Source: Rheinheimera sp.
GTDB taxonomy: Bacteria; Pseudomonadota; Gammaproteobacteria; Enterobacterales; Alteromonadaceae
Direction of reading: 5' to 3'
NCBI GenBank assembly: GCA_003543135.1
Contig: DPJG01000006.1
Span: 62,001 to 126,000, forward strand
DNA: 64,000 nucleotides
Positions 1 to 64,000 of this stretch are shown here, in pieces. A program made the position numbers and the translations under genes. Every line of letters begins with the position of its first letter. Within the stretch, counting starts at the first letter, position 1. Below the pieces are notes generated by a model. The model ran no database searches. It was not told where the DNA came from and saw nothing but the letters and a program-made list of their open reading frames with translations.

Positions 1-303
1 CAGTGGCCCCAGTGCCAGAATAGAAGCACGCATGGTGCGCACTAATTCATAGGGGGCCATCTGACTGTGAATATGACTGGCATCCACTGTCACCTGATGG
101 CCATCACGCTGCACCTGGGCGCCAAACATAGTCAGCAGTTTAAAAGTGGTATCAATATCTTTCAGTACAGGCACATTGCTGATCACTGAAGGTTGTTCGG
201 CCAGCAAAGTTGCAAACAAAATTGGCAGAGCGGCATTTTTGGCACCGGAAATCACGACATCGCCTTTCAGGGTGGCGCCACCTGTTACTAAAAATTGTTG
301 CAT
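1..303 (-). CDS. murA: UDP-N-acetylglucosamine 1-carboxyvinyltransferase MurA (N-terminal 101 codons, cut by window edge)
   Basis: First committed step of peptidoglycan synthesis: transfers enolpyruvate from PEP to UDP-GlcNAc in the cytoplasm. The reverse strand opens with ATG at 303 and reads [19 protein letters not shown], followed by [12 protein letters not shown], the conserved EPSP-synthase-fold start of MurA containing the K-N pair that binds substrate. The reading frame stays open to base 1, so the rest of the protein, including the catalytic Cys loop, lies outside the window. ibaG ends 7 bases upstream of its start (ibaG is 5' of murA on this strand), the same ibaG-murA arrangement as in E. 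coli. The identification is firm; only the extent is limited. Confidence 0.96.
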
Positions 304-309
304 ATGTAC

Positions 310-567
310 TTACACCGGAGGATTAAGAAGTTTTTCACGACGCCATTGAGTTGGCGTAAAGGCTTTGATTGATAAGGCATGAATAGAGCCATCGGCAATT
401 TCAGCCATCAGTGGTCCGTACACCAGTTGTTGTTGTTTAACCCGGCTTAAGCCGTCAAAACATTCACCCACTGCGGTCACTGCATAATGACTGCCATCAG
501 CACTGACATACACCTCAACCAGGTTTAGTTGTTCGGTTAAGCGTTGTTCAATTTGTTTAATGTCCAT
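310..567 (-). CDS. ibaG: BolA-family protein IbaG
   Basis: An 85-residue BolA/IbaG protein, a small cytoplasmic partner of monothiol glutaredoxins linked in E. coli to acid stress and Fe-S handling. I start it at MDIKQIEQRL (567); a longer frame to 588 adds seven residues with no family counterpart. The class II KH-like core carries the typical BolA segment around GVHALSIKAFTPTQWRR (here with DGSI before HALSIK). It sits directly upstream of murA and downstream of the mla genes on the same strand, exactly as in enterobacteria. A hairpin at 646-666 separates it from mlaB, so it may be transcribed mainly with murA. Confidence 0.93.
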   Translation of the reverse strand: MDIKQIEQRLTEQLNLVEVYVSADGSHYAVTAVGECFDGLSRVKQQQLVYGPLMAEIADGSIHALSIKAFTPTQWRREKLLNPPV

Positions 568-645
568 CAGGCACCCACCAATCGGCAAAAGTCATCCGGC
601 CATCCGCATTTGCATATCACAACGAGCTGGCCGCATAGAGAACAA

Positions 646-666
646 CAACCCGGCAATGCCGGGTTG
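646..666 (-). terminator. Hairpin between mlaB and ibaG, possible weak terminator of the mla operon
   Basis: A perfect 9-bp stem (CAACCCGGC / GCCGGGTTG) with a 3-base loop. On the minus strand the tail is TTGTTCTC rather than a clean U-run, so termination may be partial and the mla operon could read through into ibaG-murA. Confidence 0.5.
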
Positions 667-742
667 TCAGAATTTATCAGAGAAGCATATCTTCAGTGAC
701 TGCTAAGAGCGGCATTATAGCCTGACTCAGCGGCGATTTCAG

Positions 743-1030
743 CTAGTCTGTTGGCAAAAGTGGCAACACATCACTGACCGCCGCCAGATTACGCAGCTGG
801 GTTGGCATTTGTGTAAAACGCAGCACTATGCCTTTTTTGTTGGCCTGCGCCAGTTGCTGTAACAACCAGGCTAAACCAGCAGTGTCGACATGACGCAGCT
901 TACCAAGATTAAATTCTGCCTGTTTAGGCAAGGTGTCCAACAGTTTAAAGGGCCAGTGTTTCACCACAGTGTTGCAGTTTAGCTCACCACTGAACTCGAC
1001 TGTTGCACCTTGCTGCTTAATCTCAAGCAT
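743..1030 (-). CDS. mlaB: STAS-domain protein MlaB
   Basis: Cytoplasmic 95-residue STAS protein that binds MlaF and is needed for assembly and activity of the MlaFEDB ABC transporter, which moves phospholipids between outer and inner membrane. The start is ATG at 1030, which overlaps the mlaC stop by 8 bases; a longer frame upstream encodes only Lys/Arg-rich sequence out of the mlaC frame. The segment HVDTAGLAWLLQQL is the STAS loop-helix with the conserved Thr near the MlaF contact surface. Last gene of the mlaFEDCB operon. Confidence 0.93.
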   Translation of the reverse strand: MLEIKQQGATVEFSGELNCNTVVKHWPFKLLDTLPKQAEFNLGKLRHVDTAGLAWLLQQLAQANKKGIVLRFTQMPTQLRNLAAVSDVLPLLPTD

Positions 1031-1691
1031 TGTTTTTCTTCTCTGGCGCTTTGATAGGTGCTTTGGCTTTTTCTTCCAAAAGCGCTGCCACACTTAATAA
1101 ACCCTGCTGACGAATCAGGCTACCCAGCTCAGAGCGTTTGCTGTCGAGTAAAGAAATACCTTCGGCCACCATGTCATATACCAGCCAGTTATTGGCATCT
1201 TTCACACGGCGCAGCTTAAACTCAATTTTGATATCAGGTTTGCCAGGGTCAATCACGCGCGTTTTGATGGTGATAATTTTGCGTTGTTTATCAACTGGCT
1301 GGCCAGGCTCAATAATCACTTTCTGGTCGCGGTATTGGGTAAATACACCAGCATAGGTACCCACCATATAATTCTGGAAGGCACCGACAAAAGTATTAAA
1401 GTCCTGTTTTGGTACTGTGTTGAGCTTCACACTCTGACCAATCACATAACCTGCGGCGTAACGGCTGTCGATATAAGGCACTAACTCTTCGTTGACGATA
1501 GTGCGCAGCACTTCAGCATCCGCTTTGATTTTTGGCTGATCAGCGGCGATACGGCGGAAAGTTTTATCTGCCAGCACTTCCATCATTTTATATGGATCAT
1601 CATAGGTAGGCACAGCAGCAGAATTTGCCTGTGCCGGCACAGTGCTGATAGCCAGCAGCAGCGCTGCGGCAATTTTAAAGATTCTGTTCAT
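1023..1691 (-). CDS. mlaC: Periplasmic phospholipid-binding protein MlaC
   Basis: 222-residue soluble shuttle that carries phospholipid across the periplasm between the outer-membrane MlaA-porin complex and MlaFEDB. A Sec signal peptide is visible (MNRIFKIAAALLLAISTVPAQA, cleavage after AQA near residue 22). The body matches the Tol_Tol_Ttg2 family: Asp-Pro-Tyr near the N-terminus, the segment VPYIDSRYAAGYVIG, and a C-terminal VYDMVAEGISLLDSKRSE stretch that lines the lipid pocket. The gene overlaps mlaD upstream by one base and mlaB downstream by 8, so translation is probably coupled. Confidence 0.96.
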   Translation of the reverse strand: MNRIFKIAAALLLAISTVPAQANSAAVPTYDDPYKMMEVLADKTFRRIAADQPKIKADAEVLRTIVNEELVPYIDSRYAAGYVIGQSVKLNTVPKQDFNTFVGAFQNYMVGTYAGVFTQYRDQKVIIEPGQPVDKQRKIITIKTRVIDPGKPDIKIEFKLRRVKDANNWLVYDMVAEGISLLDSKRSELGSLIRQQGLLSVAALLEEKAKAPIKAPEKKNNA

Positions 1692-2158
1692 TATTGATTC
1701 CCACGGTTAAATAAGAACTGACCGATCAGCTCTTCCAGTACAATGGCCGCCTTGGTGTCTTCGATATAATCACCATCAGCCAGAATTTCTACGTTTTCGT
1801 CGACAAAACCTGGTTGTAAACCAATATATTGTTCGCCGAGCAAACCTGAGGTCAGAATGGACAAAGAGCTGGTCTCAGGGAAATTGCTGTAGCTGCTGTT
1901 AATTTCCAGCGTAACTACCGGCTGGAAAGCCTCAGGATCCAGCTGAATGCTGGCAACACGGCCAACCACAACCCCACCTACTTTCACCGGCGAACGTACT
2001 TTTAAACCACCAATATTGTCGAATTTGGCATACAACTTATAACTTTGATCCGAACCGGTCACACCGGTATTGGCAACTTTCATCGCCAGTAATAACAAAG
2101 CGGCAATCGCCAAAGCGACAAAAGCACCCACTAAAATTTCTAACTTACGTGTGGTCAT
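1691..2158 (-). CDS. mlaD: Inner-membrane MCE-domain protein MlaD
   Basis: 155-residue MCE protein that forms a hexameric ring on the periplasmic face of MlaE and channels lipid. I choose ATG 2158 (MTTRKLEILVG); a frame to 2173 would overlap mlaE. One N-terminal transmembrane helix (about residues 8-27, LVGAFVALAIAALLLLAMKV) is followed by a single MCE domain (about 38-118) with VRSPVKVGGVVVGRV and, near its end, SILTSGLLGEQYIGL. The C-terminal helix includes AAIVLEELIGQFLF, the hydrophobic helix that lines the ring pore in MlaD. The gene follows mlaE after 4 bases. Confidence 0.96.
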   Translation of the reverse strand: MTTRKLEILVGAFVALAIAALLLLAMKVANTGVTGSDQSYKLYAKFDNIGGLKVRSPVKVGGVVVGRVASIQLDPEAFQPVVTLEINSSYSNFPETSSLSILTSGLLGEQYIGLQPGFVDENVEILADGDYIEDTKAAIVLEELIGQFLFNRGNQ

Positions 2159-2162
2159 TTTT

Positions 2163-2942
2163 TTATCCACCAAACATGACAGCTGTTAATACAAAATCAA
2201 AACCCAGCACCGCCAGCGAGGCAGTGACAACAGTCTGGGTTGTCGCCTGACTGATCCCTTCCGAAGTCGGAACCGCATCAAATCCCTTGTGCAGCGCAAT
2301 CACTGTCACCAAAAACGCAAACACCATACTTTTAATTACGCCATTCAGCACATCTTCGTGCAGATCAACGTTGGCCTGCATGGCCGACCAATAACCACCG
2401 GCATCAACACCCAACCAATCGACACCCACCAGATGTCCACCCAGAATACCCACCGCATTAAAAATCAGCGCCAGCAGCGGCATACAAACCACACCAGCCC
2501 AAAAACGCGGAGCTATCACCCGCCGCAGCGGATCAACCGCCATCATCTCCATGCCGGAGAGTTGTTCTGTTGCTTTCATCAGACCAATTTCGGCGGTCAG
2601 GGCACTACCAGCACGGCCGGCGAATAACAAAGCTGTGACAACAGGGCCCAGTTCACGCAGTAAACTGAGCGCCACCAAAGGGCCAAGCATTTGTTCGGCA
2701 CCAAACTTTGACAAGACGGTGTAACCTTGCAGCGCCAACACCATGCCGATAAATAAACCCGACACCACAATGATCAGCAGCGATAACACGCCAACCACAT
2801 AAAACTGCTTGATATATAAAGGCCAGGCTTTGACAAACCTGGGTCGGCCCCATAAAGCCCCTAAGACCATCAGGGCGGCGCGGCCAAAACCCTGCACAGA
2901 CGCTATAGTGGCGGCGCCAAGTTGTTGTAATTTATCGAGCAT
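2163..2942 (-). CDS. mlaE: Phospholipid ABC transporter permease MlaE
   Basis: 259-residue permease of the MlaE/YrbE family; with MlaF, MlaB and MlaD it forms the inner-membrane lipid transporter. About five hydrophobic helices are visible. The central [25 protein letters not shown] region (near residues 90-115) is the family signature with the coupling-helix Glu residues, and [21 protein letters not shown] follows. Its start codon overlaps the mlaF stop by one base (TAATG), indicating translational coupling. Confidence 0.96.
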
Positions 2943-3757
2943 TAATCCTTTAACTCCATTAATTCCCCGGCATAATCGGCCGCTTTAAAATGGAAAGGTA
3001 CAGGACCATCAGCCAGACCTTGTAAAAACTGCTGTACCAGCGGCGATTCATGCACCCGTAACTGCTGCGGCGTGCCATGGCCAATCACCCGGCGCTCTGC
3101 CACTACATAGACGTAGTCGGCAATACTCATCACTTCGTTGACATCATGGGACACCACAATAGACGTCAGCCCCAGTGCATCATTTAAAGAACGGATCAGC
3201 CGTACTATCACGCCCATCGAAATAGGGTCCTGACCGGCAAAAGGCTCGTCATACATAATCAGCTGAGGGTCCAGCGCAATAGCACGCGCCAGCGCAGCAC
3301 GGCGTGCCATACCACCAGACAGCTCGCCCGGCATTAAATCGCGGGCACCACGCAAACCAACGGCTTCAAGTTTCATCAGTACCATCATGCGGATAATTTC
3401 TTCCGGCAATTTGGTATGCTCGCGGATTGGAAAGGCCACGTTATCAAACACAGACATATCGCTGAATAAAGCGCCGCTTTGAAACAACATGCTCATTTTT
3501 TTGCGGGCCTGATACAGATCATTGCGGCCAAGGGCTGGAATATCAACACCATCAAACCAGATATGGCCGCTGTCCGGTTTCAGCTGACCGCCGATCAGAC
3601 GCAATAAGGTGGTTTTCCCAATCCCGCTCGGCCCCATAATGGCGGTCACTTTACCACGACGGAACTGCATGCTCATGTCGTCATAAATCACCCGCTCACC
3701 GCGGCGGAAGGTCAGGTTTTGAATGTTCACCAACGGCTCAGCCGTTGTATTTCCCAT
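2942..3757 (-). CDS. mlaF: Phospholipid ABC transporter ATPase MlaF
   Basis: 271-residue ATP-binding subunit of the Mla lipid transporter. The start is placed at [15 protein letters not shown] (3757) because upstream sequence to 3868 is not family-like and falls in the promoter region. Visible motifs are Walker [10 protein letters not shown] (about residues 43-51), ABC signature [14 protein letters not shown], Walker [11 protein letters not shown] and switch His in [10 protein letters not shown]. First gene of the operon, divergent from kdsD. A possible promoter and palindrome lie at 3924-3951. Confidence 0.96.
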
Positions 3758-3923
3758 GCTTTGTTCCAACTTAAATCCCTTGATTGAGCTGGTTATCATA
3801 AAAACCAGCAAAGCCCCAGGCAAAACGCCGCGCAATATAAAGTCAGGGACGTCCGGATGCAAGACCACTGTTTAATAGTTCGGCGTATTTTACCTGCATT
3901 AACAGCATGAGTGCGCAGAAAAA

Positions 3924-3951
3924 ATTGTAATATTCGATTGCAAAAATCGAA
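3924..3951 (-). promoter_or_regulatory. Candidate mla promoter with a 7-bp inverted repeat; in the 407-base mla/kds divergent region
   Basis: In the gap 3758-4164 the minus strand contains TACAAT (plus positions 3924-3929), a good -10 match, with a weak -35 17 bases upstream. Between them is a perfect inverted repeat TTCGATT-GCAAA-AATCGAA (3933-3951), placed where a repressor would block polymerase. I see no other gene in the gap; a plus-strand promoter for kdsD must also lie here but I cannot single one out. Confidence 0.35.
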
Positions 3952-4164
3952 ACTTACGCCAATTCACGGTTTTTTTTGCAATTCCACCAGAGAAGCAGGA
4001 AAATGTCGCAGTTTTGCGGGCGCTGCTGGCTTCTACGCTTTAATGCTTTGCCAGTTCAGTGACGAACCGCTTTGTTTTTGATATTTATTCGCATTTTGTC
4101 GAAGTTAACTGAATATCAGCTTAACCATCACCGGGAAAATCAGCCCGGCCGCAGGAGAAACACC

Positions 4165-5133
4165 GTGACTATAGATTACTGTGCCAAAGCCAGGGCAGTC
4201 TTTGCGATTGAAGCTGCAGCCATTGTTGGATTAAACCAGTATCTGGATCACAATTTTGAACGCGCTTGCCAGCAGATGTTTGACTGTAGCGGCCGTATTA
4301 TTGTTATCGGCATGGGAAAATCCGGTCATATCGGCAATAAAATCGCTGCCACTCTGGCCTCAACCGGTACTCCGGCGTTTTTTGTCCACCCAGGTGAAGC
4401 AAGCCACGGTGACCTTGGCATGATCACCAAAGGTGACATTGTACTGGCCTTGTCCAATTCAGGCGAAACCAATGAGTTACTGCTGATAGTTCCAGTGTTA
4501 AAACGCCTTGGCATTGGCTTGATTGCCATGACCGGCAATCCTCAATCAACTCTGGCCCGCCTTGCCGATGTGCATTTATGTGTCAAAGTGGAACAGGAAG
4601 CCTGCCCGCTTGGGCTGGCACCAACAGCCAGCACCACAGCAGCCCTGGTGATGGGGGATGCTTTAGCTGTTGCTTTACTGGAGGCCCGTGGTTTTTCCGC
4701 CGATGATTTTGCGCTGTCGCATCCGGGCGGCAGTTTGGGTAAAAAGTTATTGTTACGGTTGCAGGATGTGATGCACCAGGGCGAACAAATACCGCTGGTA
4801 CCTGTTTCAGCCACCATTAAGCAGGCCTTGTTAGAAATATCACAAAAAGGTCTGGGCATGACCGCCATCGTCGATGAACAAGGCAAGCTGGCCGGTATTT
4901 TTACCGACGGTGATTTACGGCGTTTGCTCGATTTAAGAGTCGATATTCATCAGACCCTGATTGCCGACGTGATGATCCGCAACTGTATTACCGCCAAAGC
5001 CGATATGCTGGCCGCCGAGGCGCTGAAAATTATGGAACAAAAGAAAATTAATGGCCTGATTGTATTATCAGACGACAGAACGCCGATAGGCGCGATGAAT
5101 ATGCACGACTTGCTGCGGGCCGGAGTGTTGTAA
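4165..5133 (+). CDS. kdsD: D-arabinose 5-phosphate isomerase KdsD
   Basis: 322-residue isomerase that turns ribulose 5-phosphate into arabinose 5-phosphate, the first step to Kdo for lipopolysaccharide. I choose GTG 4165 because it follows an AGGAG-type ribosome binding site at 4153-4158 and gives the family length; an ATG at 4072 would add 31 unrelated residues. SIS domain (about 35-170) with GMGKSGHIGNKIAATLASTG and ALSNSGETNELL, then EACPLGLAPTASTTAALVMGDA, and two CBS domains in the C-terminal third ending HDLLRAGVL. It overlaps kdsC by one base. Confidence 0.96.
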   Translation: MTIDYCAKARAVFAIEAAAIVGLNQYLDHNFERACQQMFDCSGRIIVIGMGKSGHIGNKIAATLASTGTPAFFVHPGEASHGDLGMITKGDIVLALSNSGETNELLLIVPVLKRLGIGLIAMTGNPQSTLARLADVHLCVKVEQEACPLGLAPTASTTAALVMGDALAVALLEARGFSADDFALSHPGGSLGKKLLLRLQDVMHQGEQIPLVPVSATIKQALLEISQKGLGMTAIVDEQGKLAGIFTDGDLRRLLDLRVDIHQTLIADVMIRNCITAKADMLAAEALKIMEQKKINGLIVLSDDRTPIGAMNMHDLLRAGVL

Positions 5134-5690
5134 TGTCAGATCTATTCAGCCAGTTATATCAAGAGGTTAACGACCAGCTGCTGCAGCAAGCCGCACAAAT
5201 CCGCTTGCTGATCTGTGACGTGGATGGTGTGTTCTCCGACGGACGGATTTATCTGGGTAATGCCGGTGAAGAGCTCAAAGCTTTTCACACCCGCGATGGA
5301 TATGGCATTAAAGCGCTACGCCATGCCGGCATCGAAGTGGCAGTCATCACAGGCCGGCGCTCTGACATTGTCAGTCAACGTATGACCTCATTAACAGTGC
5401 CTTATATCTATCAGGGTCAGGAAGATAAAATTCCGGCTTTTAATGAACTGAAACAAAAGTTACAGCTTGAAAATCAACAGATTGCTTATATCGGCGATGA
5501 CTTGTCCGACTGGAAAGTGATGCAACATTGTGGCCTTTCTGTGGCCGTCAAAGATGCCCATCCTTATTTACGCCAACATGCTCATTATGTCACCAGTCTG
5601 CCAGGTGGTTATGGCGCAGTGCGTGAGCTTTGTGATTTACTGCTGATCAGCCAGCAAAAATTTGCCGGCTTTGACGGAAGCAGCTCATGA
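5133..5690 (+). CDS. kdsC: 3-deoxy-D-manno-octulosonate 8-phosphate phosphatase KdsC
   Basis: 185-residue HAD-superfamily phosphatase (C0 type) that dephosphorylates Kdo 8-phosphate. HAD motif I is LLICDVDGVFSDG with nucleophile and acid/base Asp (near residues 30-32), motif II VITGRRS, a lysine in GQEDKIPAF, and motif IV IGDDLSDWKVM. The protein lacks a cap and would act as a tetramer, as known for the family. The start overlaps the kdsD stop (TAATG), and the stop overlaps lptC by 4 bases, placing it in one Kdo/LPS-export operon. Confidence 0.96.
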   Translation: MSDLFSQLYQEVNDQLLQQAAQIRLLICDVDGVFSDGRIYLGNAGEELKAFHTRDGYGIKALRHAGIEVAVITGRRSDIVSQRMTSLTVPYIYQGQEDKIPAFNELKQKLQLENQQIAYIGDDLSDWKVMQHCGLSVAVKDAHPYLRQHAHYVTSLPGGYGAVRELCDLLLISQQKFAGFDGSSS

Positions 5691-6241
5691 AACAACAGAT
5701 TTTCTGGTTTTTGCTGGTACTGACCTGCGCCAGCCTGTTATATGGCTGGCTGGACAATGAAGGCAAAAGCACTGCCACCAACGCTGAACAGGAACTGGCG
5801 CCCGATTTTATTGCGTATGATTTAGTGCGCAGCAGTTTTGACAGTAGCGGCAATATGTCGGGGCTCATCAGAGCCAGACAAATGTCGCATTTTGAGCAGC
5901 TTGGGCAAATTCAGTTTGAAGCCCCCGCTTACACCATTTTTGAGGATAACTTACCCAAATGGCAGGTCAGCAGTGACCATGGCGTGTTGTATCCGGACGA
6001 CAAAGTGGTGCTGGAACAACAGGTGATTCTGGATAATCTGAAATCAGGAGAGTTATTTAACAAACTCGAAACGAACCAGCTGGAGTATTTGTTTGAACAA
6101 CAAATGCTGCAAAGCAGGCAGCAGGTTTTGATCAGCGGCGATGGTTTTGCCATCAATGGCCAGGGCGTCGAAGTCGATTTAGTCAAACAGAAACTCCAAC
6201 TTCATCAACATAAAGGGACGGTTTACCGCCATGAGAAATAA
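5687..6241 (+). CDS. lptC: LPS export protein LptC
   Basis: 184-residue bitopic inner-membrane protein of the Lpt bridge; it passes LPS from LptB2FG to LptA. An N-terminal helix (about residues 5-20, IFWFLLVLTCASLLYG) is followed by a periplasmic beta-jellyroll domain with DFIAYDLVRSSFDSSGNMSG near residue 45, typical for LptC. The gene overlaps kdsC by 4 bases and lptA by 11 bases, so the whole set is translationally coupled. Confidence 0.92.
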   Translation: MKQQIFWFLLVLTCASLLYGWLDNEGKSTATNAEQELAPDFIAYDLVRSSFDSSGNMSGLIRARQMSHFEQLGQIQFEAPAYTIFEDNLPKWQVSSDHGVLYPDDKVVLEQQVILDNLKSGELFNKLETNQLEYLFEQQMLQSRQQVLISGDGFAINGQGVEVDLVKQKLQLHQHKGTVYRHEK

Positions 6242-6719
6242 ATTGCTGCTGGCCTTGTTGCTTGGCCTCTGTTCGCTGGCATCTCAGGCGAACAATAACG
6301 ATTTTGCCGAACCTGTGAATGTCAGCTCAGATAATTTTGACGGCAGTGTCAAAGAGAAAAAACTGGTGTACCTTGGCAATGTGCTGGTTACTCAGGGCTC
6401 GCTGAAAATCAAAGCTGAACGCCTGGAAGTAGATAGCTCCAAAGGTCAGGGCAAAGAGGTATTTATCGCCAGCGGCACACCAGCTTCTTATTCGCAGGTG
6501 CTGGATGGGGACAAACCTATTGAAGCCATGGCTAACGAAATCCGTTATGAAGTTGCCACACGCGTGCTGACATTAACAGGCAACGCAGAAATTAATCAGA
6601 GCGGCAGTGTAGTGAAAAGTGCCAAAATTCAATACGACCTGGCGCAGCAAAAACTCAATGCTGAAGGTGGTAAAGACACCCAAAGGGTCAGTACCGTTTT
6701 TATCCCAGAGAAAAACTAA
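6231..6719 (+). CDS. lptA: Periplasmic LPS transport protein LptA
   Basis: 162-residue periplasmic protein that polymerises into the LPS bridge between LptC and LptD. Signal peptide [20 protein letters not shown] with cleavage near residue 20-21. The OstA/LptA jellyroll follows, with [25 protein letters not shown], the family's first strands, and [24 protein letters not shown] later. The start lies inside the 3' end of lptC; lptB begins one base after the stop. Confidence 0.94.
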
Positions 6720-6720
6720 A

Positions 6721-7446
6721 GTGAAAACTCTTGTCGCATCGCATCTGGCGAAAAGTTACAAAGGCCGTCAGGTGGTTAAAGACGTCAGCCTTGAAGTAAA
6801 AGCAGGCCAGATCGTTGGTTTGCTCGGCCCCAATGGCGCCGGTAAAACCACCACTTTTTATATGATAGTGGGTCTGGTGCCGTCGGATAAAGGCAGCATC
6901 ACGCTGGATGGTCATGATATGACCTTCGACCCTATTCACGCCCGCGCGCGCCAGGGCATTGGTTATCTGCCGCAGGAAAGTTCGATTTTCCGCAAACTGA
7001 CGGTGTACGACAACCTGATGGCCATTTTGCAAACGCGCAAAGAATTAAAAGACGAGCAGCGTGAGCAAATAGCAGACGAACTGCTGGATGAATTTAACAT
7101 TACCCATATCCGTAGCAGCCTGGGCATGAGTTTGTCCGGTGGTGAAAGACGCAGGGTGGAAATTGCCCGGGCTTTAGCGGCCAATCCGGCCTTTATTTTA
7201 CTGGACGAACCTTTTGCCGGTGTGGACCCTATTTCAGTACTGGATATTAAAAAAATTATTCAGCATTTGCGCAACAGAGGCATAGGAGTACTCATTACCG
7301 ATCACAATGTGCGCGAGACCCTTGATGTTTGTGAAATTGCCTATATTGTCAGTCATGGAGAGCTGATAGCTTCCGGTTCGCCGGCCGATGTATTAGCAAA
7401 TCAGCAGGTCAGAGATGTATACCTCGGCGAACAATTCAGGCTATAG
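6721..7446 (+). CDS. lptB: LPS export ABC transporter ATPase LptB
   Basis: 241-residue ATPase that powers LPS extraction from the inner membrane with LptF and LptG. GTG 6721 ([19 protein letters not shown]) gives the standard length and follows the lptA stop directly; an ATG-started frame at 6619 overlaps lptA and adds unrelated sequence. Motifs: Walker [11 protein letters not shown]-loop [14 protein letters not shown], signature [15 protein letters not shown], Walker [14 protein letters not shown]-loop ITDHNVRE. lptF and lptG are not in the window, as is normal for this locus. Confidence 0.97.
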
Positions 7447-7494
7447 TTAGCAAAAAGCCAGTGGATACTGGCTGTCAGGAGTGACCAGAAGTAC

Positions 7495-8982
7495 ATGAAG
7501 CCATCTTTACAACTCCGGCTTGGACAGCAACTCACAATGACTCCCCAGCTGCAACAGGCCATTAAGCTGTTGCAACTGTCGACCATTGAATTACAGCAGG
7601 AAATTCAGGAAGCTCTGGATGCCAACCCGCTGTTGGAAGCGGAGGATGACTATAACAACTTCAATGAAAGCAGCAGTGCACCGGAAGCCAGCGACAAACA
7701 CGAACAAGCCGAAATAGACAGCTACTCCAGTGACGAACATTTTGACCCGGAAGTGCCCGATACCAGCGAGGCGATGACGGAACAAAATATCAAAGAAGAC
7801 CTGCCACTCGACAGTAACTGGGACGACCTGGTCAGTGCAGCCCCTGTAGCCAATACCTACAATGGTGACGAAGACAACGTGTTTCAGGGCGAAACCAGCG
7901 AAACCCTGCAGGATTATTTACGCTGGCAGATGCGCCTGACACCTTTTACCGAAACCGACCTTGCCATTGCCGAAATTATTATCGAAGCCATTGATGGCAA
8001 CGGTTTACTCACCATCAGCAACCAGGACATTCTCGATTCCCTTGGCATGCCAGACGTCGAAGCCGACGAAGTCGAAGCTGTGATCAAACGCATCCAACTG
8101 TTTGACCCTGTAGGTGTCGGCGCCCGCACTATTCAGGAATGTTTATTAGTGCAGCTACGCCAGTTTGATCCACATACGCCTTTTCTGGCCGAAACCTGCG
8201 ACATTATCCGTGACTACAGCGAATATTTAGCCAACAGAGATTTCCGTTCTCTGATGCGCGTGACTAAACTCAAAGAAGATGATTTACGCGAAGTGATGCG
8301 GCTTATTCACAGCCTGAACCCGCGCCCTGGTGCCGATGTGATCCGTGAAGAGCAGCAGTACACCATTCCGGATGTATCGGTGAAAAAAATCAAAGGCCGC
8401 TGGATGGTAGAACTCAATCCGGACGCCTTCCCAAAAATCAGGATCAACGAGCAATACGCTGCGATGTCGCGCAGTGCCAGAAACTCGGCCGACAGTCAGT
8501 TTATCCGCTCTCACTTGCAGGAAGCCAAGTGGTTTTTAAAGAGCCTGGAAAGCCGCAACGAAACTTTATTAAAGGTTGCCAACTGTATAGTGCAGCAACA
8601 ACAGGCATTTTTTGAGCACGGGGAAGAAGCGATGAAACCCATGGTGCTCAACGACGTGGCAGAGATGGTGGGTATGCATGAATCCACTATTTCCAGGGTG
8701 ACCACCCAAAAATTCATGCACACGCCCAGAGGAATATTTGAACTTAAGTTCTTTTTCTCCAGTCATGTAAGTACAGAAAGTGGCGGTGAATGCTCATCAA
8801 CCGCCATCAGGGCTTTTATAAAAAAATTGGTGGCAGCGGAGAATCCTGCAAAGCCGTTAAGCGATAGCAGGATGGCAGAAATTCTTTCTGAACAGGGCAT
8901 CAACGTAGCAAGGCGTACCATCGCCAAATACCGTGAATCTCTGTACATTCCGCCGTCAAATCAGCGCAAGAGCTTGCTATAA
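7495..8982 (+). CDS. rpoN: RNA polymerase sigma-54 factor RpoN
   Basis: 495-residue sigma-54. Region I at the N-terminus ([20 protein letters not shown], a Gln/Leu-rich helix) mediates response to enhancer-binding ATPases; an acidic region II follows (about 45-120); then the core-binding domain, the HTH segment near residue 385 ([20 protein letters not shown]) and the RpoN box [10 protein letters not shown] at 472-481 that reads the -24 element. The gene follows lptB after 48 bases and precedes hpf, ptsN, rapZ and npr, the conserved rpoN cluster. Confidence 0.97.
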
Positions 8983-9007
8983 GTGCTCATCAAAGAAGGA
9001 AATGTCT

Positions 9008-9295
9008 ATGCAAATCAATCTAACTGGTCGTCATGTTGAAATCACTGAAGCACTGAGAGAGTATGTAGACAGCAAGTTTTCAAAACTTGAACGGCATTTT
9101 GACCACATCAACAACGTGCATGTTGTGCTGAATGTGGAGAAATTAAAACAAATTGCCGAAGCAAAACTGCATTTAAACGGCGGAGAGGTGTTTGCAGTCA
9201 GCGAAGATGATAATATGTACGCAGCTATTGACCAGCTGATCGATAAACTTGATCGACAAGTCATTAAACACAAAGAGAAAATTTCTCGTCATTGA
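9008..9295 (+). CDS. hpf: Ribosome hibernation promoting factor HPF (short form)
   Basis: 95-residue protein of the YfiA/HPF family that binds the 30S decoding region and promotes 100S dimers in stationary phase. Two in-frame ATGs exist at 9002 and 9008; AAGGA at 8996-9000 lies only one base from the first and 7 from the second, so I choose 9008 (MQINLTGRHVEIT). The beta-alpha-beta-beta-beta-alpha fold and conserved basic residues in the last helix (LDRQVIKHKEKI) are present. It is short form: no C-terminal dimerisation domain. Confidence 0.95.
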   Translation: MQINLTGRHVEITEALREYVDSKFSKLERHFDHINNVHVVLNVEKLKQIAEAKLHLNGGEVFAVSEDDNMYAAIDQLIDKLDRQVIKHKEKISRH

Positions 9296-9305
9296 TTACG
9301 GACTT

Positions 9306-9776
9306 ATGAACTTAAGCTCAATGTTATCGAAGGACTGCACAAAAAGTGCGGTCCTTTTTAATAGTAAAAAACGCATTCTGGAATATATTGCCGAGCTTGC
9401 TCACCAGCAATTACCGCAATTAGCAGAATCCACTATTTTTGAAGCCCTGATGGCCCGGGAAAAACTGGGCTCTACCGGCATTGGCGGTGGTATTGCCATT
9501 CCGCACGGTAAACTCAAAGACGTCACCAGCCCGGTGTTAGTTTTTGTGGTTAGTCAGGATGCCATTCAGTTTGACGCTATTGATAACCAGGCGGTGGACA
9601 TCTTCTGCGCCATCCTGATCCCGGAAAATCAATGCCAGACGCACCTGACCACCCTGGCCGGCATCGCAAGGCTACTCAGTCAGAAAGATTTAACCCGCAA
9701 AATCCGTCATACAGCTTCAGATCATGATCTGTACCAGTTGTTGCTGACCCACTCAGATCTGGCGGCCAGCAAATGA
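9306..9776 (+). CDS. ptsN: Nitrogen PTS EIIA protein PtsN
   Basis: 156-residue EIIA-Ntr, the terminal phosphoacceptor of the regulatory PTS-Ntr chain, which adjusts potassium transport and other targets. I choose ATG 9306 (MNLSSMLSKDCTKSAV); the frame extends upstream into hpf but this start matches the family length. The phosphorylatable His67 sits in GGGIAIPHGKL, preceded by REKLGSTGIG. The stop overlaps rapZ by 4 bases. Its partner npr lies two genes downstream; EI-Ntr (ptsP) is not here. Confidence 0.96.
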   Translation: MNLSSMLSKDCTKSAVLFNSKKRILEYIAELAHQQLPQLAESTIFEALMAREKLGSTGIGGGIAIPHGKLKDVTSPVLVFVVSQDAIQFDAIDNQAVDIFCAILIPENQCQTHLTTLAGIARLLSQKDLTRKIRHTASDHDLYQLLLTHSDLAASK

Positions 9777-10630
9777 AACTCCTTGTCGTCAGCGGTCGCT
9801 CAGGTTCCGGCAAATCAGTTGCCCTTCGTGTGATGGAAGACCTGGGTTACTACTGTGTCGACAATATTCCGGTGAATCTGCTGCCCACCCTGGCCAACGC
9901 TGTGATGGGCCAGTATGAGCGGGTGGCCGTCAGTATAGATGTGCGCAACCTGCCGCAGGAGCCGGAAGAGCTTACCGACATTCTGTCGTACCTGCCGCGT
10001 AAAGTGGAACTCACCATTTTGTATCTGGATGCATCCCACAGCAGCCTGATCAAAAGATTCAGCGAAACCCGCAGATTACATCCGCTGTCGCATCAAGCCA
10101 TGTCGCTGGATGAAGCGATTCAGCGTGAACAGCAGCTGCTGGACCCTATATCCAGCCGCGCCGATTTATACATTGATACCACAGACTTAAATGTGCATCA
10201 GCTGACCGAACAGCTGCGCGAACGTATCTTGGGCCAAAAAACCGGCCGGCTGGTGATCCTGTTTGAGTCTTTTGGTTTTAAATACGGCATTCCTAAAGAT
10301 GCTGACTATGTGTTTGATGCGCGTTTTTTGCCAAACCCACACTGGGAACCTGAACTAAAAATTCTGACCGGCCTTGATCAGCCGGTGAAAGATTATCTGG
10401 CAGCGCAGGACGTGGTGGGTCAGTATACCGAGCAAATTAATCAGTTTATCGGCACCTGGTTGCCTCATCTGGAACGCAATAACCGCAGTTATCTGACCAT
10501 CGCCATAGGCTGTACCGGCGGTCAGCATCGTTCTGTCTATATTGTTGAAGCGCTGGCGGCACGTTTTAAAGAATTGCGGGAAGATGTGCAAATTCGCCAC
10601 CGCGAACTGGTACGTCACCATGGCAAATAG
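9773..10630 (+). CDS. rapZ: RNase adapter protein RapZ
   Basis: 285-residue protein; in E. coli it senses glucosamine 6-phosphate and guides RNase E to the small RNA GlmZ. N-terminal P-loop kinase-like domain with Walker A SGRSGSGKS at residues 7-14 and VEDLGYYCVDNIPV-like sequence (here MEDLGYYCVDNIPV). The C-terminal half has the conserved IGCTGGQHRSVYIVEALAARF (about 243-263), the metabolite- and RNA-binding region. The gene overlaps ptsN by 4 bases and npr by 11. Confidence 0.96.
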   Translation: MKLLVVSGRSGSGKSVALRVMEDLGYYCVDNIPVNLLPTLANAVMGQYERVAVSIDVRNLPQEPEELTDILSYLPRKVELTILYLDASHSSLIKRFSETRRLHPLSHQAMSLDEAIQREQQLLDPISSRADLYIDTTDLNVHQLTEQLRERILGQKTGRLVILFESFGFKYGIPKDADYVFDARFLPNPHWEPELKILTGLDQPVKDYLAAQDVVGQYTEQINQFIGTWLPHLERNNRSYLTIAIGCTGGQHRSVYIVEALAARFKELREDVQIRHRELVRHHGK

Positions 10631-10895
10631 CTTTTCCAAAACCGTCACTATCGTCAATCAATTGGGTTTACACGCCCGTGCTGCCACCAAACTGGCGCAA
10701 CTATGCCAGAAATTTGATGCGAAGATTGAGCTGCAACAGGAAGGCAAAACCGCCGATGCCAGCAGTGTGCTGGCTCTGCTGATGCTGGCCAGCAGCAAAG
10801 GCAAGAACGTTGAGGTGCTGGCGCACGGTACTGAAGCAGAAGCGGCGTTAAAATCTGTGGTTGAACTGATTAACAATGGTTTTGATGAAAACTAA
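10620..10895 (+). CDS. npr: Nitrogen PTS phosphocarrier protein NPr
   Basis: 91-residue HPr-like carrier that passes phosphate from EI-Ntr to PtsN. ATG 10620 lies inside the end of rapZ; a longer frame to 10542 is entirely within rapZ. The phosphorylation site is His18 in NQLGLHARAATKLAQL, and the regulatory-helix region ASSVLALLMLASSKG is typical of HPr/NPr. It is the last gene of the plus-strand operon and converges on mnhG with only 13 bases between the stops; I see no intrinsic terminator there. Confidence 0.95.
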   Translation: MANSFSKTVTIVNQLGLHARAATKLAQLCQKFDAKIELQQEGKTADASSVLALLMLASSKGKNVEVLAHGTEAEAALKSVVELINNGFDEN

Positions 10896-10908
10896 GCAGC
10901 CCTCGCCT

Positions 10909-11265
10909 TTATTCCCCTTTGGCTAATTTGTCTCTTTGTTTCATCAGCTCTTGTTGTTGGGTGCCTGCTGTTGGCGCCAGCTTCTGATGTAAACCAGCCT
11001 TGATCAGCATATAAGCGGTGACAGGGGCAGAAATAAATAAAAACAACGCAATCAGCAACTGCTGCAGATTCAGTTGTTGTTCGATAAAATTAAAAAATAC
11101 CATAGACGCCAGCACCAGACTACCTAACCCCAGCGTAGTTGCCTTGGTTGGGCCATGTAGCCTGGTATAAAAGTCCGGCAGTTTAATCAGCGCAACAGAG
11201 CCAAGCAGCACAAACAGGGTGCCCGCTATCACCAATAACGCAATAATCCATTCCAGCCAGGTCAT
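10909..11265 (-). CDS. mnhG: Mrp Na+/H+ antiporter subunit G
   Basis: 118-residue membrane subunit (MrpG/PhaG/MnhG) of the multisubunit cation/proton antiporter. Three hydrophobic helices are visible, and the family signature DFYTRLHGPTKATTLG lies between the first and second. The C-terminus is charged and cytoplasmic. It is the last gene of the mnhABCDEFG operon and follows mnhF after 9 bases. Confidence 0.93.
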   Translation of the reverse strand: MTWLEWIIALLVIAGTLFVLLGSVALIKLPDFYTRLHGPTKATTLGLGSLVLASMVFFNFIEQQLNLQQLLIALFLFISAPVTAYMLIKAGLHQKLAPTAGTQQQELMKQRDKLAKGE

Positions 11266-11274
11266 GGTGTTCTC

Positions 11275-11544
11275 CTATTCAATAATGTCGCCACGTAACA
11301 TAAATTTGCACACTGCGACTGTGCTGACAAAACCCAGCATGGCAATCAACAGTGCAGCTTCAAAATGCAGACTACTGGCGGCATAAATGCCGTAACAGAG
11401 CAATAACGCGATGCTGTTGATATACATGGTATCAAGCGCCAACAAACGATCCGGCACACTAGGGCCACGCAGCAACGCCCACAAGTTCAGCAATAAGGCG
11501 ATGCCGATGCCAATCATCGCAATCAGCACTATCTGATTTAACAT
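11275..11544 (-). CDS. mnhF: Mrp Na+/H+ antiporter subunit F
   Basis: 89-residue membrane subunit with three helices; the loop RGPSVPDRLLALDTMYIN is the conserved MrpF element with an Asp in the second helix that is implicated in ion movement in this family. The start overlaps the end of mnhE by 7 bases. Small size and position fit MnhF. Confidence 0.93.
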   Translation of the reverse strand: MLNQIVLIAMIGIGIALLLNLWALLRGPSVPDRLLALDTMYINSIALLLCYGIYAASSLHFEAALLIAMLGFVSTVAVCKFMLRGDIIE

Positions 11545-12059
11545 TGGAATATCTCCTTCAGTGGCTGCTCATAACGTTGCTTGATACTGGCAATAAGCTC
11601 AGCTTCATTCTGTAAATCAAGCACATGTAAAAGCAGAAACTTAGGTTTGGCGCTGTTCTCATGCAGCTGATACGGTAAAATTTCCGCACTGACGGTGCCA
11701 GGCGTTAATGAAACTGTACCCGCCAGTATCGTTAGCGGCAAAGCTTCAGTAATCGCCAGCGGCACCAGTACAAAACCAGGACGCAGATTTTTATTTGGCC
11801 CCAATACCAGCTTAATTACCTGTAAGTTAGCAAGCACTATATCCAGCAACACCCGGCCGATATAACGCAGAGCCAGACCCCAACGCCGGATCGGCGGTTG
11901 AGGATCACGAAAAGGTGCTGTCAGCTGCGGGATCAACACGGCCAATACAGCAGCAACAATCAGATGGATAGGCGCCACACTGTTATTGAGGAGTAACCAG
12001 ACCACAAACAGCAATAAACTACGGGCAGGTGTTGGCAACAAGGTGTTGATAAAATTCAT
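11538..12059 (-). CDS. mnhE: Mrp Na+/H+ antiporter subunit E
   Basis: 173-residue MrpE. Two N-terminal hydrophobic segments (about 12-50) are followed by a cytoplasmic domain; the motif TILAGTVSLTPGTVSAEI near residue 115 is the family hallmark. In other Mrp systems MrpE helps complex assembly. It lies between mnhD (one base upstream) and mnhF (7-base overlap). Confidence 0.93.
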   Translation of the reverse strand: MNFINTLLPTPARSLLLFVVWLLLNNSVAPIHLIVAAVLAVLIPQLTAPFRDPQPPIRRWGLALRYIGRVLLDIVLANLQVIKLVLGPNKNLRPGFVLVPLAITEALPLTILAGTVSLTPGTVSAEILPYQLHENSAKPKFLLLHVLDLQNEAELIASIKQRYEQPLKEIFQC

Positions 12060-12060
12060 G

Positions 12061-13557
12061 TTATGGCCCTCCTACTGCACGCACATTCGGTAAAAACTGC
12101 AGCTGGGTTGCCGCCTCAACACAAAATTGCATCACAGGCTCGCCAAACAGCACCAGAAGCGGACTTGCCAGCAGCAACAGAAACACAGCCGCAAACTGTA
12201 CGGCATCAGCACGCTGCGCTGTCACCGCCTGTGCTTTTACCCGCCAGAACAAGGTGCTGCCGGCTCTGGTTAATGCGATCAACACCAGCAGGCTACAGAA
12301 CAGCAACACCGACCATAACGCAATACGACTGTGCAGATCAGTGGCGGCCTGCATTAACCAGATCTTTGCCACAAAACCAGACAAGGGCGGCATCCCCACC
12401 ACGGCCAGCGCTGCGATAACAAAAAGCACACCCAAAGGCCAGGCTTGTTGTAAAGGCCGGCCGGCCACTAACCTGTCCTGCACTGTACCGCGCTGGGCGG
12501 CAATTAAATCTGCCAGTAAAAATAACGCTGCTGCCACCAAGGTGGAATGCAGACTGTAATAAAGTACGGCGGCAACAGCACCGGTATGACCAAGCGCCAG
12601 CGTGGCGAGCAGACTGCCGGCTGATAACAGGACCAGATAAGCCACCAGCAATTTCAGATGTTGTGCTGCCACCACACCCACAGCGGCCAACAGCATAGTG
12701 GCAAGGCCGGCAATCCATAATAAATCCCGGCCAAAACCAGCCAGCTCTGCCGCATTGTCACCAAACAGGCTGCCAAATACCCGCATCACACAATAGACAC
12801 CAACTTTGGTCATTACGGCAAACATAGCCGCAACCGAGGCCGACGCATTGGCATAAGCGGCCGGCAACCAGAAATGCAATGGCAAGAGCGCCGCTTTTAA
12901 ACCAAATACCAGCAATAACAAACCTGCAGCCGCTTTGACAATTAACACCTGCTGCGGTGCCAGACTACTGATACGCAGTGCCATATCCTGCATATTCAGA
13001 CTGCCCAGCATGGCGTACAACAGCGCCAGTGCCAGTAAAAACAGCGCGGAGCCTAACAGGTTTAATAACACATAATGCAAGGCCGCTTTGGTGCGCCCTT
13101 TGCCGCCACCGTGCAGCAACAAGCCATAAGAGGAAATCAGCAGCACTTCAAAAAATACAAAAAGGTTAAATAAATCAGCCGTCAAAAAGGCGCCGTGAAT
13201 GCCCATCAGCAAAAACTGTAACAAAGGCTGGAAATAAGCACCACGTTCATCTTCACCAGCCAGACTGTACAGCCAGCAACAACAGGCCAACACTGTGCTT
13301 AACAACACAAAAATGGCCGATACTTTATCCTGCAGCAGCACAATGCCAAAAGGCGCCGGCCAGTTCCCCAGCAGGTAAAAGTTTTGTACACCGCCAGCGC
13401 TTTGCCAAAGGCCATAACAGGCGCTGAGTAACAGCAGCAACAAACCAAGCCCCCCCAGCGCCCGCCTTTTATTTACAGATGCCTGCAGCGGTGGTAACAA
13501 CAATAAAGCCCCGGTAATTAACGGAACTAAAATCGGAAAAATCACTGCATGTTGCAT
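12061..13557 (-). CDS. mnhD: Mrp Na+/H+ antiporter subunit D (proton-translocating, NuoN-like)
   Basis: 498-residue antiporter-like subunit related to complex I NuoL/M/N, with about 14 helices. The key acidic residue Glu137 (NLFVFFEVLLISSYG) and Lys221 (GLKAALLPLHFWLP) are both present, at the positions known to be essential in Mrp-D proteins. ATG at 13557 is used; the preceding codon is a TTG. The start overlaps the mnhC stop by one base. Confidence 0.95.
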   Translation of the reverse strand: MQHAVIFPILVPLITGALLLLPPLQASVNKRRALGGLGLLLLLLSACYGLWQSAGGVQNFYLLGNWPAPFGIVLLQDKVSAIFVLLSTVLACCCWLYSLAGEDERGAYFQPLLQFLLMGIHGAFLTADLFNLFVFFEVLLISSYGLLLHGGGKGRTKAALHYVLLNLLGSALFLLALALLYAMLGSLNMQDMALRISSLAPQQVLIVKAAAGLLLLVFGLKAALLPLHFWLPAAYANASASVAAMFAVMTKVGVYCVMRVFGSLFGDNAAELAGFGRDLLWIAGLATMLLAAVGVVAAQHLKLLVAYLVLLSAGSLLATLALGHTGAVAAVLYYSLHSTLVAAALFLLADLIAAQRGTVQDRLVAGRPLQQAWPLGVLFVIAALAVVGMPPLSGFVAKIWLMQAATDLHSRIALWSVLLFCSLLVLIALTRAGSTLFWRVKAQAVTAQRADAVQFAAVFLLLLASPLLVLFGEPVMQFCVEAATQLQFLPNVRAVGGP

Positions 13558-13907
13558 CAAAACCGCGACTCCTGCTGTTGCCGCGAACCACTGTGGCCAT
13601 CCACATGGTCATTGCCCAGTTCAGCCCGGGCACGAATGGCAAGGATCACTAAAAACGCCGTCATGGCAAAACCTATCACAATAGCGGTCAGCACCAGCGC
13701 CTGCGGTAAAGGGTCAGCATAGATGTCCGTTACGCCCAATACTGCGCCTTTACCTGCGGTTAAACCGCCACTGGCAAAAATAAACAAATTGACCGCATAA
13801 GACAGCATGGTTAACCCCAGCACCACAGCAAAGGTATGGGCACGCAATACCAACAACACACCGCAGCTGGTTAATACGCCTATTACAATTGCCATCACCA
13901 GTTCCAT
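13557..13907 (-). CDS. mnhC: Mrp Na+/H+ antiporter subunit C (NuoK-like)
   Basis: 116-residue subunit related to NuoK, with three helices. The segment GVTDIYADPLPQALVLTAIVIGFA is the MrpC signature; the third helix carries the conserved hydrophobic run. The C-terminal tail is hydrophilic (DHVDGHSGSRQQQE). The start overlaps the end of mnhA by one base and the stop overlaps mnhD by one. Confidence 0.95.
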   Translation of the reverse strand: MELVMAIVIGVLTSCGVLLVLRAHTFAVVLGLTMLSYAVNLFIFASGGLTAGKGAVLGVTDIYADPLPQALVLTAIVIGFAMTAFLVILAIRARAELGNDHVDGHSGSRQQQESRF

Positions 13908-16705
13908 TATGATTGCTCCTTATGTACAGGACGGTAACGGGTGGTGACTTTGCCTAAGTTCGCCAGGATCAATAAGGTTGACCCCACCACCGTCAGATAA
14001 ACACCCAGGTCAAACGCCATGGCACTGGCCAGCTCAACAGTGCCCACCAGCGGCAGGTCAAAATAATCAAACCAGGATGTTAAAAACGGCCGCTCAAACA
14101 GCCAGCTGGCGAGACCCGTTATAGTGGCGCATAAAATCCCTAAGGAAATCAGCGTGGAATATTCAACTTTTAACCTGGGTTTGACCCAGTCCACGCCCTG
14201 CGCCACATACTGCAGGATCATCGCAACAGCGGTGATCAGACCGGCGACAAAACCTCCGCCAGGCATATTGTGGCCACGGAAGAAGATATACACAGAAACC
14301 AATAACGCCAGCGGCAATAACGCCTGTGACACCACCGCCAGCAACAGTGGATGGCTGTCCAGCGCCCAGCGCCGGCCTTCGCCATCGGCACCTGACATAA
14401 AACGAGGAATGCCGGTCAGCATTTTAAAAATTCCCAGAGCGGCGATACCTAACACGGTGATTTCACCCAGGGTGTCAAAACCACGGAAATCAACAAGAAT
14501 GACATTAACCACATTTGTGCCACCACCGCCGGTTTTGGCATTTTGCAGGAAATAATCTGAAATAGTGTCGGTTTGCTGGGTCAGCATGGCAAAAGCCAGA
14601 CTGCCTATCACCACCCCAACCCCTGTTGCCAACGCCAAATCCCGCACCAGATGACCAGGTGAAGATTGTTTCACCGATTTATGCGGCAGGAAATACAACG
14701 CCAGCATCAGCAGCACAACAGTTACCACTTCCACCGATAACTGAGTCAGTGCCAAATCCGGTGCCGAAAACCGGACAAAAGCCAGGCTGACCATTAACCC
14801 CACCACCGAAATCATCACCAGCGACAATAAACGTTGCCGGATGGTGAGTACAGTGGCGATGGCAGCAATACATAAAATAGCGGCGCCGGCCAGCACCAGC
14901 ATATCCAGCGGCAAGGCCGGCCTGTTGCCTTGTAATGAAGCAAGCTCCAGCAAAGGCGCTCCGCACAACCACAACACCAACACCAACATCAGACCGGCAA
15001 ATCGCTGATAACGGCCATTGTCGATAGCCGCAGTCAAACTGCGGCAACGCTGCACAAAACGCTGCAACACATTTTCAAAACGGTAAATTGCCGGTTGTTC
15101 GGCAAAGCCGGCCTGGAATACAAATAAATGTTTGCGGTTGATATAAAGCACAATACCACCGGCCAGCGCCAGCACACTCATCAAAAGCGGTATATTCAGA
15201 CCATGCCACAACGCCAGACTGTATTCCGGCGCCGCACTGCCCAGCACTGCCACAGCCGCCTGCGATAGCAAATCACCGATAAACCATTGCGGAAACACCC
15301 CGACCAGCACACAGAGAGCCACCAGAATTTCCATTGGTACCCGCATATAACGCGGCGGTTCATGCGGCGTTTTGCTCAGGCCAATAGGTTCACCGTTAAA
15401 AAACACGTCGTGGATAAAACGGGCAGAATAAGCAACGGCAAAAATCGCCGCCACTGTCGCCAGCAGCGGAATAAGCCAGCTTAACGACCCTAACACTCCC
15501 TGATGCAGGGTTTGTGTAAAGAACATTTCTTTGGATAAAAAACCGTTTAACAGCGGCACACCGGCCATTGACGCCGAAGCCACCATCGCCAGGGTGGCAG
15601 TAACCGGCATATATTTCCATAAACCATTGATTTTTCGCATATCACGGGAGCCGGTTTCATGGTCAATAATACCTGCTGCCATAAATAATGATGCTTTAAA
15701 AATGGCATGGTTAATTACATGGAAGATGGCGGCTACTGCAGCCAAATCTGTATCTAACCCCAGTAATAAGGTAATCAGGCCTAGGTGAGAGATGGTTGAA
15801 TAAGCCAACAATCCCTTTAAATCATGCTGAAATAACGCGAAATAAGCGCCCACCAGCAAAGTGGTTAAACCGGCCAGAGTCACCGCTAAAAACCACAATT
15901 CGGTACCGGATAACAGCGGATATAAACGCGCCAGCAGGAAAATACCGGCTTTCACCATAGTTGCCGAATGCAGATAAGCACTGACCGGCGTTGGGGCGGC
16001 CATGGCGTTGGGTAACCAGAAATGAAAAGGAAACTGTGCCGACTTGGTAAAAGCGCCCAACAACACCAGCGCCAGTACCACAGGATAAGCTGCATGTTGC
16101 TGTAATTGTTCAGTTTGCGTCAGTACCACCGACAATTCATAACTGCCGGTAATTTGCCCAAGCAACACTATACCAGCCAGCAAGGCCAAACCACCGGCTG
16201 CTGTGACAGTTAATGCCATTCTGGCGCCTTTACGGGCATCTCCCTGCTGCGACCAGAAACTAATCAGTAAAAACGAGCTGATACTGGTCAGCTCCCAGAA
16301 AAACCACATTTGCAGCAGGTTGCCAGACAACACCACGCCCAGCATCGCAAACATAAACAACATTAGAAACGCATAAAACCTGGCCATTGAATCCTGTGCC
16401 GACAGGTAATAGCGTGCATAAAGAATAACCAGTAAACCGATGCAGAGAATGAGCAGACTAAATAAAAACGATAAACCATCCAGATGCAGGCTGAAATTCA
16501 ACCCAATCAGCGGTAACCACTGCACTTGATAGCGCAGCACTTCACCGGAAAAAATGGCCGCTGCTGAAGGTAATAACAGTAATAACGCCAGTGCAGGGAA
16601 AGCAGCCACAGCCAGCGCCAGATAACTTCGCTGCCACTGCCGTGCTGCCGTCACAAAGATACTGGCCAGCAGCGGTAACACCACTATCCATAATAAAGTG
16701 CTCAC
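13907..16705 (-). CDS. mnhA: Mrp Na+/H+ antiporter fused subunits A and B
   Basis: 932 residues. The first ~770 are MrpA (NuoL-like), with Glu138 in [12 protein letters not shown] and Lys221 in [15 protein letters not shown], plus a long run of helices and the MrpA-specific C-terminal extension. The last ~150 residues are MrpB ([21 protein letters not shown], then [16 protein letters not shown]). Separate A and B proteins sum to about this length, so this is an in-frame fusion as in group 2 (PhaAB-type) operons. It starts with GTG at 16705, after AGAGGAAA. First gene of the operon; the pump would drive Na+ out in exchange for protons. Confidence 0.95.
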
Positions 16706-16871
16706 CAGACTCAGTTTCCTCTTTTGTTAAGTGGGCCTATACCATTCATTACGTTGCTTCGGACTGAACCGGTCACAAGAAGATAACCTGCTGCACATCA
16801 ACAGATGCGGTGACAATGCTGCAGGGATCTGATGTCTGGCCTGCAATTTTTAAAGCAGAGATCGGATAAAT

Positions 16872-16896
16872 GGGGTTTTATCTGAGATAAAACCCC
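16872..16896. terminator. Perfect 11-bp hairpin between nhaB and mnhA
   Basis: GGGGTTTTATC-TGA-GATAAAACCCC. On the minus strand, downstream of nhaB, the arm ends in a T-rich tail, so it probably terminates nhaB before the mnh operon. The remaining bases between it and the mnhA start (16706-16871) probably hold the mnh promoter. Confidence 0.65.
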
Positions 16897-16910
16897 GCCC
16901 TTTTGTCGCA

Positions 16911-18491
16911 TCAGTGTCCGGACACTGCCGCTGCACCAGGTACATAATGGTGGATCCAGCCGGCGTCATAAAACCAGTGCGTCACCTCAGGCAACACAAA
17001 CACAGTGCAGATTAATCCAACAACAGTTAACACAATAGTGTAAGGAATTGCCATCCACACCATCTTGGCGTAAGAAAGACGAATCAGCGGTGCTAAAGCA
17101 CTGGTCAGCAGGAATAAAAACGCCGCCTGACCATTAGGGGTTGCCACGCTTGGCAGGTTGGTGCCGGTATTAATCGCAATCGCCAATAACTCAAACTGTT
17201 CGCGACTGATACTGCCCGCTTCCCAGGCCGCTTTTACTTCATTGATATACACAGTGCCAACAAAGACGTTGTCGCTGACCATGGATAAAGCGCCGTTTGC
17301 CAAAAACAACATTGCCAGCTGCAACTGACCGTCAAAGGTCAGCACCCAGGCAATCACCGGACTAAACAAATGCTGATCAATAATCACCGCCACTACGGCA
17401 AAAAATACCACCAGCAAAGCGGTAAAAGGCAGCGCTTCTTTAAAAGCATGGCCAATCGCATGCTCATCCGTCACACCACAGAAAGTGGTGGCCAGAATGA
17501 TCACCATCAGACCAATCAGGCCTACAGAAGCAATATGCAGACTCAGGCACAGGATCAATAACACCGCAATAATGCCCTGCACCCAGAGTTTTGCGATGTC
17601 GGATGAAGTGATTTTGGCAGTCTGGTATTTATCGTATGCAATAAGTACGTCCTGCACTGCGGTTGGCAGGCGCACACCAAAATCAAAAATGCGGAATTTC
17701 TCGACCACCACTGTGGTTAATAAACCGCAGATCAGAATAGGCACACTCACAGCACTCATCCGCAGCGCAAATTCAGCAAAATCCCAACCTACAGCAGCAG
17801 CAATAATCAGGTTTTGAGGTTCGCCCACCATAGTGGACACTCCACCCAATGCGGTACCCACCCCGGCGTGCATCAGTAAGTTTCGTAAAAAACCACGGAA
17901 TGCATCTAAATCAGCACGGGATAACTCGGCCACTTCAGTGTCCACACTGTGATCATGGGGGTCAATAAAACCTTTGCCGGAGGAAATTTTGTGATAAATC
18001 GCATAAAAACCGATACCAACGGCGATGACCACGGCCACCACAGTTAAAGCATCAAGGAAAGCTGACAAAAACGCCGCCATAAAAGTAAAAGCCAGCGAAA
18101 TACCTATTTTTGAACGCACGCGGATCAATAATTTAGTAAACACAAACAACAGCAAATCTTTGACAAAGTGAATGCCGGCCACCATAAACACCAGCAGCAA
18201 AATCACCTCAATATTCATAGTAACTTCGTGCATTACTTTATGGGTGCTGGTCATGCCCATCGCAATCGCCTGAATGGCCAGTAACCCCCCCGGCAACAGC
18301 GGATAACACTTCAGCGCCATCGCCAACGTAAAAATAAACTCAATCACCAGTAACCAACCAGCCAGATAAGGATGGTTGATAAAAACCAGCGGATTAATAA
18401 ACAGAAACATGATGATGGTCAGCTTGTACCAGTTTGGCGACTGACCGAGAAAGTTGTTAAAAATGGCGAGCGCGGTGCCGGATGCTTTCAT
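16911..18491 (-). CDS. nhaB: Na+/H+ antiporter NhaB
   Basis: 526-residue inner-membrane sodium/proton antiporter with about 12 helices. Family features: [19 protein letters not shown] near the start, [15 protein letters not shown] in the middle, [22 protein letters not shown] with the Gly-rich ion-site region, and [24 protein letters not shown] near the C-terminus. It has its own terminator (16872-16896) and lies beside the Mrp operon, giving two different Na+ exporters in a row, which fits a marine or brackish habitat. Confidence 0.96.
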
Positions 18492-18829
18492 AGCTTGTAC
18501 CCATAGTTTTTATTATGACGTTCAGCGGAGCAGAATTTGTCCTGTCCGTTCAAAGATAGCGTACCTTGGCAACACTGCGTTGGTCTGAGCGGGTATAAAT
18601 GGGCAAAATGCTCAAAAATGCTATCTATGTCAGATTCTTATACCGAGTTCACTCTAGAATGTCCATGACAGCCCGATGAACAAATAGCAGAAATCGGATA
18701 GACAACGGAAAATTTAACTAAAGCAGCAAAGCGGAAAATAACCGCTAAAACAGCGCTAACATTTGTCCCTGTTGCCGTAGCGCCACAACATGCCACCAAT
18801 GACCTGATAGCCGGACAAATTGCAGGAAA

Positions 18830-18858
18830 AAAAACGCCTGCATCGCGCAGGCGTTTTT
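18830..18858. terminator. Bidirectional intrinsic terminator downstream of the oligopeptidase gene
   Basis: Arms AAAAACGCCTGC and GCAGGCGTTTTT with a 5-base loop, A- and T-runs on both sides. It ends the minus-strand oligopeptidase gene. The rest of the 390-base gap to nhaB (18492-18829) presumably contains the nhaB promoter; I see no ORF or other repeat in it. Confidence 0.8.
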
Positions 18859-18881
18859 GCTGAACAATGCTGGCTTAGCGT

Positions 18882-21002
18882 TTAAGGCTGTGCCAACAGC
18901 GACAAGACAAAAGCATATTCATCGGCAATTTCGTTCAGGCGGGAGAAGCGGCCAGATTTACCGCCATGACCCGCTTCCATATTGGTGCGGAATAACAACG
19001 GGTTGTTATCGGTTTTGTGAGTGCGTAACTTAGCGACCCATTTGGCCGGTTCAAAATACTGCACCTGTGAATCGTGCAGCCCTGTGGTCACCAGCATGGC
19101 CGGATAAGCCTGTTTTTTCACCTGATCATAAGGTGAATATGACAGCATATAGTCATAAAAGGCTTTTTGTTTTGGGTTACCCCACTCATCAAACTCATTG
19201 GTAGTTAATGGGATAGACTCATCCAGCATAGTGGTCACCACATCGACAAAAGGCACATGCGCCAAAATGCCGCGGTATTTTTCCGGCGCCATATTGGCAA
19301 TGGCCCCCATCAGTAAACCACCGGCACTGCCACCCATGGCAAAGACTTTATCTTTGGCAGCATATTTTTCAGCAACCAGATAATCGGTAACGGCGATAAA
19401 GTCAGTGAATGTGTTGATTTTATTCAGCAACTTGCCGTCTTCATACCAATGCCGGCCCATTTCCTGGCCACCCCGGATATGGGCGATGGCATAGACAAAA
19501 CCACGGTCGACCAGCGACAACACCGGTGCTTTAAAGCTTGGGCTGCTGGAGCTGCCGTAAGAGCCATAGGCATATTGATATAAAGGCGCGGTGCCATCTT
19601 TTTTCAGGCCTTTTTTGTACAACAGACTGACCGGAATTTTGGTGCCATCTGATGCCGTCGCCCAAACCCGCTCGGTTTGATAATTGTTTTTATCAAAACC
19701 ACCCAGCACTTCCTGCTCTTTTAACAGGCGTTTTTCGCCGGTGCGCATATTCATTTCATAGATAGACGAAGGTGTGGTTAACGAGGTATAGCTGTAACGC
19801 AACCATTCAGTGTCTTGCTGATAATTGACGTTAGTGTAAGCAACATAAGCTGCTTCACCTGAATCGATGTACCTGGCTTTTTTCAGATCAGCCCAGGGCA
19901 TCACCTGCACTTTATTCAAACCATCATTGCGCACATTCACCGCAATATAGTCTTTAAATAACTGAAACGATTCGATAAACACTTTAGGATCATGCGCCAG
20001 CAATTCCTGCCAGCGAGCTCTGTCACCTATCTGGTCATCGGCAACTGTCATCAGCCGGTAATTCGGCGCATTCCAGTCGGTTCTGATCACCCAGCGGTTA
20101 CCCATATGCTCAATGTCGTATTTAAAATCGCGCTGACGCGGCGCCACAGTGCGGAACTTGCCACTCTTGTCGTCACTTTTCAGCACCAGCATTTCATTCG
20201 ACACTGTGCTGCCAAGCCATATCACCACATACTGGTCATCGCCGCTGTTACCAACACCCATATAAAAGCTGGTGTCTTTTTCTTCATATAACAGCTCATC
20301 TTTGCTGTTATCCTGGCCAAGTTGATGGCGTTTGACTTTGTTGCCCAGTAAGGTTTGCTTGTCTTTTTCAATATAAAACAATGATTGACTATCAGCCGAC
20401 CAGGCAAGAGATGCATCCATACCGGTCAAAGTGTCAGGCAGATCCTGCCCGGTGCGTAAATCACGGATTTTCAGTGTGTAATTGCGACGCCCCGTGGTGT
20501 CTTCGGCATAAGCCAGCAATTGCTGATTGGGGCTTACCTGATAATTGCTGACCTGATAAAAGTCTTTGCCTTCAGCCATTTTGTTGACATCCAGCATAAT
20601 CTGCTCGGCGCCGCCGGCCTTAGGTTTGCGGGCATAAATCGGGTACTGTTTACCTGTTTCAAAGCGGCTGTAATAAGAATAATCACCTTTGATCGCAGGC
20701 ACTGCGCTGTCATCCTGCTTCACCCTACCGATAATTTCTGCTGATAGCTGCTTGTTCAGCTCAGCGTATTTGGCTGCATAGTCCTGATAATATTTATTCT
20801 CGGCATTGAGGTAAGACAACACTTCAGGCGCCTGCCTTTTGTCGTCTCTGAGCCAATAATAAGGATCAACCCTGTCACCATTAGGTGATTTCACCACATA
20901 AGGTTTTTGTGCAGCCACAGGAGCTGCTGTTTCAGCCCACGCCATTTGCATTACCCCAAATACCATGATGCCGGAGCATATGGTTTGCATTATTTTTGCC
21001 AT
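18882..21002 (-). CDS. ptrB: Exported prolyl-oligopeptidase-family peptidase (oligopeptidase B type)
   Basis: 706-residue S9A serine peptidase that would cut short peptides after Arg/Lys. A signal peptide is visible (about residues 1-23, ending AWA). A seven-bladed propeller (about 90-440) gates an alpha/beta-hydrolase domain with Ser559 in MGGSAGGLLMG, Asp644 in TTGLHDSQV and His679 in EAGHGGKSGR. The acidic stretch LDESIPLTTNEFDEWG is specific to oligopeptidase B rather than prolyl oligopeptidase. E. coli PtrB is cytoplasmic and lacks the leader, so here the enzyme probably acts in the periplasm. Monocistronic, with a strong terminator. Confidence 0.9.
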   Translation of the reverse strand: MAKIMQTICSGIMVFGVMQMAWAETAAPVAAQKPYVVKSPNGDRVDPYYWLRDDKRQAPEVLSYLNAENKYYQDYAAKYAELNKQLSAEIIGRVKQDDSAVPAIKGDYSYYSRFETGKQYPIYARKPKAGGAEQIMLDVNKMAEGKDFYQVSNYQVSPNQQLLAYAEDTTGRRNYTLKIRDLRTGQDLPDTLTGMDASLAWSADSQSLFYIEKDKQTLLGNKVKRHQLGQDNSKDELLYEEKDTSFYMGVGNSGDDQYVVIWLGSTVSNEMLVLKSDDKSGKFRTVAPRQRDFKYDIEHMGNRWVIRTDWNAPNYRLMTVADDQIGDRARWQELLAHDPKVFIESFQLFKDYIAVNVRNDGLNKVQVMPWADLKKARYIDSGEAAYVAYTNVNYQQDTEWLRYSYTSLTTPSSIYEMNMRTGEKRLLKEQEVLGGFDKNNYQTERVWATASDGTKIPVSLLYKKGLKKDGTAPLYQYAYGSYGSSSSPSFKAPVLSLVDRGFVYAIAHIRGGQEMGRHWYEDGKLLNKINTFTDFIAVTDYLVAEKYAAKDKVFAMGGSAGGLLMGAIANMAPEKYRGILAHVPFVDVVTTMLDESIPLTTNEFDEWGNPKQKAFYDYMLSYSPYDQVKKQAYPAMLVTTGLHDSQVQYFEPAKWVAKLRTHKTDNNPLLFRTNMEAGHGGKSGRFSRLNEIADEYAFVLSLLAQP

Positions 21003-21215
21003 CAGAAGTTCTCTTAATTAATGTGCTTCGTGCAGTTATTGCTTTTACGACACCAAAAGTTAACACAGTGCATACAAATGCTCTAGCCTTTGCGTCAAAT
21101 ACACAAGCTGCTGCGAAAGCGTTCAACCTCTAATCGCAACAAGCACTTATAGGCTATTCACAAACAGCAAATTTTAGGCTTATATTATAAAGCTCAATAA
21201 CGTAGAGACATGATC

Positions 21216-21398
21216 ATGGCATTAATGACAGTAGCTGAAGTGGCCGCTTTTCTGGCAATTCAGGAAATTCGGGTAGAACGACTGGCAAGGGAAAATCTGC
21301 TGGTCGCCGCAGGTAAAGACGCCAACGGCAAACCAATGTTTGAAGAAGACGATGTAAAACGTTACAAAACGCTGGCCGAACGTCTGGGTGGGATCTAA
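21216..21398 (+). CDS. Small HTH-like protein of unknown role
   Basis: 60 residues (62 if ATG 21210 is used). Starts MALMTVAEVAAFLAIQEIRVERLARENLL, which resembles the helix-turn-helix start of MerR/excisionase-type proteins that read a winged helix; the rest (DANGKPMFEEDDVKRYKTLAERLGG) ends like many Xis/AlpA-like proteins. I prefer 21216 because a purine-rich GTAGAGA lies at workable distance. It is alone between two divergent genes. Not a phage region by context, so it is more likely a host DNA-binding protein; no target can be named. Confidence 0.6.
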   Translation: MALMTVAEVAAFLAIQEIRVERLARENLLVAAGKDANGKPMFEEDDVKRYKTLAERLGGI

Positions 21399-21405
21399 TC
21401 ACCAA

Positions 21406-22275
21406 TCACTGCGGCAACAACAGTTGCCGCAGTTTTTTCAGCGCCTGCTCCGCCTTGTCACTGTGGTCCGGCAACGTCAGATACCATAACCAGCAAAATC
21501 CGCTATACAACTGTTTGGCCAGCTTTAACCTTTTATGTAACCCAGTGGCTGCCTGCGGCCGGTATTGCAGATAAAAATCCAGCATCGCCTGCTCTTCGCC
21601 GGCATTCATCTGCAAATTCAGCGCTAAAGCGGCTAAATCAAAACTGCTGTCCGCCCGCTGGCAATATTCAAAATCAATCAACCAGATACGTTGTTGCTGC
21701 AACAAAATATTCCCGCTGTGCAAATCCATATGACAAAGCACAATGTCAGTGGGCAGCTGCATAAATTCCCCGGCGGCTTGCTGCAACACCGCAAATATAT
21801 CCTGCGGGAGCTGCCCCCTGTTGTGCTCAGGCAAGTCGTCATATAACTGCTGCAAATACAAAAGCGGTTGTAACTCAGGGGTTTGCACTGTGAGCCGGTG
21901 TAACCGCACCAGTTTTTCCACAAGCTGCATCAGTTCACCATGATGCAGTTGCCAATCAAAATGCCGGCTACGGGTTAAAAACTCACTCACCAGCATCCGC
22001 TGATGGTTATTCAGACAAAGGGGCGCCGGAGCAACGCCAACAGCGGCAGCAGCGTGCTGACAACGCAGCTCCTGCTGCCGGCACACCCCTTCCACAAAAG
22101 GCGCGTAGTGCCTTAGTAAATAATGACCACGCTGGGTGTGGATATAATAGTTATCGTTGGTACTACTGGTGGCGAGCTTTTGCAGCGCCAGCGGCAGATG
22201 ATTGGCAAAAAACTCTAACCGCTGACACAGATGCCAGATTTGTTGTTCTGTTGAACTTGATAGCTGCTGCGCCAT
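21406..22275 (-). CDS. APH/choline-kinase-fold kinase, probably thiamine kinase
   Basis: 289-residue phosphotransferase of the APH superfamily. The N-lobe has SSTNDNYYIHTQRGHYLLRHY (strands around the nucleotide loop), and the catalytic Brenner loop is LCHMDLHSGNILL with the DFG-like IDFEYCQ following. It is the last gene of a TPP-riboswitch operon with a TonB receptor, a thiamine-binding protein and a PnuC-family permease, so phosphorylating imported thiamine is the natural role (compare ThiK). Family is firm; substrate is inferred from context. It overlaps the permease gene by 61 bases. Confidence 0.8.
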   Translation of the reverse strand: MAQQLSSSTEQQIWHLCQRLEFFANHLPLALQKLATSSTNDNYYIHTQRGHYLLRHYAPFVEGVCRQQELRCQHAAAAVGVAPAPLCLNNHQRMLVSEFLTRSRHFDWQLHHGELMQLVEKLVRLHRLTVQTPELQPLLYLQQLYDDLPEHNRGQLPQDIFAVLQQAAGEFMQLPTDIVLCHMDLHSGNILLQQQRIWLIDFEYCQRADSSFDLAALALNLQMNAGEEQAMLDFYLQYRPQAATGLHKRLKLAKQLYSGFCWLWYLTLPDHSDKAEQALKKLRQLLLPQ

Positions 22276-22856
22276 GCCAGGTACCCTACCGCTGCGATGA
22301 CGGTATAAATAACAAAAAGTGCACTGAAAAAATACAAATCTTTTTGCAGATAGATATAAATAGACACAGCATCAATCACAACCCAGTACAGCCAGTTTGA
22401 TACCACTTTTTTTGCCACCAGCCAGGTGCTGACCACAGCAAAACAACTCACCTGAGCCCCGAGGTAAGCAAAATCAGTGCTGGTGTAGTTGGCCATCAAA
22501 AAGCCCAGCAACAAACCAGCGCTGAAAGTGCAGCCTATCAACAGCAGATGTTGTGACAGCCGCCATTCCACCACAGTTTGTGGTACACCATGGCTGTGCT
22601 GGCGCATTTTCTGCCAGTTCCACCAGCCATACAGCGCCATAGCGGCATAATACAGCTGCAACAAAGCGTCGGTAAAAAGCTGAGATTGCAGCATAATTTG
22701 CAAAGTTAATAAGGTGCTGAGCAATGCCGCCGGCCAGCACCATAAGCTGTGGCGAATGGCCAGCACTGTGTATGTCAGTGCCAGCACTGTTGCCAGTAAT
22801 TCCAGGCTGGTTTGCAGCTGCCAGCCTGAGACAATGCCGCTGAGCAGCTCGTTCAT
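22215..22856 (-). CDS. pnuT: PnuC-family permease, thiamine-specific PnuT by context
   Basis: 213-residue inner-membrane protein with about seven helices. PnuC signatures are visible: GWWNWQKMRQ after helix 3 and VIDAVSIYIYLQKDLYFFSALFVIY near the end. PnuC proteins move nicotinamide riboside by facilitated diffusion with trapping by phosphorylation; PnuT relatives carry thiamine and sit in THI-box operons. Here the TPP riboswitch and downstream kinase support thiamine. The start overlaps the ykoF-like stop by 4 bases (ATGA). Confidence 0.85.
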   Translation of the reverse strand: MNELLSGIVSGWQLQTSLELLATVLALTYTVLAIRHSLWCWPAALLSTLLTLQIMLQSQLFTDALLQLYYAAMALYGWWNWQKMRQHSHGVPQTVVEWRLSQHLLLIGCTFSAGLLLGFLMANYTSTDFAYLGAQVSCFAVVSTWLVAKKVVSNWLYWVVIDAVSIYIYLQKDLYFFSALFVIYTVIAAVGYLAWRSSYQVQQNNKSGICVSG

Positions 22857-23101
22857 GGTCTTAAATCACCATGAATAAACTTCACCACAAACACCACTTT
22901 GCCATAACGCTCAAAAGACCATTTGATACAACGCTGCAGCGCCGCCATCACAGTGTCGTATTCACCAAACACCTGGGTGCTCATGGTGTTGGTCACCACA
23001 ATCAAGCCAGGCTCGCGGTTGAGCTCTGCAATAAAACCCACAATAGGTTCGATATATTCGGCGGTGAGCGGATATTTACTGATTTCGATAGAAAGTTGCA
23101 T
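22853..23101 (-). CDS. YkoF-type thiamine-binding protein, single domain
   Basis: 82 residues; matches one YkoF repeat (MQLSIEISKYPLTAEYIEPI, then TNTMSTQVFGEYDTVM and VFVVKFIHGDL). YkoF family domains bind thiamine or its pyrimidine half and occur beside thiamine transporters. B. subtilis YkoF has two such repeats; this is one, so it may work as a dimer. No signal peptide, so it is cytoplasmic. I use ATG 23101, 7 bases after GGAG, rather than the TTG at 23104. Coupled to pnuT by ATGA overlap. Confidence 0.85.
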   Translation of the reverse strand: MQLSIEISKYPLTAEYIEPIVGFIAELNREPGLIVVTNTMSTQVFGEYDTVMAALQRCIKWSFERYGKVVFVVKFIHGDLRP

Positions 23102-23112
23102 CAACTCACTCC

Positions 23113-25200
23113 TTAAAACTGGTAACTGGCACTGATGCCAACACGGCGCGGTTCGCCAAACTGTTCGTACACATGGTCTTGATAACCATCACGCGGATCG
23201 TTGCCAAAATAAAAGCCCCGCACACCATAAGTTTCGTCCAGGGCGTTGCGGCTCCAAAGCGCCAGCTCCAATGCATCCAGCTGATAACTCAGTTTCAGGT
23301 TCAGCAGCGTCATGCCTTCTGCTTTGGCATCATGCGAGTCGGAATAAAAATAACCGGCTTTGTGTTGTAGCCCGGTATTCAACTGCAGGTTATCCAGCAT
23401 GCTCCATTCCAGTGCCAGGCTGTATTGAAAATCCGGCGCATGCGCCTGCTCACGGCCAGTCTGATCAACACCTTTTTCGGTGACAAAATCGCGGATCTCA
23501 GTGTGCAGCACACTGGCGTTGGCAAAAAGCGCCAGCGTCGGCATCAGCTGCAAACGGTTTTCCATTTCCAGGCCATAGTTACGGCCACTGCCGGCATTGC
23601 TTAAATAACCAATAAACTTAGTGCCACGATTCACCCAGCCGTTTACCTGCATATCGTCGCGCCACATATAAAACGCGGCAACCCGGCTCACCAGCATCTG
23701 CTCTGCGGTGGTGGCTTTCACACCAAACTCGGCATTCCATAAAGTTTCAGGCGCAAAAGTTGGGTGACGTTTTAAAAAATCGGCAATGCTGCTGTTTTTT
23801 GGATCCTGAGCTTTGGCCAAAGCTTCACCATTAATACCACCGACTTTATAACCACGGGAGCCCAGCAGATACACCATACTTTGTGGTGTCAGCTGATAAT
23901 CAAGGCTTAACTTGCCGCCCCACATCCAGTCATCACCATCCTGCATAATCAGGTTACTGTCCTGATAATCATCCTGATAACGCTCGGCTCTGAGCCCAGC
24001 GGTCAGCTTCACGTCAGGAGCCAGCTGATGCTGACTTTCCAGATACCAGGCGACATTCTGCCGTTTTAGCTCACTGAAAAACGGATAAATTTCTTTGGCA
24101 AAAGAGTCACCATAATTGCGGTTTAAATCGGTTTGTTGGGTGCTGAAATAAAAGCCGCTGACCCAGCTTTGGTCCAGCGCCACAAAACGATGGTCCAGGC
24201 TGTAATTTTGTCGCTCGCGCAGGTATTGATCGGTCGTAGCATAACCATCAGGATGAATGCCCTGAAAACTCCAGTCTTCGTCAAAACCATAGTCGCTGTC
24301 AGCATGCAGCAGACTGAACTGCGTCACAGACTCGGCAAATTGCCAGCCGGTATAACGGGCTTTGAGCATAGCTGCAGCAATATCCTGCTTATCCTGGCCT
24401 GGTTCATCCGACAAAGTGGTTCTGTTTCTATCCAGTGAAAAGGCGTCATATCCATTGTTGATATCGTGCAGATTCAGCACTGCATCCAACGTCAGCTGCT
24501 CTGACACCAGATAACGGAATTTTGTATGCAGATGATTTTCATCAATATTATTGGTGTCATCACGGTTTAAAAACTGGTTGTTGATAAAACCATCAGATGA
24601 CTGATGTTCAGCCGCCAATCTGAAAGCAAACTGTTCCGACACACTGTTGTTATGCACCAGACTCAGCTGATTGCTGTTGTAGTTGGCAACGCTGGCCGAC
24701 AAACTGGTGCTTTGCTCAAATACCGGCTCGCTACTGACAAAATTCAGCATGCCGGCCATGGCATTGGCCCCAAAACGAGTGGCTTCAGGGCCGCGAAACA
24801 CCTCAAGCTGCTGCACATCGAGCAGCGAAGGTAACCCCAACAGCGAATAATCAATGCCGTCCACCAGCACACCCACAGACGGGTTAATACTGTCAACAAA
24901 TTCACTGCGTTCGCCTATACCGCGCATCTGCAGATATCGGCCGCGCGATGCACCAGCAGCAAAATTAACGTTGCCCAGCTGCTGCAATACATCGTCCAGA
25001 TGCTGCGCGTGCTGACGTTTAATGTCCTGCTCTGAAATAAGCGCCACACTGCCGGGTAACTGGTTCAGTGAAGACTGACGAAAATCCCCTTTAATACTCA
25101 AACGTTCAATAGCTTGCTCGGCCGCATCGGCAACAGCATAAGGGGCAACGACAGTGGAAACCGCAACGGCAATAACAGAAACAGCAGATTTCAGACGCAT
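23113..25200 (-). CDS. TonB-dependent outer-membrane receptor, thiamine uptake by context
   Basis: 695 residues. Signal peptide about 1-25 (MRLKSAVSVIAVAVSTVVAP). Plug domain (about 40-160) with SVALISEQDIKRQHAQHLDD, LQMRGIGERSEF and VDVQQ-type LLDVQQLEVFRGPEATRFGANAMAG; a beta-barrel follows, ending ISASYQF with the terminal Phe expected for barrel insertion. The upstream frame to 25233 has no ribosome binding site and lies in the riboswitch platform, whereas ATG 25200 follows GGAG. The TPP riboswitch and downstream genes indicate that it imports thiamine or a close analogue. Confidence 0.88.
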   Translation of the reverse strand: MRLKSAVSVIAVAVSTVVAPYAVADAAEQAIERLSIKGDFRQSSLNQLPGSVALISEQDIKRQHAQHLDDVLQQLGNVNFAAGASRGRYLQMRGIGERSEFVDSINPSVGVLVDGIDYSLLGLPSLLDVQQLEVFRGPEATRFGANAMAGMLNFVSSEPVFEQSTSLSASVANYNSNQLSLVHNNSVSEQFAFRLAAEHQSSDGFINNQFLNRDDTNNIDENHLHTKFRYLVSEQLTLDAVLNLHDINNGYDAFSLDRNRTTLSDEPGQDKQDIAAAMLKARYTGWQFAESVTQFSLLHADSDYGFDEDWSFQGIHPDGYATTDQYLRERQNYSLDHRFVALDQSWVSGFYFSTQQTDLNRNYGDSFAKEIYPFFSELKRQNVAWYLESQHQLAPDVKLTAGLRAERYQDDYQDSNLIMQDGDDWMWGGKLSLDYQLTPQSMVYLLGSRGYKVGGINGEALAKAQDPKNSSIADFLKRHPTFAPETLWNAEFGVKATTAEQMLVSRVAAFYMWRDDMQVNGWVNRGTKFIGYLSNAGSGRNYGLEMENRLQLMPTLALFANASVLHTEIRDFVTEKGVDQTGREQAHAPDFQYSLALEWSMLDNLQLNTGLQHKAGYFYSDSHDAKAEGMTLLNLKLSYQLDALELALWSRNALDETYGVRGFYFGNDPRDGYQDHVYEQFGEPRRVGISASYQF

Positions 25201-25204
25201 CGAC

Positions 25205-25235
25205 AGATGACTCCAGTGAGAAAAATGGATCATCT
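25205..25235 (-). promoter_or_regulatory. Hairpin that can hide the ribosome binding site of the TonB receptor gene
   Basis: On the minus strand AGATGATCC pairs with GGA-G-TCATCT (one bulged G) around a 12-base loop. The GGAG ribosome binding site for ATG 25200 is inside the 3' arm. It lies just after the riboswitch aptamer and looks like a translational OFF switch. Confidence 0.6.
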
Positions 25236-25256
25236 GCGTATAAGGAAGTCAAAGAC

Positions 25257-25335
25257 ACCATCCCTCCGCCGGCATGATCCGGATCAGGTTCTTAGGGTTT
25301 GCCTTTTGGCATCTCAGCTTTCGCACCCCTTGGTT
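25257..25335 (-). ncRNA. TPP riboswitch (THI element)
   Basis: On the minus strand the conserved TPP aptamer elements occur in order: GGGGTGC, GCTGAGATG, ACCCTAAGAACCTGATC and CCGGATCATGCCGGCGG AGGGA near the end. These match the P2/J3-2 pyrimidine-binding (CUGAGA) and P4/P5 pyrophosphate-binding parts of the THI box. It sits 57 bases upstream of the receptor start and should switch the four-gene operon off when TPP is plentiful. Confidence 0.95.
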
Positions 25336-25481
25336 TTGCGGCGGCAGTGTATCGGCTTTTTTTCGGCCATGCAATCAGCACCAGGTAGAACCAGCAAAAG
25401 CCTCTGGCTGGCGCTTGGCTGAAAGTGAGCTAGGTTTAAAACAACGCCGCTCAGGCGTGGTTGACTAAGAAGAGGAAAAAT

Positions 25482-25811
25482 ATGAAAAAAAGTCTGTATC
25501 TCTGTTTAATTGCGGGACTCCTGGTAACGTCAAATCTCAAGGCAGAAGACTCTGAAGAAGTGGTGTATTCCACAGAAGGGTATTGTGTGCTGGCCAATGA
25601 AGGCGTCAGTGATGATTATTTAAAAGCTTACGTCAAAAAGCTTGGCAGCAAACCCTCCACAAAAGTCTGCAACAGTTTTAAAGAAGTGGTGGCCGAGTCC
25701 AGACCAAAAGACTGGGACTATCCGGCAGGCCGGGTTTATCCGGGCAGTGTGATCCGGCTCAGTCCCTCTCAGGTCGCTTTACTTAAATCGTTAAAAAAAG
25801 CCGAACAATAA
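25482..25811 (+). CDS. Small secreted protein of unknown function
   Basis: 109 residues from ATG 25482, which follows AGAGGAAA; an earlier in-frame ATG at 25461 has no such site. A signal peptide is clear (MKKSLYLCLIAGLLVTSNLKA), predicted mature form about 87 residues, periplasmic or secreted. Two Cys remain in the mature part (GYCVLANEG and KVCNSF), which could form a disulphide. No family recognised. It has its own terminator and appears monocistronic. Confidence 0.75.
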   Translation: MKKSLYLCLIAGLLVTSNLKAEDSEEVVYSTEGYCVLANEGVSDDYLKAYVKKLGSKPSTKVCNSFKEVVAESRPKDWDYPAGRVYPGSVIRLSPSQVALLKSLKKAEQ

Positions 25812-25824
25812 AATCTGCTGTGTT

Positions 25825-25852
25825 GCTCTGCTAAACTTTTAGCAGAGCTTTT
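25825..25852 (+). terminator. Intrinsic terminator after the small secreted protein gene
   Basis: 10-bp stem GCTCTGCTAA / TTAGCAGAGC with a 4-base loop, followed by TTTT on the plus strand, 14 bases after the stop codon at 25811. Confidence 0.75.
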
Positions 25853-25957
25853 CCCACCACTTTGATATTTCTTGATTTTTAAACAGCAAACACCACAAGA
25901 TGAACCAAGCGCTGATATGATGGGTCAACCTCTGATGCAGTTTGTGAGGATACAAGA

Positions 25958-27580
25958 ATGATCAGACGATGTGTCACATTACTGTTGTTAATCTGCCAGC
26001 AACTGCAGGCAGCTGAATGTATTGCAGTGAATGCTGAACAGCCGTTACCGGGAAAAACTGCGGACTGGACCATTGCCGCCATTGAGTTACAGCGTAACGA
26101 CATTTTTGATCTGAACAAAAAACATGTGGTCTGGTTTCATTATCTTGCCAACGACTACCATGTGATCACCAGCGAACAGGCCATCCGTGACGACTTATTG
26201 TTCCAAACCGGTCAGCGGCTTGATCCAGCTTTATTAAATGAAACCGAACGTTTGCTGCGCAGCCGCCGTTATCTGCGTCATGCCGAAGTCAGCGTCAGCC
26301 ACTATTGCCCGGCCGACAACACAGTCAAAGTAAAAGTCAGCAGCTGGGACAACTGGTCGTTATTGCCAAAAATTTCGCTTGGGCATGAAGGCGGCGAAAC
26401 CAAAACTAATCTGGGTTTTGCCGAAGACAATTTGTGGGGCACCGGCAATCAACTGATGGTGGAGTATTTCAGTGACAGCGAACGTCATGGTTACAAAACC
26501 CGGTTTTTATCGCCCAATATTAGCGGCAGCCACTGGCAGACAGCGCTGCAATATGCCGACAATTCCGACGGTGAAACTTACCAGTTCCGGCTGAATAAAC
26601 CTTTTTATCAGCTTGGCAGCGAGCGCAGTTATGGTTTTGAGGTTTTTAAAGACATCAAAGACATCAGTGAGTATCAGCGCGGAGATGTCTACAACGAATA
26701 TCAGAGCAAAGTGCAATATCTGTCGGTCGATACCGGCTGGAAACTCAGTCAGCAGGGCCATACAGTACAAAGGCTCAGTGTGGGGGTAAAACTGGACGAC
26801 CGCCACTTTAGCGCCAATGAATATTCCACCTTACCGCCACCACCGGATCGGGATTTATCTCAGGTCTGGCTTGGTTTTGAATGGTTTGAATCCAACTACC
26901 AGAAACTGCATAACTTTTATCTGTTTAATAGAGTAGAAGATATTAATTTTGGCTGGCAGTTTGGCGCCCGGGTCGGTGCGCTCAGCACCAGTCTGGGCGC
27001 TTATAGTGCCGGTATGCAGTATCAGCTGTTTCTGAATAAAACCTGGGCTGTGGGGCAAAGCAGCTGGCTGGTGCTCAATAGCGATTTAAACCTGCTGGAC
27101 GCCACTAAACTGCCGCAACAGCGTTTATTTAACACCCAACTGCGGTATATCAAACATCTGAGCGACAATCAGGTGTGGCTCAGTCAGTTGCGTGTTGCCA
27201 TGGGGGACAATCTGTTTCGCGATGAGCGTATTGCCATTGGTGGTGATGAAGGGATGCGGGCTTTCCCGCTCTATTATCAAACCGGCGATAAAGCCATTAT
27301 TGCCAGTAGTGAATACCGTTATATTACCCCCTGGCATGTATATCAGTTATTTGATGTGGCCATTGCCGCTTTTGTTGACGCTGGCCGCGCCTGGGATAAT
27401 CCGGACCAGCAAATTGAACTGGATCAGGGCCGATTATACGGTTATGGCATCGGTCTTCGGCTGCTGCCCAGTCACGCCAGCCGCGGTAGTATTATCAGCA
27501 TAGATTTATCCAAACCTGTCACCAACAACCCGGAATTATCCGGCTGGCGCTGGCGTTTTATTGCGAAAAAAGAGTTTTAA
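25958..27580 (+). CDS. Omp85/BamA-superfamily outer-membrane protein
   Basis: 540 residues with an N-terminal signal peptide (about 1-20). One POTRA-like domain is seen near residues 75-130 (LLFQTGQRLDPALLNETERLLRSRRYLRHAEV), then a beta-barrel that ends in WRWRFIAKKEF with a terminal Phe. The Omp85 L6-type region near IAIGGDEGMRAFPLYYQTGD (compare VRGY/F motif) is present as GGDEGMRAF. Too short for BamA and too few POTRAs for TamA; it may be a partner-secretion or surface-antigen type protein. No partner gene is adjacent. Confidence 0.75.
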   Translation: MIRRCVTLLLLICQQLQAAECIAVNAEQPLPGKTADWTIAAIELQRNDIFDLNKKHVVWFHYLANDYHVITSEQAIRDDLLFQTGQRLDPALLNETERLLRSRRYLRHAEVSVSHYCPADNTVKVKVSSWDNWSLLPKISLGHEGGETKTNLGFAEDNLWGTGNQLMVEYFSDSERHGYKTRFLSPNISGSHWQTALQYADNSDGETYQFRLNKPFYQLGSERSYGFEVFKDIKDISEYQRGDVYNEYQSKVQYLSVDTGWKLSQQGHTVQRLSVGVKLDDRHFSANEYSTLPPPPDRDLSQVWLGFEWFESNYQKLHNFYLFNRVEDINFGWQFGARVGALSTSLGAYSAGMQYQLFLNKTWAVGQSSWLVLNSDLNLLDATKLPQQRLFNTQLRYIKHLSDNQVWLSQLRVAMGDNLFRDERIAIGGDEGMRAFPLYYQTGDKAIIASSEYRYITPWHVYQLFDVAIAAFVDAGRAWDNPDQQIELDQGRLYGYGIGLRLLPSHASRGSIISIDLSKPVTNNPELSGWRWRFIAKKEF

Positions 27581-27644
27581 GCGGCCAGACAGCAGCCCTT
27601 GTGACGGGGTTGCTGTGGCAAACAGTACAGAACCTGCATGCTTG

Positions 27645-28454
27645 TCAGCGCTGACAATCCGGGCAATACACAGTGCTGCGTTGCCCCAGCCGCACTTCCC
27701 GCAGTTCAGTGGCACATGAAGTGCAAGCTTCACCACCCCGGCCGTACACCAGTAACTCCTGTTTAAAATAACCGGGTTTACCATCCACCTGACTGAAGTC
27801 TTTTAACGTGGTGCCGCCCTGGGTAATAGCAAACTGCAGTGTTTGTTTCACCACTGCAGTCAGCACCGCACATTCAGCCAAAGTCAAACTGTTGGCGGGG
27901 CGGGTTGGCAAAATACCGGCTTTAAACAAAGCTTCATTGGCGTAAATATTACCCACCCCAACCACCACATGATTGTCCATCAGCACCAGTTTGATGGCAC
28001 TGCTGCGTTTCTGGCAGCAAAGATGCAAATGTTCGGCAGTAAAATCCGCTGTTAAAGGCTCTGGGCCAAGCGCCGCCAGCATCGGATGCAAGCTACCTTT
28101 GGCTTGCCACAATACAGCGCCAAAACGGCGGGTGTCATTGAGGCGCAGCAAGGTCTGATTGTCGAGCAGCCAATCGACATGGTCGTGTTTACCGGGCGCT
28201 GTTGTTGCGGGTAATAGTTTCAGATTACCCGACATACCCAGATGAACCAGCATGTCGCCGGCGCTCAGATGGATCAGAAGATACTTAGCCCGGCGCGACA
28301 CCCCCAGAATGGGCTCATTGCAAAGCGCTATCACTTCATCCGGCACAGGCCAGCGTAACTGGCGCTGGCGCACCTGCATTGCAACAAGAGTCCTGCCCTG
28401 TAAATGCGGGCTTATTCCTAAGCGGGACACTTCAACTTCGGGTAATTCAGGCAT
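27645..28454 (-). CDS. mutM: Formamidopyrimidine-DNA glycosylase MutM
   Basis: 269 residues. Bifunctional glycosylase/AP lyase that removes 8-oxoguanine. Met removal from MPELPEVEV exposes the catalytic Pro and Glu, so the true start is ATG 28454. The helix-two-turn-helix has VVGVGNIYANEALF, and the C-terminal zinc finger is CTSCATELREVRLGQRSTVYCPDC. The beta-hairpin Lys (GGTTLKDF region) is present. Downstream of rpmG on the same strand with one gene between them. Confidence 0.97.
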   Translation of the reverse strand: MPELPEVEVSRLGISPHLQGRTLVAMQVRQRQLRWPVPDEVIALCNEPILGVSRRAKYLLIHLSAGDMLVHLGMSGNLKLLPATTAPGKHDHVDWLLDNQTLLRLNDTRRFGAVLWQAKGSLHPMLAALGPEPLTADFTAEHLHLCCQKRSSAIKLVLMDNHVVVGVGNIYANEALFKAGILPTRPANSLTLAECAVLTAVVKQTLQFAITQGGTTLKDFSQVDGKPGYFKQELLVYGRGGEACTSCATELREVRLGQRSTVYCPDCQR

Positions 28455-28463
28455 CACTCACAC

Positions 28464-28940
28464 TCACTGGACAGAGGGCTGTGGAAACAGCTGCTGATAT
28501 TGAACTTCGGTTATCGGATATAAAGCGGACTGGCCCTGGCGCTGCAAATAATATTGCTGCTGATGCTGATATAACCACCAGTGCTGAGCACTGTCGGCGC
28601 CAGCTAACAGCAGCACCACAGTGGCCAGTGGCGGTGTTTCCAGTGTGATGGCTTTCACGGCAGCCTGCAGCTGCAGCTGCTGCCAGGCACTGGCAATTTC
28701 AGCGGCACTGTTTGTTGTTGCCAGCTGCGGCTGAAAATGCCAGACAGTGCCGGCTTGCTGCACATTGGTTTGTGCAAACTGCAGCTGTAGCAAACTAAAA
28801 CCTTCAGCAATCACCTTTTCCGTTTGTTGCTGTTGTTGTTTTAACAAGGCCAATTGTTGTGGCACGATAAAAAACAGCAGCATCAGCGCCAACACAGCAA
28901 AAATGATGATGTTGTTCCAGTCACGTCGGCTCAACGCCAT
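28464..28940 (-). CDS. One-TM protein of unknown function between rpmG and mutM
   Basis: 158 residues from ATG 28940 (MALSRRDWNNIIIFAV), after a GAGCAGG site. One helix at about residues 11-28 (IIIFAVLALMLLFFIVP) is followed by a periplasmic, Gln-rich stretch with AEGFSLLQLQFAQTNV and LLLAGADSAQHWWLYQHQQQYYLQ. No known domain is seen. The 9-base gap to mutM suggests shared transcription. A longer frame to 29066 lacks a start signal and is not used. Confidence 0.6.
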   Translation of the reverse strand: MALSRRDWNNIIIFAVLALMLLFFIVPQQLALLKQQQQQTEKVIAEGFSLLQLQFAQTNVQQAGTVWHFQPQLATTNSAAEIASAWQQLQLQAAVKAITLETPPLATVVLLLAGADSAQHWWLYQHQQQYYLQRQGQSALYPITEVQYQQLFPQPSVQ

Positions 28941-29130
28941 AACCTGCTCACCTTTAACAGAAAAAACGCAGTTTAATGCATGCCAAAGCACAAGCCTAGT
29001 ACAGCAGCGGCTTTTGTCGGCAAAGGCGCAGGCAGAAACCAAGTGGGAAAATAACAGCAACACCATCTGCCGTTGTGCACGGCTAGCCTGATCAGGGCGT
29101 AATCATTTTTTGCAAAGGGCAGAAAAACAA

Positions 29131-29153
29131 AAACCCGGTACAGGACCGGGTTT
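29131..29153 (-). terminator. Intrinsic terminator of rpmB-rpmG
   Basis: Arms AAACCCGGT / ACCGGGTTT with a 5-base loop; on the minus strand a TTTTTG tail follows. It lies 21 bases past the rpmG stop. Confidence 0.8.
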
Positions 29154-29174
29154 TGCTTTTGGAAATAAATCCGA

Positions 29175-29330
29175 TTATTTGATTTTCGCTTCTTTGAAAA
29201 TCACGTGCTTGCGCACTTTAGGATCGAATTTTTTGATTTCCATTTTTTCTGGCATGGTGCGCTTGTTTTTATCAGTTGTATAAAAAAAGCCGGTACCAGC
29301 AGAAGAAACTAAACGAATTTTATCGCGCAT
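29175..29330 (-). CDS. rpmG: 50S ribosomal protein L33
   Basis: 51 residues, [20 protein letters not shown] through [24 protein letters not shown]. It lacks the Cys pairs of the zinc-binding C+ paralogue, so it is the C- (zinc-free) form. Follows rpmB after 10 bases, as in E. coli. Confidence 0.97.
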
Positions 29331-29340
29331 TTTCTAATCC

Positions 29341-29577
29341 TTAAACCTTTTGACCTTGCTTACGCAGATCAGCTAAAACTGCATCGATACCATTTTTATC
29401 GATGATACGCATAGCGCGTGTTGAAAGACGCAGCGATACGAAACGGTTTTCGCTTTCAACCCAGAAACGGTGAGTTTGCAGGTTAGGCAGGAAACGGCGC
29501 TTAGTTGCGTTGTTGGCGTGTGAACGACGGTTACCTACCATCGGACCTTTACCAGTGATTTGGCACACTCTAGACAT
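29341..29577 (-). CDS. rpmB: 50S ribosomal protein L28
   Basis: 78 residues starting [20 protein letters not shown], then [20 protein letters not shown]. The Cys at position 5 is the only one, so no complete zinc-binding set is present. Upstream lies the broken radC, preserving the usual radC-rpmB-rpmG order. Confidence 0.97.
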
Positions 29578-29743
29578 GTCAATGTTTCTCCAAAATTACT
29601 TCAGCTCGAGCTATCGTCATCCTTCTGGCCTGGAAGAATGCCCCGGATTTCTGAAAGGGCGCAATTTATACAGGATCCCAGTCTAAAACTCAAGGTAATT
29701 CTGCCTTGAATTTAACCGTTCTTGTTTGCGATCCGATCAGATC

Positions 29744-29938
29744 TTAAAGCCAGCCGCGTTCTGCAAAGGAAATGACCTCTGCGTCGCCGACCACAAAATG
29801 ATCCAATAACTTGATATCGACCAAAGCCATGGCTTGGGTCAGGCGCTCCGTTATAGCTCTGTCAGCGCGACTCGGCTCAGCAACTCCGGATGGATGATTG
29901 TGAGCCACAATAACGGAATGAACATCATAACTAGCTGA
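29744..29938 (-). pseudogene. radC: 3' fragment of radC, cut by the prophage
   Basis: The minus strand encodes 64 codons: [13 protein letters not shown], then [20 protein letters not shown], then [21 protein letters not shown] and a stop. These are the C-terminal JAMM-domain residues of RadC (HxHPSG plus Asp), complete to the natural end. Upstream, an in-frame TAA sits at 29939-29941 and homology stops, so the first ~160 residues are missing. This is the chromosomal radC position next to rpmB. The missing part is expected beyond the right end of the window. Confidence 0.88.
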
Positions 29939-30098
29939 TTAGAATGATTAATTTTAAGCTTTACCAGCTAGGGAATATCACATTCTGTACACAGTTATGT
30001 AGTCAAGCGTCAAAGTGCTCCTTTGCCACTGGACTAAATTCGAGCGGCATAATACCTTGTTTGTGGTTCCGAGCAAAGTTTATATATAGGGTCAATCG

Positions 30099-30779
30099 AT
30101 GTGCGGCAGGTTGAATGTAACTGACGATCCATTTGTAATTGGACTACTTGAAGAACTCGGCATCAGTCTGATGCCACAACCACTAAGAACTGGCCGCTTT
30201 ATCCGGGCAACAAACAAAGTTTCTGTTGTACTCGAAGAAGCTGGTGGCCGCCGCCTGCAAGATGCAATTTGGTGGCTGTTACTGGAGCCAAGCGAGGCCG
30301 GCTTTAAACCTTCACAGTACACATCATTCAACACCAGGTACGACAAACTGAACACAAAAGGCAGTGCCGGATACACCGCTTATCGTCAGCATCGCTGTGT
30401 TATACCTGTATCAGGGTTTGGTGAAACTGAAGTGATTGATGGTAAGACCGTTTATCACGACTTCATAGGCGACAAAGCCTTAGCCTTGGGTGGCCTGTAT
30501 CGAACGTGGCTGAACAAGGAAACAGGTGAACTCACATACTCTTGTTCAGTTATAACATTACCACCTCACCCCAAGCTGATGCCATATCACTCGAAGGCGA
30601 TGCCTCTGATTCTTCCCAGGGCACGGTTGAACCAGTGGCTTTCACCAAGCACAGATGCAGTAAATGATTTGGGTGATTTGCTTCAGCCAATTTTGCGAGA
30701 AAACCTGACCGGGTTTCAGATTGATAAACCCAGCACTCATAATAAAATCGGTGACAGTTTCAGATTGGAAATGGATTAA
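30099..30779 (+). CDS. SRAP/HMCES-family protein (YedK-like), abasic-site DNA crosslinker
   Basis: 226 residues. Starts MCGRLN, which after Met removal exposes catalytic Cys2. Conserved SRAP features are FNTRYDKL (Asn/Arg/Glu site, about residue 83), CVIPVSGFGE near 107, LYRTWL and MPYHSKAMPLIL with the active His (about 168). In the family Cys2 forms a thiazolidine link to abasic sites in single-stranded DNA. A promoter-like TTGTTT-18-TATATA ends at 30086. It is the first gene inside the left end, on the strand opposite to the late genes, so it may be expressed in the lysogen. Confidence 0.92.
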   Translation: MCGRLNVTDDPFVIGLLEELGISLMPQPLRTGRFIRATNKVSVVLEEAGGRRLQDAIWWLLLEPSEAGFKPSQYTSFNTRYDKLNTKGSAGYTAYRQHRCVIPVSGFGETEVIDGKTVYHDFIGDKALALGGLYRTWLNKETGELTYSCSVITLPPHPKLMPYHSKAMPLILPRARLNQWLSPSTDAVNDLGDLLQPILRENLTGFQIDKPSTHNKIGDSFRLEMD

Positions 30780-30790
30780 GGCCCGCACAC

Positions 30791-31018
30791 ATGCATATTG
30801 TAATAATGCTCTTTCTGGTACTGCTGGGCTTCGCGGCCGGTGAAAACATCAGTTGGTTGCTGGGGCTGCCATTGATGTTTGGTGGACTCTATGTGGGGTT
30901 CGGTGACTGGGGTGGGAAAAAGAAAGCGGCCTGGCGCCAGCAGCAGGAAGGTTTATTCGTACTGCTGGGCCTTGTCTCAATGGTGTTAGTGATCGTCGGA
31001 AATATCTTTAATCTGTAG
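30791..31018 (+). CDS. Small membrane protein of unknown function
   Basis: 75 residues with two or three hydrophobic segments (about 3-17, 21-38 and 54-72) and a charged loop GGKKKAAWRQQQEG. Starts 11 bases after the SRAP stop with AAGG upstream, so it is probably co-transcribed with it. Its last 33 bases overlap the 3' end of a convergent gene. No family recognised. Confidence 0.55.
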   Translation: MHIVIMLFLVLLGFAAGENISWLLGLPLMFGGLYVGFGDWGGKKKAAWRQQQEGLFVLLGLVSMVLVIVGNIFNL

Positions 31019-31207
31019 GTTCAGTAATTTATGGCAATGCCGTACAGCGGACAGAGATAACATCACCAACCTGTTTACCTTATCCATGTTTGGTGCAGAT
31101 AGCTCGTCGCGCTCGAACAGCGCTTCAAGAAATAACTCAGCATCCGCAATCCCTGCAATAATTTCATCCACGGTATCAATGCTGATTCTTTCAAATAAGG
31201 TCGTCAT
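30986..31207 (-). CDS. Small helical protein of unknown function
   Basis: 73 residues, soluble and acidic, mostly helical (ISIDTVDEIIAGIADAELFLEALFERDEL, then NRLVMLSLSAVRHCHKLLNL). A good ribosome binding site (AGGAG, 6-7 bases before ATG 31207) is present but can be hidden in a hairpin at 31209-31236. Last minus-strand gene of the prophage, 133 bases beyond the giant gene's stop. Function unknown. Confidence 0.6.
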   Translation of the reverse strand: MTTLFERISIDTVDEIIAGIADAELFLEALFERDELSAPNMDKVNRLVMLSLSAVRHCHKLLNLQIKDISDDH

Positions 31208-31208
31208 A

Positions 31209-31236
31209 GGTGTCTCCTGAATTTAAGGGACACCTA
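31209..31236 (-). promoter_or_regulatory. Inverted repeat covering the ribosome binding site of the 73-residue gene
   Basis: On the minus strand AGGTGTC-CCT pairs with AGG-A-GACACCT (10 bp, one bulged A, 7-base loop), immediately before ATG. The AGGAG site is inside the 3' arm. It could be an RNA switch or a repressor operator. Confidence 0.5.
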
Positions 31237-31340
31237 TAATTTCACCGAAAAGAATTCACGCCACAAATCGTTCTGACCAATAAAAACAACAAGTTAGCTT
31301 GATAAACGATTTGTTGCGATGAATTTTAAATGTGTTATGG

Positions 31341-34300
31341 CTACCATTCACCAAGCTTGTGTCTGACATAAGCATTGCTGTACAGCGCATTTTTTTGGCG
31401 CGTGATGTCGTCAAGCTTTTCGCGTTTCTGAGCTGAGCTCAACCGGTTATTGTTGTTCACCATTTCAGCCTGCTTACTGAGCTCAGACAATTTCCGCTGC
31501 ACTCTTGCCAACTGCACCCGGGCACCGAGAGCTTTTGATTCGCTCTTCTTCAGCTCCTGCTGCCTTACAACATCACCCTCTTCTACTGCACGCTTATAAC
31601 TGCCATAAGCCTGATTAGCTGCCTCCATGGCATCATAAAATTCATCCTGAAATTTAGTGGCGGTTTTTGGTGCATCCCCCTGATAGAAGGCTTTAATAAC
31701 CGGATAGCGGCTTATTGGCGTGTCGGCTTTTTCGATGCCCAGCATCTGCCTCGCCATGATGTCCGATAGACCCAGAACATAACCACCGATAGTGCCGGTG
31801 TAACCAGTCACAATGTGCTCAACCTTTTTCGGTGACACACCAAAGGCCTCACCAATCATCTTTGCAATGTCACTGGTGTAGGCGTTGTATCGGTCCTGAG
31901 CCTGTTTGTTTTCGTCGGCCATGCCTTCGATTGCAGAACCTTTAAAGAACGAGCGGTTGGTCATCACCTCAACCACTGGCAGCGCAATTTGTGGAATGGG
32001 GTTCAGTGCCAGGGTATTGAACACTGCATGCGCCACAGATTTGCCAAGATCACTTGCAGGCTGACTGCCGGTGCCAAAGTGCAGCATCCGTTCAGGGATT
32101 GTCCCAAACACAATGCCGAGCTCAAACGGTTTAGGAATTCGGAAGTGATCATCACCAATCCAGAAGTGCCAGTTGCCATCTTTGTCGAAGTCCGGCAATT
32201 CTTTGTATCGTTCGTCATCATCATTCATAGCCGCCAGTGCCAGACTGAATGCGGCCACCTTCATTCCTTTCATGGCCAGATTGGCACTGAGAACTTTCAG
32301 CACACGGTCACCATCACCGGCCCGAGCAGCACGCACCAACTTGCTCATACCCTGTAGCCTGGCATTGAAGAACGGGAGCATATCAATCATGGTACCAATC
32401 AATGCAAAGTTGCCTTTGAGGGAATAGTCCATCAGGTCTTTAGCTTCAAATGCTGCCTGGCGTTTTGATTTCCCTTTGGCCAGCGCCGCTTCATAGGTCG
32501 AAAGCCGGTTGGCGTTTTCGAACTTGTCGCTGGCATTGCGGTACTTTTCAAACAGCTGGCTGCTCTTTGTTACCAGTGAATCCATGTAACTTTCTATTTC
32601 ACCTGAACCTAAGCCTTTTGCAGCGAGCGTTCGCCGGATTTGTTGCGCTGCAGCTTCCGGATCAGCACCATGCACATAACCCCCCTGAAATGCCGCGCCG
32701 GAAAAAATCAGGTCCCGGTAAAGCTCATCTTCCTTAAATGCCTTTTTGATACCCTTAATGCTGTCCGTACCAAACTTGAAATCATCTTTATTGATCATCC
32801 AGGCATGAGCAGCGTCACGAACAAAGTTCTTAAAGATGAAATCGGGCGACAGCGTAATGCCTGCAGTAACAAACCGCTTTGCACCGCGTGCTAATTTGTT
32901 GAACAGAGATTTACTGCCAGCGTCATTGATTTGCAGCAGGCCACGCAATAAAGCCGGATCCGACACAACATAAGCCTCGGCTTGGCCATTGCGCATAACC
33001 TTCACTTTGCTCAATAAGTTGAGCTCCGTCTGGCTTAGAGCAGCAATATCAGGGCTGGTCACTGCCTCCATGTAATCAGTGCCGCTCAGGTTATCAACAA
33101 TTTCGAGCATGGCCTTGTTCTTTAAGGCCGCATCAATCAGTGTCGACTGGCGCTGAATGATGTTTTCAAGAAGGTCTTTGGTTGACTGCTTGCCGCCCTT
33201 CAACTCTTTAATTTTTGCAGACTGGTTGGCCATACCCTTTTTGGATTTCGGGCCATGTACCATGGCAGCAACACCTTCCATTTCCGGATCAATATCCATG
33301 TCACGGAAAAATGGAACATACCATTCTTCGTCAAAACCGCCCCGCTGCTCCGGACTGATTAAGCCTGCTTCTTCAGCCAGGGTAATGACCGCAGAGTTGA
33401 TCTTGTTGTATTCCTGCCGGACTTGTTCAAACAGTTCTTCCTTGCCATTGGCGAGTGCTTTAAGTTCGGCAATATCCGCTTCGGTTAAATTATTCTCACG
33501 GCCTTCAGCCATTAACCGCTCTGCCCTGTTAGCTCCCATCCATGCCAGCCAGTTATTCAGGTCATCGCCCAACATGCCAAATACTTCAAGCATACCCTTG
33601 GTGTCAGCCTTTCGAGCAACAACGCCATCACGCCATTCAGGAGCCCCATAATTGAATACAGCATGCAGCACATCAGCCAAACCTGATGCCAGGCGCGCAG
33701 AGACATAACCCTGCTTGTTCGGATCCGTAACACCAACTGATTCTTCAGCCTGCTTAATGCCGGCCATGCCGTCGAAAATGCCCTCATTCAGCCGTTGCCA
33801 AAACGACTGCTGCTTCAGCATATCAATCGTTTCTTTGGTGCGGCGCTTTGCCTGCTGAGTCAGTGTTTCACGGGCCTGTTCATCAAGGCCAAGCTTTTCC
33901 TTGGCGGTGCGGGTGTCCGGCTCTGCAGCTTTGGTTCTGCTGAACATCAGTTCCGCTTCAACTACATCTGTATCACCAGGTGAGGCTTTAGCAGTTGCAG
34001 TATCTTTGGCTGATTTATTAAACATGAAACCGGCACGAATTGACTCGAGCATGTCGTCCATTAAGTCGAGATCCGGATCACCTGCCTGTGCCAGGCCAAC
34101 AGATACGAATGCTTTATGCAGCCACCGCTTCAATGCGTTCCACCAGTATTTCACCGGCCCTTCGACTGGCTTGTTTTGAACATAGTAAGCAAAGAGTTCT
34201 TCGGCTTTGTCCGATTCAGACAGGCCATCATAATCGAGGTCTATCTGGCGCCAGCGACCTGAGAAGTATTTGTTGGAGCGTGTTGCCTGCAGACGGCGGA

Positions 34301-37300
34301 TAAAGTCGCCATAGACTTCTGCACTGACTACATTTTTCAAACCGCCGTGGCCAATAACTTCATGCGCCAGGGTGGTGCGAAGTTCTTCGGTAGAGCGGAT
34401 GTTCTCAGCAATGATATACGCGGTATTGCTACCGGCATCGAATGCCCCGCGCACCAAGTCGCCTTCAAGCGACATCTGCCATAGTGATTCAGCTTCAGCC
34501 TGTGTTTTCAGAATTATTACTTTGATACCAGCTGCACCATTCAGGCGTTTCATAATGCTGGCAACCAGCTGTTCCGCGAGTTTTGGGTTTACGCCTTTGG
34601 CAGGTTTGCTCTCGATTGTGTTCTCACGGTTAAACTGGATGTCTGGGTTTTCCTTGACAAGATCATCCTTGGTGAGTACGTTTTGCTCAGAACCCCGTGA
34701 CGGTGAACCACTTAAGGGCAATTGTGACCCGATGAGTCGTACTAGATCGGGGTTTTTACTATCCAGCTGCTGTGGTTGTTCAGTGGTTGAAGTTTCGGCT
34801 ATACTGATGCTATCGACGTCATTTGATGGCGTCGATTCAGGGGTTGCAAGCGAGACATTTGAATTCTCGGTCTGGGCAACCCCTGTTTGTTTCCGCTCAA
34901 TGCTGTGGTCGTAATAACGTTTCCCGTCAGTCTGCTCATGCACTACGGCAACTATGTCGTGAACCACGCCCCCGATATTCGCTTTAACACCATAGTAATG
35001 CGTAGCTACAATGCTCGGGTTGCCGCTTTTATGTGGTTGAGCACCCAAATATTCAGCCTGCTTTAGTAGCTCTGGCGTGGCCACAACGGATTTGATTAAG
35101 TCTTGCTGGGCACCGCGCAAAGTATGCTTGACTCCATTTTTGCTGATAGTTATTTGATGCCCTGTTTTAGCATTCTGCACCGTCGAACCAGCAAAATTTC
35201 TTGCTGCATAATCCAAGGCCGCCACACTCAGCTCCCGTAAACTTTCGGTTTCCGGCAACGCAGTTGTGTCCACCTCAACTACATTTGCCGCAGCTGAGAC
35301 TCGACTAAATTTCAAATCCGTCGGCAAGCCAAACTCTTTACGCAGGGCATTGTAGGCCTGCTTGTTCACCGACTCAGGCGAATCGTTGTTAAGCGTGTTG
35401 AACTGCTCAAATGTCAGGCTTGCCTGAGCCCGATCCACATCTGATTCATACTGCTCTTCAAGTCGAGCAACCGCTTGCGCATATCCCGGTGATGACTCTT
35501 TGAGCTTTTGCTGCTTCACCTGCTGCGCGATGTACTTTTTCTTCGTTGTACGGAGGATGGCTGGCAGCTCCTGTGCAGCGTTGCTGGTTGGCGAACTCTC
35601 GATTACACTTGCTTCTGCCTCCACCGATGGCAGAGTCACGCTGTCGGAAGTACCCAACCTGGTGTCGATAGTCTCAGGTTGGGATGCTCCAGAAACAGAA
35701 ATCCCAACCGATGCTGGGGGTTGTTCTGTTGAACCAGATTCATTTGTCGAACTGGGAAATTCATTGGCAAGTGAGATTAACTCACTGATCGGCGCAGCAA
35801 ATCTGATGATGTCCACATCATCACCTTTTTCGCGCTTTGCCAGCCACTGGTGATGACCATCCAGGACATAGCCATCAGCTGAGACAAGGATTGACCGATC
35901 ACCACCGTCAAAGCCCATGGCCTTTGTCACCTTCGATGGCGAAAACTCTGCTTGTGTAGGCTTTAATTCAGTTGCCGGTACAGAGTCTTGTTCATGATTA
36001 ACGCCCCGAGCCTTTAAGAACTGAGTCATTGCACCGCGATGCTCAGCCTTAATCTGTGGCATTTCAGCCCGGGGAATTTTCAATGTGCCCGAGTCGTCTG
36101 AAAATGCTGTCCACTCACTGTCAATGGATTGGCCTGCCACATCTGCTGCAGGGACTACTTCCGATTGAGCCGACTGAGTTTCTGCGACACGCCAGCCAAA
36201 GCCTTCACCAAACGGCACGGCTTCCAAAGTTTGCCCTGCCTTCTTTGCAACCCGGGCGGACTTACTGGCCAGCGCCTCTTTGGGGCTTTGAAATGGTAGG
36301 CCATTACCTTTAACTGTGACACCTGATTGGTCACCAGCAAAGATGATGTCTTTTTGTGGTAACCGAGGAACGGCTGCAGACTGCTCGGCAGTGCGCTGTA
36401 GATTTTGGGTAAACTCTTGAGCCGCTTGCTGTGGCCTGCCGTCACCGGCAAAAATCACATTTTTATCGGTGATTTGGCGCGGCGCGTTTCGCATACGCTC
36501 CATGTCGGCCTGTGCTTGTTTGCGCTGCTCGCTCTGTGCATCGATTGGGGCTACATCAATAAGGCCTGTTGGAGTGAATTCCGGTTGACCTTCCGGCTCC
36601 ATGAACTCGCCCTGCATAGCCCGGTCATCAGCACTTCGACTATCTGCGGCTAAGATAATATCTTTATCTTCTATTTGGCCGGCATAAGGTGTGAACGGTT
36701 GCGGCTCTGACATAGGACGTTGATTGTCGGCAAACGTTGAAGGAACATTTGCGCCCATCAGCTCGCCTTCAATCACTGGGCGCGACACTACTGGCAGGTT
36801 GCTGATTGTTTCCATATCAGCCTGGCGCTGCGCTGAGGACTGAGCAGCACTGTCAAAAGCTGCGGCCAAGTCAGGGTTGCTATCACGAATGGCGTCAGCG
36901 TCTGGGTCCCGAACCGGCTCTGGTTGTTTACGGTTTGCAAGGCCACCAATAGCACCAGCTGACGCACCGAACGCACCACCGGCAACACCTTCGTTCAGTG
37001 CCGCAACTGCAACGCCTTCCGTTGGGTCACGGCCATCTACCTGCGCCAAGGCCTTATTGACGCCATATTCCTGAACACCGGCCTGAGCAGCTTCAGTGCT
37101 GCCTTCAATGGCAAAGCCTTTGGCCGCGGAGCGGAATGCACCAGACTTCGCCAGGCGCGCACCGGTCAGTGCTTTGCCGATGATTGGATCCGCAATGGCT
37201 GAGCCTGCAAAGTTAGCCAACAACGTTGCCGGGTCTTTGCGCACATCATCAGCGAGCTTTGCGGCAATCGTTTCATCAGTGGCATTCCACAATGAATCTG

Positions 37301-37892
37301 CATCCATGCCAGGGCGCTCGGCATTGATCTGCTTCATCGTGTTTCGGAAGAGATCTGATTGCGCCTTTATCTCATCAGGCATCTGCAGATATTCTTGGCG
37401 TGCCTGCTCCATGCCTTGACCGGTAGCAGCTGCACCGCCGGTTAAACCCATGCCGGCAGCAGTCGCTACTTTGGCGCCTGTTGCGCCCAGCTTTGCAACT
37501 TTTGTTGCGGCACCAGCAAGGCCGGCACCAGGGATAGCGGTAGTAGCAAATTGACCTGCAACACCTGCCATTGTTAAGAGCCAAGTATCTAAATCAGTAA
37601 GACCCTCTCCAATTTCAATTTCACCTTGTTCGTTTTCGGTAAAGAAAGGCTTTGCCGCGTCAATCTGAGCTTCGGTGGACATTGTCTGCCGAACATCGTC
37701 AGACCAACCATAGAACTGTTTTGCAATTCCAGTAGCCCCAACCATGTCAAACATGCCACCAACACTTGATAACCCATCAGATCCGAACTTACGCCCAATA
37801 TTACCGAGCATACCTGGCTGTTCGTTCTCTGGTGCTGTAGCTGTTGGCAGTTGTGGCTTAATAGTTGGCCGAGCAAAGTAATTGATTGCCAT
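31341..37892 (-). CDS. Giant polyvalent virion protein (2183 residues)
   Basis: Last gene of the late operon. N-terminal ~320 residues are Ala/Gly-rich and amphipathic (VATAAGMGLTGGAA, AGGAFGASAGAIGGL). Linker 400-525 carries three copies of DKxxIxAxD. A ParB-like site GYVLDGHHQWLA is at about 676-685, a large-polyvalent-protein-associated domain (LPD3-like) at about 850-1000, a zincin motif AHEVIGHGG (HExxGH) at 1176-1184 with downstream EELFAYYV at 1231-1238, and an LPD38-like C-terminal region at about 1790-2080. Such proteins are thought to be packed in the capsid and ejected into the host. Domain names come from memory; motifs are directly visible. Confidence 0.85.
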   Translation of the reverse strand: MAINYFARPTIKPQLPTATAPENEQPGMLGNIGRKFGSDGLSSVGGMFDMVGATGIAKQFYGWSDDVRQTMSTEAQIDAAKPFFTENEQGEIEIGEGLTDLDTWLLTMAGVAGQFATTAIPGAGLAGAATKVAKLGATGAKVATAAGMGLTGGAAATGQGMEQARQEYLQMPDEIKAQSDLFRNTMKQINAERPGMDADSLWNATDETIAAKLADDVRKDPATLLANFAGSAIADPIIGKALTGARLAKSGAFRSAAKGFAIEGSTEAAQAGVQEYGVNKALAQVDGRDPTEGVAVAALNEGVAGGAFGASAGAIGGLANRKQPEPVRDPDADAIRDSNPDLAAAFDSAAQSSAQRQADMETISNLPVVSRPVIEGELMGANVPSTFADNQRPMSEPQPFTPYAGQIEDKDIILAADSRSADDRAMQGEFMEPEGQPEFTPTGLIDVAPIDAQSEQRKQAQADMERMRNAPRQITDKNVIFAGDGRPQQAAQEFTQNLQRTAEQSAAVPRLPQKDIIFAGDQSGVTVKGNGLPFQSPKEALASKSARVAKKAGQTLEAVPFGEGFGWRVAETQSAQSEVVPAADVAGQSIDSEWTAFSDDSGTLKIPRAEMPQIKAEHRGAMTQFLKARGVNHEQDSVPATELKPTQAEFSPSKVTKAMGFDGGDRSILVSADGYVLDGHHQWLAKREKGDDVDIIRFAAPISELISLANEFPSSTNESGSTEQPPASVGISVSGASQPETIDTRLGTSDSVTLPSVEAEASVIESSPTSNAAQELPAILRTTKKKYIAQQVKQQKLKESSPGYAQAVARLEEQYESDVDRAQASLTFEQFNTLNNDSPESVNKQAYNALRKEFGLPTDLKFSRVSAAANVVEVDTTALPETESLRELSVAALDYAARNFAGSTVQNAKTGHQITISKNGVKHTLRGAQQDLIKSVVATPELLKQAEYLGAQPHKSGNPSIVATHYYGVKANIGGVVHDIVAVVHEQTDGKRYYDHSIERKQTGVAQTENSNVSLATPESTPSNDVDSISIAETSTTEQPQQLDSKNPDLVRLIGSQLPLSGSPSRGSEQNVLTKDDLVKENPDIQFNRENTIESKPAKGVNPKLAEQLVASIMKRLNGAAGIKVIILKTQAEAESLWQMSLEGDLVRGAFDAGSNTAYIIAENIRSTEELRTTLAHEVIGHGGLKNVVSAEVYGDFIRRLQATRSNKYFSGRWRQIDLDYDGLSESDKAEELFAYYVQNKPVEGPVKYWWNALKRWLHKAFVSVGLAQAGDPDLDLMDDMLESIRAGFMFNKSAKDTATAKASPGDTDVVEAELMFSRTKAAEPDTRTAKEKLGLDEQARETLTQQAKRRTKETIDMLKQQSFWQRLNEGIFDGMAGIKQAEESVGVTDPNKQGYVSARLASGLADVLHAVFNYGAPEWRDGVVARKADTKGMLEVFGMLGDDLNNWLAWMGANRAERLMAEGRENNLTEADIAELKALANGKEELFEQVRQEYNKINSAVITLAEEAGLISPEQRGGFDEEWYVPFFRDMDIDPEMEGVAAMVHGPKSKKGMANQSAKIKELKGGKQSTKDLLENIIQRQSTLIDAALKNKAMLEIVDNLSGTDYMEAVTSPDIAALSQTELNLLSKVKVMRNGQAEAYVVSDPALLRGLLQINDAGSKSLFNKLARGAKRFVTAGITLSPDFIFKNFVRDAAHAWMINKDDFKFGTDSIKGIKKAFKEDELYRDLIFSGAAFQGGYVHGADPEAAAQQIRRTLAAKGLGSGEIESYMDSLVTKSSQLFEKYRNASDKFENANRLSTYEAALAKGKSKRQAAFEAKDLMDYSLKGNFALIGTMIDMLPFFNARLQGMSKLVRAARAGDGDRVLKVLSANLAMKGMKVAAFSLALAAMNDDDERYKELPDFDKDGNWHFWIGDDHFRIPKPFELGIVFGTIPERMLHFGTGSQPASDLGKSVAHAVFNTLALNPIPQIALPVVEVMTNRSFFKGSAIEGMADENKQAQDRYNAYTSDIAKMIGEAFGVSPKKVEHIVTGYTGTIGGYVLGLSDIMARQMLGIEKADTPISRYPVIKAFYQGDAPKTATKFQDEFYDAMEAANQAYGSYKRAVEEGDVVRQQELKKSESKALGARVQLARVQRKLSELSKQAEMVNNNNRLSSAQKREKLDDITRQKNALYSNAYVRHKLGEW

Positions 37893-37935
37893 AGAATCTG
37901 GGTTTCCGTTGTATCAGAAATGAAAGGGCCGCTGA

Positions 37936-38841
37936 TTAGCGGCCTTGTTTTTGGATGAGCGAAGCACCGTATGCTGACTGAATATTTTGCTGTTTTAGTT
38001 GGTCACTGAATAACTGCTGCTTCTGCAATGTTTCTGGTGTAAGCAGCCCTGGGCGCACTGGTGAATCAGGCGCTGGCGTATTCCATTTTTTCATGAGATT
38101 CGAAAACGTCAGCTCCGGCGCCCCAGTTGCATCAGTCGTCAAAGCTGGTGAGGGTGATTGGATTGCCTGACCACCAAGCTGCTCGTTAACGAAGCTGGTC
38201 CTGTCAAACGACGTCTTCTCTGGTGCACTTTGGATAACTGCCGGATCACTCTCAGGTGCAGCGGCTGGCTCAGGTTCTTTCACATCCAATAAATAGCTGA
38301 ACGATGTACCTTTTAGCTGCGGCCCATAGCTTTGAATAGCTTTGCCCAATCGGTCGGAGTAATACATCTGGGATGAAAGAAGCTCTGCTTCCATCTTGGC
38401 TTCAAGCGCGGCCGCATCTTCAGTGCCAGACTGTATTCGCTTCTCATACGTCTGCCGGATTTTTTCTGCAGCTCTGGCTTCCTGTTCCATAATGCCTGTC
38501 AGGTTTGATTCAATCAGCTGCTTTTCACGCACACCCATCTGCATATTGAATTGCTGATCTGCCTTAGCGTCACGGCCTTTACGATATTCAGTTTCGCCGG
38601 CATAGCGTTTATCAGCTTTTCTATCCTGCTCAGCCTGTCGATTCTCAGCCCGTTCCTGTGCAGCTTTGCTATCGGCATACCGGCTATCTTCAACCTTCCA
38701 GCGCCTTTCAATGCTGGCCTGGCGCATACGTTCGCGTTCTTCTTCGCGAGCAACAGCACGGTCTTCAGCCATACCACGATTGAGCATTTCAGCGCCTTGG
38801 CTTAAACCACGGCCAAGGCCTTGCAATAAACCTAAGTTCAT
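37936..38841 (-). CDS. Coiled-coil internal virion protein (putative)
   Basis: 301 residues. The first 120 are extremely Arg/Glu/Lys/Ala-rich (AVAREEERERMRQASIERRW, AQERAENRQAEQDRKADKRY), a long coiled coil; the rest is Pro/Ala/Gln-rich. Adjacent to other internal-virion candidates between the fibre block and the giant protein. Its stop codon lies in the loop of a hairpin (37927-37944). No enzyme motif. Role as an ejection or internal core protein is inferred from place and composition. Confidence 0.6.
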   Translation of the reverse strand: MNLGLLQGLGRGLSQGAEMLNRGMAEDRAVAREEERERMRQASIERRWKVEDSRYADSKAAQERAENRQAEQDRKADKRYAGETEYRKGRDAKADQQFNMQMGVREKQLIESNLTGIMEQEARAAEKIRQTYEKRIQSGTEDAAALEAKMEAELLSSQMYYSDRLGKAIQSYGPQLKGTSFSYLLDVKEPEPAAAPESDPAVIQSAPEKTSFDRTSFVNEQLGGQAIQSPSPALTTDATGAPELTFSNLMKKWNTPAPDSPVRPGLLTPETLQKQQLFSDQLKQQNIQSAYGASLIQKQGR

Positions 38842-39351
38842 TTATGCCCCCTGAGCTGCACGTTGCAGTAAACCGCCTTTTGCAGCCGGTTGTGGTTGAG
38901 TTTGTTGTTGCCCAAAAGCGGCTTGCGCTTCGGTGACGCTGGCCTGCAGTTCATTAGGATCAAGCTCACCCATCGCTTCACGAGCAGACAGGTACTGGCT
39001 GTAAGCATGGCTGACGACCTTATCAATAAAGTCATCTGTGATTTCATCTTCGGCAATTGCACCGGCTTCCGCCGCCAACTCTGCCAGTTCGCCAAGTACT
39101 TCCTTGGCCAAAGCAACTTTCAGGTCGCCAGATAAAGGCATTTTTTTATCAACACCAATAATCACAGTGGCAACTGCCTGGCCAAGGCCCTGCTGAATAT
39201 CCTTTGACTGCATAACCATTTGTGCAATTTGATCACCAGCTGCGCCCTGCCCATGGATCATTTGCAAAGCCAGATCAAATGCCTGCTCTAACTGCTGTTG
39301 TTCTTCTGGTGATGCTTGTTCTTCACCGGGCATTAATTCATCTTCGTTCAT
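38842..39351 (-). CDS. Acidic helical phage protein, unknown function
   Basis: 169 residues. Acidic N-terminus (MNEDELMPGEEQASPEEQQQ), a helical middle with VATVIIGVDKKMPLSGDLK, and a Gln/Ala-rich tail. No membrane helix. Begins 3 bases from the neighbour's stop and its stop is next to the start of the following gene, so it belongs to the internal-virion block. No family recognised. Confidence 0.6.
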   Translation of the reverse strand: MNEDELMPGEEQASPEEQQQLEQAFDLALQMIHGQGAAGDQIAQMVMQSKDIQQGLGQAVATVIIGVDKKMPLSGDLKVALAKEVLGELAELAAEAGAIAEDEITDDFIDKVVSHAYSQYLSAREAMGELDPNELQASVTEAQAAFGQQQTQPQPAAKGGLLQRAAQGA

Positions 39352-39354
39352 GGT

Positions 39355-40215
39355 CTAACCCCACGCTTTGACTTGTTGTTGCTGACGTCTAATCAGGTCG
39401 TCCAGTGTTGAAATTGGCTGAAGCTGTGGCACCGGATTGGAATTTGCTAACGGATCCAGATTTGCCGGGTCAAGCAAACCAGGTAAGGTGGCCTTATTGC
39501 CTTTGCCATCTACTCCCCAATAGGTTTGATTTGCTTGTGCCTCTTCGGCAGCTTTTTGTTGAGCGCTGCCCTGAATCATTTGACCGGCCATGTTTATGCC
39601 GCCAGTGATTAGAGCCGATTTACCAGCTTCACCAAGGCCCGCGAGTAAACCACCTGTTGGAGCTGTCGCAGCTGCGCTGGTCGCTGTCGTGGTTGCAACT
39701 GGCGTTGCAAGAGCAGTTGAGCCACCGCTGTGCATGGCTGCAAGTTGAGGAGTTGATGCCTGAACAGCTGATTGCGAACCGGCGACTGTGCCAGCAGCTG
39801 TTGTTGCAGCAGGCGCCGCGGTAGAACTTAACGCCGCCGCAGTAGACGCTTGGCCTGCAGCGAAAGTGCCTGACGCACCGGCAGCAGCTCCGCCGGTAAA
39901 ACCAGTACCAAGAGCAGACGCCGCACCGGAAAAGTTACCCGCCATCAAAGCAGAGCCGGCCCCTTGAGCCCCCGCCCAAGCAGAGCCAATGCCAGCTGAG
40001 GCCGTACCTCCGCCAGCCATTGAAAGCAGAGCTGCACCACCGAAGTAAATTGCTGCCGCAGCAACAACGACTTTGAATATTTTGGACTTAATGATTTTGT
40101 GCCGGATCTTCTTCGTTTTATTGTGAAGTCCGAAAGTGGCCACGTTTGTGATCTTACTGCCCAATCGCTCGATTGGGCGCCATACTTTTTTAACCGCTTT
40201 TGCAATGCCACTCAT
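39355..40215 (-). CDS. Ala/Gly/Thr-rich phage protein with one membrane-like segment
   Basis: 286 residues. Basic N-terminus (about 15 Lys/Arg in the first 50), a hydrophobic stretch VVVAAAAIYFGGAALLSMAGG at about 49-69, then a low-complexity region (about 75-190) rich in Ala, Gly, Ser and Thr. This composition is common in podovirus ejection proteins. Overlaps the GNAT gene start by 4 bases. No catalytic motif seen. Confidence 0.6.
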   Translation of the reverse strand: MSGIAKAVKKVWRPIERLGSKITNVATFGLHNKTKKIRHKIIKSKIFKVVVAAAAIYFGGAALLSMAGGGTASAGIGSAWAGAQGAGSALMAGNFSGAASALGTGFTGGAAAGASGTFAAGQASTAAALSSTAAPAATTAAGTVAGSQSAVQASTPQLAAMHSGGSTALATPVATTTATSAAATAPTGGLLAGLGEAGKSALITGGINMAGQMIQGSAQQKAAEEAQANQTYWGVDGKGNKATLPGLLDPANLDPLANSNPVPQLQPISTLDDLIRRQQQQVKAWG

Positions 40216-40673
40216 GGTGCTGCTGCCTCTGTTTTTGTGATGGCGTAAATCCCACCAACGTTGCTAAGTCCATGGGCTTCATAAAGCTGGCCAGTCCGCC
40301 CTAACGGATCCATGCCAGTGCTGAGCCCCAGTTGAATTTTTTTGATGTTGAGTGCCCGGCACCAACGGATAAAACGACGTAACAGCCAAACTCCCTGCTC
40401 CGCATGTTCGGGTAGCACACAGAAAGCCAGGTCAGTGGCGTAGGCTGATTTGGCAAACCAATGTTCGTCCTGGATGGCAATAAAAAAGCCGACCACTTGG
40501 CCGGCTTTCTCCGCAACGAACAGAGCCATTCGCCTGTCGTTAATTGCACGACGGATCATGTATGCCGCTTTGTCTTTATCAATCACATCGTCATATGTTT
40601 TCGACGCATCAATAACACGCTGGCCAATCCGGATAATTGCAGGGATGTCGGCATGAGTACCGTTGCGGATCAT
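40212..40673 (-). CDS. GNAT-family acetyltransferase in the virion block
   Basis: 153 residues with GNAT fold elements: IRIGQRVIDASK near the start, FVAEKAGQVVGFFIAIQDE (beta4), DLAFCVLPEHAEQGVWLLRRFIRWCRAL, the acetyl-CoA loop here reduced (EQG rather than Q/RxxGxG/A), and LYEAHGLSNVGGIYAITK at the end. Overlaps its neighbours by 4 bases on both sides, so it is translated with structural genes. Similar acetyltransferases occur at this place in Stx-type podoviruses. Substrate unknown. Confidence 0.75.
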   Translation of the reverse strand: MIRNGTHADIPAIIRIGQRVIDASKTYDDVIDKDKAAYMIRRAINDRRMALFVAEKAGQVVGFFIAIQDEHWFAKSAYATDLAFCVLPEHAEQGVWLLRRFIRWCRALNIKKIQLGLSTGMDPLGRTGQLYEAHGLSNVGGIYAITKTEAAAP

Positions 40674-42172
40674 GGCAGGTAACCTTTCCCACTCACTGGG
40701 CGAGGGTCTGCATAACCACCATTAACCGGGTTTGTGGTTACCAGTGGCGGATTTGGACTTACAGTCCCTGTCCCAGTTCCTGCCCCTGCTCCCGTGCCTG
40801 TTCCTGTTGCAGTTGTATTTGGAGGAGTGCTGCCACTGAATCCATAAACAGCCTGCAGCATTGCACGCTGTGATTCAAAAGCCAGTCTCAGCTGCTCAAC
40901 GCCAGCAGCTTGTTGCTGAGCAGTCATATTCGGATTTGAGTACACAGCGGCCACTTGCTGAAGGTAGTTGTTGTGTGCAGATGCAGTGGCATTTTTGAAT
41001 TCCATCTGGGTCTGGTAATTCATTTGCGCCATCAAGGTTTTGTCTGCTTGTTCGTATTGGGCTTTGGTGAGCTCCAGCTGCTGCAGATAAGACTTGTCGG
41101 CTATCTGCAATTGCATTTGTTGCATCAGCTGGTCACGTTCGGTTTGCAGCTGCGCACCGCGCTCTTGTTGGAAATTACTCGCCTGCGCCTGTGCGTTAAG
41201 CTCCTGCATGCGCTGTGCGCCTTGAGCGTCAAGCATGCCAAGGCTCTGCTTGTATTGCAGCTGCTGCAGTTCCGCTTGCATTTGCCGGTTGGCATTATTC
41301 TCACCGGCCTGAAATTGCTGCTGGCTGTTTTGCAGGTCAGTTTGCAACTTGCCCTGCTTATCAAACATTTTTGTGTCGTGCGTCCGGTTCAGGTTGTTCT
41401 CACCAGACTGCCAGCCCTGCTGCCACCCAAGCTGTTGCGCCTGGTTAAATGTCTGCGCATCCTGCTGTGCGATTGGCAAAGCTTTGTCGACCATAGTGCT
41501 CAGTGCAATTTCACCACCGATACTGCTCGATTGCAGACCGCGATTTGCCGCATATGCGTTGCCCAGTGCCGACGCTTTTCGCATTAGTGCGCTGTTCGGA
41601 TCAAGCAATCCACCTATCCGGTTCTCAACCAGTGAATCGCTACCAGGTGTGTAATTGAAATTGGTGTTCCCCTGAATACCGGTATAACCATCGCTGCTGT
41701 AATTGCTGCCGCCACCGCTTGTTGTTGGAACATTCATCGTCGGAGCTGTCGCCGCAGCGTCAGTGCCAACCGGCTTATACTCCTGAGGTTGATACGTTAC
41801 AGGATTTACAGCTGATTTAACTGCAGCGCTATTGGCAATGGGTGAAGGATTAGCGAGGTTCTGCAACAGGCCACCGCTATTTGTTGGCGTCGGAGCGGCC
41901 GGCGGTTGTGCTGTTGGTGCTTGCTGCACACCTGTATCAGCTGTCTTTGTATTCGGATTAAAACCAGGTGATTGATATGGATCTGCAGTTTTTTGCTGTG
42001 TCGAGTTTATCTGCTGCATATCCTGATGAGGGATCTGCACAGCCTCGCCCATGTCTGTCACCGTGCCAATGGTATCCTGTACAGGGTAAATCCTTTTATT
42101 CGTGGCCTTTTTCGGCGGCAAAAAGGTAGCGTCAACCACGGGATTATCCCGGGCTACTTGGGTGTTTATCAT
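40670..42172 (-). CDS. Gln-rich coiled-coil virion protein (putative ejection protein)
   Basis: 500 residues. Residues 1-180 are Pro/Thr/Asn-rich and unstructured; 240-420 form a Gln-rich coiled coil (about one third Gln: LQQLQYKQSLGMLDAQGAQR, MQLQIADKSYLQQLELTKAQ). The C-terminal region is Gly/Thr-rich (TGTGTGAGAGTGTGTV). Matches internal core/injection proteins in composition and location. The start overlaps nothing; the gap of 104 bases to the upstream gene is empty. Confidence 0.65.
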   Translation of the reverse strand: MINTQVARDNPVVDATFLPPKKATNKRIYPVQDTIGTVTDMGEAVQIPHQDMQQINSTQQKTADPYQSPGFNPNTKTADTGVQQAPTAQPPAAPTPTNSGGLLQNLANPSPIANSAAVKSAVNPVTYQPQEYKPVGTDAAATAPTMNVPTTSGGGSNYSSDGYTGIQGNTNFNYTPGSDSLVENRIGGLLDPNSALMRKASALGNAYAANRGLQSSSIGGEIALSTMVDKALPIAQQDAQTFNQAQQLGWQQGWQSGENNLNRTHDTKMFDKQGKLQTDLQNSQQQFQAGENNANRQMQAELQQLQYKQSLGMLDAQGAQRMQELNAQAQASNFQQERGAQLQTERDQLMQQMQLQIADKSYLQQLELTKAQYEQADKTLMAQMNYQTQMEFKNATASAHNNYLQQVAAVYSNPNMTAQQQAAGVEQLRLAFESQRAMLQAVYGFSGSTPPNTTATGTGTGAGAGTGTGTVSPNPPLVTTNPVNGGYADPRPVSGKGYLP

Positions 42173-42276
42173 TTGAAATTCCTCAGCAGTGTGGCTGAAA
42201 ACTGGATTAAAACTGAATGGGCAGACGGACGTGCAGTATGGGTAAATATTACGCTGTTTTGGCTGAAACTCAAATC

Positions 42277-42507
42277 CTAAAGCAACACTGTTTTCAGTTT
42301 GCCGCGCCGGTAATAATCGACGGCCACAATACCTTTACTTCTTAAATGAGTTGCCAGCTCTTTCCAGCATGTAGAAGTAAACCGGCCGGTCAGGCCCTGC
42401 AGCATGGCGCGCTTGCCAAAGTAAGTAATAGTGACGGCGGAACAGAACTGGAAGAGCTCTTTGTTTTCTTGAGTTCGATAAATTTCAACAATGGTTTCGG
42501 CTGCCAC
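42277..42507 (-). CDS. Small phage protein of unknown function
   Basis: 76 residues starting from GTG 42507. Reads MAAETIVEIYRTQENKELFQ, then YFGKRAMLQGLTGRFTS and LRSKGIVAVDYYRRGKLKTVLL. Slightly basic, no membrane segment, no recognised family. Lies 2 bases after the fibre-type gene stop; a weak start signal leaves some doubt. Confidence 0.5.
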   Translation of the reverse strand: MAAETIVEIYRTQENKELFQFCSAVTITYFGKRAMLQGLTGRFTSTCWKELATHLRSKGIVAVDYYRRGKLKTVLL

Positions 42508-42509
42508 AA

Positions 42510-43202
42510 TTAGATGTCTACGAATGCAGAGCCATTCCAGCGTTTCAATACAGCGTCAACGAAGGCCGACCCATTCCATCTTTTTATGCCGACGCCGACG
42601 AAAGTAGAGCCGTTGTGTCTTTGCAAGCCTGTAACTGCGCCGCCATCGTCATAAAATACCCATTCTGAATCGTCAGCAGGCCATGTGCCCATCTGGTTAA
42701 ACGGCTGGCCACCAACCAAGTCGGTCATTTGTGTGCCGGTGCCGGTGGTGTTCTCCCAGTGATTGGTTAGCACCCCGTCTTTCCAGAGTTTTATGTATTT
42801 ACACTGACAACTTGCGCTTACACCTGATGCGTCTGCTAAAAACCTGTTGAAAATAAAGCCACCGGCTTGTGCCCCAGTTTGCGGAGCTCCGTCGTCAACT
42901 GAAAAATTAACATTAGCGCCGTCGTTTCTCCAAACTCGATACTTAACAAAGTCGGTGTAGTTTGCCGGAGCCGTAAAGTTTGCACTGGCATTTGCTGAAT
43001 TGACAACAGCGAATGTTGTGCTAGTCGGAAAACGAATCGCGCCACTTGAACTGGCTCTACCTAAAAATCTTGTATTAGTGACGTTAAAACGTCTAAGAAC
43101 GAACTCAAGTTCAAAGTTCTGACCGGCAGCAATATCAGCAGAGCCTGAAGGCATCTGAAAATATTTACCGCCTGCTGTAACGTAATCGAGAAAATACGCC
43201 AT
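42510..43202 (-). CDS. Tail fibre/appendage protein with RWNGSAFVD repeats
   Basis: 230 residues. The body (about 20-180) looks like a lectin/LamG-type beta-sandwich (QNFELEFVLRRFNVTNTRFL, then CQCKYIKLWKDGVLTNHW). The C-terminus has three short repeats: RHNGSTFVGVGI, KRWNGSAFVDAVL and KRWNGSAFVDI, a motif common at tips of phage appendages. Its start overlaps the previous stop by one base. Confidence 0.6.
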   Translation of the reverse strand: MAYFLDYVTAGGKYFQMPSGSADIAAGQNFELEFVLRRFNVTNTRFLGRASSSGAIRFPTSTTFAVVNSANASANFTAPANYTDFVKYRVWRNDGANVNFSVDDGAPQTGAQAGGFIFNRFLADASGVSASCQCKYIKLWKDGVLTNHWENTTGTGTQMTDLVGGQPFNQMGTWPADDSEWVFYDDGGAVTGLQRHNGSTFVGVGIKRWNGSAFVDAVLKRWNGSAFVDI

Positions 43203-43897
43203 TAAACACCAGCCACCGTGCCGCTTATTGCGTAATACTCACCCCGCCAGCGGATCCGGCGCTGCAGCTGTGAACGTGGAATATCAGCCAGATATAAACC
43301 GGCTTCACCGACGTTGTAGAAGTGAGCGATACGCTGCCATGCTGTCCAGTTCTGGCCGTTAACTGATTCGCAGCTTTCAACACGCACAAGTGATGGTTCC
43401 GGCAACGACTGCGTTAAGGTCAGTGCCAGCCGGGTGCCGGAGTAAGTCAGCTCAGTCCATTCGCCAATATCCGTAAGTGCCGGATTAAAATGTTCCACAA
43501 CATCGCGCAATGTGACATCAGGCCACAGCTGACGCGGGTAAGTCGCCAACCCAATCAGATAGTTTTCTTCCTCCGCTGTCAGCAGGCCTACTGAGACAGC
43601 ACTTGCCAACAAACCAGCGACCTGAGGATCAGCTAAGTTGATACTAAACGTTTCCTCTGCTGCCAGGTATGCAGGCTGAATAGCTTCAGCAACCGAAGCG
43701 GCCGCAGCCTGTTGCGTGTCTGTAGCTGATGCGAGCCTGTCACGCAGTTGTGTCGCTCCAATAAATGCCTGCAGGAGTTTGATTTTGTCTTTGCGGATTT
43801 TACCCAAAGCCGGCTCAGTCTTAGATTTCAGAAGCGCCAGCCGCTGCGCGTAAGTTCCCGTCTGGTACTCCGGTTTGTTTAATTCTGTGCTTAACAT
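43202..43897 (-). CDS. Phage tail/appendage protein, unknown
   Basis: 231 residues. Helical first half (TGTYAQRLALLKSKTEPALG), and a beta-rich second half ending IRWRGEYYAISGTVAGV. No signal peptide or enzyme motif. In the fibre block between two appendage genes; its start is 9 bases after the fibre gene stop. Function unknown. Confidence 0.5.
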   Translation of the reverse strand: MLSTELNKPEYQTGTYAQRLALLKSKTEPALGKIRKDKIKLLQAFIGATQLRDRLASATDTQQAAAASVAEAIQPAYLAAEETFSINLADPQVAGLLASAVSVGLLTAEEENYLIGLATYPRQLWPDVTLRDVVEHFNPALTDIGEWTELTYSGTRLALTLTQSLPEPSLVRVESCESVNGQNWTAWQRIAHFYNVGEAGLYLADIPRSQLQRRIRWRGEYYAISGTVAGV

Positions 43898-43906
43898 TGC
43901 GCCCCC

Positions 43907-45319
43907 TTAAATTTGTATCCACAAATCGCCGACTTGCGGATTTGCCGGCGGCGTTGCACTTTGGACAATAACTTTCTGTTTACCATCGAGCGCTGTTTGC
44001 AGGCCGGTTACAGTGCTAATGGCCTGCTCGCCCGTATGTGTCGTACGATCCCTGAGTGCTGAGTCTGCAGAGTTCGCAGTTGCTCCAGCTGAAATGCCAG
44101 CCAGTTTGTTTTTCTCGATAGTCGTGTAGTCATTCGACGACAGCCCTTTGCCTGACTCCGTAGCTTGCTTCGCGTCAAGCGCTGTCTGTAGGCCAGTGAT
44201 GGTGCTGATAGCCTGGGCACCTGTATGGGTTGTCCGGTCACGAAGCTGGGCATCAGTTGCGTTAGCCGTGGCACCAGTGGCAATGCTGTCAACCTTCGTT
44301 TTGTAGCTGTTACTGAAGTTGTTGGTGTCCGGCTCAGCAAAAAGAGCCGTCGCAATTTGGGCACCAGTCATGGAACCGCCACCACCGGTCTGCGTTTTCC
44401 ATGCTGAGTCGTTGACGTCCCATATATATCGAACGACGTCTATGCCGGCCCCTGGGTCTACGTCACCGTAGTCGCCTGCGGCAGGGCTGACGACGGCCGC
44501 CTGCAGTGCAGCCAACGATGTGTAAAGCCCTTTGAAGTGGCTGCCTTCAATAGAAGCGAGTTTATTCTTTTCTGCCGTGGTGTAGTCGTTGCTAGACAGC
44601 CCTTTACCTGCTTCTTTAGGCTGCAGGCTGTCGAGCTGCGTCTGCAGACCTGATACTTCAGCTATGGTGTGACCGTGGGTTGGTAGAGTGAATCCGATAA
44701 TATCAGCCCAGCTGATTTTGCCGGCAGAGCCATTCGGTAAACTATTAAGCTTGGCCAGCAGCAAGTCTGTGAAATCGTTGGCAGATAAACCTTTGCCGAC
44801 GACCTTAATCACCCTTTCATCCACAGCGTTTGTCAGCGTGGTAAGCATGTCGCTCAGGCCAGTAATATCAGCCGGCACTGTATTATTTTTGCGAAGATAC
44901 CGGGCATCGCCTCTCGTCGTGTTGAAATACTGGAGGTGATCATCTGCCTCTAATTCTGTAAGTGAGCTATGGCTTGTCACTGTTCCGCCTCCGCCTGATG
45001 TGCTACCTGTTATTTGGTCAAAGCCGGTATAAGGCCTGATTTTCTTGAAGTCGGTTTTTGTTCGACCAACCAATAAACCTTCACCAGCGTTGCCCCGGTA
45101 TTGCTTTACCCAAAGGCCTAATGCGCCGGCCGACACTTCAACTATCTCATCAACCTTTGCTACAAGGTCGACTTGCTCAGTTGGCTCAAGCTCCGATACA
45201 GCAAATGCCAGCGGTGCCTGCCCAATGTTTTGCAACATCAGGGAAAGGCCAGGGGTGATATCAAGTGCAGAATAAACGTTGGTCCATGCCTTGGTGCTTA
45301 CCGGGATCCAATTAGGCAT
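43907..45319 (-). CDS. Tail fibre protein with internal repeats
   Basis: 470 residues. I choose ATG 45319, 7 bases after GGAGG; a TTG at 45325 adds two residues. N-terminal ~110 residues probably attach to the tail; then the known fibre motif DDHLQYFNTTRGDARYL (about 128-144), and repeats of GKGLSSNDYTTxEKNKLA (three or four degenerate copies) and RDRTTHTGxQAISTxTGLQTALDxKQ (two copies). Ends in QVGDLWIQI. Likely contacts the host surface. Confidence 0.75.
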   Translation of the reverse strand: MPNWIPVSTKAWTNVYSALDITPGLSLMLQNIGQAPLAFAVSELEPTEQVDLVAKVDEIVEVSAGALGLWVKQYRGNAGEGLLVGRTKTDFKKIRPYTGFDQITGSTSGGGGTVTSHSSLTELEADDHLQYFNTTRGDARYLRKNNTVPADITGLSDMLTTLTNAVDERVIKVVGKGLSANDFTDLLLAKLNSLPNGSAGKISWADIIGFTLPTHGHTIAEVSGLQTQLDSLQPKEAGKGLSSNDYTTAEKNKLASIEGSHFKGLYTSLAALQAAVVSPAAGDYGDVDPGAGIDVVRYIWDVNDSAWKTQTGGGGSMTGAQIATALFAEPDTNNFSNSYKTKVDSIATGATANATDAQLRDRTTHTGAQAISTITGLQTALDAKQATESGKGLSSNDYTTIEKNKLAGISAGATANSADSALRDRTTHTGEQAISTVTGLQTALDGKQKVIVQSATPPANPQVGDLWIQI

Positions 45320-45761
45320 ACACAAACCTCCCCCGCTGAGTTATGGCCGTATGCTTATAAGCATCTTCAACAGTGTAACGACCGGTCCGGTCAAAGTTGA
45401 CGGACTTGCCAGCCCAGGCCAGTAACTCGCTGCAAACCCAGCAATCAGTGTCATCCCAGCCGGTGCGGAAAAACATGCCTGCAATTGCCAACCAATCGTA
45501 TGGTTTACCTATCTGCGAGCGAGCCCTTTCTATTGCTTCAGTTGGAGTGCAAGCAATCAGGTATTCGCCGATCGCCCATTCGGTATAGCGAGCTTTGAAC
45601 TCTGCAATCGGCGTTCGGACAACCCCATGTTTCGCCGTCGCTTCGATAACAAAGTCACCATCGATGATGCCGACATGGCTGTATAGCGACCACATGAACA
45701 GGCGCAAGCCTGCGCTGGCCGGTGTGTAGTTCCGGCCATAAATAACACCTAAGCGATTCAT
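45312..45761 (-). CDS. Permuted papain-like (NlpC/P60, YiiX-type) peptidase
   Basis: 149 residues. The catalytic His is in SLYSHVGIIDGDFVIEA (about residue 30) and the Cys in DDTDCWVCSELLAWAG (about 109-110), the order His-then-Cys being the circular permutation of papain-like folds. GKPYDWLAIAG sits between, as in YiiX-like proteins. Embedded among tail fibre genes and overlapping both neighbours by a few bases. A role in cutting peptidoglycan or host peptides on entry is plausible, not shown. Confidence 0.75.
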   Translation of the reverse strand: MNRLGVIYGRNYTPASAGLRLFMWSLYSHVGIIDGDFVIEATAKHGVVRTPIAEFKARYTEWAIGEYLIACTPTEAIERARSQIGKPYDWLAIAGMFFRTGWDDTDCWVCSELLAWAGKSVNFDRTGRYTVEDAYKHTAITQRGRFVYA

Positions 45762-46201
45762 ATTGGCGTGCTGACGTGGAAGGTAATAGTTGGCATGCTC
45801 ACTTCAAATGGAGCCTCAATTACTTTGAGGGCTTCATTCACGCGGTCCTGAAGTATCTTCCAATCACCTGATGGCAGCCGGCCCTGCATCACAACATGGC
45901 CATTGGTGATAGTCGTATAAAGATACTTCTCATCGGTAGTTGGGACGCCACGAGCATGCCGAACTATCGGTGTATCGGTATTGCCTGGCAATGTCACTGG
46001 GTATACAAACGGTTCGCCGAGTGGATCAATTCCGGTAAGGTCTGCTTCTATCCGGATCAAACTGTCGGTGCCGACAGAGAACACTGGAACAAAAATTCGC
46101 GTTTGGCCATCAACCGAAACTACTGGATTGGCATAGCCAAGAATCGGCAGAGGTTCATCAGGAATCGGTGTTTCCACTGGTGGATTTGAAATTAATTTCA
46201 T
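45758..46201 (-). CDS. Phage tail protein, unknown
   Basis: 147 residues. Opens with MKLISNPPVETPIPDEPLPI and is beta-rich (GQTRIFVPVFSVGTDSLIRI, ATFRVT-type MPTITFHVSTPI at the end). No recognised family. Four-base overlaps with both neighbours put it in the same translation-coupled block as the fibre genes. Confidence 0.55.
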   Translation of the reverse strand: MKLISNPPVETPIPDEPLPILGYANPVVSVDGQTRIFVPVFSVGTDSLIRIEADLTGIDPLGEPFVYPVTLPGNTDTPIVRHARGVPTTDEKYLYTTITNGHVVMQGRLPSGDWKILQDRVNEALKVIEAPFEVSMPTITFHVSTPI

Positions 46202-48246
46202 AGTTCACGCTCCCAGTTGATCCGCGCCGACCGTCCCCCGAAGGCCATCAGAACGGGTTTATCCGTTGTCACGCAGACGGACGCCTCGGCTGTGCCGTTT
46301 GTTGTACCTGTCACGTTATTACTGTGGTCGACAGAGCCCTCGACCGTGAGCAATGAGACGTTACATGCTGACGTTTGCGAAGCTGCACCGAAAGCGGAGC
46401 CTGATAGTGTCACCTTCGGGTTCGAGATTAGAGCCGCACCCGGCGCTACAGTCCTCATAGACAGACCTTTAGCGCCGTTTTGCGTTAAGTAATCTGCTGC
46501 CGTGTTTTCAAAAAAAGTTTCAGTTAAGCCTGCAGTGCCCAGCTTCACTGAAGTCGTGACAATCGCAAGCCTGTCTCTCTTAAGAGTCCGTCTAAGGCCA
46601 TTTTTGCCGACAGTCTCAGCACGCAACAAAGTAGCTGAACTCACTTTTGTGCCGTCGTCTGGCTCAAATTCAGTTAAGCTGTTAGCCGTGGCGTCGTTAA
46701 TCACGATCCCTAGTCTGCCCGGCGTATACCCCGTCATCTCTGCTGCGTCAAAAGTGAAGTAGCTATACATCAGCGCCGAATAGGTAGACGATGCGTCAGG
46801 AATTGTCTGGCCTGACGCTGCCGCGTAAGTTACTCGGTCGGCTGACGTCAGCACAGGAAACTTCTTAGCAAAAAACGAAGCTACCGGAACCGTAGCCAGC
46901 CAGCCGGTGGTAAGGTCTACTGCCGTTGGGCTGCTCGCGCCGTCCCACACAAACGAAAACATAGGCTCGATACTGGATGTTTTAACAAAGTACCGGTTGT
47001 TATCGCCTTTCAGCACCAAAGGCCGGCTTGATGGTTGGCTTGCAACGGAAGCTGGTGTGGCGCCGGCAACTGTGTATATGGTGCAGCTGGCCCAGTCGGT
47101 GCTGAACTTGACCAGTTTTACGGGGTTGTTCGCCTTCACGGCTAAGAATGAACGCGGTCCAATCAGACTGACGCTCCAGGTCAAGCCGAAACAGCCGTCT
47201 GTCGTCAAGTTTGCCGGCACCGCCAGTCGTGCGTCTGCGCCGGCTTTCATTAAATACGGGACCGAACTATTCAATGCGTAAGCGTACTCATCGCCGGGTG
47301 TGGACATGTCAAACTCGGTCATGTTGGTCATTGTGCTGACGCCAGTGTAAGTCACCACTGTTGACGTCAGCATGTCCAGGCAGAACTGTGTCCCGCTGCT
47401 GTTGACGCCGACAAGTACATACCGGTCGCCTTGCTTAATAGCGGCACCGCTGCTGCTGTAATCCGTGTTAACGGAACCTGTGACTACATCAGCTCCCGCC
47501 GCCGAAGACAGCCCTTTGGTGCCCGTGTTATATGTGAGCGTAACGTACCGAATGACTTTAGCCGACGTGCTGTCTGAGTCCCCTGTCGTGTAGTAAACCC
47601 TGAACACGTTGGCACTTACTTCAAAGACACCGACAACACTTTGCTGGTTTGAGTAGTACGATCCGTTAACAAGAGGTGTTAATTGGTGGGTGCTTAAAAC
47701 CGTAATTTCGTCTGGCCCAATAACAGCAGCGTGCAACAGCTGGTCCAGTGTGTTTCCACGGCCAGCAAACAGATACAGCAAGTTGCCGTCTGATAATGCT
47801 AAGACTGCGCCGAACGCGCCAGAAGACGCTGCCTGAACACGACCGGTACAGACATAACCTTTGGCAGCAGCAGTGAACGTCCCTAATAAAGACGGGTCAG
47901 TCGGCACACCTGTCAGGGCTACCGCGCCGCGCATCGGATACTGTTCAGTTTTAACTTTACCCAGCGCATCAATGAAAAGCTCGTCTCCGGCTTTAACAGC
48001 GATAGGCGTTTGGTAAGCGACTCGACCACGAAGGCCAGCAGCTACTTTGCCAGCGAACACCTGGTTAATAGGGGTAGCTCCATTTTGCGCATTAAGTGCA
48101 GCCGCAATCAACGTATCCAGATTGGTTTCATCACAACATAAACCTTCAGCAGCTTTGCGAAGCAAAAGAAGATCATTCAGGGTTGTTGCGCCCGTCGCCG
48201 CGTTAATCCGGTTTTGGATTTGTGTCTTCGAGTTTTGGTTAATCAT
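46198..48246 (-). CDS. Large tail/appendage protein, probable receptor-binding candidate
   Basis: 682 residues, strongly beta, rich in Thr, Ser, Ala and Val and poor in Lys. The first 60 residues are helical (NRINAATGATTLNDLLLLRK). The middle has repeated short Ser/Thr strands of propeller or beta-helix type. No enzymatic motif. Length, composition and place just after the connector and collar genes favour a tail spike or fibre. Overlaps the following gene by 4 bases. Confidence 0.6.
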   Translation of the reverse strand: MINQNSKTQIQNRINAATGATTLNDLLLLRKAAEGLCCDETNLDTLIAAALNAQNGATPINQVFAGKVAAGLRGRVAYQTPIAVKAGDELFIDALGKVKTEQYPMRGAVALTGVPTDPSLLGTFTAAAKGYVCTGRVQAASSGAFGAVLALSDGNLLYLFAGRGNTLDQLLHAAVIGPDEITVLSTHQLTPLVNGSYYSNQQSVVGVFEVSANVFRVYYTTGDSDSTSAKVIRYVTLTYNTGTKGLSSAAGADVVTGSVNTDYSSSGAAIKQGDRYVLVGVNSSGTQFCLDMLTSTVVTYTGVSTMTNMTEFDMSTPGDEYAYALNSSVPYLMKAGADARLAVPANLTTDGCFGLTWSVSLIGPRSFLAVKANNPVKLVKFSTDWASCTIYTVAGATPASVASQPSSRPLVLKGDNNRYFVKTSSIEPMFSFVWDGASSPTAVDLTTGWLATVPVASFFAKKFPVLTSADRVTYAAASGQTIPDASSTYSALMYSYFTFDAAEMTGYTPGRLGIVINDATANSLTEFEPDDGTKVSSATLLRAETVGKNGLRRTLKRDRLAIVTTSVKLGTAGLTETFFENTAADYLTQNGAKGLSMRTVAPGAALISNPKVTLSGSAFGAASQTSACNVSLLTVEGSVDHSNNVTGTTNGTAEASVCVTTDKPVLMAFGGRSARINWEREL

Positions 48247-48930
48247 TTAATCGAGTCCTGCTAACGCTAAAACTTGGATGTCAGCGATTTGAGCCGCCTG
48301 TGTGTTGTAGTTCGTGGCCACTTGCGAAGCGAGCGCATCTACACGGGCAAGGCCCGCAAACAGCCGCCAGGCCGTATTAATAGGATCGTAAATCAGAAGG
48401 TCGCCGGCCTTTGCTGCAGCTGTTGCACCAACACCATTTGTTGATGCCTGCCAAATACTGGCGCCATCTTCGGGAGATGTTGGGAACGAGCCGGTACCAG
48501 CATTCCATAGGCCAGCGACAAAGACTGTGCCGACAACTGCACCAGCGGCAGTTTGTGCTGCTTCCGCACTGGCTGCAGCTTGCAATTCAGACTCGCGGGC
48601 ATTTGCTTCAGATATTGCAGCAGCATTCTTGCTGTCCAGAGCTGATGCTGCGTTTACCGCTGTATCCGTTACTTTCTGTTCAAACGTTGTCATCGGGTAA
48701 ACATCAGCATTACCAGCTGATGTGATAAACAGCAGAGAGTTGTTGATAGACTTATTTGGTATCAAAGCATTGCCGGTAAAATTGGATGGCAAATTAATGA
48801 CTTTGCTATCGATGTACGACGCGATTGCTTCAAAGCTAACGGCAATACCGTTCAGCTTGAAATTCATTGAATCGGCGCGAACAGTTGTGCCTGGTTCAAA
48901 CTGGTTTTGATGTGTCCACACATTGAGCAT
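48247..48930 (-). CDS. Tail fibre attachment/collar-type protein
   Basis: 227 residues. N-terminal ~60 residues are compact; then an Ala-rich coiled coil (about 85-135: AVNAASALDSKNAAAISEAN, ESELQAAASAEAAQTAAGAV) typical of phage fibre stems, then a small domain with ASIWQASTNGVGATAAAKAGDLLIYDP. Starts 7 bases downstream of the 536-residue gene's stop. Confidence 0.6.
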   Translation of the reverse strand: MLNVWTHQNQFEPGTTVRADSMNFKLNGIAVSFEAIASYIDSKVINLPSNFTGNALIPNKSINNSLLFITSAGNADVYPMTTFEQKVTDTAVNAASALDSKNAAAISEANARESELQAAASAEAAQTAAGAVVGTVFVAGLWNAGTGSFPTSPEDGASIWQASTNGVGATAAAKAGDLLIYDPINTAWRLFAGLARVDALASQVATNYNTQAAQIADIQVLALAGLD

Positions 48931-48936
48931 GGTGCA

Positions 48937-50547
48937 TTATCTCCTGCGGCCGCGTGGTGATGCGTGAATTAAGAAACTGTTGAGGATATGCGGTGGTGTT
49001 CGTTTAGAGCGGGAGTTCACGACAAGACAAATGTTTCTGGCCACACCATCCAGATACAAGTCAGCAGTAAATGTTGATGCACTCGACCAGGTGAACTCAT
49101 TCCATGCAGCGGCATCCCAATAGCCACCACCGCCTTTGGCAGTAATGCTTATTGAGTTCGCAGCTGGGACATTTGGATCGCTGTAATCAAAATCAGGGTT
49201 GATGATCAGGGCAGTATCAGCAACCGCATCAACTTCCATTACTGCTTTGTGGAATCGCTTTTGCTGGTCTGGTGAACCCAGATTATTGAAGGCCGGCCGC
49301 ATGGTGCTGGCATATTCTTCCCCATCAAAACCAAAACTTGATTCGGCCTGGTATAAGTAACCATCATCACTACCAAAGAAAACGACTTCTTTTCCGGAGT
49401 CGTCTTCTGCACTGAATGCACAGCGCACCACTTTGCCGTAGCTGAATGTGGAAAAGCCGGATACTTCAGCGCCAAAGAAAGTGACGATAATGCCGGTGCT
49501 GTCGTTGAAACAAAGCCGGTACTGGTTCTTTGCCTTCACCACAAATGAAGCTGTGACGCTGTTTCGATAGCGCTGGATCAATGGCTCAATCTTCTGGCTG
49601 ATAGTGGCCATGTCGAAATTACCGAATTGCTGCACCCGATTTAGGCGAGTCATGCCTCGGTCATCCAGATACACACTGTCGTTGATACCCTGGATACTGT
49701 TTGGTATAGCGCCGGTTGTTAGCGATAAAGTGGTGAGATTGAAGTCTTCTTTGCTTTTGCCATAAAGCACATAGGTTCGATTACGGCAAAACACTGCACA
49801 ACTGTTGTCTGGCTGAACGGCAAGGCCAGTAATTTCATCGGCGACACCAATTTCACCGCCACCATCAACGACATCAAACTTCGTCGGATCACCTACCCCA
49901 GTAAAGACCAAAGAACCCTTACGATAACCCAGCAAAAGAACCTGACTGGGCAGCACTTCAAGGTGAGTCGGCGCATCCGGAGTGATGGGGCCAGTGATCT
50001 GTGTAAAGGTGGCGCCGTTAAAGCGCCAGGCTTTATTCACCCCGTCGACACCCAACACCTCGCGGGAACCGGCAGAGCCGGTAAAGTTGGTTGTAATGGT
50101 TTTATAGTTTCCACCTGGCAACAGAACTGGCGTGGCCACAAGCTGCCAACCGTCAGTGCTGGATTTGTAGAGGCGGGCTGCAGTAGCTTCCGCATTATTG
50201 CGAAACACATACACCGAGCCACTAAAATAAAACCCGCCAAGAATTGGGCCAGAGCCTGGCACCGGCAAAATCAAACTGCGCCGAACTTCCTGCTCAGACT
50301 CGATTGCCGCAAGCTCTGTTGCATCATCAGCAAAAGGGAATCCCACGAGGTCTTGTGGTCGAACAGCCGAAGGTGCCGGCTTACCATCAAAGCGTTCGTA
50401 ACCCATAATCCGCTGGTACCGACCAAGGGTATTCACTTCATAGTTCAGCAGCTGAGTGCATTCGCCCGGGTCTAACTCCAATACTGATGCCGCTAAGTTC
50501 AGGCCACCTTTTAAGATGACCTGTCGAACGCCAATGCTTGTTGCCAT
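48937..50547 (-). CDS. Podovirus tail hub/DNA-stabilisation type protein
   Basis: 536 residues. Starts MATSIGVRQVILKGGLNLAA, then CTQLLNYEVNTLGRYQRIMGYERFDGK, and is beta-rich (probable propeller) up to about 450. Proteins with this start are found between the head-tail adaptor and fibre genes in podoviruses and resemble P22 gp10-type tail hubs. Overlaps the adaptor by one base. Identification rests on position and overall look. Confidence 0.65.
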   Translation of the reverse strand: MATSIGVRQVILKGGLNLAASVLELDPGECTQLLNYEVNTLGRYQRIMGYERFDGKPAPSAVRPQDLVGFPFADDATELAAIESEQEVRRSLILPVPGSGPILGGFYFSGSVYVFRNNAEATAARLYKSSTDGWQLVATPVLLPGGNYKTITTNFTGSAGSREVLGVDGVNKAWRFNGATFTQITGPITPDAPTHLEVLPSQVLLLGYRKGSLVFTGVGDPTKFDVVDGGGEIGVADEITGLAVQPDNSCAVFCRNRTYVLYGKSKEDFNLTTLSLTTGAIPNSIQGINDSVYLDDRGMTRLNRVQQFGNFDMATISQKIEPLIQRYRNSVTASFVVKAKNQYRLCFNDSTGIIVTFFGAEVSGFSTFSYGKVVRCAFSAEDDSGKEVVFFGSDDGYLYQAESSFGFDGEEYASTMRPAFNNLGSPDQQKRFHKAVMEVDAVADTALIINPDFDYSDPNVPAANSISITAKGGGGYWDAAAWNEFTWSSASTFTADLYLDGVARNICLVVNSRSKRTPPHILNSFLIHASPRGRRR

Positions 50548-51191
50548 TAACCGAGCGCCCCAAACTTAAAGCTGATTTTTGGCAGAAACCGCGAGGCCAT
50601 TTCCTTGCTCAGGACATCAAAGGCACCGATGGCATCGCGTTGCAGCTGATCATCTTGCTCATGCCTGGCATAACTTTGCAGCGCCTTCTGCACAATCGCT
50701 TCGTGAAACTCTTCAGGAATTGGCGAGACCGACGTATTGATAGTCATGCGCAGCGGCAGTAAGTGATACCGAATGTTGGTCGCCACTGCAGCTGCAGGCG
50801 CACGGTTGAACACAATCATGCCATCAGGGCTTAACGCATAGCTGCATGGTTCACCTGTCGGCACACTTCCATTGCTGAGCAGGTCATGCTCAAGTTGCGC
50901 CCATGGCACTTCATTCAACTGCCTGGTTCCCACAAACAGCGTTTCAATATTGGCAAACGGCTGCATGTTTAAATCGGCAGGGAGATACTCGTTTTTCCCC
51001 ACAACCAAATTTGCTGATGCACGCCGCCACATAAACGACCATTCGGTTTTGCTACGCTGGATTTCCAGATCCGCTTCCTGAACCCAAGTAACCAGCTTCG
51101 CCAATATGCCTTGCTGGCCAGTGACAGCAGCAATATCGCCACTGATGCCACTGTCCTGCCGCACCCGCTTACAGATTTGAAGGAAGTCCAT
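50547..51191 (-). CDS. Head-tail adaptor (P22 gp4-like)
   Basis: 214 residues. An N-terminal helical domain (MDFLQICKRVRQDSGISG, then VTWVQEADLEIQRSKTEWSFMWRRA) matches the start of many podovirus adaptor proteins that dock under the portal ring. The second half is beta then helix (SPIPEEFHEAIVQKALQSYARHEQD). Located between the head-decoration-type gene and the tail hub. No lysozyme motif. Confidence 0.7.
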   Translation of the reverse strand: MDFLQICKRVRQDSGISGDIAAVTGQQGILAKLVTWVQEADLEIQRSKTEWSFMWRRASANLVVGKNEYLPADLNMQPFANIETLFVGTRQLNEVPWAQLEHDLLSNGSVPTGEPCSYALSPDGMIVFNRAPAAAVATNIRYHLLPLRMTINTSVSPIPEEFHEAIVQKALQSYARHEQDDQLQRDAIGAFDVLSKEMASRFLPKISFKFGALG

Positions 51192-51205
51192 GTGGATGGC
51201 CTTAC

Positions 51206-51847
51206 TTATTCAACGACGGTGACACTGATCAGGTTGTGCGGAAAGCGCAGTACTTCTTTGCTATGCGTTTCCGTGTGACCGGTCAGTGGGTTCTTCTTGC
51301 TGAAATAGCGGGTTTGGCGAGTGTTTTTCAGAATGTCATAAACGCCGTATGGCACTTCAACTTCTTCACCGGTGATCACCTGGTAAAACACACCGTTGTA
51401 GCCAATGGTTACGTGGGTGTCTGGCTCTGACTCTTCATCGTGCGCTGGCAGTGGATGGACCAAAATCGTTGCGCGGCAGCGGGTAAAGTCGGTGATGTCA
51501 GCCAGTTTCAGCTTTTTCTCTTTCCTCACCAGTGCTTCAATGGTGCCAGCTGGTGCATCATCTTCGTCGTCCTGTTCCTGACTCGCACCAGCGTCATTAA
51601 CTGTTGTGCTCGGTGCAGCTAAACCAGCTTCATTAACTGTTGAGCTCGGTGCAGCTAAACCAGCTTCATTAACTGTTGAGCTCGGTGCAGCTAAATCAGC
51701 CGCGGATGGGGTGCCACCTTCAGCTTCACGAATGGCAGCAATCATTGCGTCACGGGTTAAATCACTTTCAAGCTTAAAGCCCAGTTCGTTTAATGCATAT
51801 TCAGCAAGCTGCGATTTAGTGGTGGCAGCGTTAATTTTCATTGGCAT
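51206..51847 (-). CDS. Head-associated protein with SAP/HeH-like N-terminus and 12-residue repeats
   Basis: 213 residues from ATG 51847 (GGAGAG 8 bases upstream). Residues 8-42 (AATTKSQLAEYALNEL through ALIAAIREAE-type sequence) resemble a small HeH/SAP nucleic-acid-binding helix pair. A linker with three NEAGLAAPSSTV-like repeats follows (about 50-85), then an acidic patch and a C-terminal beta domain. It sits between the capsid gene and adaptor behind a terminator. Possibly a head completion or decoration protein. Confidence 0.55.
   Translation of the reverse strand: MPMKINAATTKSQLAEYALNELGFKLESDLTRDAMIAAIREAEGGTPSAADLAAPSSTVNEAGLAAPSSTVNEAGLAAPSTTVNDAGASQEQDDEDDAPAGTIEALVRKEKKLKLADITDFTRCRATILVHPLPAHDEESEPDTHVTIGYNGVFYQVITGEEVEVPYGVYDILKNTRQTRYFSKKNPLTGHTETHSKEVLRFPHNLISVTVVE
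51593..51700 (-). repeat. Three tandem 36-bp repeats inside the head-associated gene
   Basis: Three head-to-tail 36-base units (51593-51628, 51629-51664, 51665-51700), the second and third differing at one base. Each encodes 12 residues. Length is a multiple of three, so copy-number change would keep the frame. Confidence 0.95.
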
Positions 51848-51878
51848 TTGCTTTGCTCTCCGTTGAGCGGAAATAAAA

Positions 51879-51902
51879 AAGCCCGGTACTATGTCCGGGC
51901 TT
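51879..51902 (-). terminator. Intrinsic terminator between capsid and head-associated genes
   Basis: Arms AAGCCCGG / CCGGGCTT with an 8-base loop; minus-strand tail TTTTTTA. It would reduce transcription past the capsid gene unless antiterminated. Confidence 0.8.
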
Positions 51903-51923
51903 CGTTGGCGCTTAAATTATTTA

Positions 51924-52943
51924 TTAAGCTGGGGTTTTCAGTGCAGCAACTTCATAGCGCAGCATCCACAGGTCGTTGAGGATTTTGCAGCAGTAGTAAG
52001 TTTTCCAAGCCACAGAGCCCATTTGACCCATTTCATCACCATGAGAAGGTGCGCCTGGGTTACGAACCATAGGCTTGATTGCGCCGCCGGCTTCTTTGTT
52101 ACCTTTCAGTGCAATGTGACCAAAAGCGTTTTGGCCCATGAAGATCACTGGGTAAACGTCAGAGTTCGTGCCACCAGTTGAGATGGCTTCAGTTGCACCA
52201 GAACCTTTTGCACCGCCGGCGTTGATCCAGGGGTTGAACAGTGGTGACGCAATAAAACGCACATCTTCCACCGAGCCAACTTCTTCAGGACAGATCACTT
52301 TGCGTGAGCCGTACTCTGCTGTAGGAACGAAACCAGGCATCGCACGAACCGACGCAATAATGTCGGTGTGACAGACTGCAACAAATGCAGCTTCGATTGG
52401 CGAAGTGCCAATCATGGTTGAGCCGGCCAAAATGGTTGTGATGCGTTTTGCTCTGGCCGCCAGCAAAGTACGTACAGCCTGGCGAACGTGGCTTAATGAC
52501 AATGTGGTGTTAACTGCTGAACGAGCACCACCGTTTGCATACAGCACGTTTGAGCCCCCGATCAGTTCACCATATGCGACTTTTTCAATTGTTTCTGCCG
52601 CCTGCTCACCTGCCATGCGAGACATATCAGAACCAACTGGATCTTCATGTAAATCAGCAACTACATCCGTGATTGGCATCCATGAACCGAATTGCTGCAA
52701 CGTGGCTGTGATCCGATCATAACGGAAGTCCAGACCTGCAGGGCGAACACCTTCAGTGACCGGTGTTGTAGCGGGAGCTAAAGGAATTGGGCGGCGGAAC
52801 TTAATCACTTTAGATGCGTTCTTCGGCATCGGTTTGTGGTCACCCAGTTTGTTGAGTACCAGGATTGGTTCGGCGTGTTCCAGCATTTTGATTTCTGCAT
52901 GTACGCCAGCTGCGACACCTAAGTCGCCATATGCGTTAGCCAT
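51924..52943 (-). CDS. Major capsid protein, N4-gp56 family
   Basis: 339 residues. The family pattern is clear: HAEPILVLNKLGDHKPMPKNASKVIKFRRPIPLAPATTPVTEG in the first 70 residues, then QFGSWMPITDVVADLHEDPV, AGEQAAETIEKVAYGELIGG and, near the C-terminus, GQNAFGHIALKG. Such proteins form HK97-fold shells in N4-like and Stx-type podoviruses. It starts 10 bases after the scaffold stop and is followed by a terminator. Confidence 0.9.
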   Translation of the reverse strand: MANAYGDLGVAAGVHAEIKMLEHAEPILVLNKLGDHKPMPKNASKVIKFRRPIPLAPATTPVTEGVRPAGLDFRYDRITATLQQFGSWMPITDVVADLHEDPVGSDMSRMAGEQAAETIEKVAYGELIGGSNVLYANGGARSAVNTTLSLSHVRQAVRTLLAARAKRITTILAGSTMIGTSPIEAAFVAVCHTDIIASVRAMPGFVPTAEYGSRKVICPEEVGSVEDVRFIASPLFNPWINAGGAKGSGATEAISTGGTNSDVYPVIFMGQNAFGHIALKGNKEAGGAIKPMVRNPGAPSHGDEMGQMGSVAWKTYYCCKILNDLWMLRYEVAALKTPA

Positions 52944-52953
52944 CTAAGGCCTC

Positions 52954-53844
52954 CTATTTTTTATTTGCGCTGAGCCGATTAAACAGCTCGACGGGATCAA
53001 GTGAGTTCGGATCCAGCGCTGCACGGCCGGCACCTTTTCGCGGAATGGCAGCGTGATCTGAAAGGGATGACTTCACCGAAACTGCAGGCTTGGTAGCTCT
53101 GCCGGTGGCTGTTTTAAAAAGGGTTAATAACGCAGCGTTATCGTCAGCACTGATGCTGCCGTACATGGCCTGAACACCGGCAGGCTGAGTGCTTACCCAC
53201 TGTGAAAATGCCGGGTCAGCTGCAATTTCCTTAAAGTCAGGATGCTGCTGCGCGAGCCGGTCGAGTTCACTTTGGATAAACTGTTCTTGCTGCTGTTGTT
53301 CCTGCTGCTGCCTCATCTGACGAAGAGGTTCCAGCTCGCGCTGGATCAGCTGCTGCGTTTGCGCCTGTGAATCGAGCAAGGCTTGGGCAACCTCCGGCCA
53401 TTCGGCTTTCAATTCATCAAAGGTTTTACCTTTGAGATCTGCAGCTGTTGGCATGTCGCCTGAACCTTCTTTGCCAGTAGCTTTTTCACGTGCAGCCAGT
53501 TGCTGTTGCAGCTCTTGGGTTTTGCGGTTCAGCGCCGCCACCCGACCTGCGTTTGCCCTGTGGTCAGCTTCAAGCTTCTGTGCGTTTTGTTTCAGCGCCA
53601 AATGCTCATTTCGAAGTGCTTCAGGTACGGACAACCACGGGTCTTCTTCAGCCTGGCCTTGGCTGTTACTGGCCGTGTCATCACCTTCAGGTTCGCTGGC
53701 ATCGTCGCCTGGAGCCTGTTCTTGCTTATCTGCATCGATATCGGAGTCCTTGGAGTCCGGTGATTCGTGCATTTTGGCAAACAGGCTTACAGCTTCATCA
53801 TCGATATCATCGATGGCTGCGGTGTTGTGGTTTACATCGCTCAT
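52954..53844 (-). CDS. Capsid scaffolding protein
   Basis: 296 residues, acidic and helical. The first 75 residues are Asp/Ser-rich; 85-200 is a Gln/Glu-rich coiled coil (QTQQLIQRELEPLRQMRQQQ); the C-terminus is basic (GAGRAALDPNSLDPVELFNR), like scaffold tails that bind the capsid. Position right before the capsid gene fits. Confidence 0.8.
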   Translation of the reverse strand: MSDVNHNTAAIDDIDDEAVSLFAKMHESPDSKDSDIDADKQEQAPGDDASEPEGDDTASNSQGQAEEDPWLSVPEALRNEHLALKQNAQKLEADHRANAGRVAALNRKTQELQQQLAAREKATGKEGSGDMPTAADLKGKTFDELKAEWPEVAQALLDSQAQTQQLIQRELEPLRQMRQQQEQQQQEQFIQSELDRLAQQHPDFKEIAADPAFSQWVSTQPAGVQAMYGSISADDNAALLTLFKTATGRATKPAVSVKSSLSDHAAIPRKGAGRAALDPNSLDPVELFNRLSANKK

Positions 53845-53887
53845 GGGTTTCTCTCGGTTGAGTGCGACCTAAATCGCAGTCATAAAA

Positions 53888-53909
53888 AACCCACGGCTAA
53901 GCGTGGGTT
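53888..53909 (-). terminator. Intrinsic terminator before the scaffold gene
   Basis: Arms AACCCACG / CGTGGGTT with a 6-base loop and TTTTTT on the minus strand, between the 67-residue gene and the scaffold gene. Confidence 0.8.
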
Positions 53910-53930
53910 CGTGGGCCAGTGAGTAATCTC

Positions 53931-54134
53931 TTACTCAGTAGCGGATTCTGTGTTGTCGTGAAGCCTTGGGAATGCATCCAGTAATTCATCTATCTGGAGG
54001 ATGCGCCCGCGCAAAATTGCTGTTTCGGCTTCTGTTGTTCGTTGGTCAATCAGAGATTCGATGTGAGAAGCCCGGTCTTTTTCGAGCTTCTTTTTCATCA
54101 CTAACCATGCTTGAGAGTGAACGATTGACGTCAT
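53931..54134 (-). CDS. Small phage head-region protein, unknown
   Basis: 67 residues, helical and charged (MKKKLEKDRASHIESLIDQR, then AILRGRILQIDELLDAFPRL). Starts with a 4-base overlap with the portal stop and is followed by a terminator. No family recognised. Confidence 0.6.
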   Translation of the reverse strand: MTSIVHSQAWLVMKKKLEKDRASHIESLIDQRTTEAETAILRGRILQIDELLDAFPRLHDNTESATE

Positions 54135-56365
54135 GCTTGTGCAAGTCCGAAATTAGCAGTCATACCTGCCTGGAGTTTAATTTGCACTTCGGCCATAAAG
54201 GTTTGCCAGTCCTGATCTAACTTCGCCTGGTTCTTTTTCAGCTCAGTCATCAGCTTTTCCGTGTTGAGCTTGTCGTTCTGTGCGAGCTTCATCATCTCAA
54301 TGCGCTCTCGTGAAGCATTGGCCTGCATGTCAGCACCAATTTGTTGCAGCTTAATCTGGTTAGATGCTGCCGCTTGTTGCGCTTCGTTCTGCGCATTGAA
54401 CTGGGCCAATTTCATTTCAAATTCTTGCTTGGCTTTTTGCTGTTCAGCGCGCAGTTGTTCAATTTGAACCGACGGATCTTGCGGCTGATTTTCTTGGTCC
54501 TTCTGCATTTTTTCCTGATAGGCTCGCAGCTCATCATCAGTTGGCAGTAATGTCGAAGGCAGGCTTTGCGTTTTCGCCCACTGACGCAAAATTTCAGCAG
54601 ACTTGATTTGCAGCACCGGAGTAAACACCGGGTTATTACCAATAACTGCAAGGAAGTTGGTCAGCGCTTGAGCCTGAGTTTCTTTCACCAGTAACGCGCT
54701 GGTACCACGAGCATCAACCTGATAGTCACCTTTGATTTCGGTTTTCTCTGAGTGCTCCATGTTGTAATGGTAAAAGTCTTTGATGAGTGGCGATGTAATG
54801 TTGTCATCCCAAGCCTTCACCTGGCGACGACGAACTGTATTGGCCGCATTCATCAACATAGACATGCCACCCAGAGTTTGGGTACTTTGCCCTTGCTCAC
54901 CCTGCCCCAGCATTGGAATGCCGGACACTTCATCAAACAGCACTCGTGCAGTCTGATACACAGCTGCCAGCTCAGTCAGATGGTTACTGAATTCAAAGGT
55001 GCTGAATGCTTCTTTGATATCGCGGACTGACTTTTTGACATGCCAAACTTTGAATGGCTCGATTTGCCAGCTGCCATTTTCTGGATCAATCAAATCTTTG
55101 TTGATGCCGATTTGCGGGCCGGCTGTGATTGCACCATTGTCCAGCATCATGCGCCAGACTGAGTTGATCACCGCTTGTTCATCACGAACCATGCGCGGTA
55201 CACCATAGCCAAAAATACTGCTATCGTCCGGCTCCCAGTTGAACACACGGTACGGCAAGTAGCCTTCATGCTCCATCAACTGAGTGCGAGCGCCCAGCAC
55301 AACGCCGCCACAATAAAACACAGTGGCAATAACATCTTGTCCAGCAAGCGCAGCCAGTTCTTTTGGATCTTCTGGTGTGTCGATGACCTTAAGTGCCATC
55401 AACACATCCATGCTGATTGGGCCGTGGTATTCCCACGTTTCATAGCGAGTGTCGTTCAGCGTGTCGGATAGGCCGGCAAGCTGACGAACATCGTCCTGAT
55501 AAACGCTGGTGTGCTGTGTCTGCTCAGCTTTGAGATTAAGGATCCGATTGATTTGCTCGACAGGAAAGCCGCGGCGCTGGCTCAAACCCTTTATTTGCTG
55601 GCGACTCATGTAGCGCCGTTCAAACACGAACTCAGCTTCTGCAATGCAGCTGGCTGACATATCCGGAAAGAAGTCCCAGGGGCGAACTACTTCAACTGCT
55701 GGTGTGAATGATTCCTTCATTTCCATGGCAAACTGGCCTGGCGCCACTTCGACATAGGCTTTGTCCATCTTACCGACAACAACCGGACCTTTGATAATGC
55801 CAGTACCAATCACACATGCATCATGGATAACCTGACGCGCCTTAGCGTTGTATTGGCATTCAACTAACTGATCATCAATTTCCTTTTCCATGGCCTCACT
55901 GCGTTCTTGCAGTAATGCCATTTTACGGGCAGCCAGATCACCTTCAGTGATGATGTTGCCTTCGGCGTCCTTATACTGCTGGCCATCAACCAAAGCAGGC
56001 TCTTTGCTATTGAGCACCTTGCTGATTTCCGGCACTGGTGTTGGTTTGATGCCGTAGTTCTTGTCGTCGTTGGGAAACAACAGGTCGATGATTTGTGATT
56101 CAGCTGTGTTGGTTTTAGCGCGGGTCAGTTTGATGAATGGGCTTGAGCGCTTAGCTTCCTCTCGCTGCTTTACAACGCCAGCATCATAAATGCCATGATA
56201 GTTGCGAAGGTCTTCCACCATGCGAGTGTCGATACCACCACGATCATAAATCGTGTCTGACAGCTTGCGCTCCAGCTCTTGAGCCAATTGGTCCAGCGGA
56301 CTGTGCTCATTGTACTCGTGGCCGTAATCCTTAGGACCTGGCTTTAAGTTTGGCTTGTCAGACAT
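54131..56365 (-). CDS. Portal protein (P22-like)
   Basis: 744 residues. Forms the dodecameric DNA entry ring. N-terminal part with KRSSPFIKLTRAKTNTAESQIIDLLFPND; a conserved ARQVIHDACVIGTGIIKGPVV block; then the wing and stem; the C-terminal ~150 residues are a Gln/Lys-rich coiled coil (EQLRAEQQKAKQEFEMKLAQ) that could form a barrel. Size is within the range of P22- and 933W-type portals. Ends one base before the terminase start. Confidence 0.88.
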   Translation of the reverse strand: MSDKPNLKPGPKDYGHEYNEHSPLDQLAQELERKLSDTIYDRGGIDTRMVEDLRNYHGIYDAGVVKQREEAKRSSPFIKLTRAKTNTAESQIIDLLFPNDDKNYGIKPTPVPEISKVLNSKEPALVDGQQYKDAEGNIITEGDLAARKMALLQERSEAMEKEIDDQLVECQYNAKARQVIHDACVIGTGIIKGPVVVGKMDKAYVEVAPGQFAMEMKESFTPAVEVVRPWDFFPDMSASCIAEAEFVFERRYMSRQQIKGLSQRRGFPVEQINRILNLKAEQTQHTSVYQDDVRQLAGLSDTLNDTRYETWEYHGPISMDVLMALKVIDTPEDPKELAALAGQDVIATVFYCGGVVLGARTQLMEHEGYLPYRVFNWEPDDSSIFGYGVPRMVRDEQAVINSVWRMMLDNGAITAGPQIGINKDLIDPENGSWQIEPFKVWHVKKSVRDIKEAFSTFEFSNHLTELAAVYQTARVLFDEVSGIPMLGQGEQGQSTQTLGGMSMLMNAANTVRRRQVKAWDDNITSPLIKDFYHYNMEHSEKTEIKGDYQVDARGTSALLVKETQAQALTNFLAVIGNNPVFTPVLQIKSAEILRQWAKTQSLPSTLLPTDDELRAYQEKMQKDQENQPQDPSVQIEQLRAEQQKAKQEFEMKLAQFNAQNEAQQAAASNQIKLQQIGADMQANASRERIEMMKLAQNDKLNTEKLMTELKKNQAKLDQDWQTFMAEVQIKLQAGMTANFGLAQA

Positions 56366-57868
56366 TTAATACCCTGTGGTTTGATCTTTAATTAAGTGGG
56401 AGCGATTGCTTCGCTCAGAGTCGTGGCGGTCACGCCATGAATGGTCAATCTCACCCTGCGCACCTTGCGCCAGGTACTGGACGGCATCGTGCGGGTGACT
56501 GAAGCTGTTTTTATCTGCGGTTTCTGTGTACTTCTCACCGCTGGTGTTTATGCGCCGGAAGCAGTAACCGCCGTTAAATCCTTTGCGTAATACCTTGCAT
56601 TCAGGGCTCAGCTCGAAAGCTGGCTGCCCATCAATGTCATTGGTCAGGAAGTAGTTCACGGCTTCCCATCGGCGCTCTGGTAAGTTGCTGGCCGTGGGGT
56701 AAGCATCCATTTTGTATTCATCAATCAGGATGCCAATGGGACTGTTCTCATCGTTGCCTGATTTGGCTATGCCGGCCGGATCTCCGAACACCTGAATGGA
56801 CTTAAGCGGGAACTGTGCGTACCGGCTTTTAAGTGCTGGTAGCACCGCTTCATCCATAAACTTTCGGATACCCATCCCAGTAGCAATGATTTCCTCTATC
56901 ACCCTGAGCTTGCCGTTTGGCATCAGCTGGCCAATAGCACACGCCGGAGTGCGACCGAAGTCGAACCCCATCATTAAGTTTTGATGCTTGGGAATAGCTA
57001 CCAGTGGATGTTTTGCAACATGGCGCAGGTCATTCCACAGGCCACCATAAATTGGTTTGCCGGTGCTAACGTTCCCGTAAAGGTTTGCCAGGTTGACGCG
57101 GATCCAGTCGTCCTTTTTGCCCTGCACCTGACGGATGTAGTAACCATCAGGCAAGTTGCATAAGTTCTCAGCGTCAGGGTTTTCCAGCCAGATTGATTTT
57201 CTGGTAGAGCCTGAGCCAACAACCTTTTCAATTACACCACCAGGTTGTTGCAGGAACGTCCAACCTTCGGGCTTTATTTCTTCTGCAAGTTCGTAGTACC
57301 AGTGGTCAGTATCTGGCGCGTTGGTATCACCAATCATGCCGTGCCAACTGGGGCCGCCATCAGCAGCCGAAGGGTAACGGCCATGCCGGCCGTCACACAT
57401 ATCGACGATGGCCTTGCTGAGCTCTTTAACCTCGTTGAGCCAAAAACCGGTAACCTGCAGGCCCCGAAGCTTACGAACTGAATCCGGCCTATCCAATGCC
57501 AGAAACACAACCTCAGCCACAACACGGGTTCCATCCGGCAAATCAAAGTCCAGATGATGCGTTGGCGGAAAGTCCTGATTAAACCTGCCGAGGCTTATTT
57601 CTTCGTTGTGGTAAAGGTCGCACCAATCCTTGATGGTGGTTCCTTTTAAGTCCGGATAAGTATTCCGAACTGCAACCCAGCGACTTCGGCGAATGTCGCT
57701 CTTATTGGGCTTCTGCTCACAAATCTGGTCAAACACGCGCATGGCTGAGCCATACGTTTTGCCCGAACCGATTGGCCCCATGATGAAAGTGTTGCGACCA
57801 CGCGCGCGCATGTATTGCTCAAGGACCTTGCCTTGCGCTGCGATGTGGAACTCATAAGTCTGCTGCAC
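56366..57868 (-). CDS. terL: Terminase large subunit
   Basis: 500 residues. The N-terminal ATPase has Walker A GPIGSGKTYG at 31-40, the catalytic Glu in GFWLNEVKEL, and motif III region; the C-terminal RNase-H-like nuclease opens with LMMGFDFGRTPACAIGQ and has VFGDPAGIAKSGNDE. The start is a GTG (57868) 2 bases after the TerS stop. It pumps and cuts phage DNA. Confidence 0.93.
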   Translation of the reverse strand: MQQTYEFHIAAQGKVLEQYMRARGRNTFIMGPIGSGKTYGSAMRVFDQICEQKPNKSDIRRSRWVAVRNTYPDLKGTTIKDWCDLYHNEEISLGRFNQDFPPTHHLDFDLPDGTRVVAEVVFLALDRPDSVRKLRGLQVTGFWLNEVKELSKAIVDMCDGRHGRYPSAADGGPSWHGMIGDTNAPDTDHWYYELAEEIKPEGWTFLQQPGGVIEKVVGSGSTRKSIWLENPDAENLCNLPDGYYIRQVQGKKDDWIRVNLANLYGNVSTGKPIYGGLWNDLRHVAKHPLVAIPKHQNLMMGFDFGRTPACAIGQLMPNGKLRVIEEIIATGMGIRKFMDEAVLPALKSRYAQFPLKSIQVFGDPAGIAKSGNDENSPIGILIDEYKMDAYPTASNLPERRWEAVNYFLTNDIDGQPAFELSPECKVLRKGFNGGYCFRRINTSGEKYTETADKNSFSHPHDAVQYLAQGAQGEIDHSWRDRHDSERSNRSHLIKDQTTGY

Positions 57869-57870
57869 AC

Positions 57871-58422
57871 TTAGTCAGTGGCCTCCGGCTTTTTACGTCC
57901 GGTCATATCCTTGACGTAAACCATTGGCCGGTCACTGACTTCAATTTTGTCAGTCCACATTTTCAAGTGTTTGCCGAGCAATTCGAGTGAGCCTTTCTTA
58001 TCAGCAAACTTAAATTTCTTGGCAACGACCCGAGTCTGGCCATCGTTTTCTATTTCAATAACGTCCATACCGACGAGGGCTGCAGCTGTGTCGTCGTCCA
58101 GTTCGTGCAACGGCTTTAAGGTGCCATCAGCATTGAAGCACTTGCGGATGTCGGCAAAGCCAAGGCGAGATACTTCGAGCAAAACCCGCTCAACCGTAAC
58201 TTCAAGTTTTGCCAATGTCTTACCCATCACCCGGTCAACCTCCACTTTGATACGAGGGTTGGCCAGCATGCGTGACGCCTGTACATTGGCCGCCCTTGGC
58301 GAGTACCCCGCACTGATTGCGGCTTCAGTACCGTTATTGCCATTGCTGCAGTAGTGATAGATAAACAGGATTTCGCGCTCGCTGAAGTCCCCTGTCACGG
58401 CTGATTGTTTACGAACTGGCAT
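57871..58422 (-). CDS. terS: Terminase small subunit
   Basis: 183 residues of the Terminase_2 family: ILFIYHYCSNGNNGTEAAIS, AGYSPRAANVQASRMLANPR (helix-turn-helix) and IKVEVDRVMGKT. It recognises phage DNA for packaging and lies immediately upstream of TerL, with a 3-base gap. Confidence 0.9.
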   Translation of the reverse strand: MPVRKQSAVTGDFSEREILFIYHYCSNGNNGTEAAISAGYSPRAANVQASRMLANPRIKVEVDRVMGKTLAKLEVTVERVLLEVSRLGFADIRKCFNADGTLKPLHELDDDTAAALVGMDVIEIENDGQTRVVAKKFKFADKKGSLELLGKHLKMWTDKIEVSDRPMVYVKDMTGRKKPEATD

Positions 58423-58423
58423 A

Positions 58424-58879
58424 TCAGCCTTGCACCACTACATAAACCCAACCAGCCACAGCAATGATGCCAATAACCACCGGCACCAAGATTGAGCCGA
58501 GGATTTTGCGGAACCAGTACTGCTGGGTTTTACGGTTTTCTTCAAGCGCATTCACGACTGAGCGCAAATCCCCCACTACATTTTCCAGTGATTCGAACTT
58601 TGAATGCAGAGACTTCAGCTGCTCACCCTGGGTGGCAATTTCTTTTGATGTTTTTGTTTCCAGCTGCAATACCTTCTCTTCGTACCGCACAGATGACATG
58701 GCAAGGTTGTGCACTGCACCTGCCAATTTATCGATACTGCTTTCCAGTTGCAGCTGGCGCTCAGCACCGGCGCGGATACCATCCAGTATCAGATCTAATT
58801 TTGCTGTTGAGCTTGGTGTGCGAACTCCGCCTCTGCGGCTTCGCGCCACTGCTGAATCCTGATTAGTGCCTGATGACAT
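58424..58879 (-). CDS. Coiled-coil protein with C-terminal membrane anchor (holin or XhlA-like candidate)
   Basis: 151 residues. Long coiled coil at about 28-115 (LQLESSIDKLAGAVHNLAMS, LETKTSKEIATQGEQLKSLH), and one hydrophobic helix at about 124-145 (ILGSILVPVVIGIIAVAGWV). This layout resembles XhlA/hemolysin-type lysis accessory proteins. It overlaps Rz1 by 85 bases, so the true start could be further in. No other holin candidate with several helices is seen in the lysis cassette, making it a holin or pinholin candidate. Confidence 0.55.
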   Translation of the reverse strand: MSSGTNQDSAVARSRRGGVRTPSSTAKLDLILDGIRAGAERQLQLESSIDKLAGAVHNLAMSSVRYEEKVLQLETKTSKEIATQGEQLKSLHSKFESLENVVGDLRSVVNALEENRKTQQYWFRKILGSILVPVVIGIIAVAGWVYVVVQG

Positions 58880-59100
58880 AGCTTGATATCCGTAATGAGT
58901 TGCAGGGTGTACCGGTGATGGTCGAGGTTGGTGTTGCCGTTAAATGGTCGTAGCGGACAACCAGAGACCGTCATGTTTGAAGGCGGCAGGACGTAAACTG
59001 GTTGTTTGACTGTGACCGTTCTGACTTCGACTGGCGTCGTTGAGCAGCCGAAGAGCATCATCAGGCAAAGCAGTAGCAGTCCAGGTGCGAGTCGGTTCAT
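58795..59100 (-). CDS. Outer-membrane spanin subunit Rz1 (lipoprotein)
   Basis: 101 residues from ATG 59100. Lipoprotein signal with lipobox LLLCLMMLFGC-S and mature Cys near residue 18. The rest is Pro-rich (KQPVYVLPPSNM), typical of Rz1. Its first 161 bases overlap the end of the Rz gene in another frame, the hallmark Rz/Rz1 layout. With Rz it disrupts the outer membrane after endolysin. Confidence 0.88.
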   Translation of the reverse strand: MNRLAPGLLLLCLMMLFGCSTTPVEVRTVTVKQPVYVLPPSNMTVSGCPLRPFNGNTNLDHHRYTLQLITDIKLCHQALIRIQQWREAAEAEFAHQAQQQN

Positions 59101-59434
59101 GTTCAGATACCTGCAGTTTATTGGAGTTGGCTTGCCAGTCGTTACCTGTGTCGGTGATGGCAATGGTTTGTCGTTCGTGCTCAGAGTTGATGGCGGCAAC
59201 CAGCTCTGCCTGCGACTTCATGGTTTCAACTTCAGTGCCGAGGTAAGCGACTTCAGATGCCAGGCCATCGATTTCCAGTTTCTGGTTTGCGATGGTGGAT
59301 TGCTGCAGTTTGATAGCATTATCTGCCGTCTGCAGATTAAAGGTTTGGTAGCCGGCGAACAGGCCGCATGCAACGATGGCTAGCGCCATTACATGCAGCA
59401 GGCCGATTTTCAACTTACTGGTAAGCATCTTCAT
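58940..59434 (-). CDS. Inner-membrane spanin subunit Rz
   Basis: 164 residues. Starts with ATG overlapping the endolysin stop (ATGA). N-terminal signal anchor at about 12-28 (LHVMALAIVACGLFAGY), then a periplasmic coiled coil (TIANQKLEIDGLASEVAYLG) typical of i-spanins. Overlaps Rz1 as described. Confidence 0.88.
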   Translation of the reverse strand: MKMLTSKLKIGLLHVMALAIVACGLFAGYQTFNLQTADNAIKLQQSTIANQKLEIDGLASEVAYLGTEVETMKSQAELVAAINSEHERQTIAITDTGNDWQANSNKLQVSEHEPTRTWTATALPDDALRLLNDASRSQNGHSQTTSLRPAAFKHDGLWLSATTI

Positions 59435-59961
59435 TTTGTTAAGTCCTTAAGGCACACCTTTCGCTCTTTTGCCCGGCGTGTGCGAAGTCCGGCAGATTCT
59501 TTCCCGTCGATTTTTATCCAGGCGAGCAATTGATCACAGGCCTTCAGCCGCTGACCGGAATTGAGCAATGAAAGCATTGTTGAAGGCTTCCCATTACGAA
59601 GCACAGCAAAACCGTCTCGCCCGCGGTTGGCGCCATCCTTGCGCCCATAACCTACGTTGTAGATAAAGCTGAGATAAGCAGCATGCTCACCTTCCGAAAG
59701 CGGAACCTTAACAACTGAGCGCAGTTGCCGGTCATGCTTGTGCAAATCAGCAACGAGCTGGTTAAGGCATTCTTCTTCAGTAAACGTCTGCCCCATTCTT
59801 AGCTCTGGCCCTGTGTGGCCAAAGCAGCTGGTAAGAATGCGAGCTGGATCCAGATAGACTTTCCGGACTTCGCCTTCACTGGGGACAATCAAAAACGCAG
59901 CCGAAAGAGACAGCGCACCAGTAATGCCCAGCGCTGCGAGTTTCTTTTGGATTGGGTTCAT
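59431..59961 (-). CDS. Endolysin, GH24 lysozyme with signal-anchor (SAR) N-terminus
   Basis: 176 residues. A weakly hydrophobic, Gly/Ala/Ser-rich segment at about 10-26 (LGITGALSLSAAFLIVP) is a SAR-type anchor. The catalytic Glu lies in VPSEGEVRKVYLDP and the Asp in the same stretch, followed by the Thr-containing ILTSCFGHTGPEL; this is the E-8-D-5-T pattern of P21/Lyz-type enzymes. Also contains AYLSFIYNVGYG. A SAR enzyme is released from the membrane when a pinholin depolarises it. Confidence 0.9.
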   Translation of the reverse strand: MNPIQKKLAALGITGALSLSAAFLIVPSEGEVRKVYLDPARILTSCFGHTGPELRMGQTFTEEECLNQLVADLHKHDRQLRSVVKVPLSEGEHAAYLSFIYNVGYGRKDGANRGRDGFAVLRNGKPSTMLSLLNSGQRLKACDQLLAWIKIDGKESAGLRTRRAKERKVCLKDLTK

Positions 59962-59963
59962 TG

Positions 59964-60443
59964 TTAATCGACGATGTACCAGTCAGTGGCCAGCATATCG
60001 GTTTGGCTGGCAAGCCAAGGGACCGTCGAATTCTGAACTGTTCTGATTGCTAAAAACGGCACCAATTTGCAGTTATCATTCTTGCCATTGGTATAAGTCC
60101 AGTAATCACCACTGCCCGGCATGCCGATGCCAAAGATGTATTGACCAGGACCATTCCAGCCAGAGCGAGAAACGTACTTACCAGCTTTAATGGCATTCAG
60201 CGCCATCCCAAAGTCCATACCAGAGGTCGGCTGATATGCGCGCTCGAAAACATCTTTCGGTGACCAGCTGATGTAGCCGGCAAAGTCTGGGTGATTAGGT
60301 TTGCCGCCATCCAGATACTCAACAAGGTAGCCTGGCGTGTGTGGTTCCTGACCTTCTGGCAGCTTCCACCCTTGCAGGTTGTTGTACTGGCCCAGCGGCA
60401 TTGGAACCGCCTTGATTAATTTAGTGCCAATGTATAAATCCAT
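59964..60443 (-). CDS. Two-domain protein: N-terminal phage domain plus C-terminal DUF2829/Tad2-like domain
   Basis: 159 residues from ATG 60443 (AAGGCGG upstream); a longer frame to 60500 lacks support. Residues 1-74 (MDLYIGTKLIKAVPMPLGQY, then GYLVEYLDGGKPNHPDF and GYISWSPKDVFERAY) form a domain I have seen next to DUF2829 in phages. Residues 77-159 match DUF2829: DFGMALNAIKAGKYVSRSGW, NGPGQYIFGI, and VPWLASQTDMLATDWYIVD. Tad2, an inhibitor of the Thoeris defence that binds its signal nucleotide, belongs to DUF2829. Anti-Thoeris activity here is inferred. Confidence 0.78.
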   Translation of the reverse strand: MDLYIGTKLIKAVPMPLGQYNNLQGWKLPEGQEPHTPGYLVEYLDGGKPNHPDFAGYISWSPKDVFERAYQPTSGMDFGMALNAIKAGKYVSRSGWNGPGQYIFGIGMPGSGDYWTYTNGKNDNCKLVPFLAIRTVQNSTVPWLASQTDMLATDWYIVD

Positions 60444-60445
60444 GA

Positions 60446-60790
60446 TCACGCCGCCTTTGCAGCAAACTGCTGCGCCAGTGAATAACCTTCCAGCTCCCAC
60501 AGCTTGTTGCGAGCCGACTCTGCCGCTTTTTCGATGGCGTACTTAGCTCCCAGCTCAGCATTGAAGTTGCGTGGGTCAACGCAAGCAGTGAACTCATTGG
60601 CCAGTGTGAACTTAACTGCACCAACCTGAAGAATGGCAGTGGCAATTGTGGTTGTGGTACCTGGCACAACGTGAGTGCTGAATGTCACTTGCTGCATCAG
60701 CTCATCAATCCGGCCAGCGGTTACTTTGGGATATACAGAGCCAGCTGCTTCAAAGTCAGCCTGCATTTTGTGGTCGTTGTGCTTGGTCAT
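60446..60790 (-). CDS. Phage protein of the N4 gp49/Sf6 gene 66 family
   Basis: 114 residues from ATG 60790, which follows GAGG. The core VTAGRIDELMQQVTFSTHVV, VGAVKFTLANEFTACVDPRNFNAELG and YAIEKAAESARNKLWELEGY matches this family, known from many phages without a fixed role. Its stop is close to the start of the Tad2-like gene. Located at the head of the lysis cassette after a terminator. Confidence 0.8.
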   Translation of the reverse strand: MTKHNDHKMQADFEAAGSVYPKVTAGRIDELMQQVTFSTHVVPGTTTTIATAILQVGAVKFTLANEFTACVDPRNFNAELGAKYAIEKAAESARNKLWELEGYSLAQQFAAKAA

Positions 60791-60819
60791 ACTCGCCTCT
60801 GAATCGCGCAAACAAAAAA

Positions 60820-60843
60820 GCCCCAGCTGAAAACCAGTGGGGC
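60820..60843 (-). terminator. Intrinsic terminator before the gene-66-like gene
   Basis: Six-bp GC-rich stem GCCCCA / TGGGGC around a 12-base loop, with TTTTTTG on the minus strand. It lies in the 5' untranslated region of the lysis cassette. Confidence 0.7.
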
Positions 60844-60887
60844 GGAGATAGTGCACGCTAATTAAAACAACGGAGTTAAAAACAAAA

Positions 60888-60908
60888 AACCCAGCGCTTG
60901 GCTGGGTT
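60888..60908 (-). terminator. Intrinsic terminator after the membrane coiled-coil gene
   Basis: Arms AACCCAGC / GCTGGGTT with a 5-base loop and a TTTTTTG tail on the minus strand, 70 bases past the stop at 60978. Confidence 0.85.
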
Positions 60909-60977
60909 CAGGATTAGCTGGGCAGGAAATGCTCAGCTTGGGAAATAGTAAGCTATTTTTGGTTGATGTCAACTGGC

Positions 60978-61817
60978 TTAGTCAACGACCACGTTATTAG
61001 CTTCGAAGTATTCGTCAATATTAAAGATCTGATAACTGTTCACTCTAGCGTTGATGATGCCAATCGCATGCATGATGGAAATGACTTCGGTATATTGAAG
61101 AGTGTAACTCGTATAGACTGCAGTCGCCCCAAACTTCAGTTGGTACTCAGTCAGCAACACACTTAATTGTGCGAGCAGTACGACAACCCTATGTTCGGCA
61201 ATTGCAATCGGTCTTTTGGATTTAGCATCATACAGATTCTTCCATACACCTATGTGTTGATCTTTTTTAACTGCTTCGAAGCACTCTCTTAAAAAGTCAG
61301 ATATGCACTTAAAGCTGCCGGGATTTCTAGTCCAATTCCGCACATAAATCTCCGAGTGAAGCTTCGCATCAATATTCTGTAATAAGCTGTGGTAATGGTT
61401 CATTTCATGTTGCTTTTGAGAGTCTTTTAATTGATCCCGCAATGTAGCTTCAGACTTCACATGAGCTTCTGCTGATTTAGCCAGCTCATCTTTTGTGAGG
61501 CGCAACTCTTCTGACTGAATTCGAATTGTGTATAGCAGTGCGATAAACGAAGCGAACGCTAAGATAGGGTTAAGCATGCCGCCAAAGAAGTCGCCCATCT
61601 GCCCGTATTTTGCAGCTGTGTTTATATCCATCTCTGGCCCAGCTGTAATGTATACGCTTATCACTGTTGAGATGATTGCTGTGAGCAAAATCATTAAGAT
61701 AAAAGTTTCATTACCGTCTTTCTTTGATTTGTCTGGATAAAGAGAAAACACTATCCATGTAAGAATCATCATCGCTAAGGCAAACACAGATAGAAAATTA
61801 AAAATAAACTCACCCAT
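60978..61817 (-). CDS. Membrane protein with coiled coil, AbiC-like exclusion candidate
   Basis: 279 residues from ATG 61817, right after a strong GGGAGGGG site. Three hydrophobic helices (about 5-27, 38-58, 80-97); the third follows GDFFGGMLNPILAFASFIAL. A coiled coil runs about 98-140 (SEELRLTKDELAKSAEAHVK). The soluble C-terminal half includes NHYHSLLQNIDAKLHSEIYV. The layout matches a family annotated as putative phage abortive-infection (AbiC-like) proteins. It is more AT-rich than its neighbours and is bounded downstream by a terminator, like a moron. Function inferred, not shown. Confidence 0.65.
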   Translation of the reverse strand: MGEFIFNFLSVFALAMMILTWIVFSLYPDKSKKDGNETFILMILLTAIISTVISVYITAGPEMDINTAAKYGQMGDFFGGMLNPILAFASFIALLYTIRIQSEELRLTKDELAKSAEAHVKSEATLRDQLKDSQKQHEMNHYHSLLQNIDAKLHSEIYVRNWTRNPGSFKCISDFLRECFEAVKKDQHIGVWKNLYDAKSKRPIAIAEHRVVVLLAQLSVLLTEYQLKFGATAVYTSYTLQYTEVISIMHAIGIINARVNSYQIFNIDEYFEANNVVVD

Positions 61818-61859
61818 AACCCCTCCCTGAAAACCAACATCCTAACCACGTTCCCAGTA

Positions 61860-62084
61860 TCAGGGCAAATAAAGCTGCTCCACCATAGCAAGGCACCTCT
61901 TCAGTTCGGCATCTGGAATTGTTGCTTTCGGATCCAGCATGTGCCGACTAACAACGCCAACGGCATGCTTCATTTCTTGGGGGTTGTAGACATTAGCCTC
62001 TAGCCTGGATATTAAGTCTATGCAAGTTAGCCTGGCAGGCAGGCTGCCGCGTGGGATTGTGTCGAAGAGCATTCCGTTGCCCAA
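61860..62084 (-). CDS. Small phage protein, unknown
   Basis: 74 residues if the TTG at 62084 is used, 70 from ATG 62072 (MLFDTIPRGSLPARLT). Helical (DLISRLEANVYNPQEMKHAV, then DAELKRCLAMVEQLY). No ribosome binding site is clear for either start. First gene after the non-coding interval, 42 bases upstream of the membrane gene. No family recognised. Confidence 0.45.
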   Translation of the reverse strand: MGNGMLFDTIPRGSLPARLTCIDLISRLEANVYNPQEMKHAVGVVSRHMLDPKATIPDAELKRCLAMVEQLYLP

Positions 62085-62463
62085 GTTTATTGCTCAGGCT
62101 TTAGGTGTAGCAAAAGTGTTAATTATTTCAAGTTCGCGTTTGCCATTCGCACGGCAACCCATATCTGGTTGAAACAAAAACTGTCGTGATGTCAGTATTG
62201 AGGCGCGGAATTGAAGGATAAAAGCCGGACTGTTCTAACTAGCGGGAAAAAATTCCAGAATAAATAAATTGTGGAAATGAAAAAATAACGCTTGCTGATG
62301 ATAGGGTAAATGACAGGTACTTTCAGTTGGGAAACGCTTTTGGTAAGTGAGCGCTAACATAATGAAAAAACGGTTAATTTTCGGATAAGTCAAGGGATTG
62401 CAAATGGCTTTGATCCACTCTATCTTGTTATTCGTCTCAGGAAAAACCTTTGGTCAAGGAAAG

Positions 62464-62507
62464 AGACTCCACCAGCCTAAGTTTGGCGACCGAGCTGGTG
62501 GGGGTCT
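62464..62507. other. Strong hairpin in the non-coding interval 62085-62782
   Basis: AGACTCC-ACCAGC pairs with GCTGGT-G-GGGGTCT (13 bp, one bulge, one G-T pair) around a 17-base loop. On the minus strand it ends in TCTCTTTCC. Strong in either direction. It could be a terminator just after the late promoter (tR'-like), or part of a leader for the small plus-strand ORF at 62538. The interval 62085-62463 holds no convincing ORF. Confidence 0.55.
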
Positions 62508-62537
62508 TCGAAGGTCAACTTTAGAAACGAGGTAAAT

Positions 62538-62651
62538 ATGCGAAGAGGCTCGCTATTAAACCAACTCAAGAGACTTTCTACTGCATTGCGAAGCATTTAC
62601 GCTTTTCAATTGGTAGTTCGTTTTCTTGATTGGGTTAACGATTACCTGTAA
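62538..62651 (+). CDS. Candidate 37-residue ORF, basic and amphipathic
   Basis: ATG 62538 follows GAGGT at 62529-62533. Product begins MRRGSLLNQLKRLSTALRSI and ends FLDWVNDYL, with Arg/Lys in the first half and a hydrophobic stretch AFQLVVRFL in the second. Small size, opposite strand to the late genes, and a plus-strand terminator about 110 bases past its stop suggest a separate transcript. It could be a small toxin or leader peptide, or a chance ORF. Confidence 0.35.
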   Translation: MRRGSLLNQLKRLSTALRSIYAFQLVVRFLDWVNDYL

Positions 62652-62689
62652 CACAAAATGATTTGCAGTGATGCAAAATGATTTTGCAT
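62652..62689. promoter_or_regulatory. Repeated CAAAATGATTT(T)GCA elements, possible operator
   Basis: ATGCAAAA-TGA-TTTTGCAT (62671-62689) is an 8-bp-arm palindrome; a near copy CAAAATGATTTGCA begins 20 bases earlier (62654), two helical turns apart. Such paired sites often bind a repressor or activator. No neighbouring promoter is certain. Confidence 0.4.
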
Positions 62690-62758
62690 TAATCGCAATG
62701 TAGTAGCTTTTTGCTACCAGTTCAACAATTCATTGCACGTTTAGTGATGAAAACCTTC

Positions 62759-62784
62759 AAAGCCCAGTCCGCTGGGCTTTTTTT
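62759..62784 (+). terminator. Plus-strand intrinsic terminator overlapping the end of the Q-like gene
   Basis: Arms AAGCCCAG / CTGGGCTT with a 4-base loop and seven Ts on the plus strand; the tail overlaps the stop codon of the minus-strand Q-like gene. On the minus strand the tail is TTTGAAGG, weaker. It implies a plus-strand transcript coming from the interval to the left. Confidence 0.75.
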
Positions 62785-63364
62785 AAACGTCCATCCCATC
62801 CAGCAAAACCCGCGCACACTGCCCCGCCTGTCCGGCCGCACGATGTAACTTATCAACACACCCCATGTAAACGTCATACCATTTTTTGTTGAACTCATAC
62901 CTGGTGACGGCCTGCTCAGCTGGCAGTAAGTGACAGACCATCTGATGCAGTTCACGCTGGCTGGGAATGTACCGGCCAACGCCGTTGCAGCGCGGACACT
63001 CAACAAACTTGCTGTGCTCTTTGCTGAGTATCGAGCCGGTGCCGTGGCATTTTTTACATGCTGGCGAGTCGCAAACTTCTGCTGTTGCAGCTTCGGCCAG
63101 CGCAAAAGCCAGGTTGTCGTTCACGCCGGTTGATGCCAAATAAGCCTGCAGCGTACCGACACACTTTGCCCTGGCGTTTTTATCCTGTGCAATCTGAGCG
63201 TCGAGCACCGCAGCGCCGAGCGGTTCTCTGTGCTGAACCTGCCCGAGGATGCCGAGCACATCCTCTCCGGTCATCGGGTTGGCCGACTTACGGAACATGC
63301 TTGGGTCACCGGTAATTGATTTGGGGCACTGGCGGCTAAACAAACGCTCTACTGACATCACCAT
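62783..63364 (-). CDS. Q-like late antitermination protein (Antiterm family)
   Basis: 193 residues. The middle has a DnaJ-like zinc ribbon: CDSPACKKCHGTGSILSKEH, then CPRCNGVGR, and a following helix region with RYEFNKKWYDVYMGCVDKLH. Lambdoid Q and related antiterminators have such CxxCxGxG fingers with a C-terminal helical part. It stands between RusA and the lysis/structural operon, on the same strand, the usual place for Q. ATG 63364 has GGGG upstream. Confidence 0.75.
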   Translation of the reverse strand: MVMSVERLFSRQCPKSITGDPSMFRKSANPMTGEDVLGILGQVQHREPLGAAVLDAQIAQDKNARAKCVGTLQAYLASTGVNDNLAFALAEAATAEVCDSPACKKCHGTGSILSKEHSKFVECPRCNGVGRYIPSQRELHQMVCHLLPAEQAVTRYEFNKKWYDVYMGCVDKLHRAAGQAGQCARVLLDGMDV

Positions 63365-63368
63365 TCGA

Positions 63369-63779
63369 TTACCCCACTAACTCAGTGATTAATACCCGGC
63401 ACTGGCCGCCCTTGATGATTTCGCCGCGGCAAACTATCAACCGGTCAATCTGGCTGTCGTCCGCATAAACGCCAGCATGCGTCAGAGCATCCAGCGTGGC
63501 TTTGATGCGGTTATCAATATCTTGCACCCGCTTGTCTGCTGGGTAGATCATCAAATCAACCTGAAGCCGGCCTGTTAGTTTTTTATTTGCTCTGGCCTGT
63601 AGCACGGCGGCGATAACTTCAGTCCTGAACTTCTGGCCCTTGTCGCTGATGTAAACCGTGATTGGTGACATCGGTTTTTGCGCCAGGCGCATGCGGCTGC
63701 CGAACTGTTTCGGTTTCGTCGTCGCGCTGCGCCAGTAGCTGTTCATGCTTGGTGGCAATGGCAGAGTGAGCTCAATCAT
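63369..63779 (-). CDS. rusA: RusA-family Holliday junction resolvase
   Basis: 136 residues. Starts MIELTLPLPPSMNSYWR, and the catalytic region RVQDIDNRIKATLDAL then GVYADDSQIDRL provides the three Asp that bind Mg2+ in RusA. Family resolvases cut branched DNA before packaging. Four-base overlap with the upstream gene, 4 bases before the Q-like gene. Confidence 0.95.
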   Translation of the reverse strand: MIELTLPLPPSMNSYWRSATTKPKQFGSRMRLAQKPMSPITVYISDKGQKFRTEVIAAVLQARANKKLTGRLQVDLMIYPADKRVQDIDNRIKATLDALTHAGVYADDSQIDRLIVCRGEIIKGGQCRVLITELVG

Positions 63780-64000
63780 TTCGCACCACCTTGATTACTA
63801 AGCGCTGCAACAAGCTGATGAGCGATGTCTCTGGACAGCTCGTTGATGTATTCAGCCCGGAACGATTCAACCTGCAGCGAGTCGATATCTATCGCATAAC
63901 CATGATGCTTGCCGCCATGCTCAATCCGAACTGCCACCAGATTCCGGAACTCGTCAGTGACGAGGCGCTTTCTCAGAATCTCAACCACCCTGAAATACAT
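63776..64000 (-). CDS. Phage early/middle protein, unknown (may extend past the window)
   Basis: 74 residues from an ATG exactly at the window edge (MYFRVVEILRKRLVTDEF); the gene may start further right. Basic N-terminus, then IEHGGKHHGYAIDIDSLQVESFRAEYI. Four-base overlap with rusA. No family recognised. Confidence 0.55.
   Translation of the reverse strand: MYFRVVEILRKRLVTDEFRNLVAVRIEHGGKHHGYAIDIDSLQVESFRAEYINELSRDIAHQLVAALSNQGGAK

Follow-up and report, generated by a model that had tools for sequence, protein, structure and literature searches.

A recurring phage module joined to Tad2-like and other predicted sponge-family domains

The protein encoded by positions 59964-60443 of the window, the whole stretch of 64,000 nucleotides that was analysed, consists of a Tad2-like domain and an N-terminal module. 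This N-terminal part had been described in the first-pass annotation as a phage domain. Judged by sequence comparison, it is no accidental attachment but a recurring module whose recognisable partners are sponge-family domains or PF21825. The open reading frame was confirmed exactly, on the minus strand with an ATG at 60443, and it lies among the following features:

59964..60443, minus strand: fusion gene, 159 aa, N-terminal module and Tad2-like domain (phrog_872), ATG at 60443
60219..60443, minus strand: N-terminal module, residues 1-75, small SH3/Tudor-like barrel with the motif SWSPKDVFExAY (alignments, model, fold comparison)
59967..60218, minus strand: Tad2-like domain (PF11195), residues 76-159 (profile match, solved relatives, fold comparison)
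60446..60790, minus strand: Acb4-family gene (PF13876), 114 aa from ATG 60790 (E 8.8e-15, 55.4 bits, cut-off 27)
59431..59961, minus strand: endolysin (Phage_lysozyme PF00959, E 4.5e-29)
58940..59434, minus strand: Rz-like spanin (phrog_89, profile match)
57871..58422, minus strand: small terminase (PF03592, profile match)
62783..63364, minus strand: weak candidate for a Q-like antiterminator (PF03589, 20.4 bits, below the cut-off of 26.7)
60945..60972, minus strand: promoter-like site TTGACA-16-TACTAT upstream of the Acb4/fusion pair, which may be due to chance (consensus scan)
60887..60909, minus strand: first terminator-like hairpin, 9 pairs, followed by a T run (scan and fold)
60820..60843, minus strand: second terminator-like hairpin, followed by a T run (fold; absent from the scan list)

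The assignment of the last 83 residues to the DUF2829/Tad2 family held. Residues 76-158 covered the complete PF11195 profile (1-73 of 73) with an E-value of 9.4e-24 and 84.2 bits (cut-off 25). The closest solved structures were ModTad2 (9eib, E 3e-15) and Tad2 8v3e (E 3.2e-15), and the structural comparison with Tad2 that had been proposed found the Tad2 fold in the C-terminal domain of the predicted model. By sequence and modelled fold, the Tad2 assignment of this domain is right. Over its full length, the fusion protein matched phrog_872 at profile positions 13-172 of 172 (E 2.6e-55). In the alignment of 65 relatives, W96, W143, S146, Q147, D149, D154 and W155 are kept in the window domain, and its pocket-loop positions 99 and 101 deviate from the majority residues. 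The loop reads WNGPGQ in the window, WNGKGM in most of the 65 relatives and WKDSGQ in the relative L009, and a Q at position 101 is found in 10 of the 65. Because the loop departs from that of the majority, the ligand choice of the window domain could differ from that of its relatives.

The N-terminal part is a separate domain, as had been suggested, and was modelled with high confidence (block-mean pLDDT 93-98 over residues 1-80). It had no sequence match in Pfam, NCBIfam or the PDB. In a fold comparison of the predicted model it matched, among others, Tudor, chromo, SH3 and CarD/Mfd barrels, folds that contact protein or nucleic acid. A profile match to CarD or Mfd was not found, PF11195 being the sole report at E ≤ 10 in a search in which HMMER filtering removes most hits with an E-value higher than roughly 0.1. 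G6, K8, G38, V41, Y43, S59, W60, S61, P62, F66 and Y70 were identical in all 65 aligned fusions, which had been retrieved with search patterns already containing WSPKDVF. Descent of the module from a decayed second Tad2 domain was considered and rejected (profile-profile probability 0.13% over 9 columns).

The homologues found by sequence indicate that the module-Tad2 fusion is an established phage family and not a rare one. It matched 285 phage records, and 93 of these cover at least 80% of the fusion protein; their annotations comprise hypothetical, DUF2829, 'anti-CRISPR protein' and 'Thoeris anti-defense 2-like protein', and one of the matches is N4 gp49. The late position is not a property of the family: the homologue follows the spanin in Louie and the large terminase in Skulduggery, in Kapi1 it stands between the genes for spanin and terminase, Vibrio phage 41E34.2 has it flanked by ssb and endolysin, and in N4 it lies downstream of ssb with the virion RNA polymerase gene, of opposite orientation, as its neighbour. 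In the latter phage, gp48 (L002:3603-3974) is a PF13876 protein (E 8.8e-35) adjoining the module-Tad2 protein gp49 (3974-4456), and a scan seeded with gp48 alone gave 5 loci. In Skulduggery, SKUL_7 (L005:3693-3995) precedes the fusion and has a weak match to the Acb2/Tad1 hairpin (E 2.3e-5, below cut-off); the two are perhaps another pair of predicted sponges. Bacterial chromosomes of the window's phylum seldom carry the module, which was found in one of 398 sampled genomes, the window's own.

Fusions of the module to DUF2829, or its presence next to it, had been suggested for a survey, which was carried out on 195 distinct module proteins from IMG/VR scans, fetched phage records and the window. 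With labels from domain models built on fetched members, these comprised 88 module-Tad2, 22 module-PF21825, 22 module-PF21825-Tad2, 20 module-Acb4 and 13 module-Tad1 proteins as well as 29 with the module only and one odd case, totals that are shaped by the seeds because two of the three IMG/VR scans used whole fusions. Pfam matches were found for some of the 29 module-only proteins, namely Tad2-like for L061 and PF21825 for L226 and L231. When module-only seeds were used, 80 of 357 confirmed loci were taken, and their 73 distinct proteins were 31 module-Tad2, 14 module-Acb4, 5 module-PF21825, 5 module-PF21825-Tad2, one odd and 17 module only. Pfam, counting up to two families per protein, assigned 93 Tad2-like, 35 PF21825, 18 PF13876, two Acb2/Tad1 hairpin, one HNH and one AP2 match to 149 representatives. 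Fusions of the L069 type were identified as Tad1 by a phmmer match to the solved structure 8kbb (E 2.7e-17), since their Pfam score of 25.5 is just below the cut-off of 27. We know of no homology between the Tad2 and Acb4 sponge domains.

The 57 loci from GTDB genome contigs gave a similar list of partners: 24 module-Tad2, 11 module-Acb4, 7 module-PF21825 and one module-Tad1, followed by three-domain proteins with the orders module-PF21825-Tad2 (4), module-Tad2-PF21825 (1) and module-Acb4-Tad2 (1). The remaining 8 were module only, that is, two with cut PF21825-like tails (by eye), 5 short ones and one running into a masked stretch. With labels for Tad2, Acb4, PF21825 and Tad1, none of the 57 carried an unrelated partner in their place.

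Several single proteins deserve separate mention. KP06_gp41 of the prototype crAssphage (L168:3001-3450, Carjivirus communis BK010471.1) joins the module to an Acb4-family domain (PF13876, E 5.7e-15) and is a predicted anti-CBASS sponge of an abundant human gut phage. L268:4001-4732 carries the module, an Acb4-family domain and Tad2 in series (Pfam E 6.6e-27 and 1.7e-21). L192:3001-4263, from which the HNH and AP2 matches come, is a module-PF21825-Tad2 protein whose Tad2 match has, ahead of its last part, an endonuclease-like stretch in the same frame. In the Aeromonas phage JELG-KS1 (L169:2998-3207), a free module lies between the spanin and large terminase genes and is annotated as 'putative decoration protein'. 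The tail after the module in the phage record L170 matches no Pfam family; a likeness to SspH1 chains (E 0.0005, best single stretch 1.4) seems to reflect composition and was set aside.

A module tree was built from 146 of 153 representatives with 73 columns, after removal of duplicate module sequences, rows with open ends and a single row with an odd label; 123 of the 146 were labelled. Parsimony counted at least 25 partner changes on this tree, compared with a mean of 43.6 after shuffling, and none of 200 shuffles was as low. The tree is poorly resolved, with 98 of 143 inner branches open; its starred branches force at least 4 partner changes for Tad2, at least 2 for PF21825 and at least 3 for Acb4. 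Several independent module fusions are likely, the figure of 25 being a parsimony count only.

Separate sponge-family genes also lie beside module genes. A labelled same-strand open reading frame was present in the fetched flanks of 27 of the 195 module proteins, in 24 cases within 300 bp. The commonest arrangement (13 of the 24, the window included) was a free Acb4-family gene beside module-Tad2. In the reverse arrangement, module-Acb4 lies beside free Tad2 four times and beside free Tad1 once; in L115 a free module lies 3 bp from a free Tad2 gene (1 of the 24).

PF21825, named after crAss001 gp48, appears in sponge company both with and without the module. In an Acb4-seeded scan, labelled with domain models built for this analysis, the best 80 of 522 confirmed loci comprised 55 with no other labelled domain, 12 with the module, 12 with Tad2 and 9 with PF21825. 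Among these best 80, PF21825 is fused straight to Acb4 without the module in L319, L354, L356, L369 and L391, Tad2 is fused straight to Acb4 in L318, and L313 and L314 are near relatives of the window. With the module, PF21825 (crAss001_48) and an Acb4-family domain occur together in L172:2974-3717 according to Pfam. The fusions without the module imply that PF21825 keeps sponge company independently of it, and PF21825 may be an undescribed sponge family. A literature search on PF21825 or crAss001 48 found no paper.

In the window, the fusion gene lies right before the endolysin, as had been noted, which begins at 59961, 2 bp downstream. The gene at 60446-60790, absent from the first-pass annotation, ends 2 bp upstream of the fusion gene; by its PF13876 profile match it is assigned to the Acb4 family, and phmmer with the encoded protein retrieved no solved Acb4. 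After the fusion gene follow endolysin, Rz-like spanin, small terminase, large terminase (match just below cut-off) and portal. The predicted fold of the 146-base stretch upstream of the pair is more stable than those of its shuffled versions (z -3.97, none of 200 as stable), and in the relative L010 tandem hairpin-like sequences, seen by eye, precede the fusion gene, upstream of which no Acb4-family open reading frame was found. Taken with the weak Q-like protein, the promoter-like site, the hairpins and their counterparts in L010 without Acb4 would suggest a late operon under Q control, where the fusion gene would be anchored and the Acb4-family gene would come and go. Late expression had been claimed outright. 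Of this, the position before the endolysin stands and the promoter-like site, the two hairpins and the weak Q-like match are compatible with it, but the consensus scan of the region gave neither promoter-like (3 vs 6.7 expected) nor terminator-like sites (6 vs 6.9 expected) above chance.

Upstream of the pair, positions 60978-61817 on the minus strand encode a 279-aa protein with hydrophobic N-terminal stretches that matches only phrog_8999 and phrog_33781 (function unknown) as well as, weakly, FtsK_4TM (E 0.075). It is a candidate for an exclusion or defence gene of the prophage. In L010, no counterpart of it is listed in the interval from the 68-aa gene (3193-3399) to the hairpins. The host genome was checked by profile for a corresponding defence, with no match to TIR_2 or AGS_C, two models that represent part of the Thoeris and CBASS types.

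The window protein is probably a counter-defence sponge, with its Tad2 part directed against Thoeris, its Acb4 neighbour against CBASS and the module as a shared docking or assembly domain. This reading starts from what was shown, namely which families the proteins belong to, how they are modelled to fold, which genes are linked and that the module recurs on several sponge families. It proposes from these a ligand, an anti-defence activity, late expression and a module function. The Tad2-like domain would bind and hide an ADP-ribose-type signal (gcADPR or His-ADPR) produced by a Thoeris TIR enzyme, so that the Thoeris effector would stay off. The adjoining Acb4-family protein would hide CBASS cyclic dinucleotides, and the pair would cover two alarm pathways from one short segment heading the lysis operon. 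As a protein-docking or assembly domain, the module would give different sponges a common partner or a higher valency; docking is put at slightly below even chances, and a role in stability or oligomerisation is rather doubtful. The division of labour between Tad2 and Acb4 fits the window because its Tad2 domain is short like SPO1 Tad2 and ModTad2; as a general rule it was unsupported by the comparison of linked and unlinked Tad2 in 65 rows. That comparison addressed the idea that Acb4-linked Tad2 can have shorter loops since Acb4 takes care of cyclic dinucleotides, and gave a core-length median of 85.5 in 6 linked rows vs 81 in the 59 others.

Published work gives the background to this reading. 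In the accessible text of PMC11722364, the anti-CBASS sponge Acb4 is PF13876, 8 of 8 tested homologues bound 3'3'-cGAMP, SPO1 Tad2 did not bind it, and Acb4 has no structural homology to Tad2. The additional extensions described there for several Acb4 homologues are, within the parts of the literature available, the only related remark. MoTad2 binds His-ADPR and SPO1 Tad2 gcADPR (excerpts of PMC13299392), and, according to the portion of the review PMC12043709 at hand, Tad2 binds cyclic dinucleotides by means of an insertion that lies between beta2 and beta5.

A wider version, in which the module is a general docking domain, swapped time and again among Tad2, Acb4 and Tad1 to bring different sponges to a single partner or into joint assemblies, and PF21825 is a further sponge family, is put forward tentatively. 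The module could also be a small-molecule binding domain itself, a second pocket that would make the fusions two-ligand sponges. Its fusion to sponges of different ligands, its occurrence as a free gene, in L115 at a distance of 3 bp from free Tad2, and the 11 invariant residues, read with the WSPKDVF search patterns in mind, favour such a pocket; its fold matches are to protein- or nucleic-acid-contact folds and it has no known ligand and none in the model, and we regard this explanation as unlikely. That the module binds RNA polymerase, as the corresponding domains of CarD and Mfd do, and so places the protein or its partners on transcription complexes is an idea we consider highly unlikely.

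Loss of the old signal by the Tad2 domain through drift of the pocket loop is in keeping with the loop changes within the window's lineage (WNGPGQ in the window, WKDSGQ in L009), but the remainder of the core, with the seven residues listed above, is retained and Q101 recurs in 10 of 65 relatives, which leaves this quite unlikely. Least credible, and very improbable, is that the Tad2 fold has degenerated and the fusion serves as a component of the virion or of lysis. This would agree with the location directly before the endolysin and with the 'putative decoration protein' of JELG-KS1, but homologues occupy differing genome positions and most Tad2 core residues are kept. The available portion of PMC10172136 names gp45, gp46, gp47, gp49 and gp50 as crAss001 cargo proteins by mass spectrometry, and gp48 is absent from its main text as far as accessible, which bears on PF21825 and not on Tad2. 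The virion role raised in the first-pass annotation found no support in these indirect tests.

Sponges are described family by family in the accessible parts of the literature covered, and the discovery of new families, both signal-degrading and sponge, continues (PMC13232231, in part). One small domain on three sponge families, from N4 to crAssphage, would imply a step in sponge action that is unnamed in those parts of the literature. The module offers a sequence handle for finding new sponges by their company and makes a direct prediction about PF21825 that is testable with an Acb4-type binding assay; N4 gp48 and gp49 are a ready laboratory model. The present findings may be partly covered already by a 2025 preprint on phage sponge diversity that PMC13232231 cites (doi 10.1101/2025.08.24.671296), and by PMC12159963 and PMC13243611.

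Tad2, Acb4 and Tad1 are already known, and phrog_872 is a known family that carries no assigned function. N4 gp49, one of its kind, shares 44.9% identity with the window protein over 97% of the latter, and the genome position differs among phages. For the CarD and Mfd RNA-polymerase-interaction domains, which are Tudor-like, the fold comparison with the module gave low Z; a sequence match is lacking and the genomic setting is another. Compared with the known Tad2 members (SPO1 Tad2, ModTad2 and HgmTad2/AcrIIA7; PF11195), the window protein differs by its extra 75-residue N-terminal module and its loop WNGPGQ. Its Tad2 domain of 84 residues is shorter than the chains of SptTad2 (101) and HgmTad2 (104) and nearer in length to SPO1 Tad2 (90) and ModTad2 (89). 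The same module precedes an Acb4-family domain (PF13876) in 12 of the 57 GTDB loci, in 11 of them as the sole partner and in one together with Tad2.
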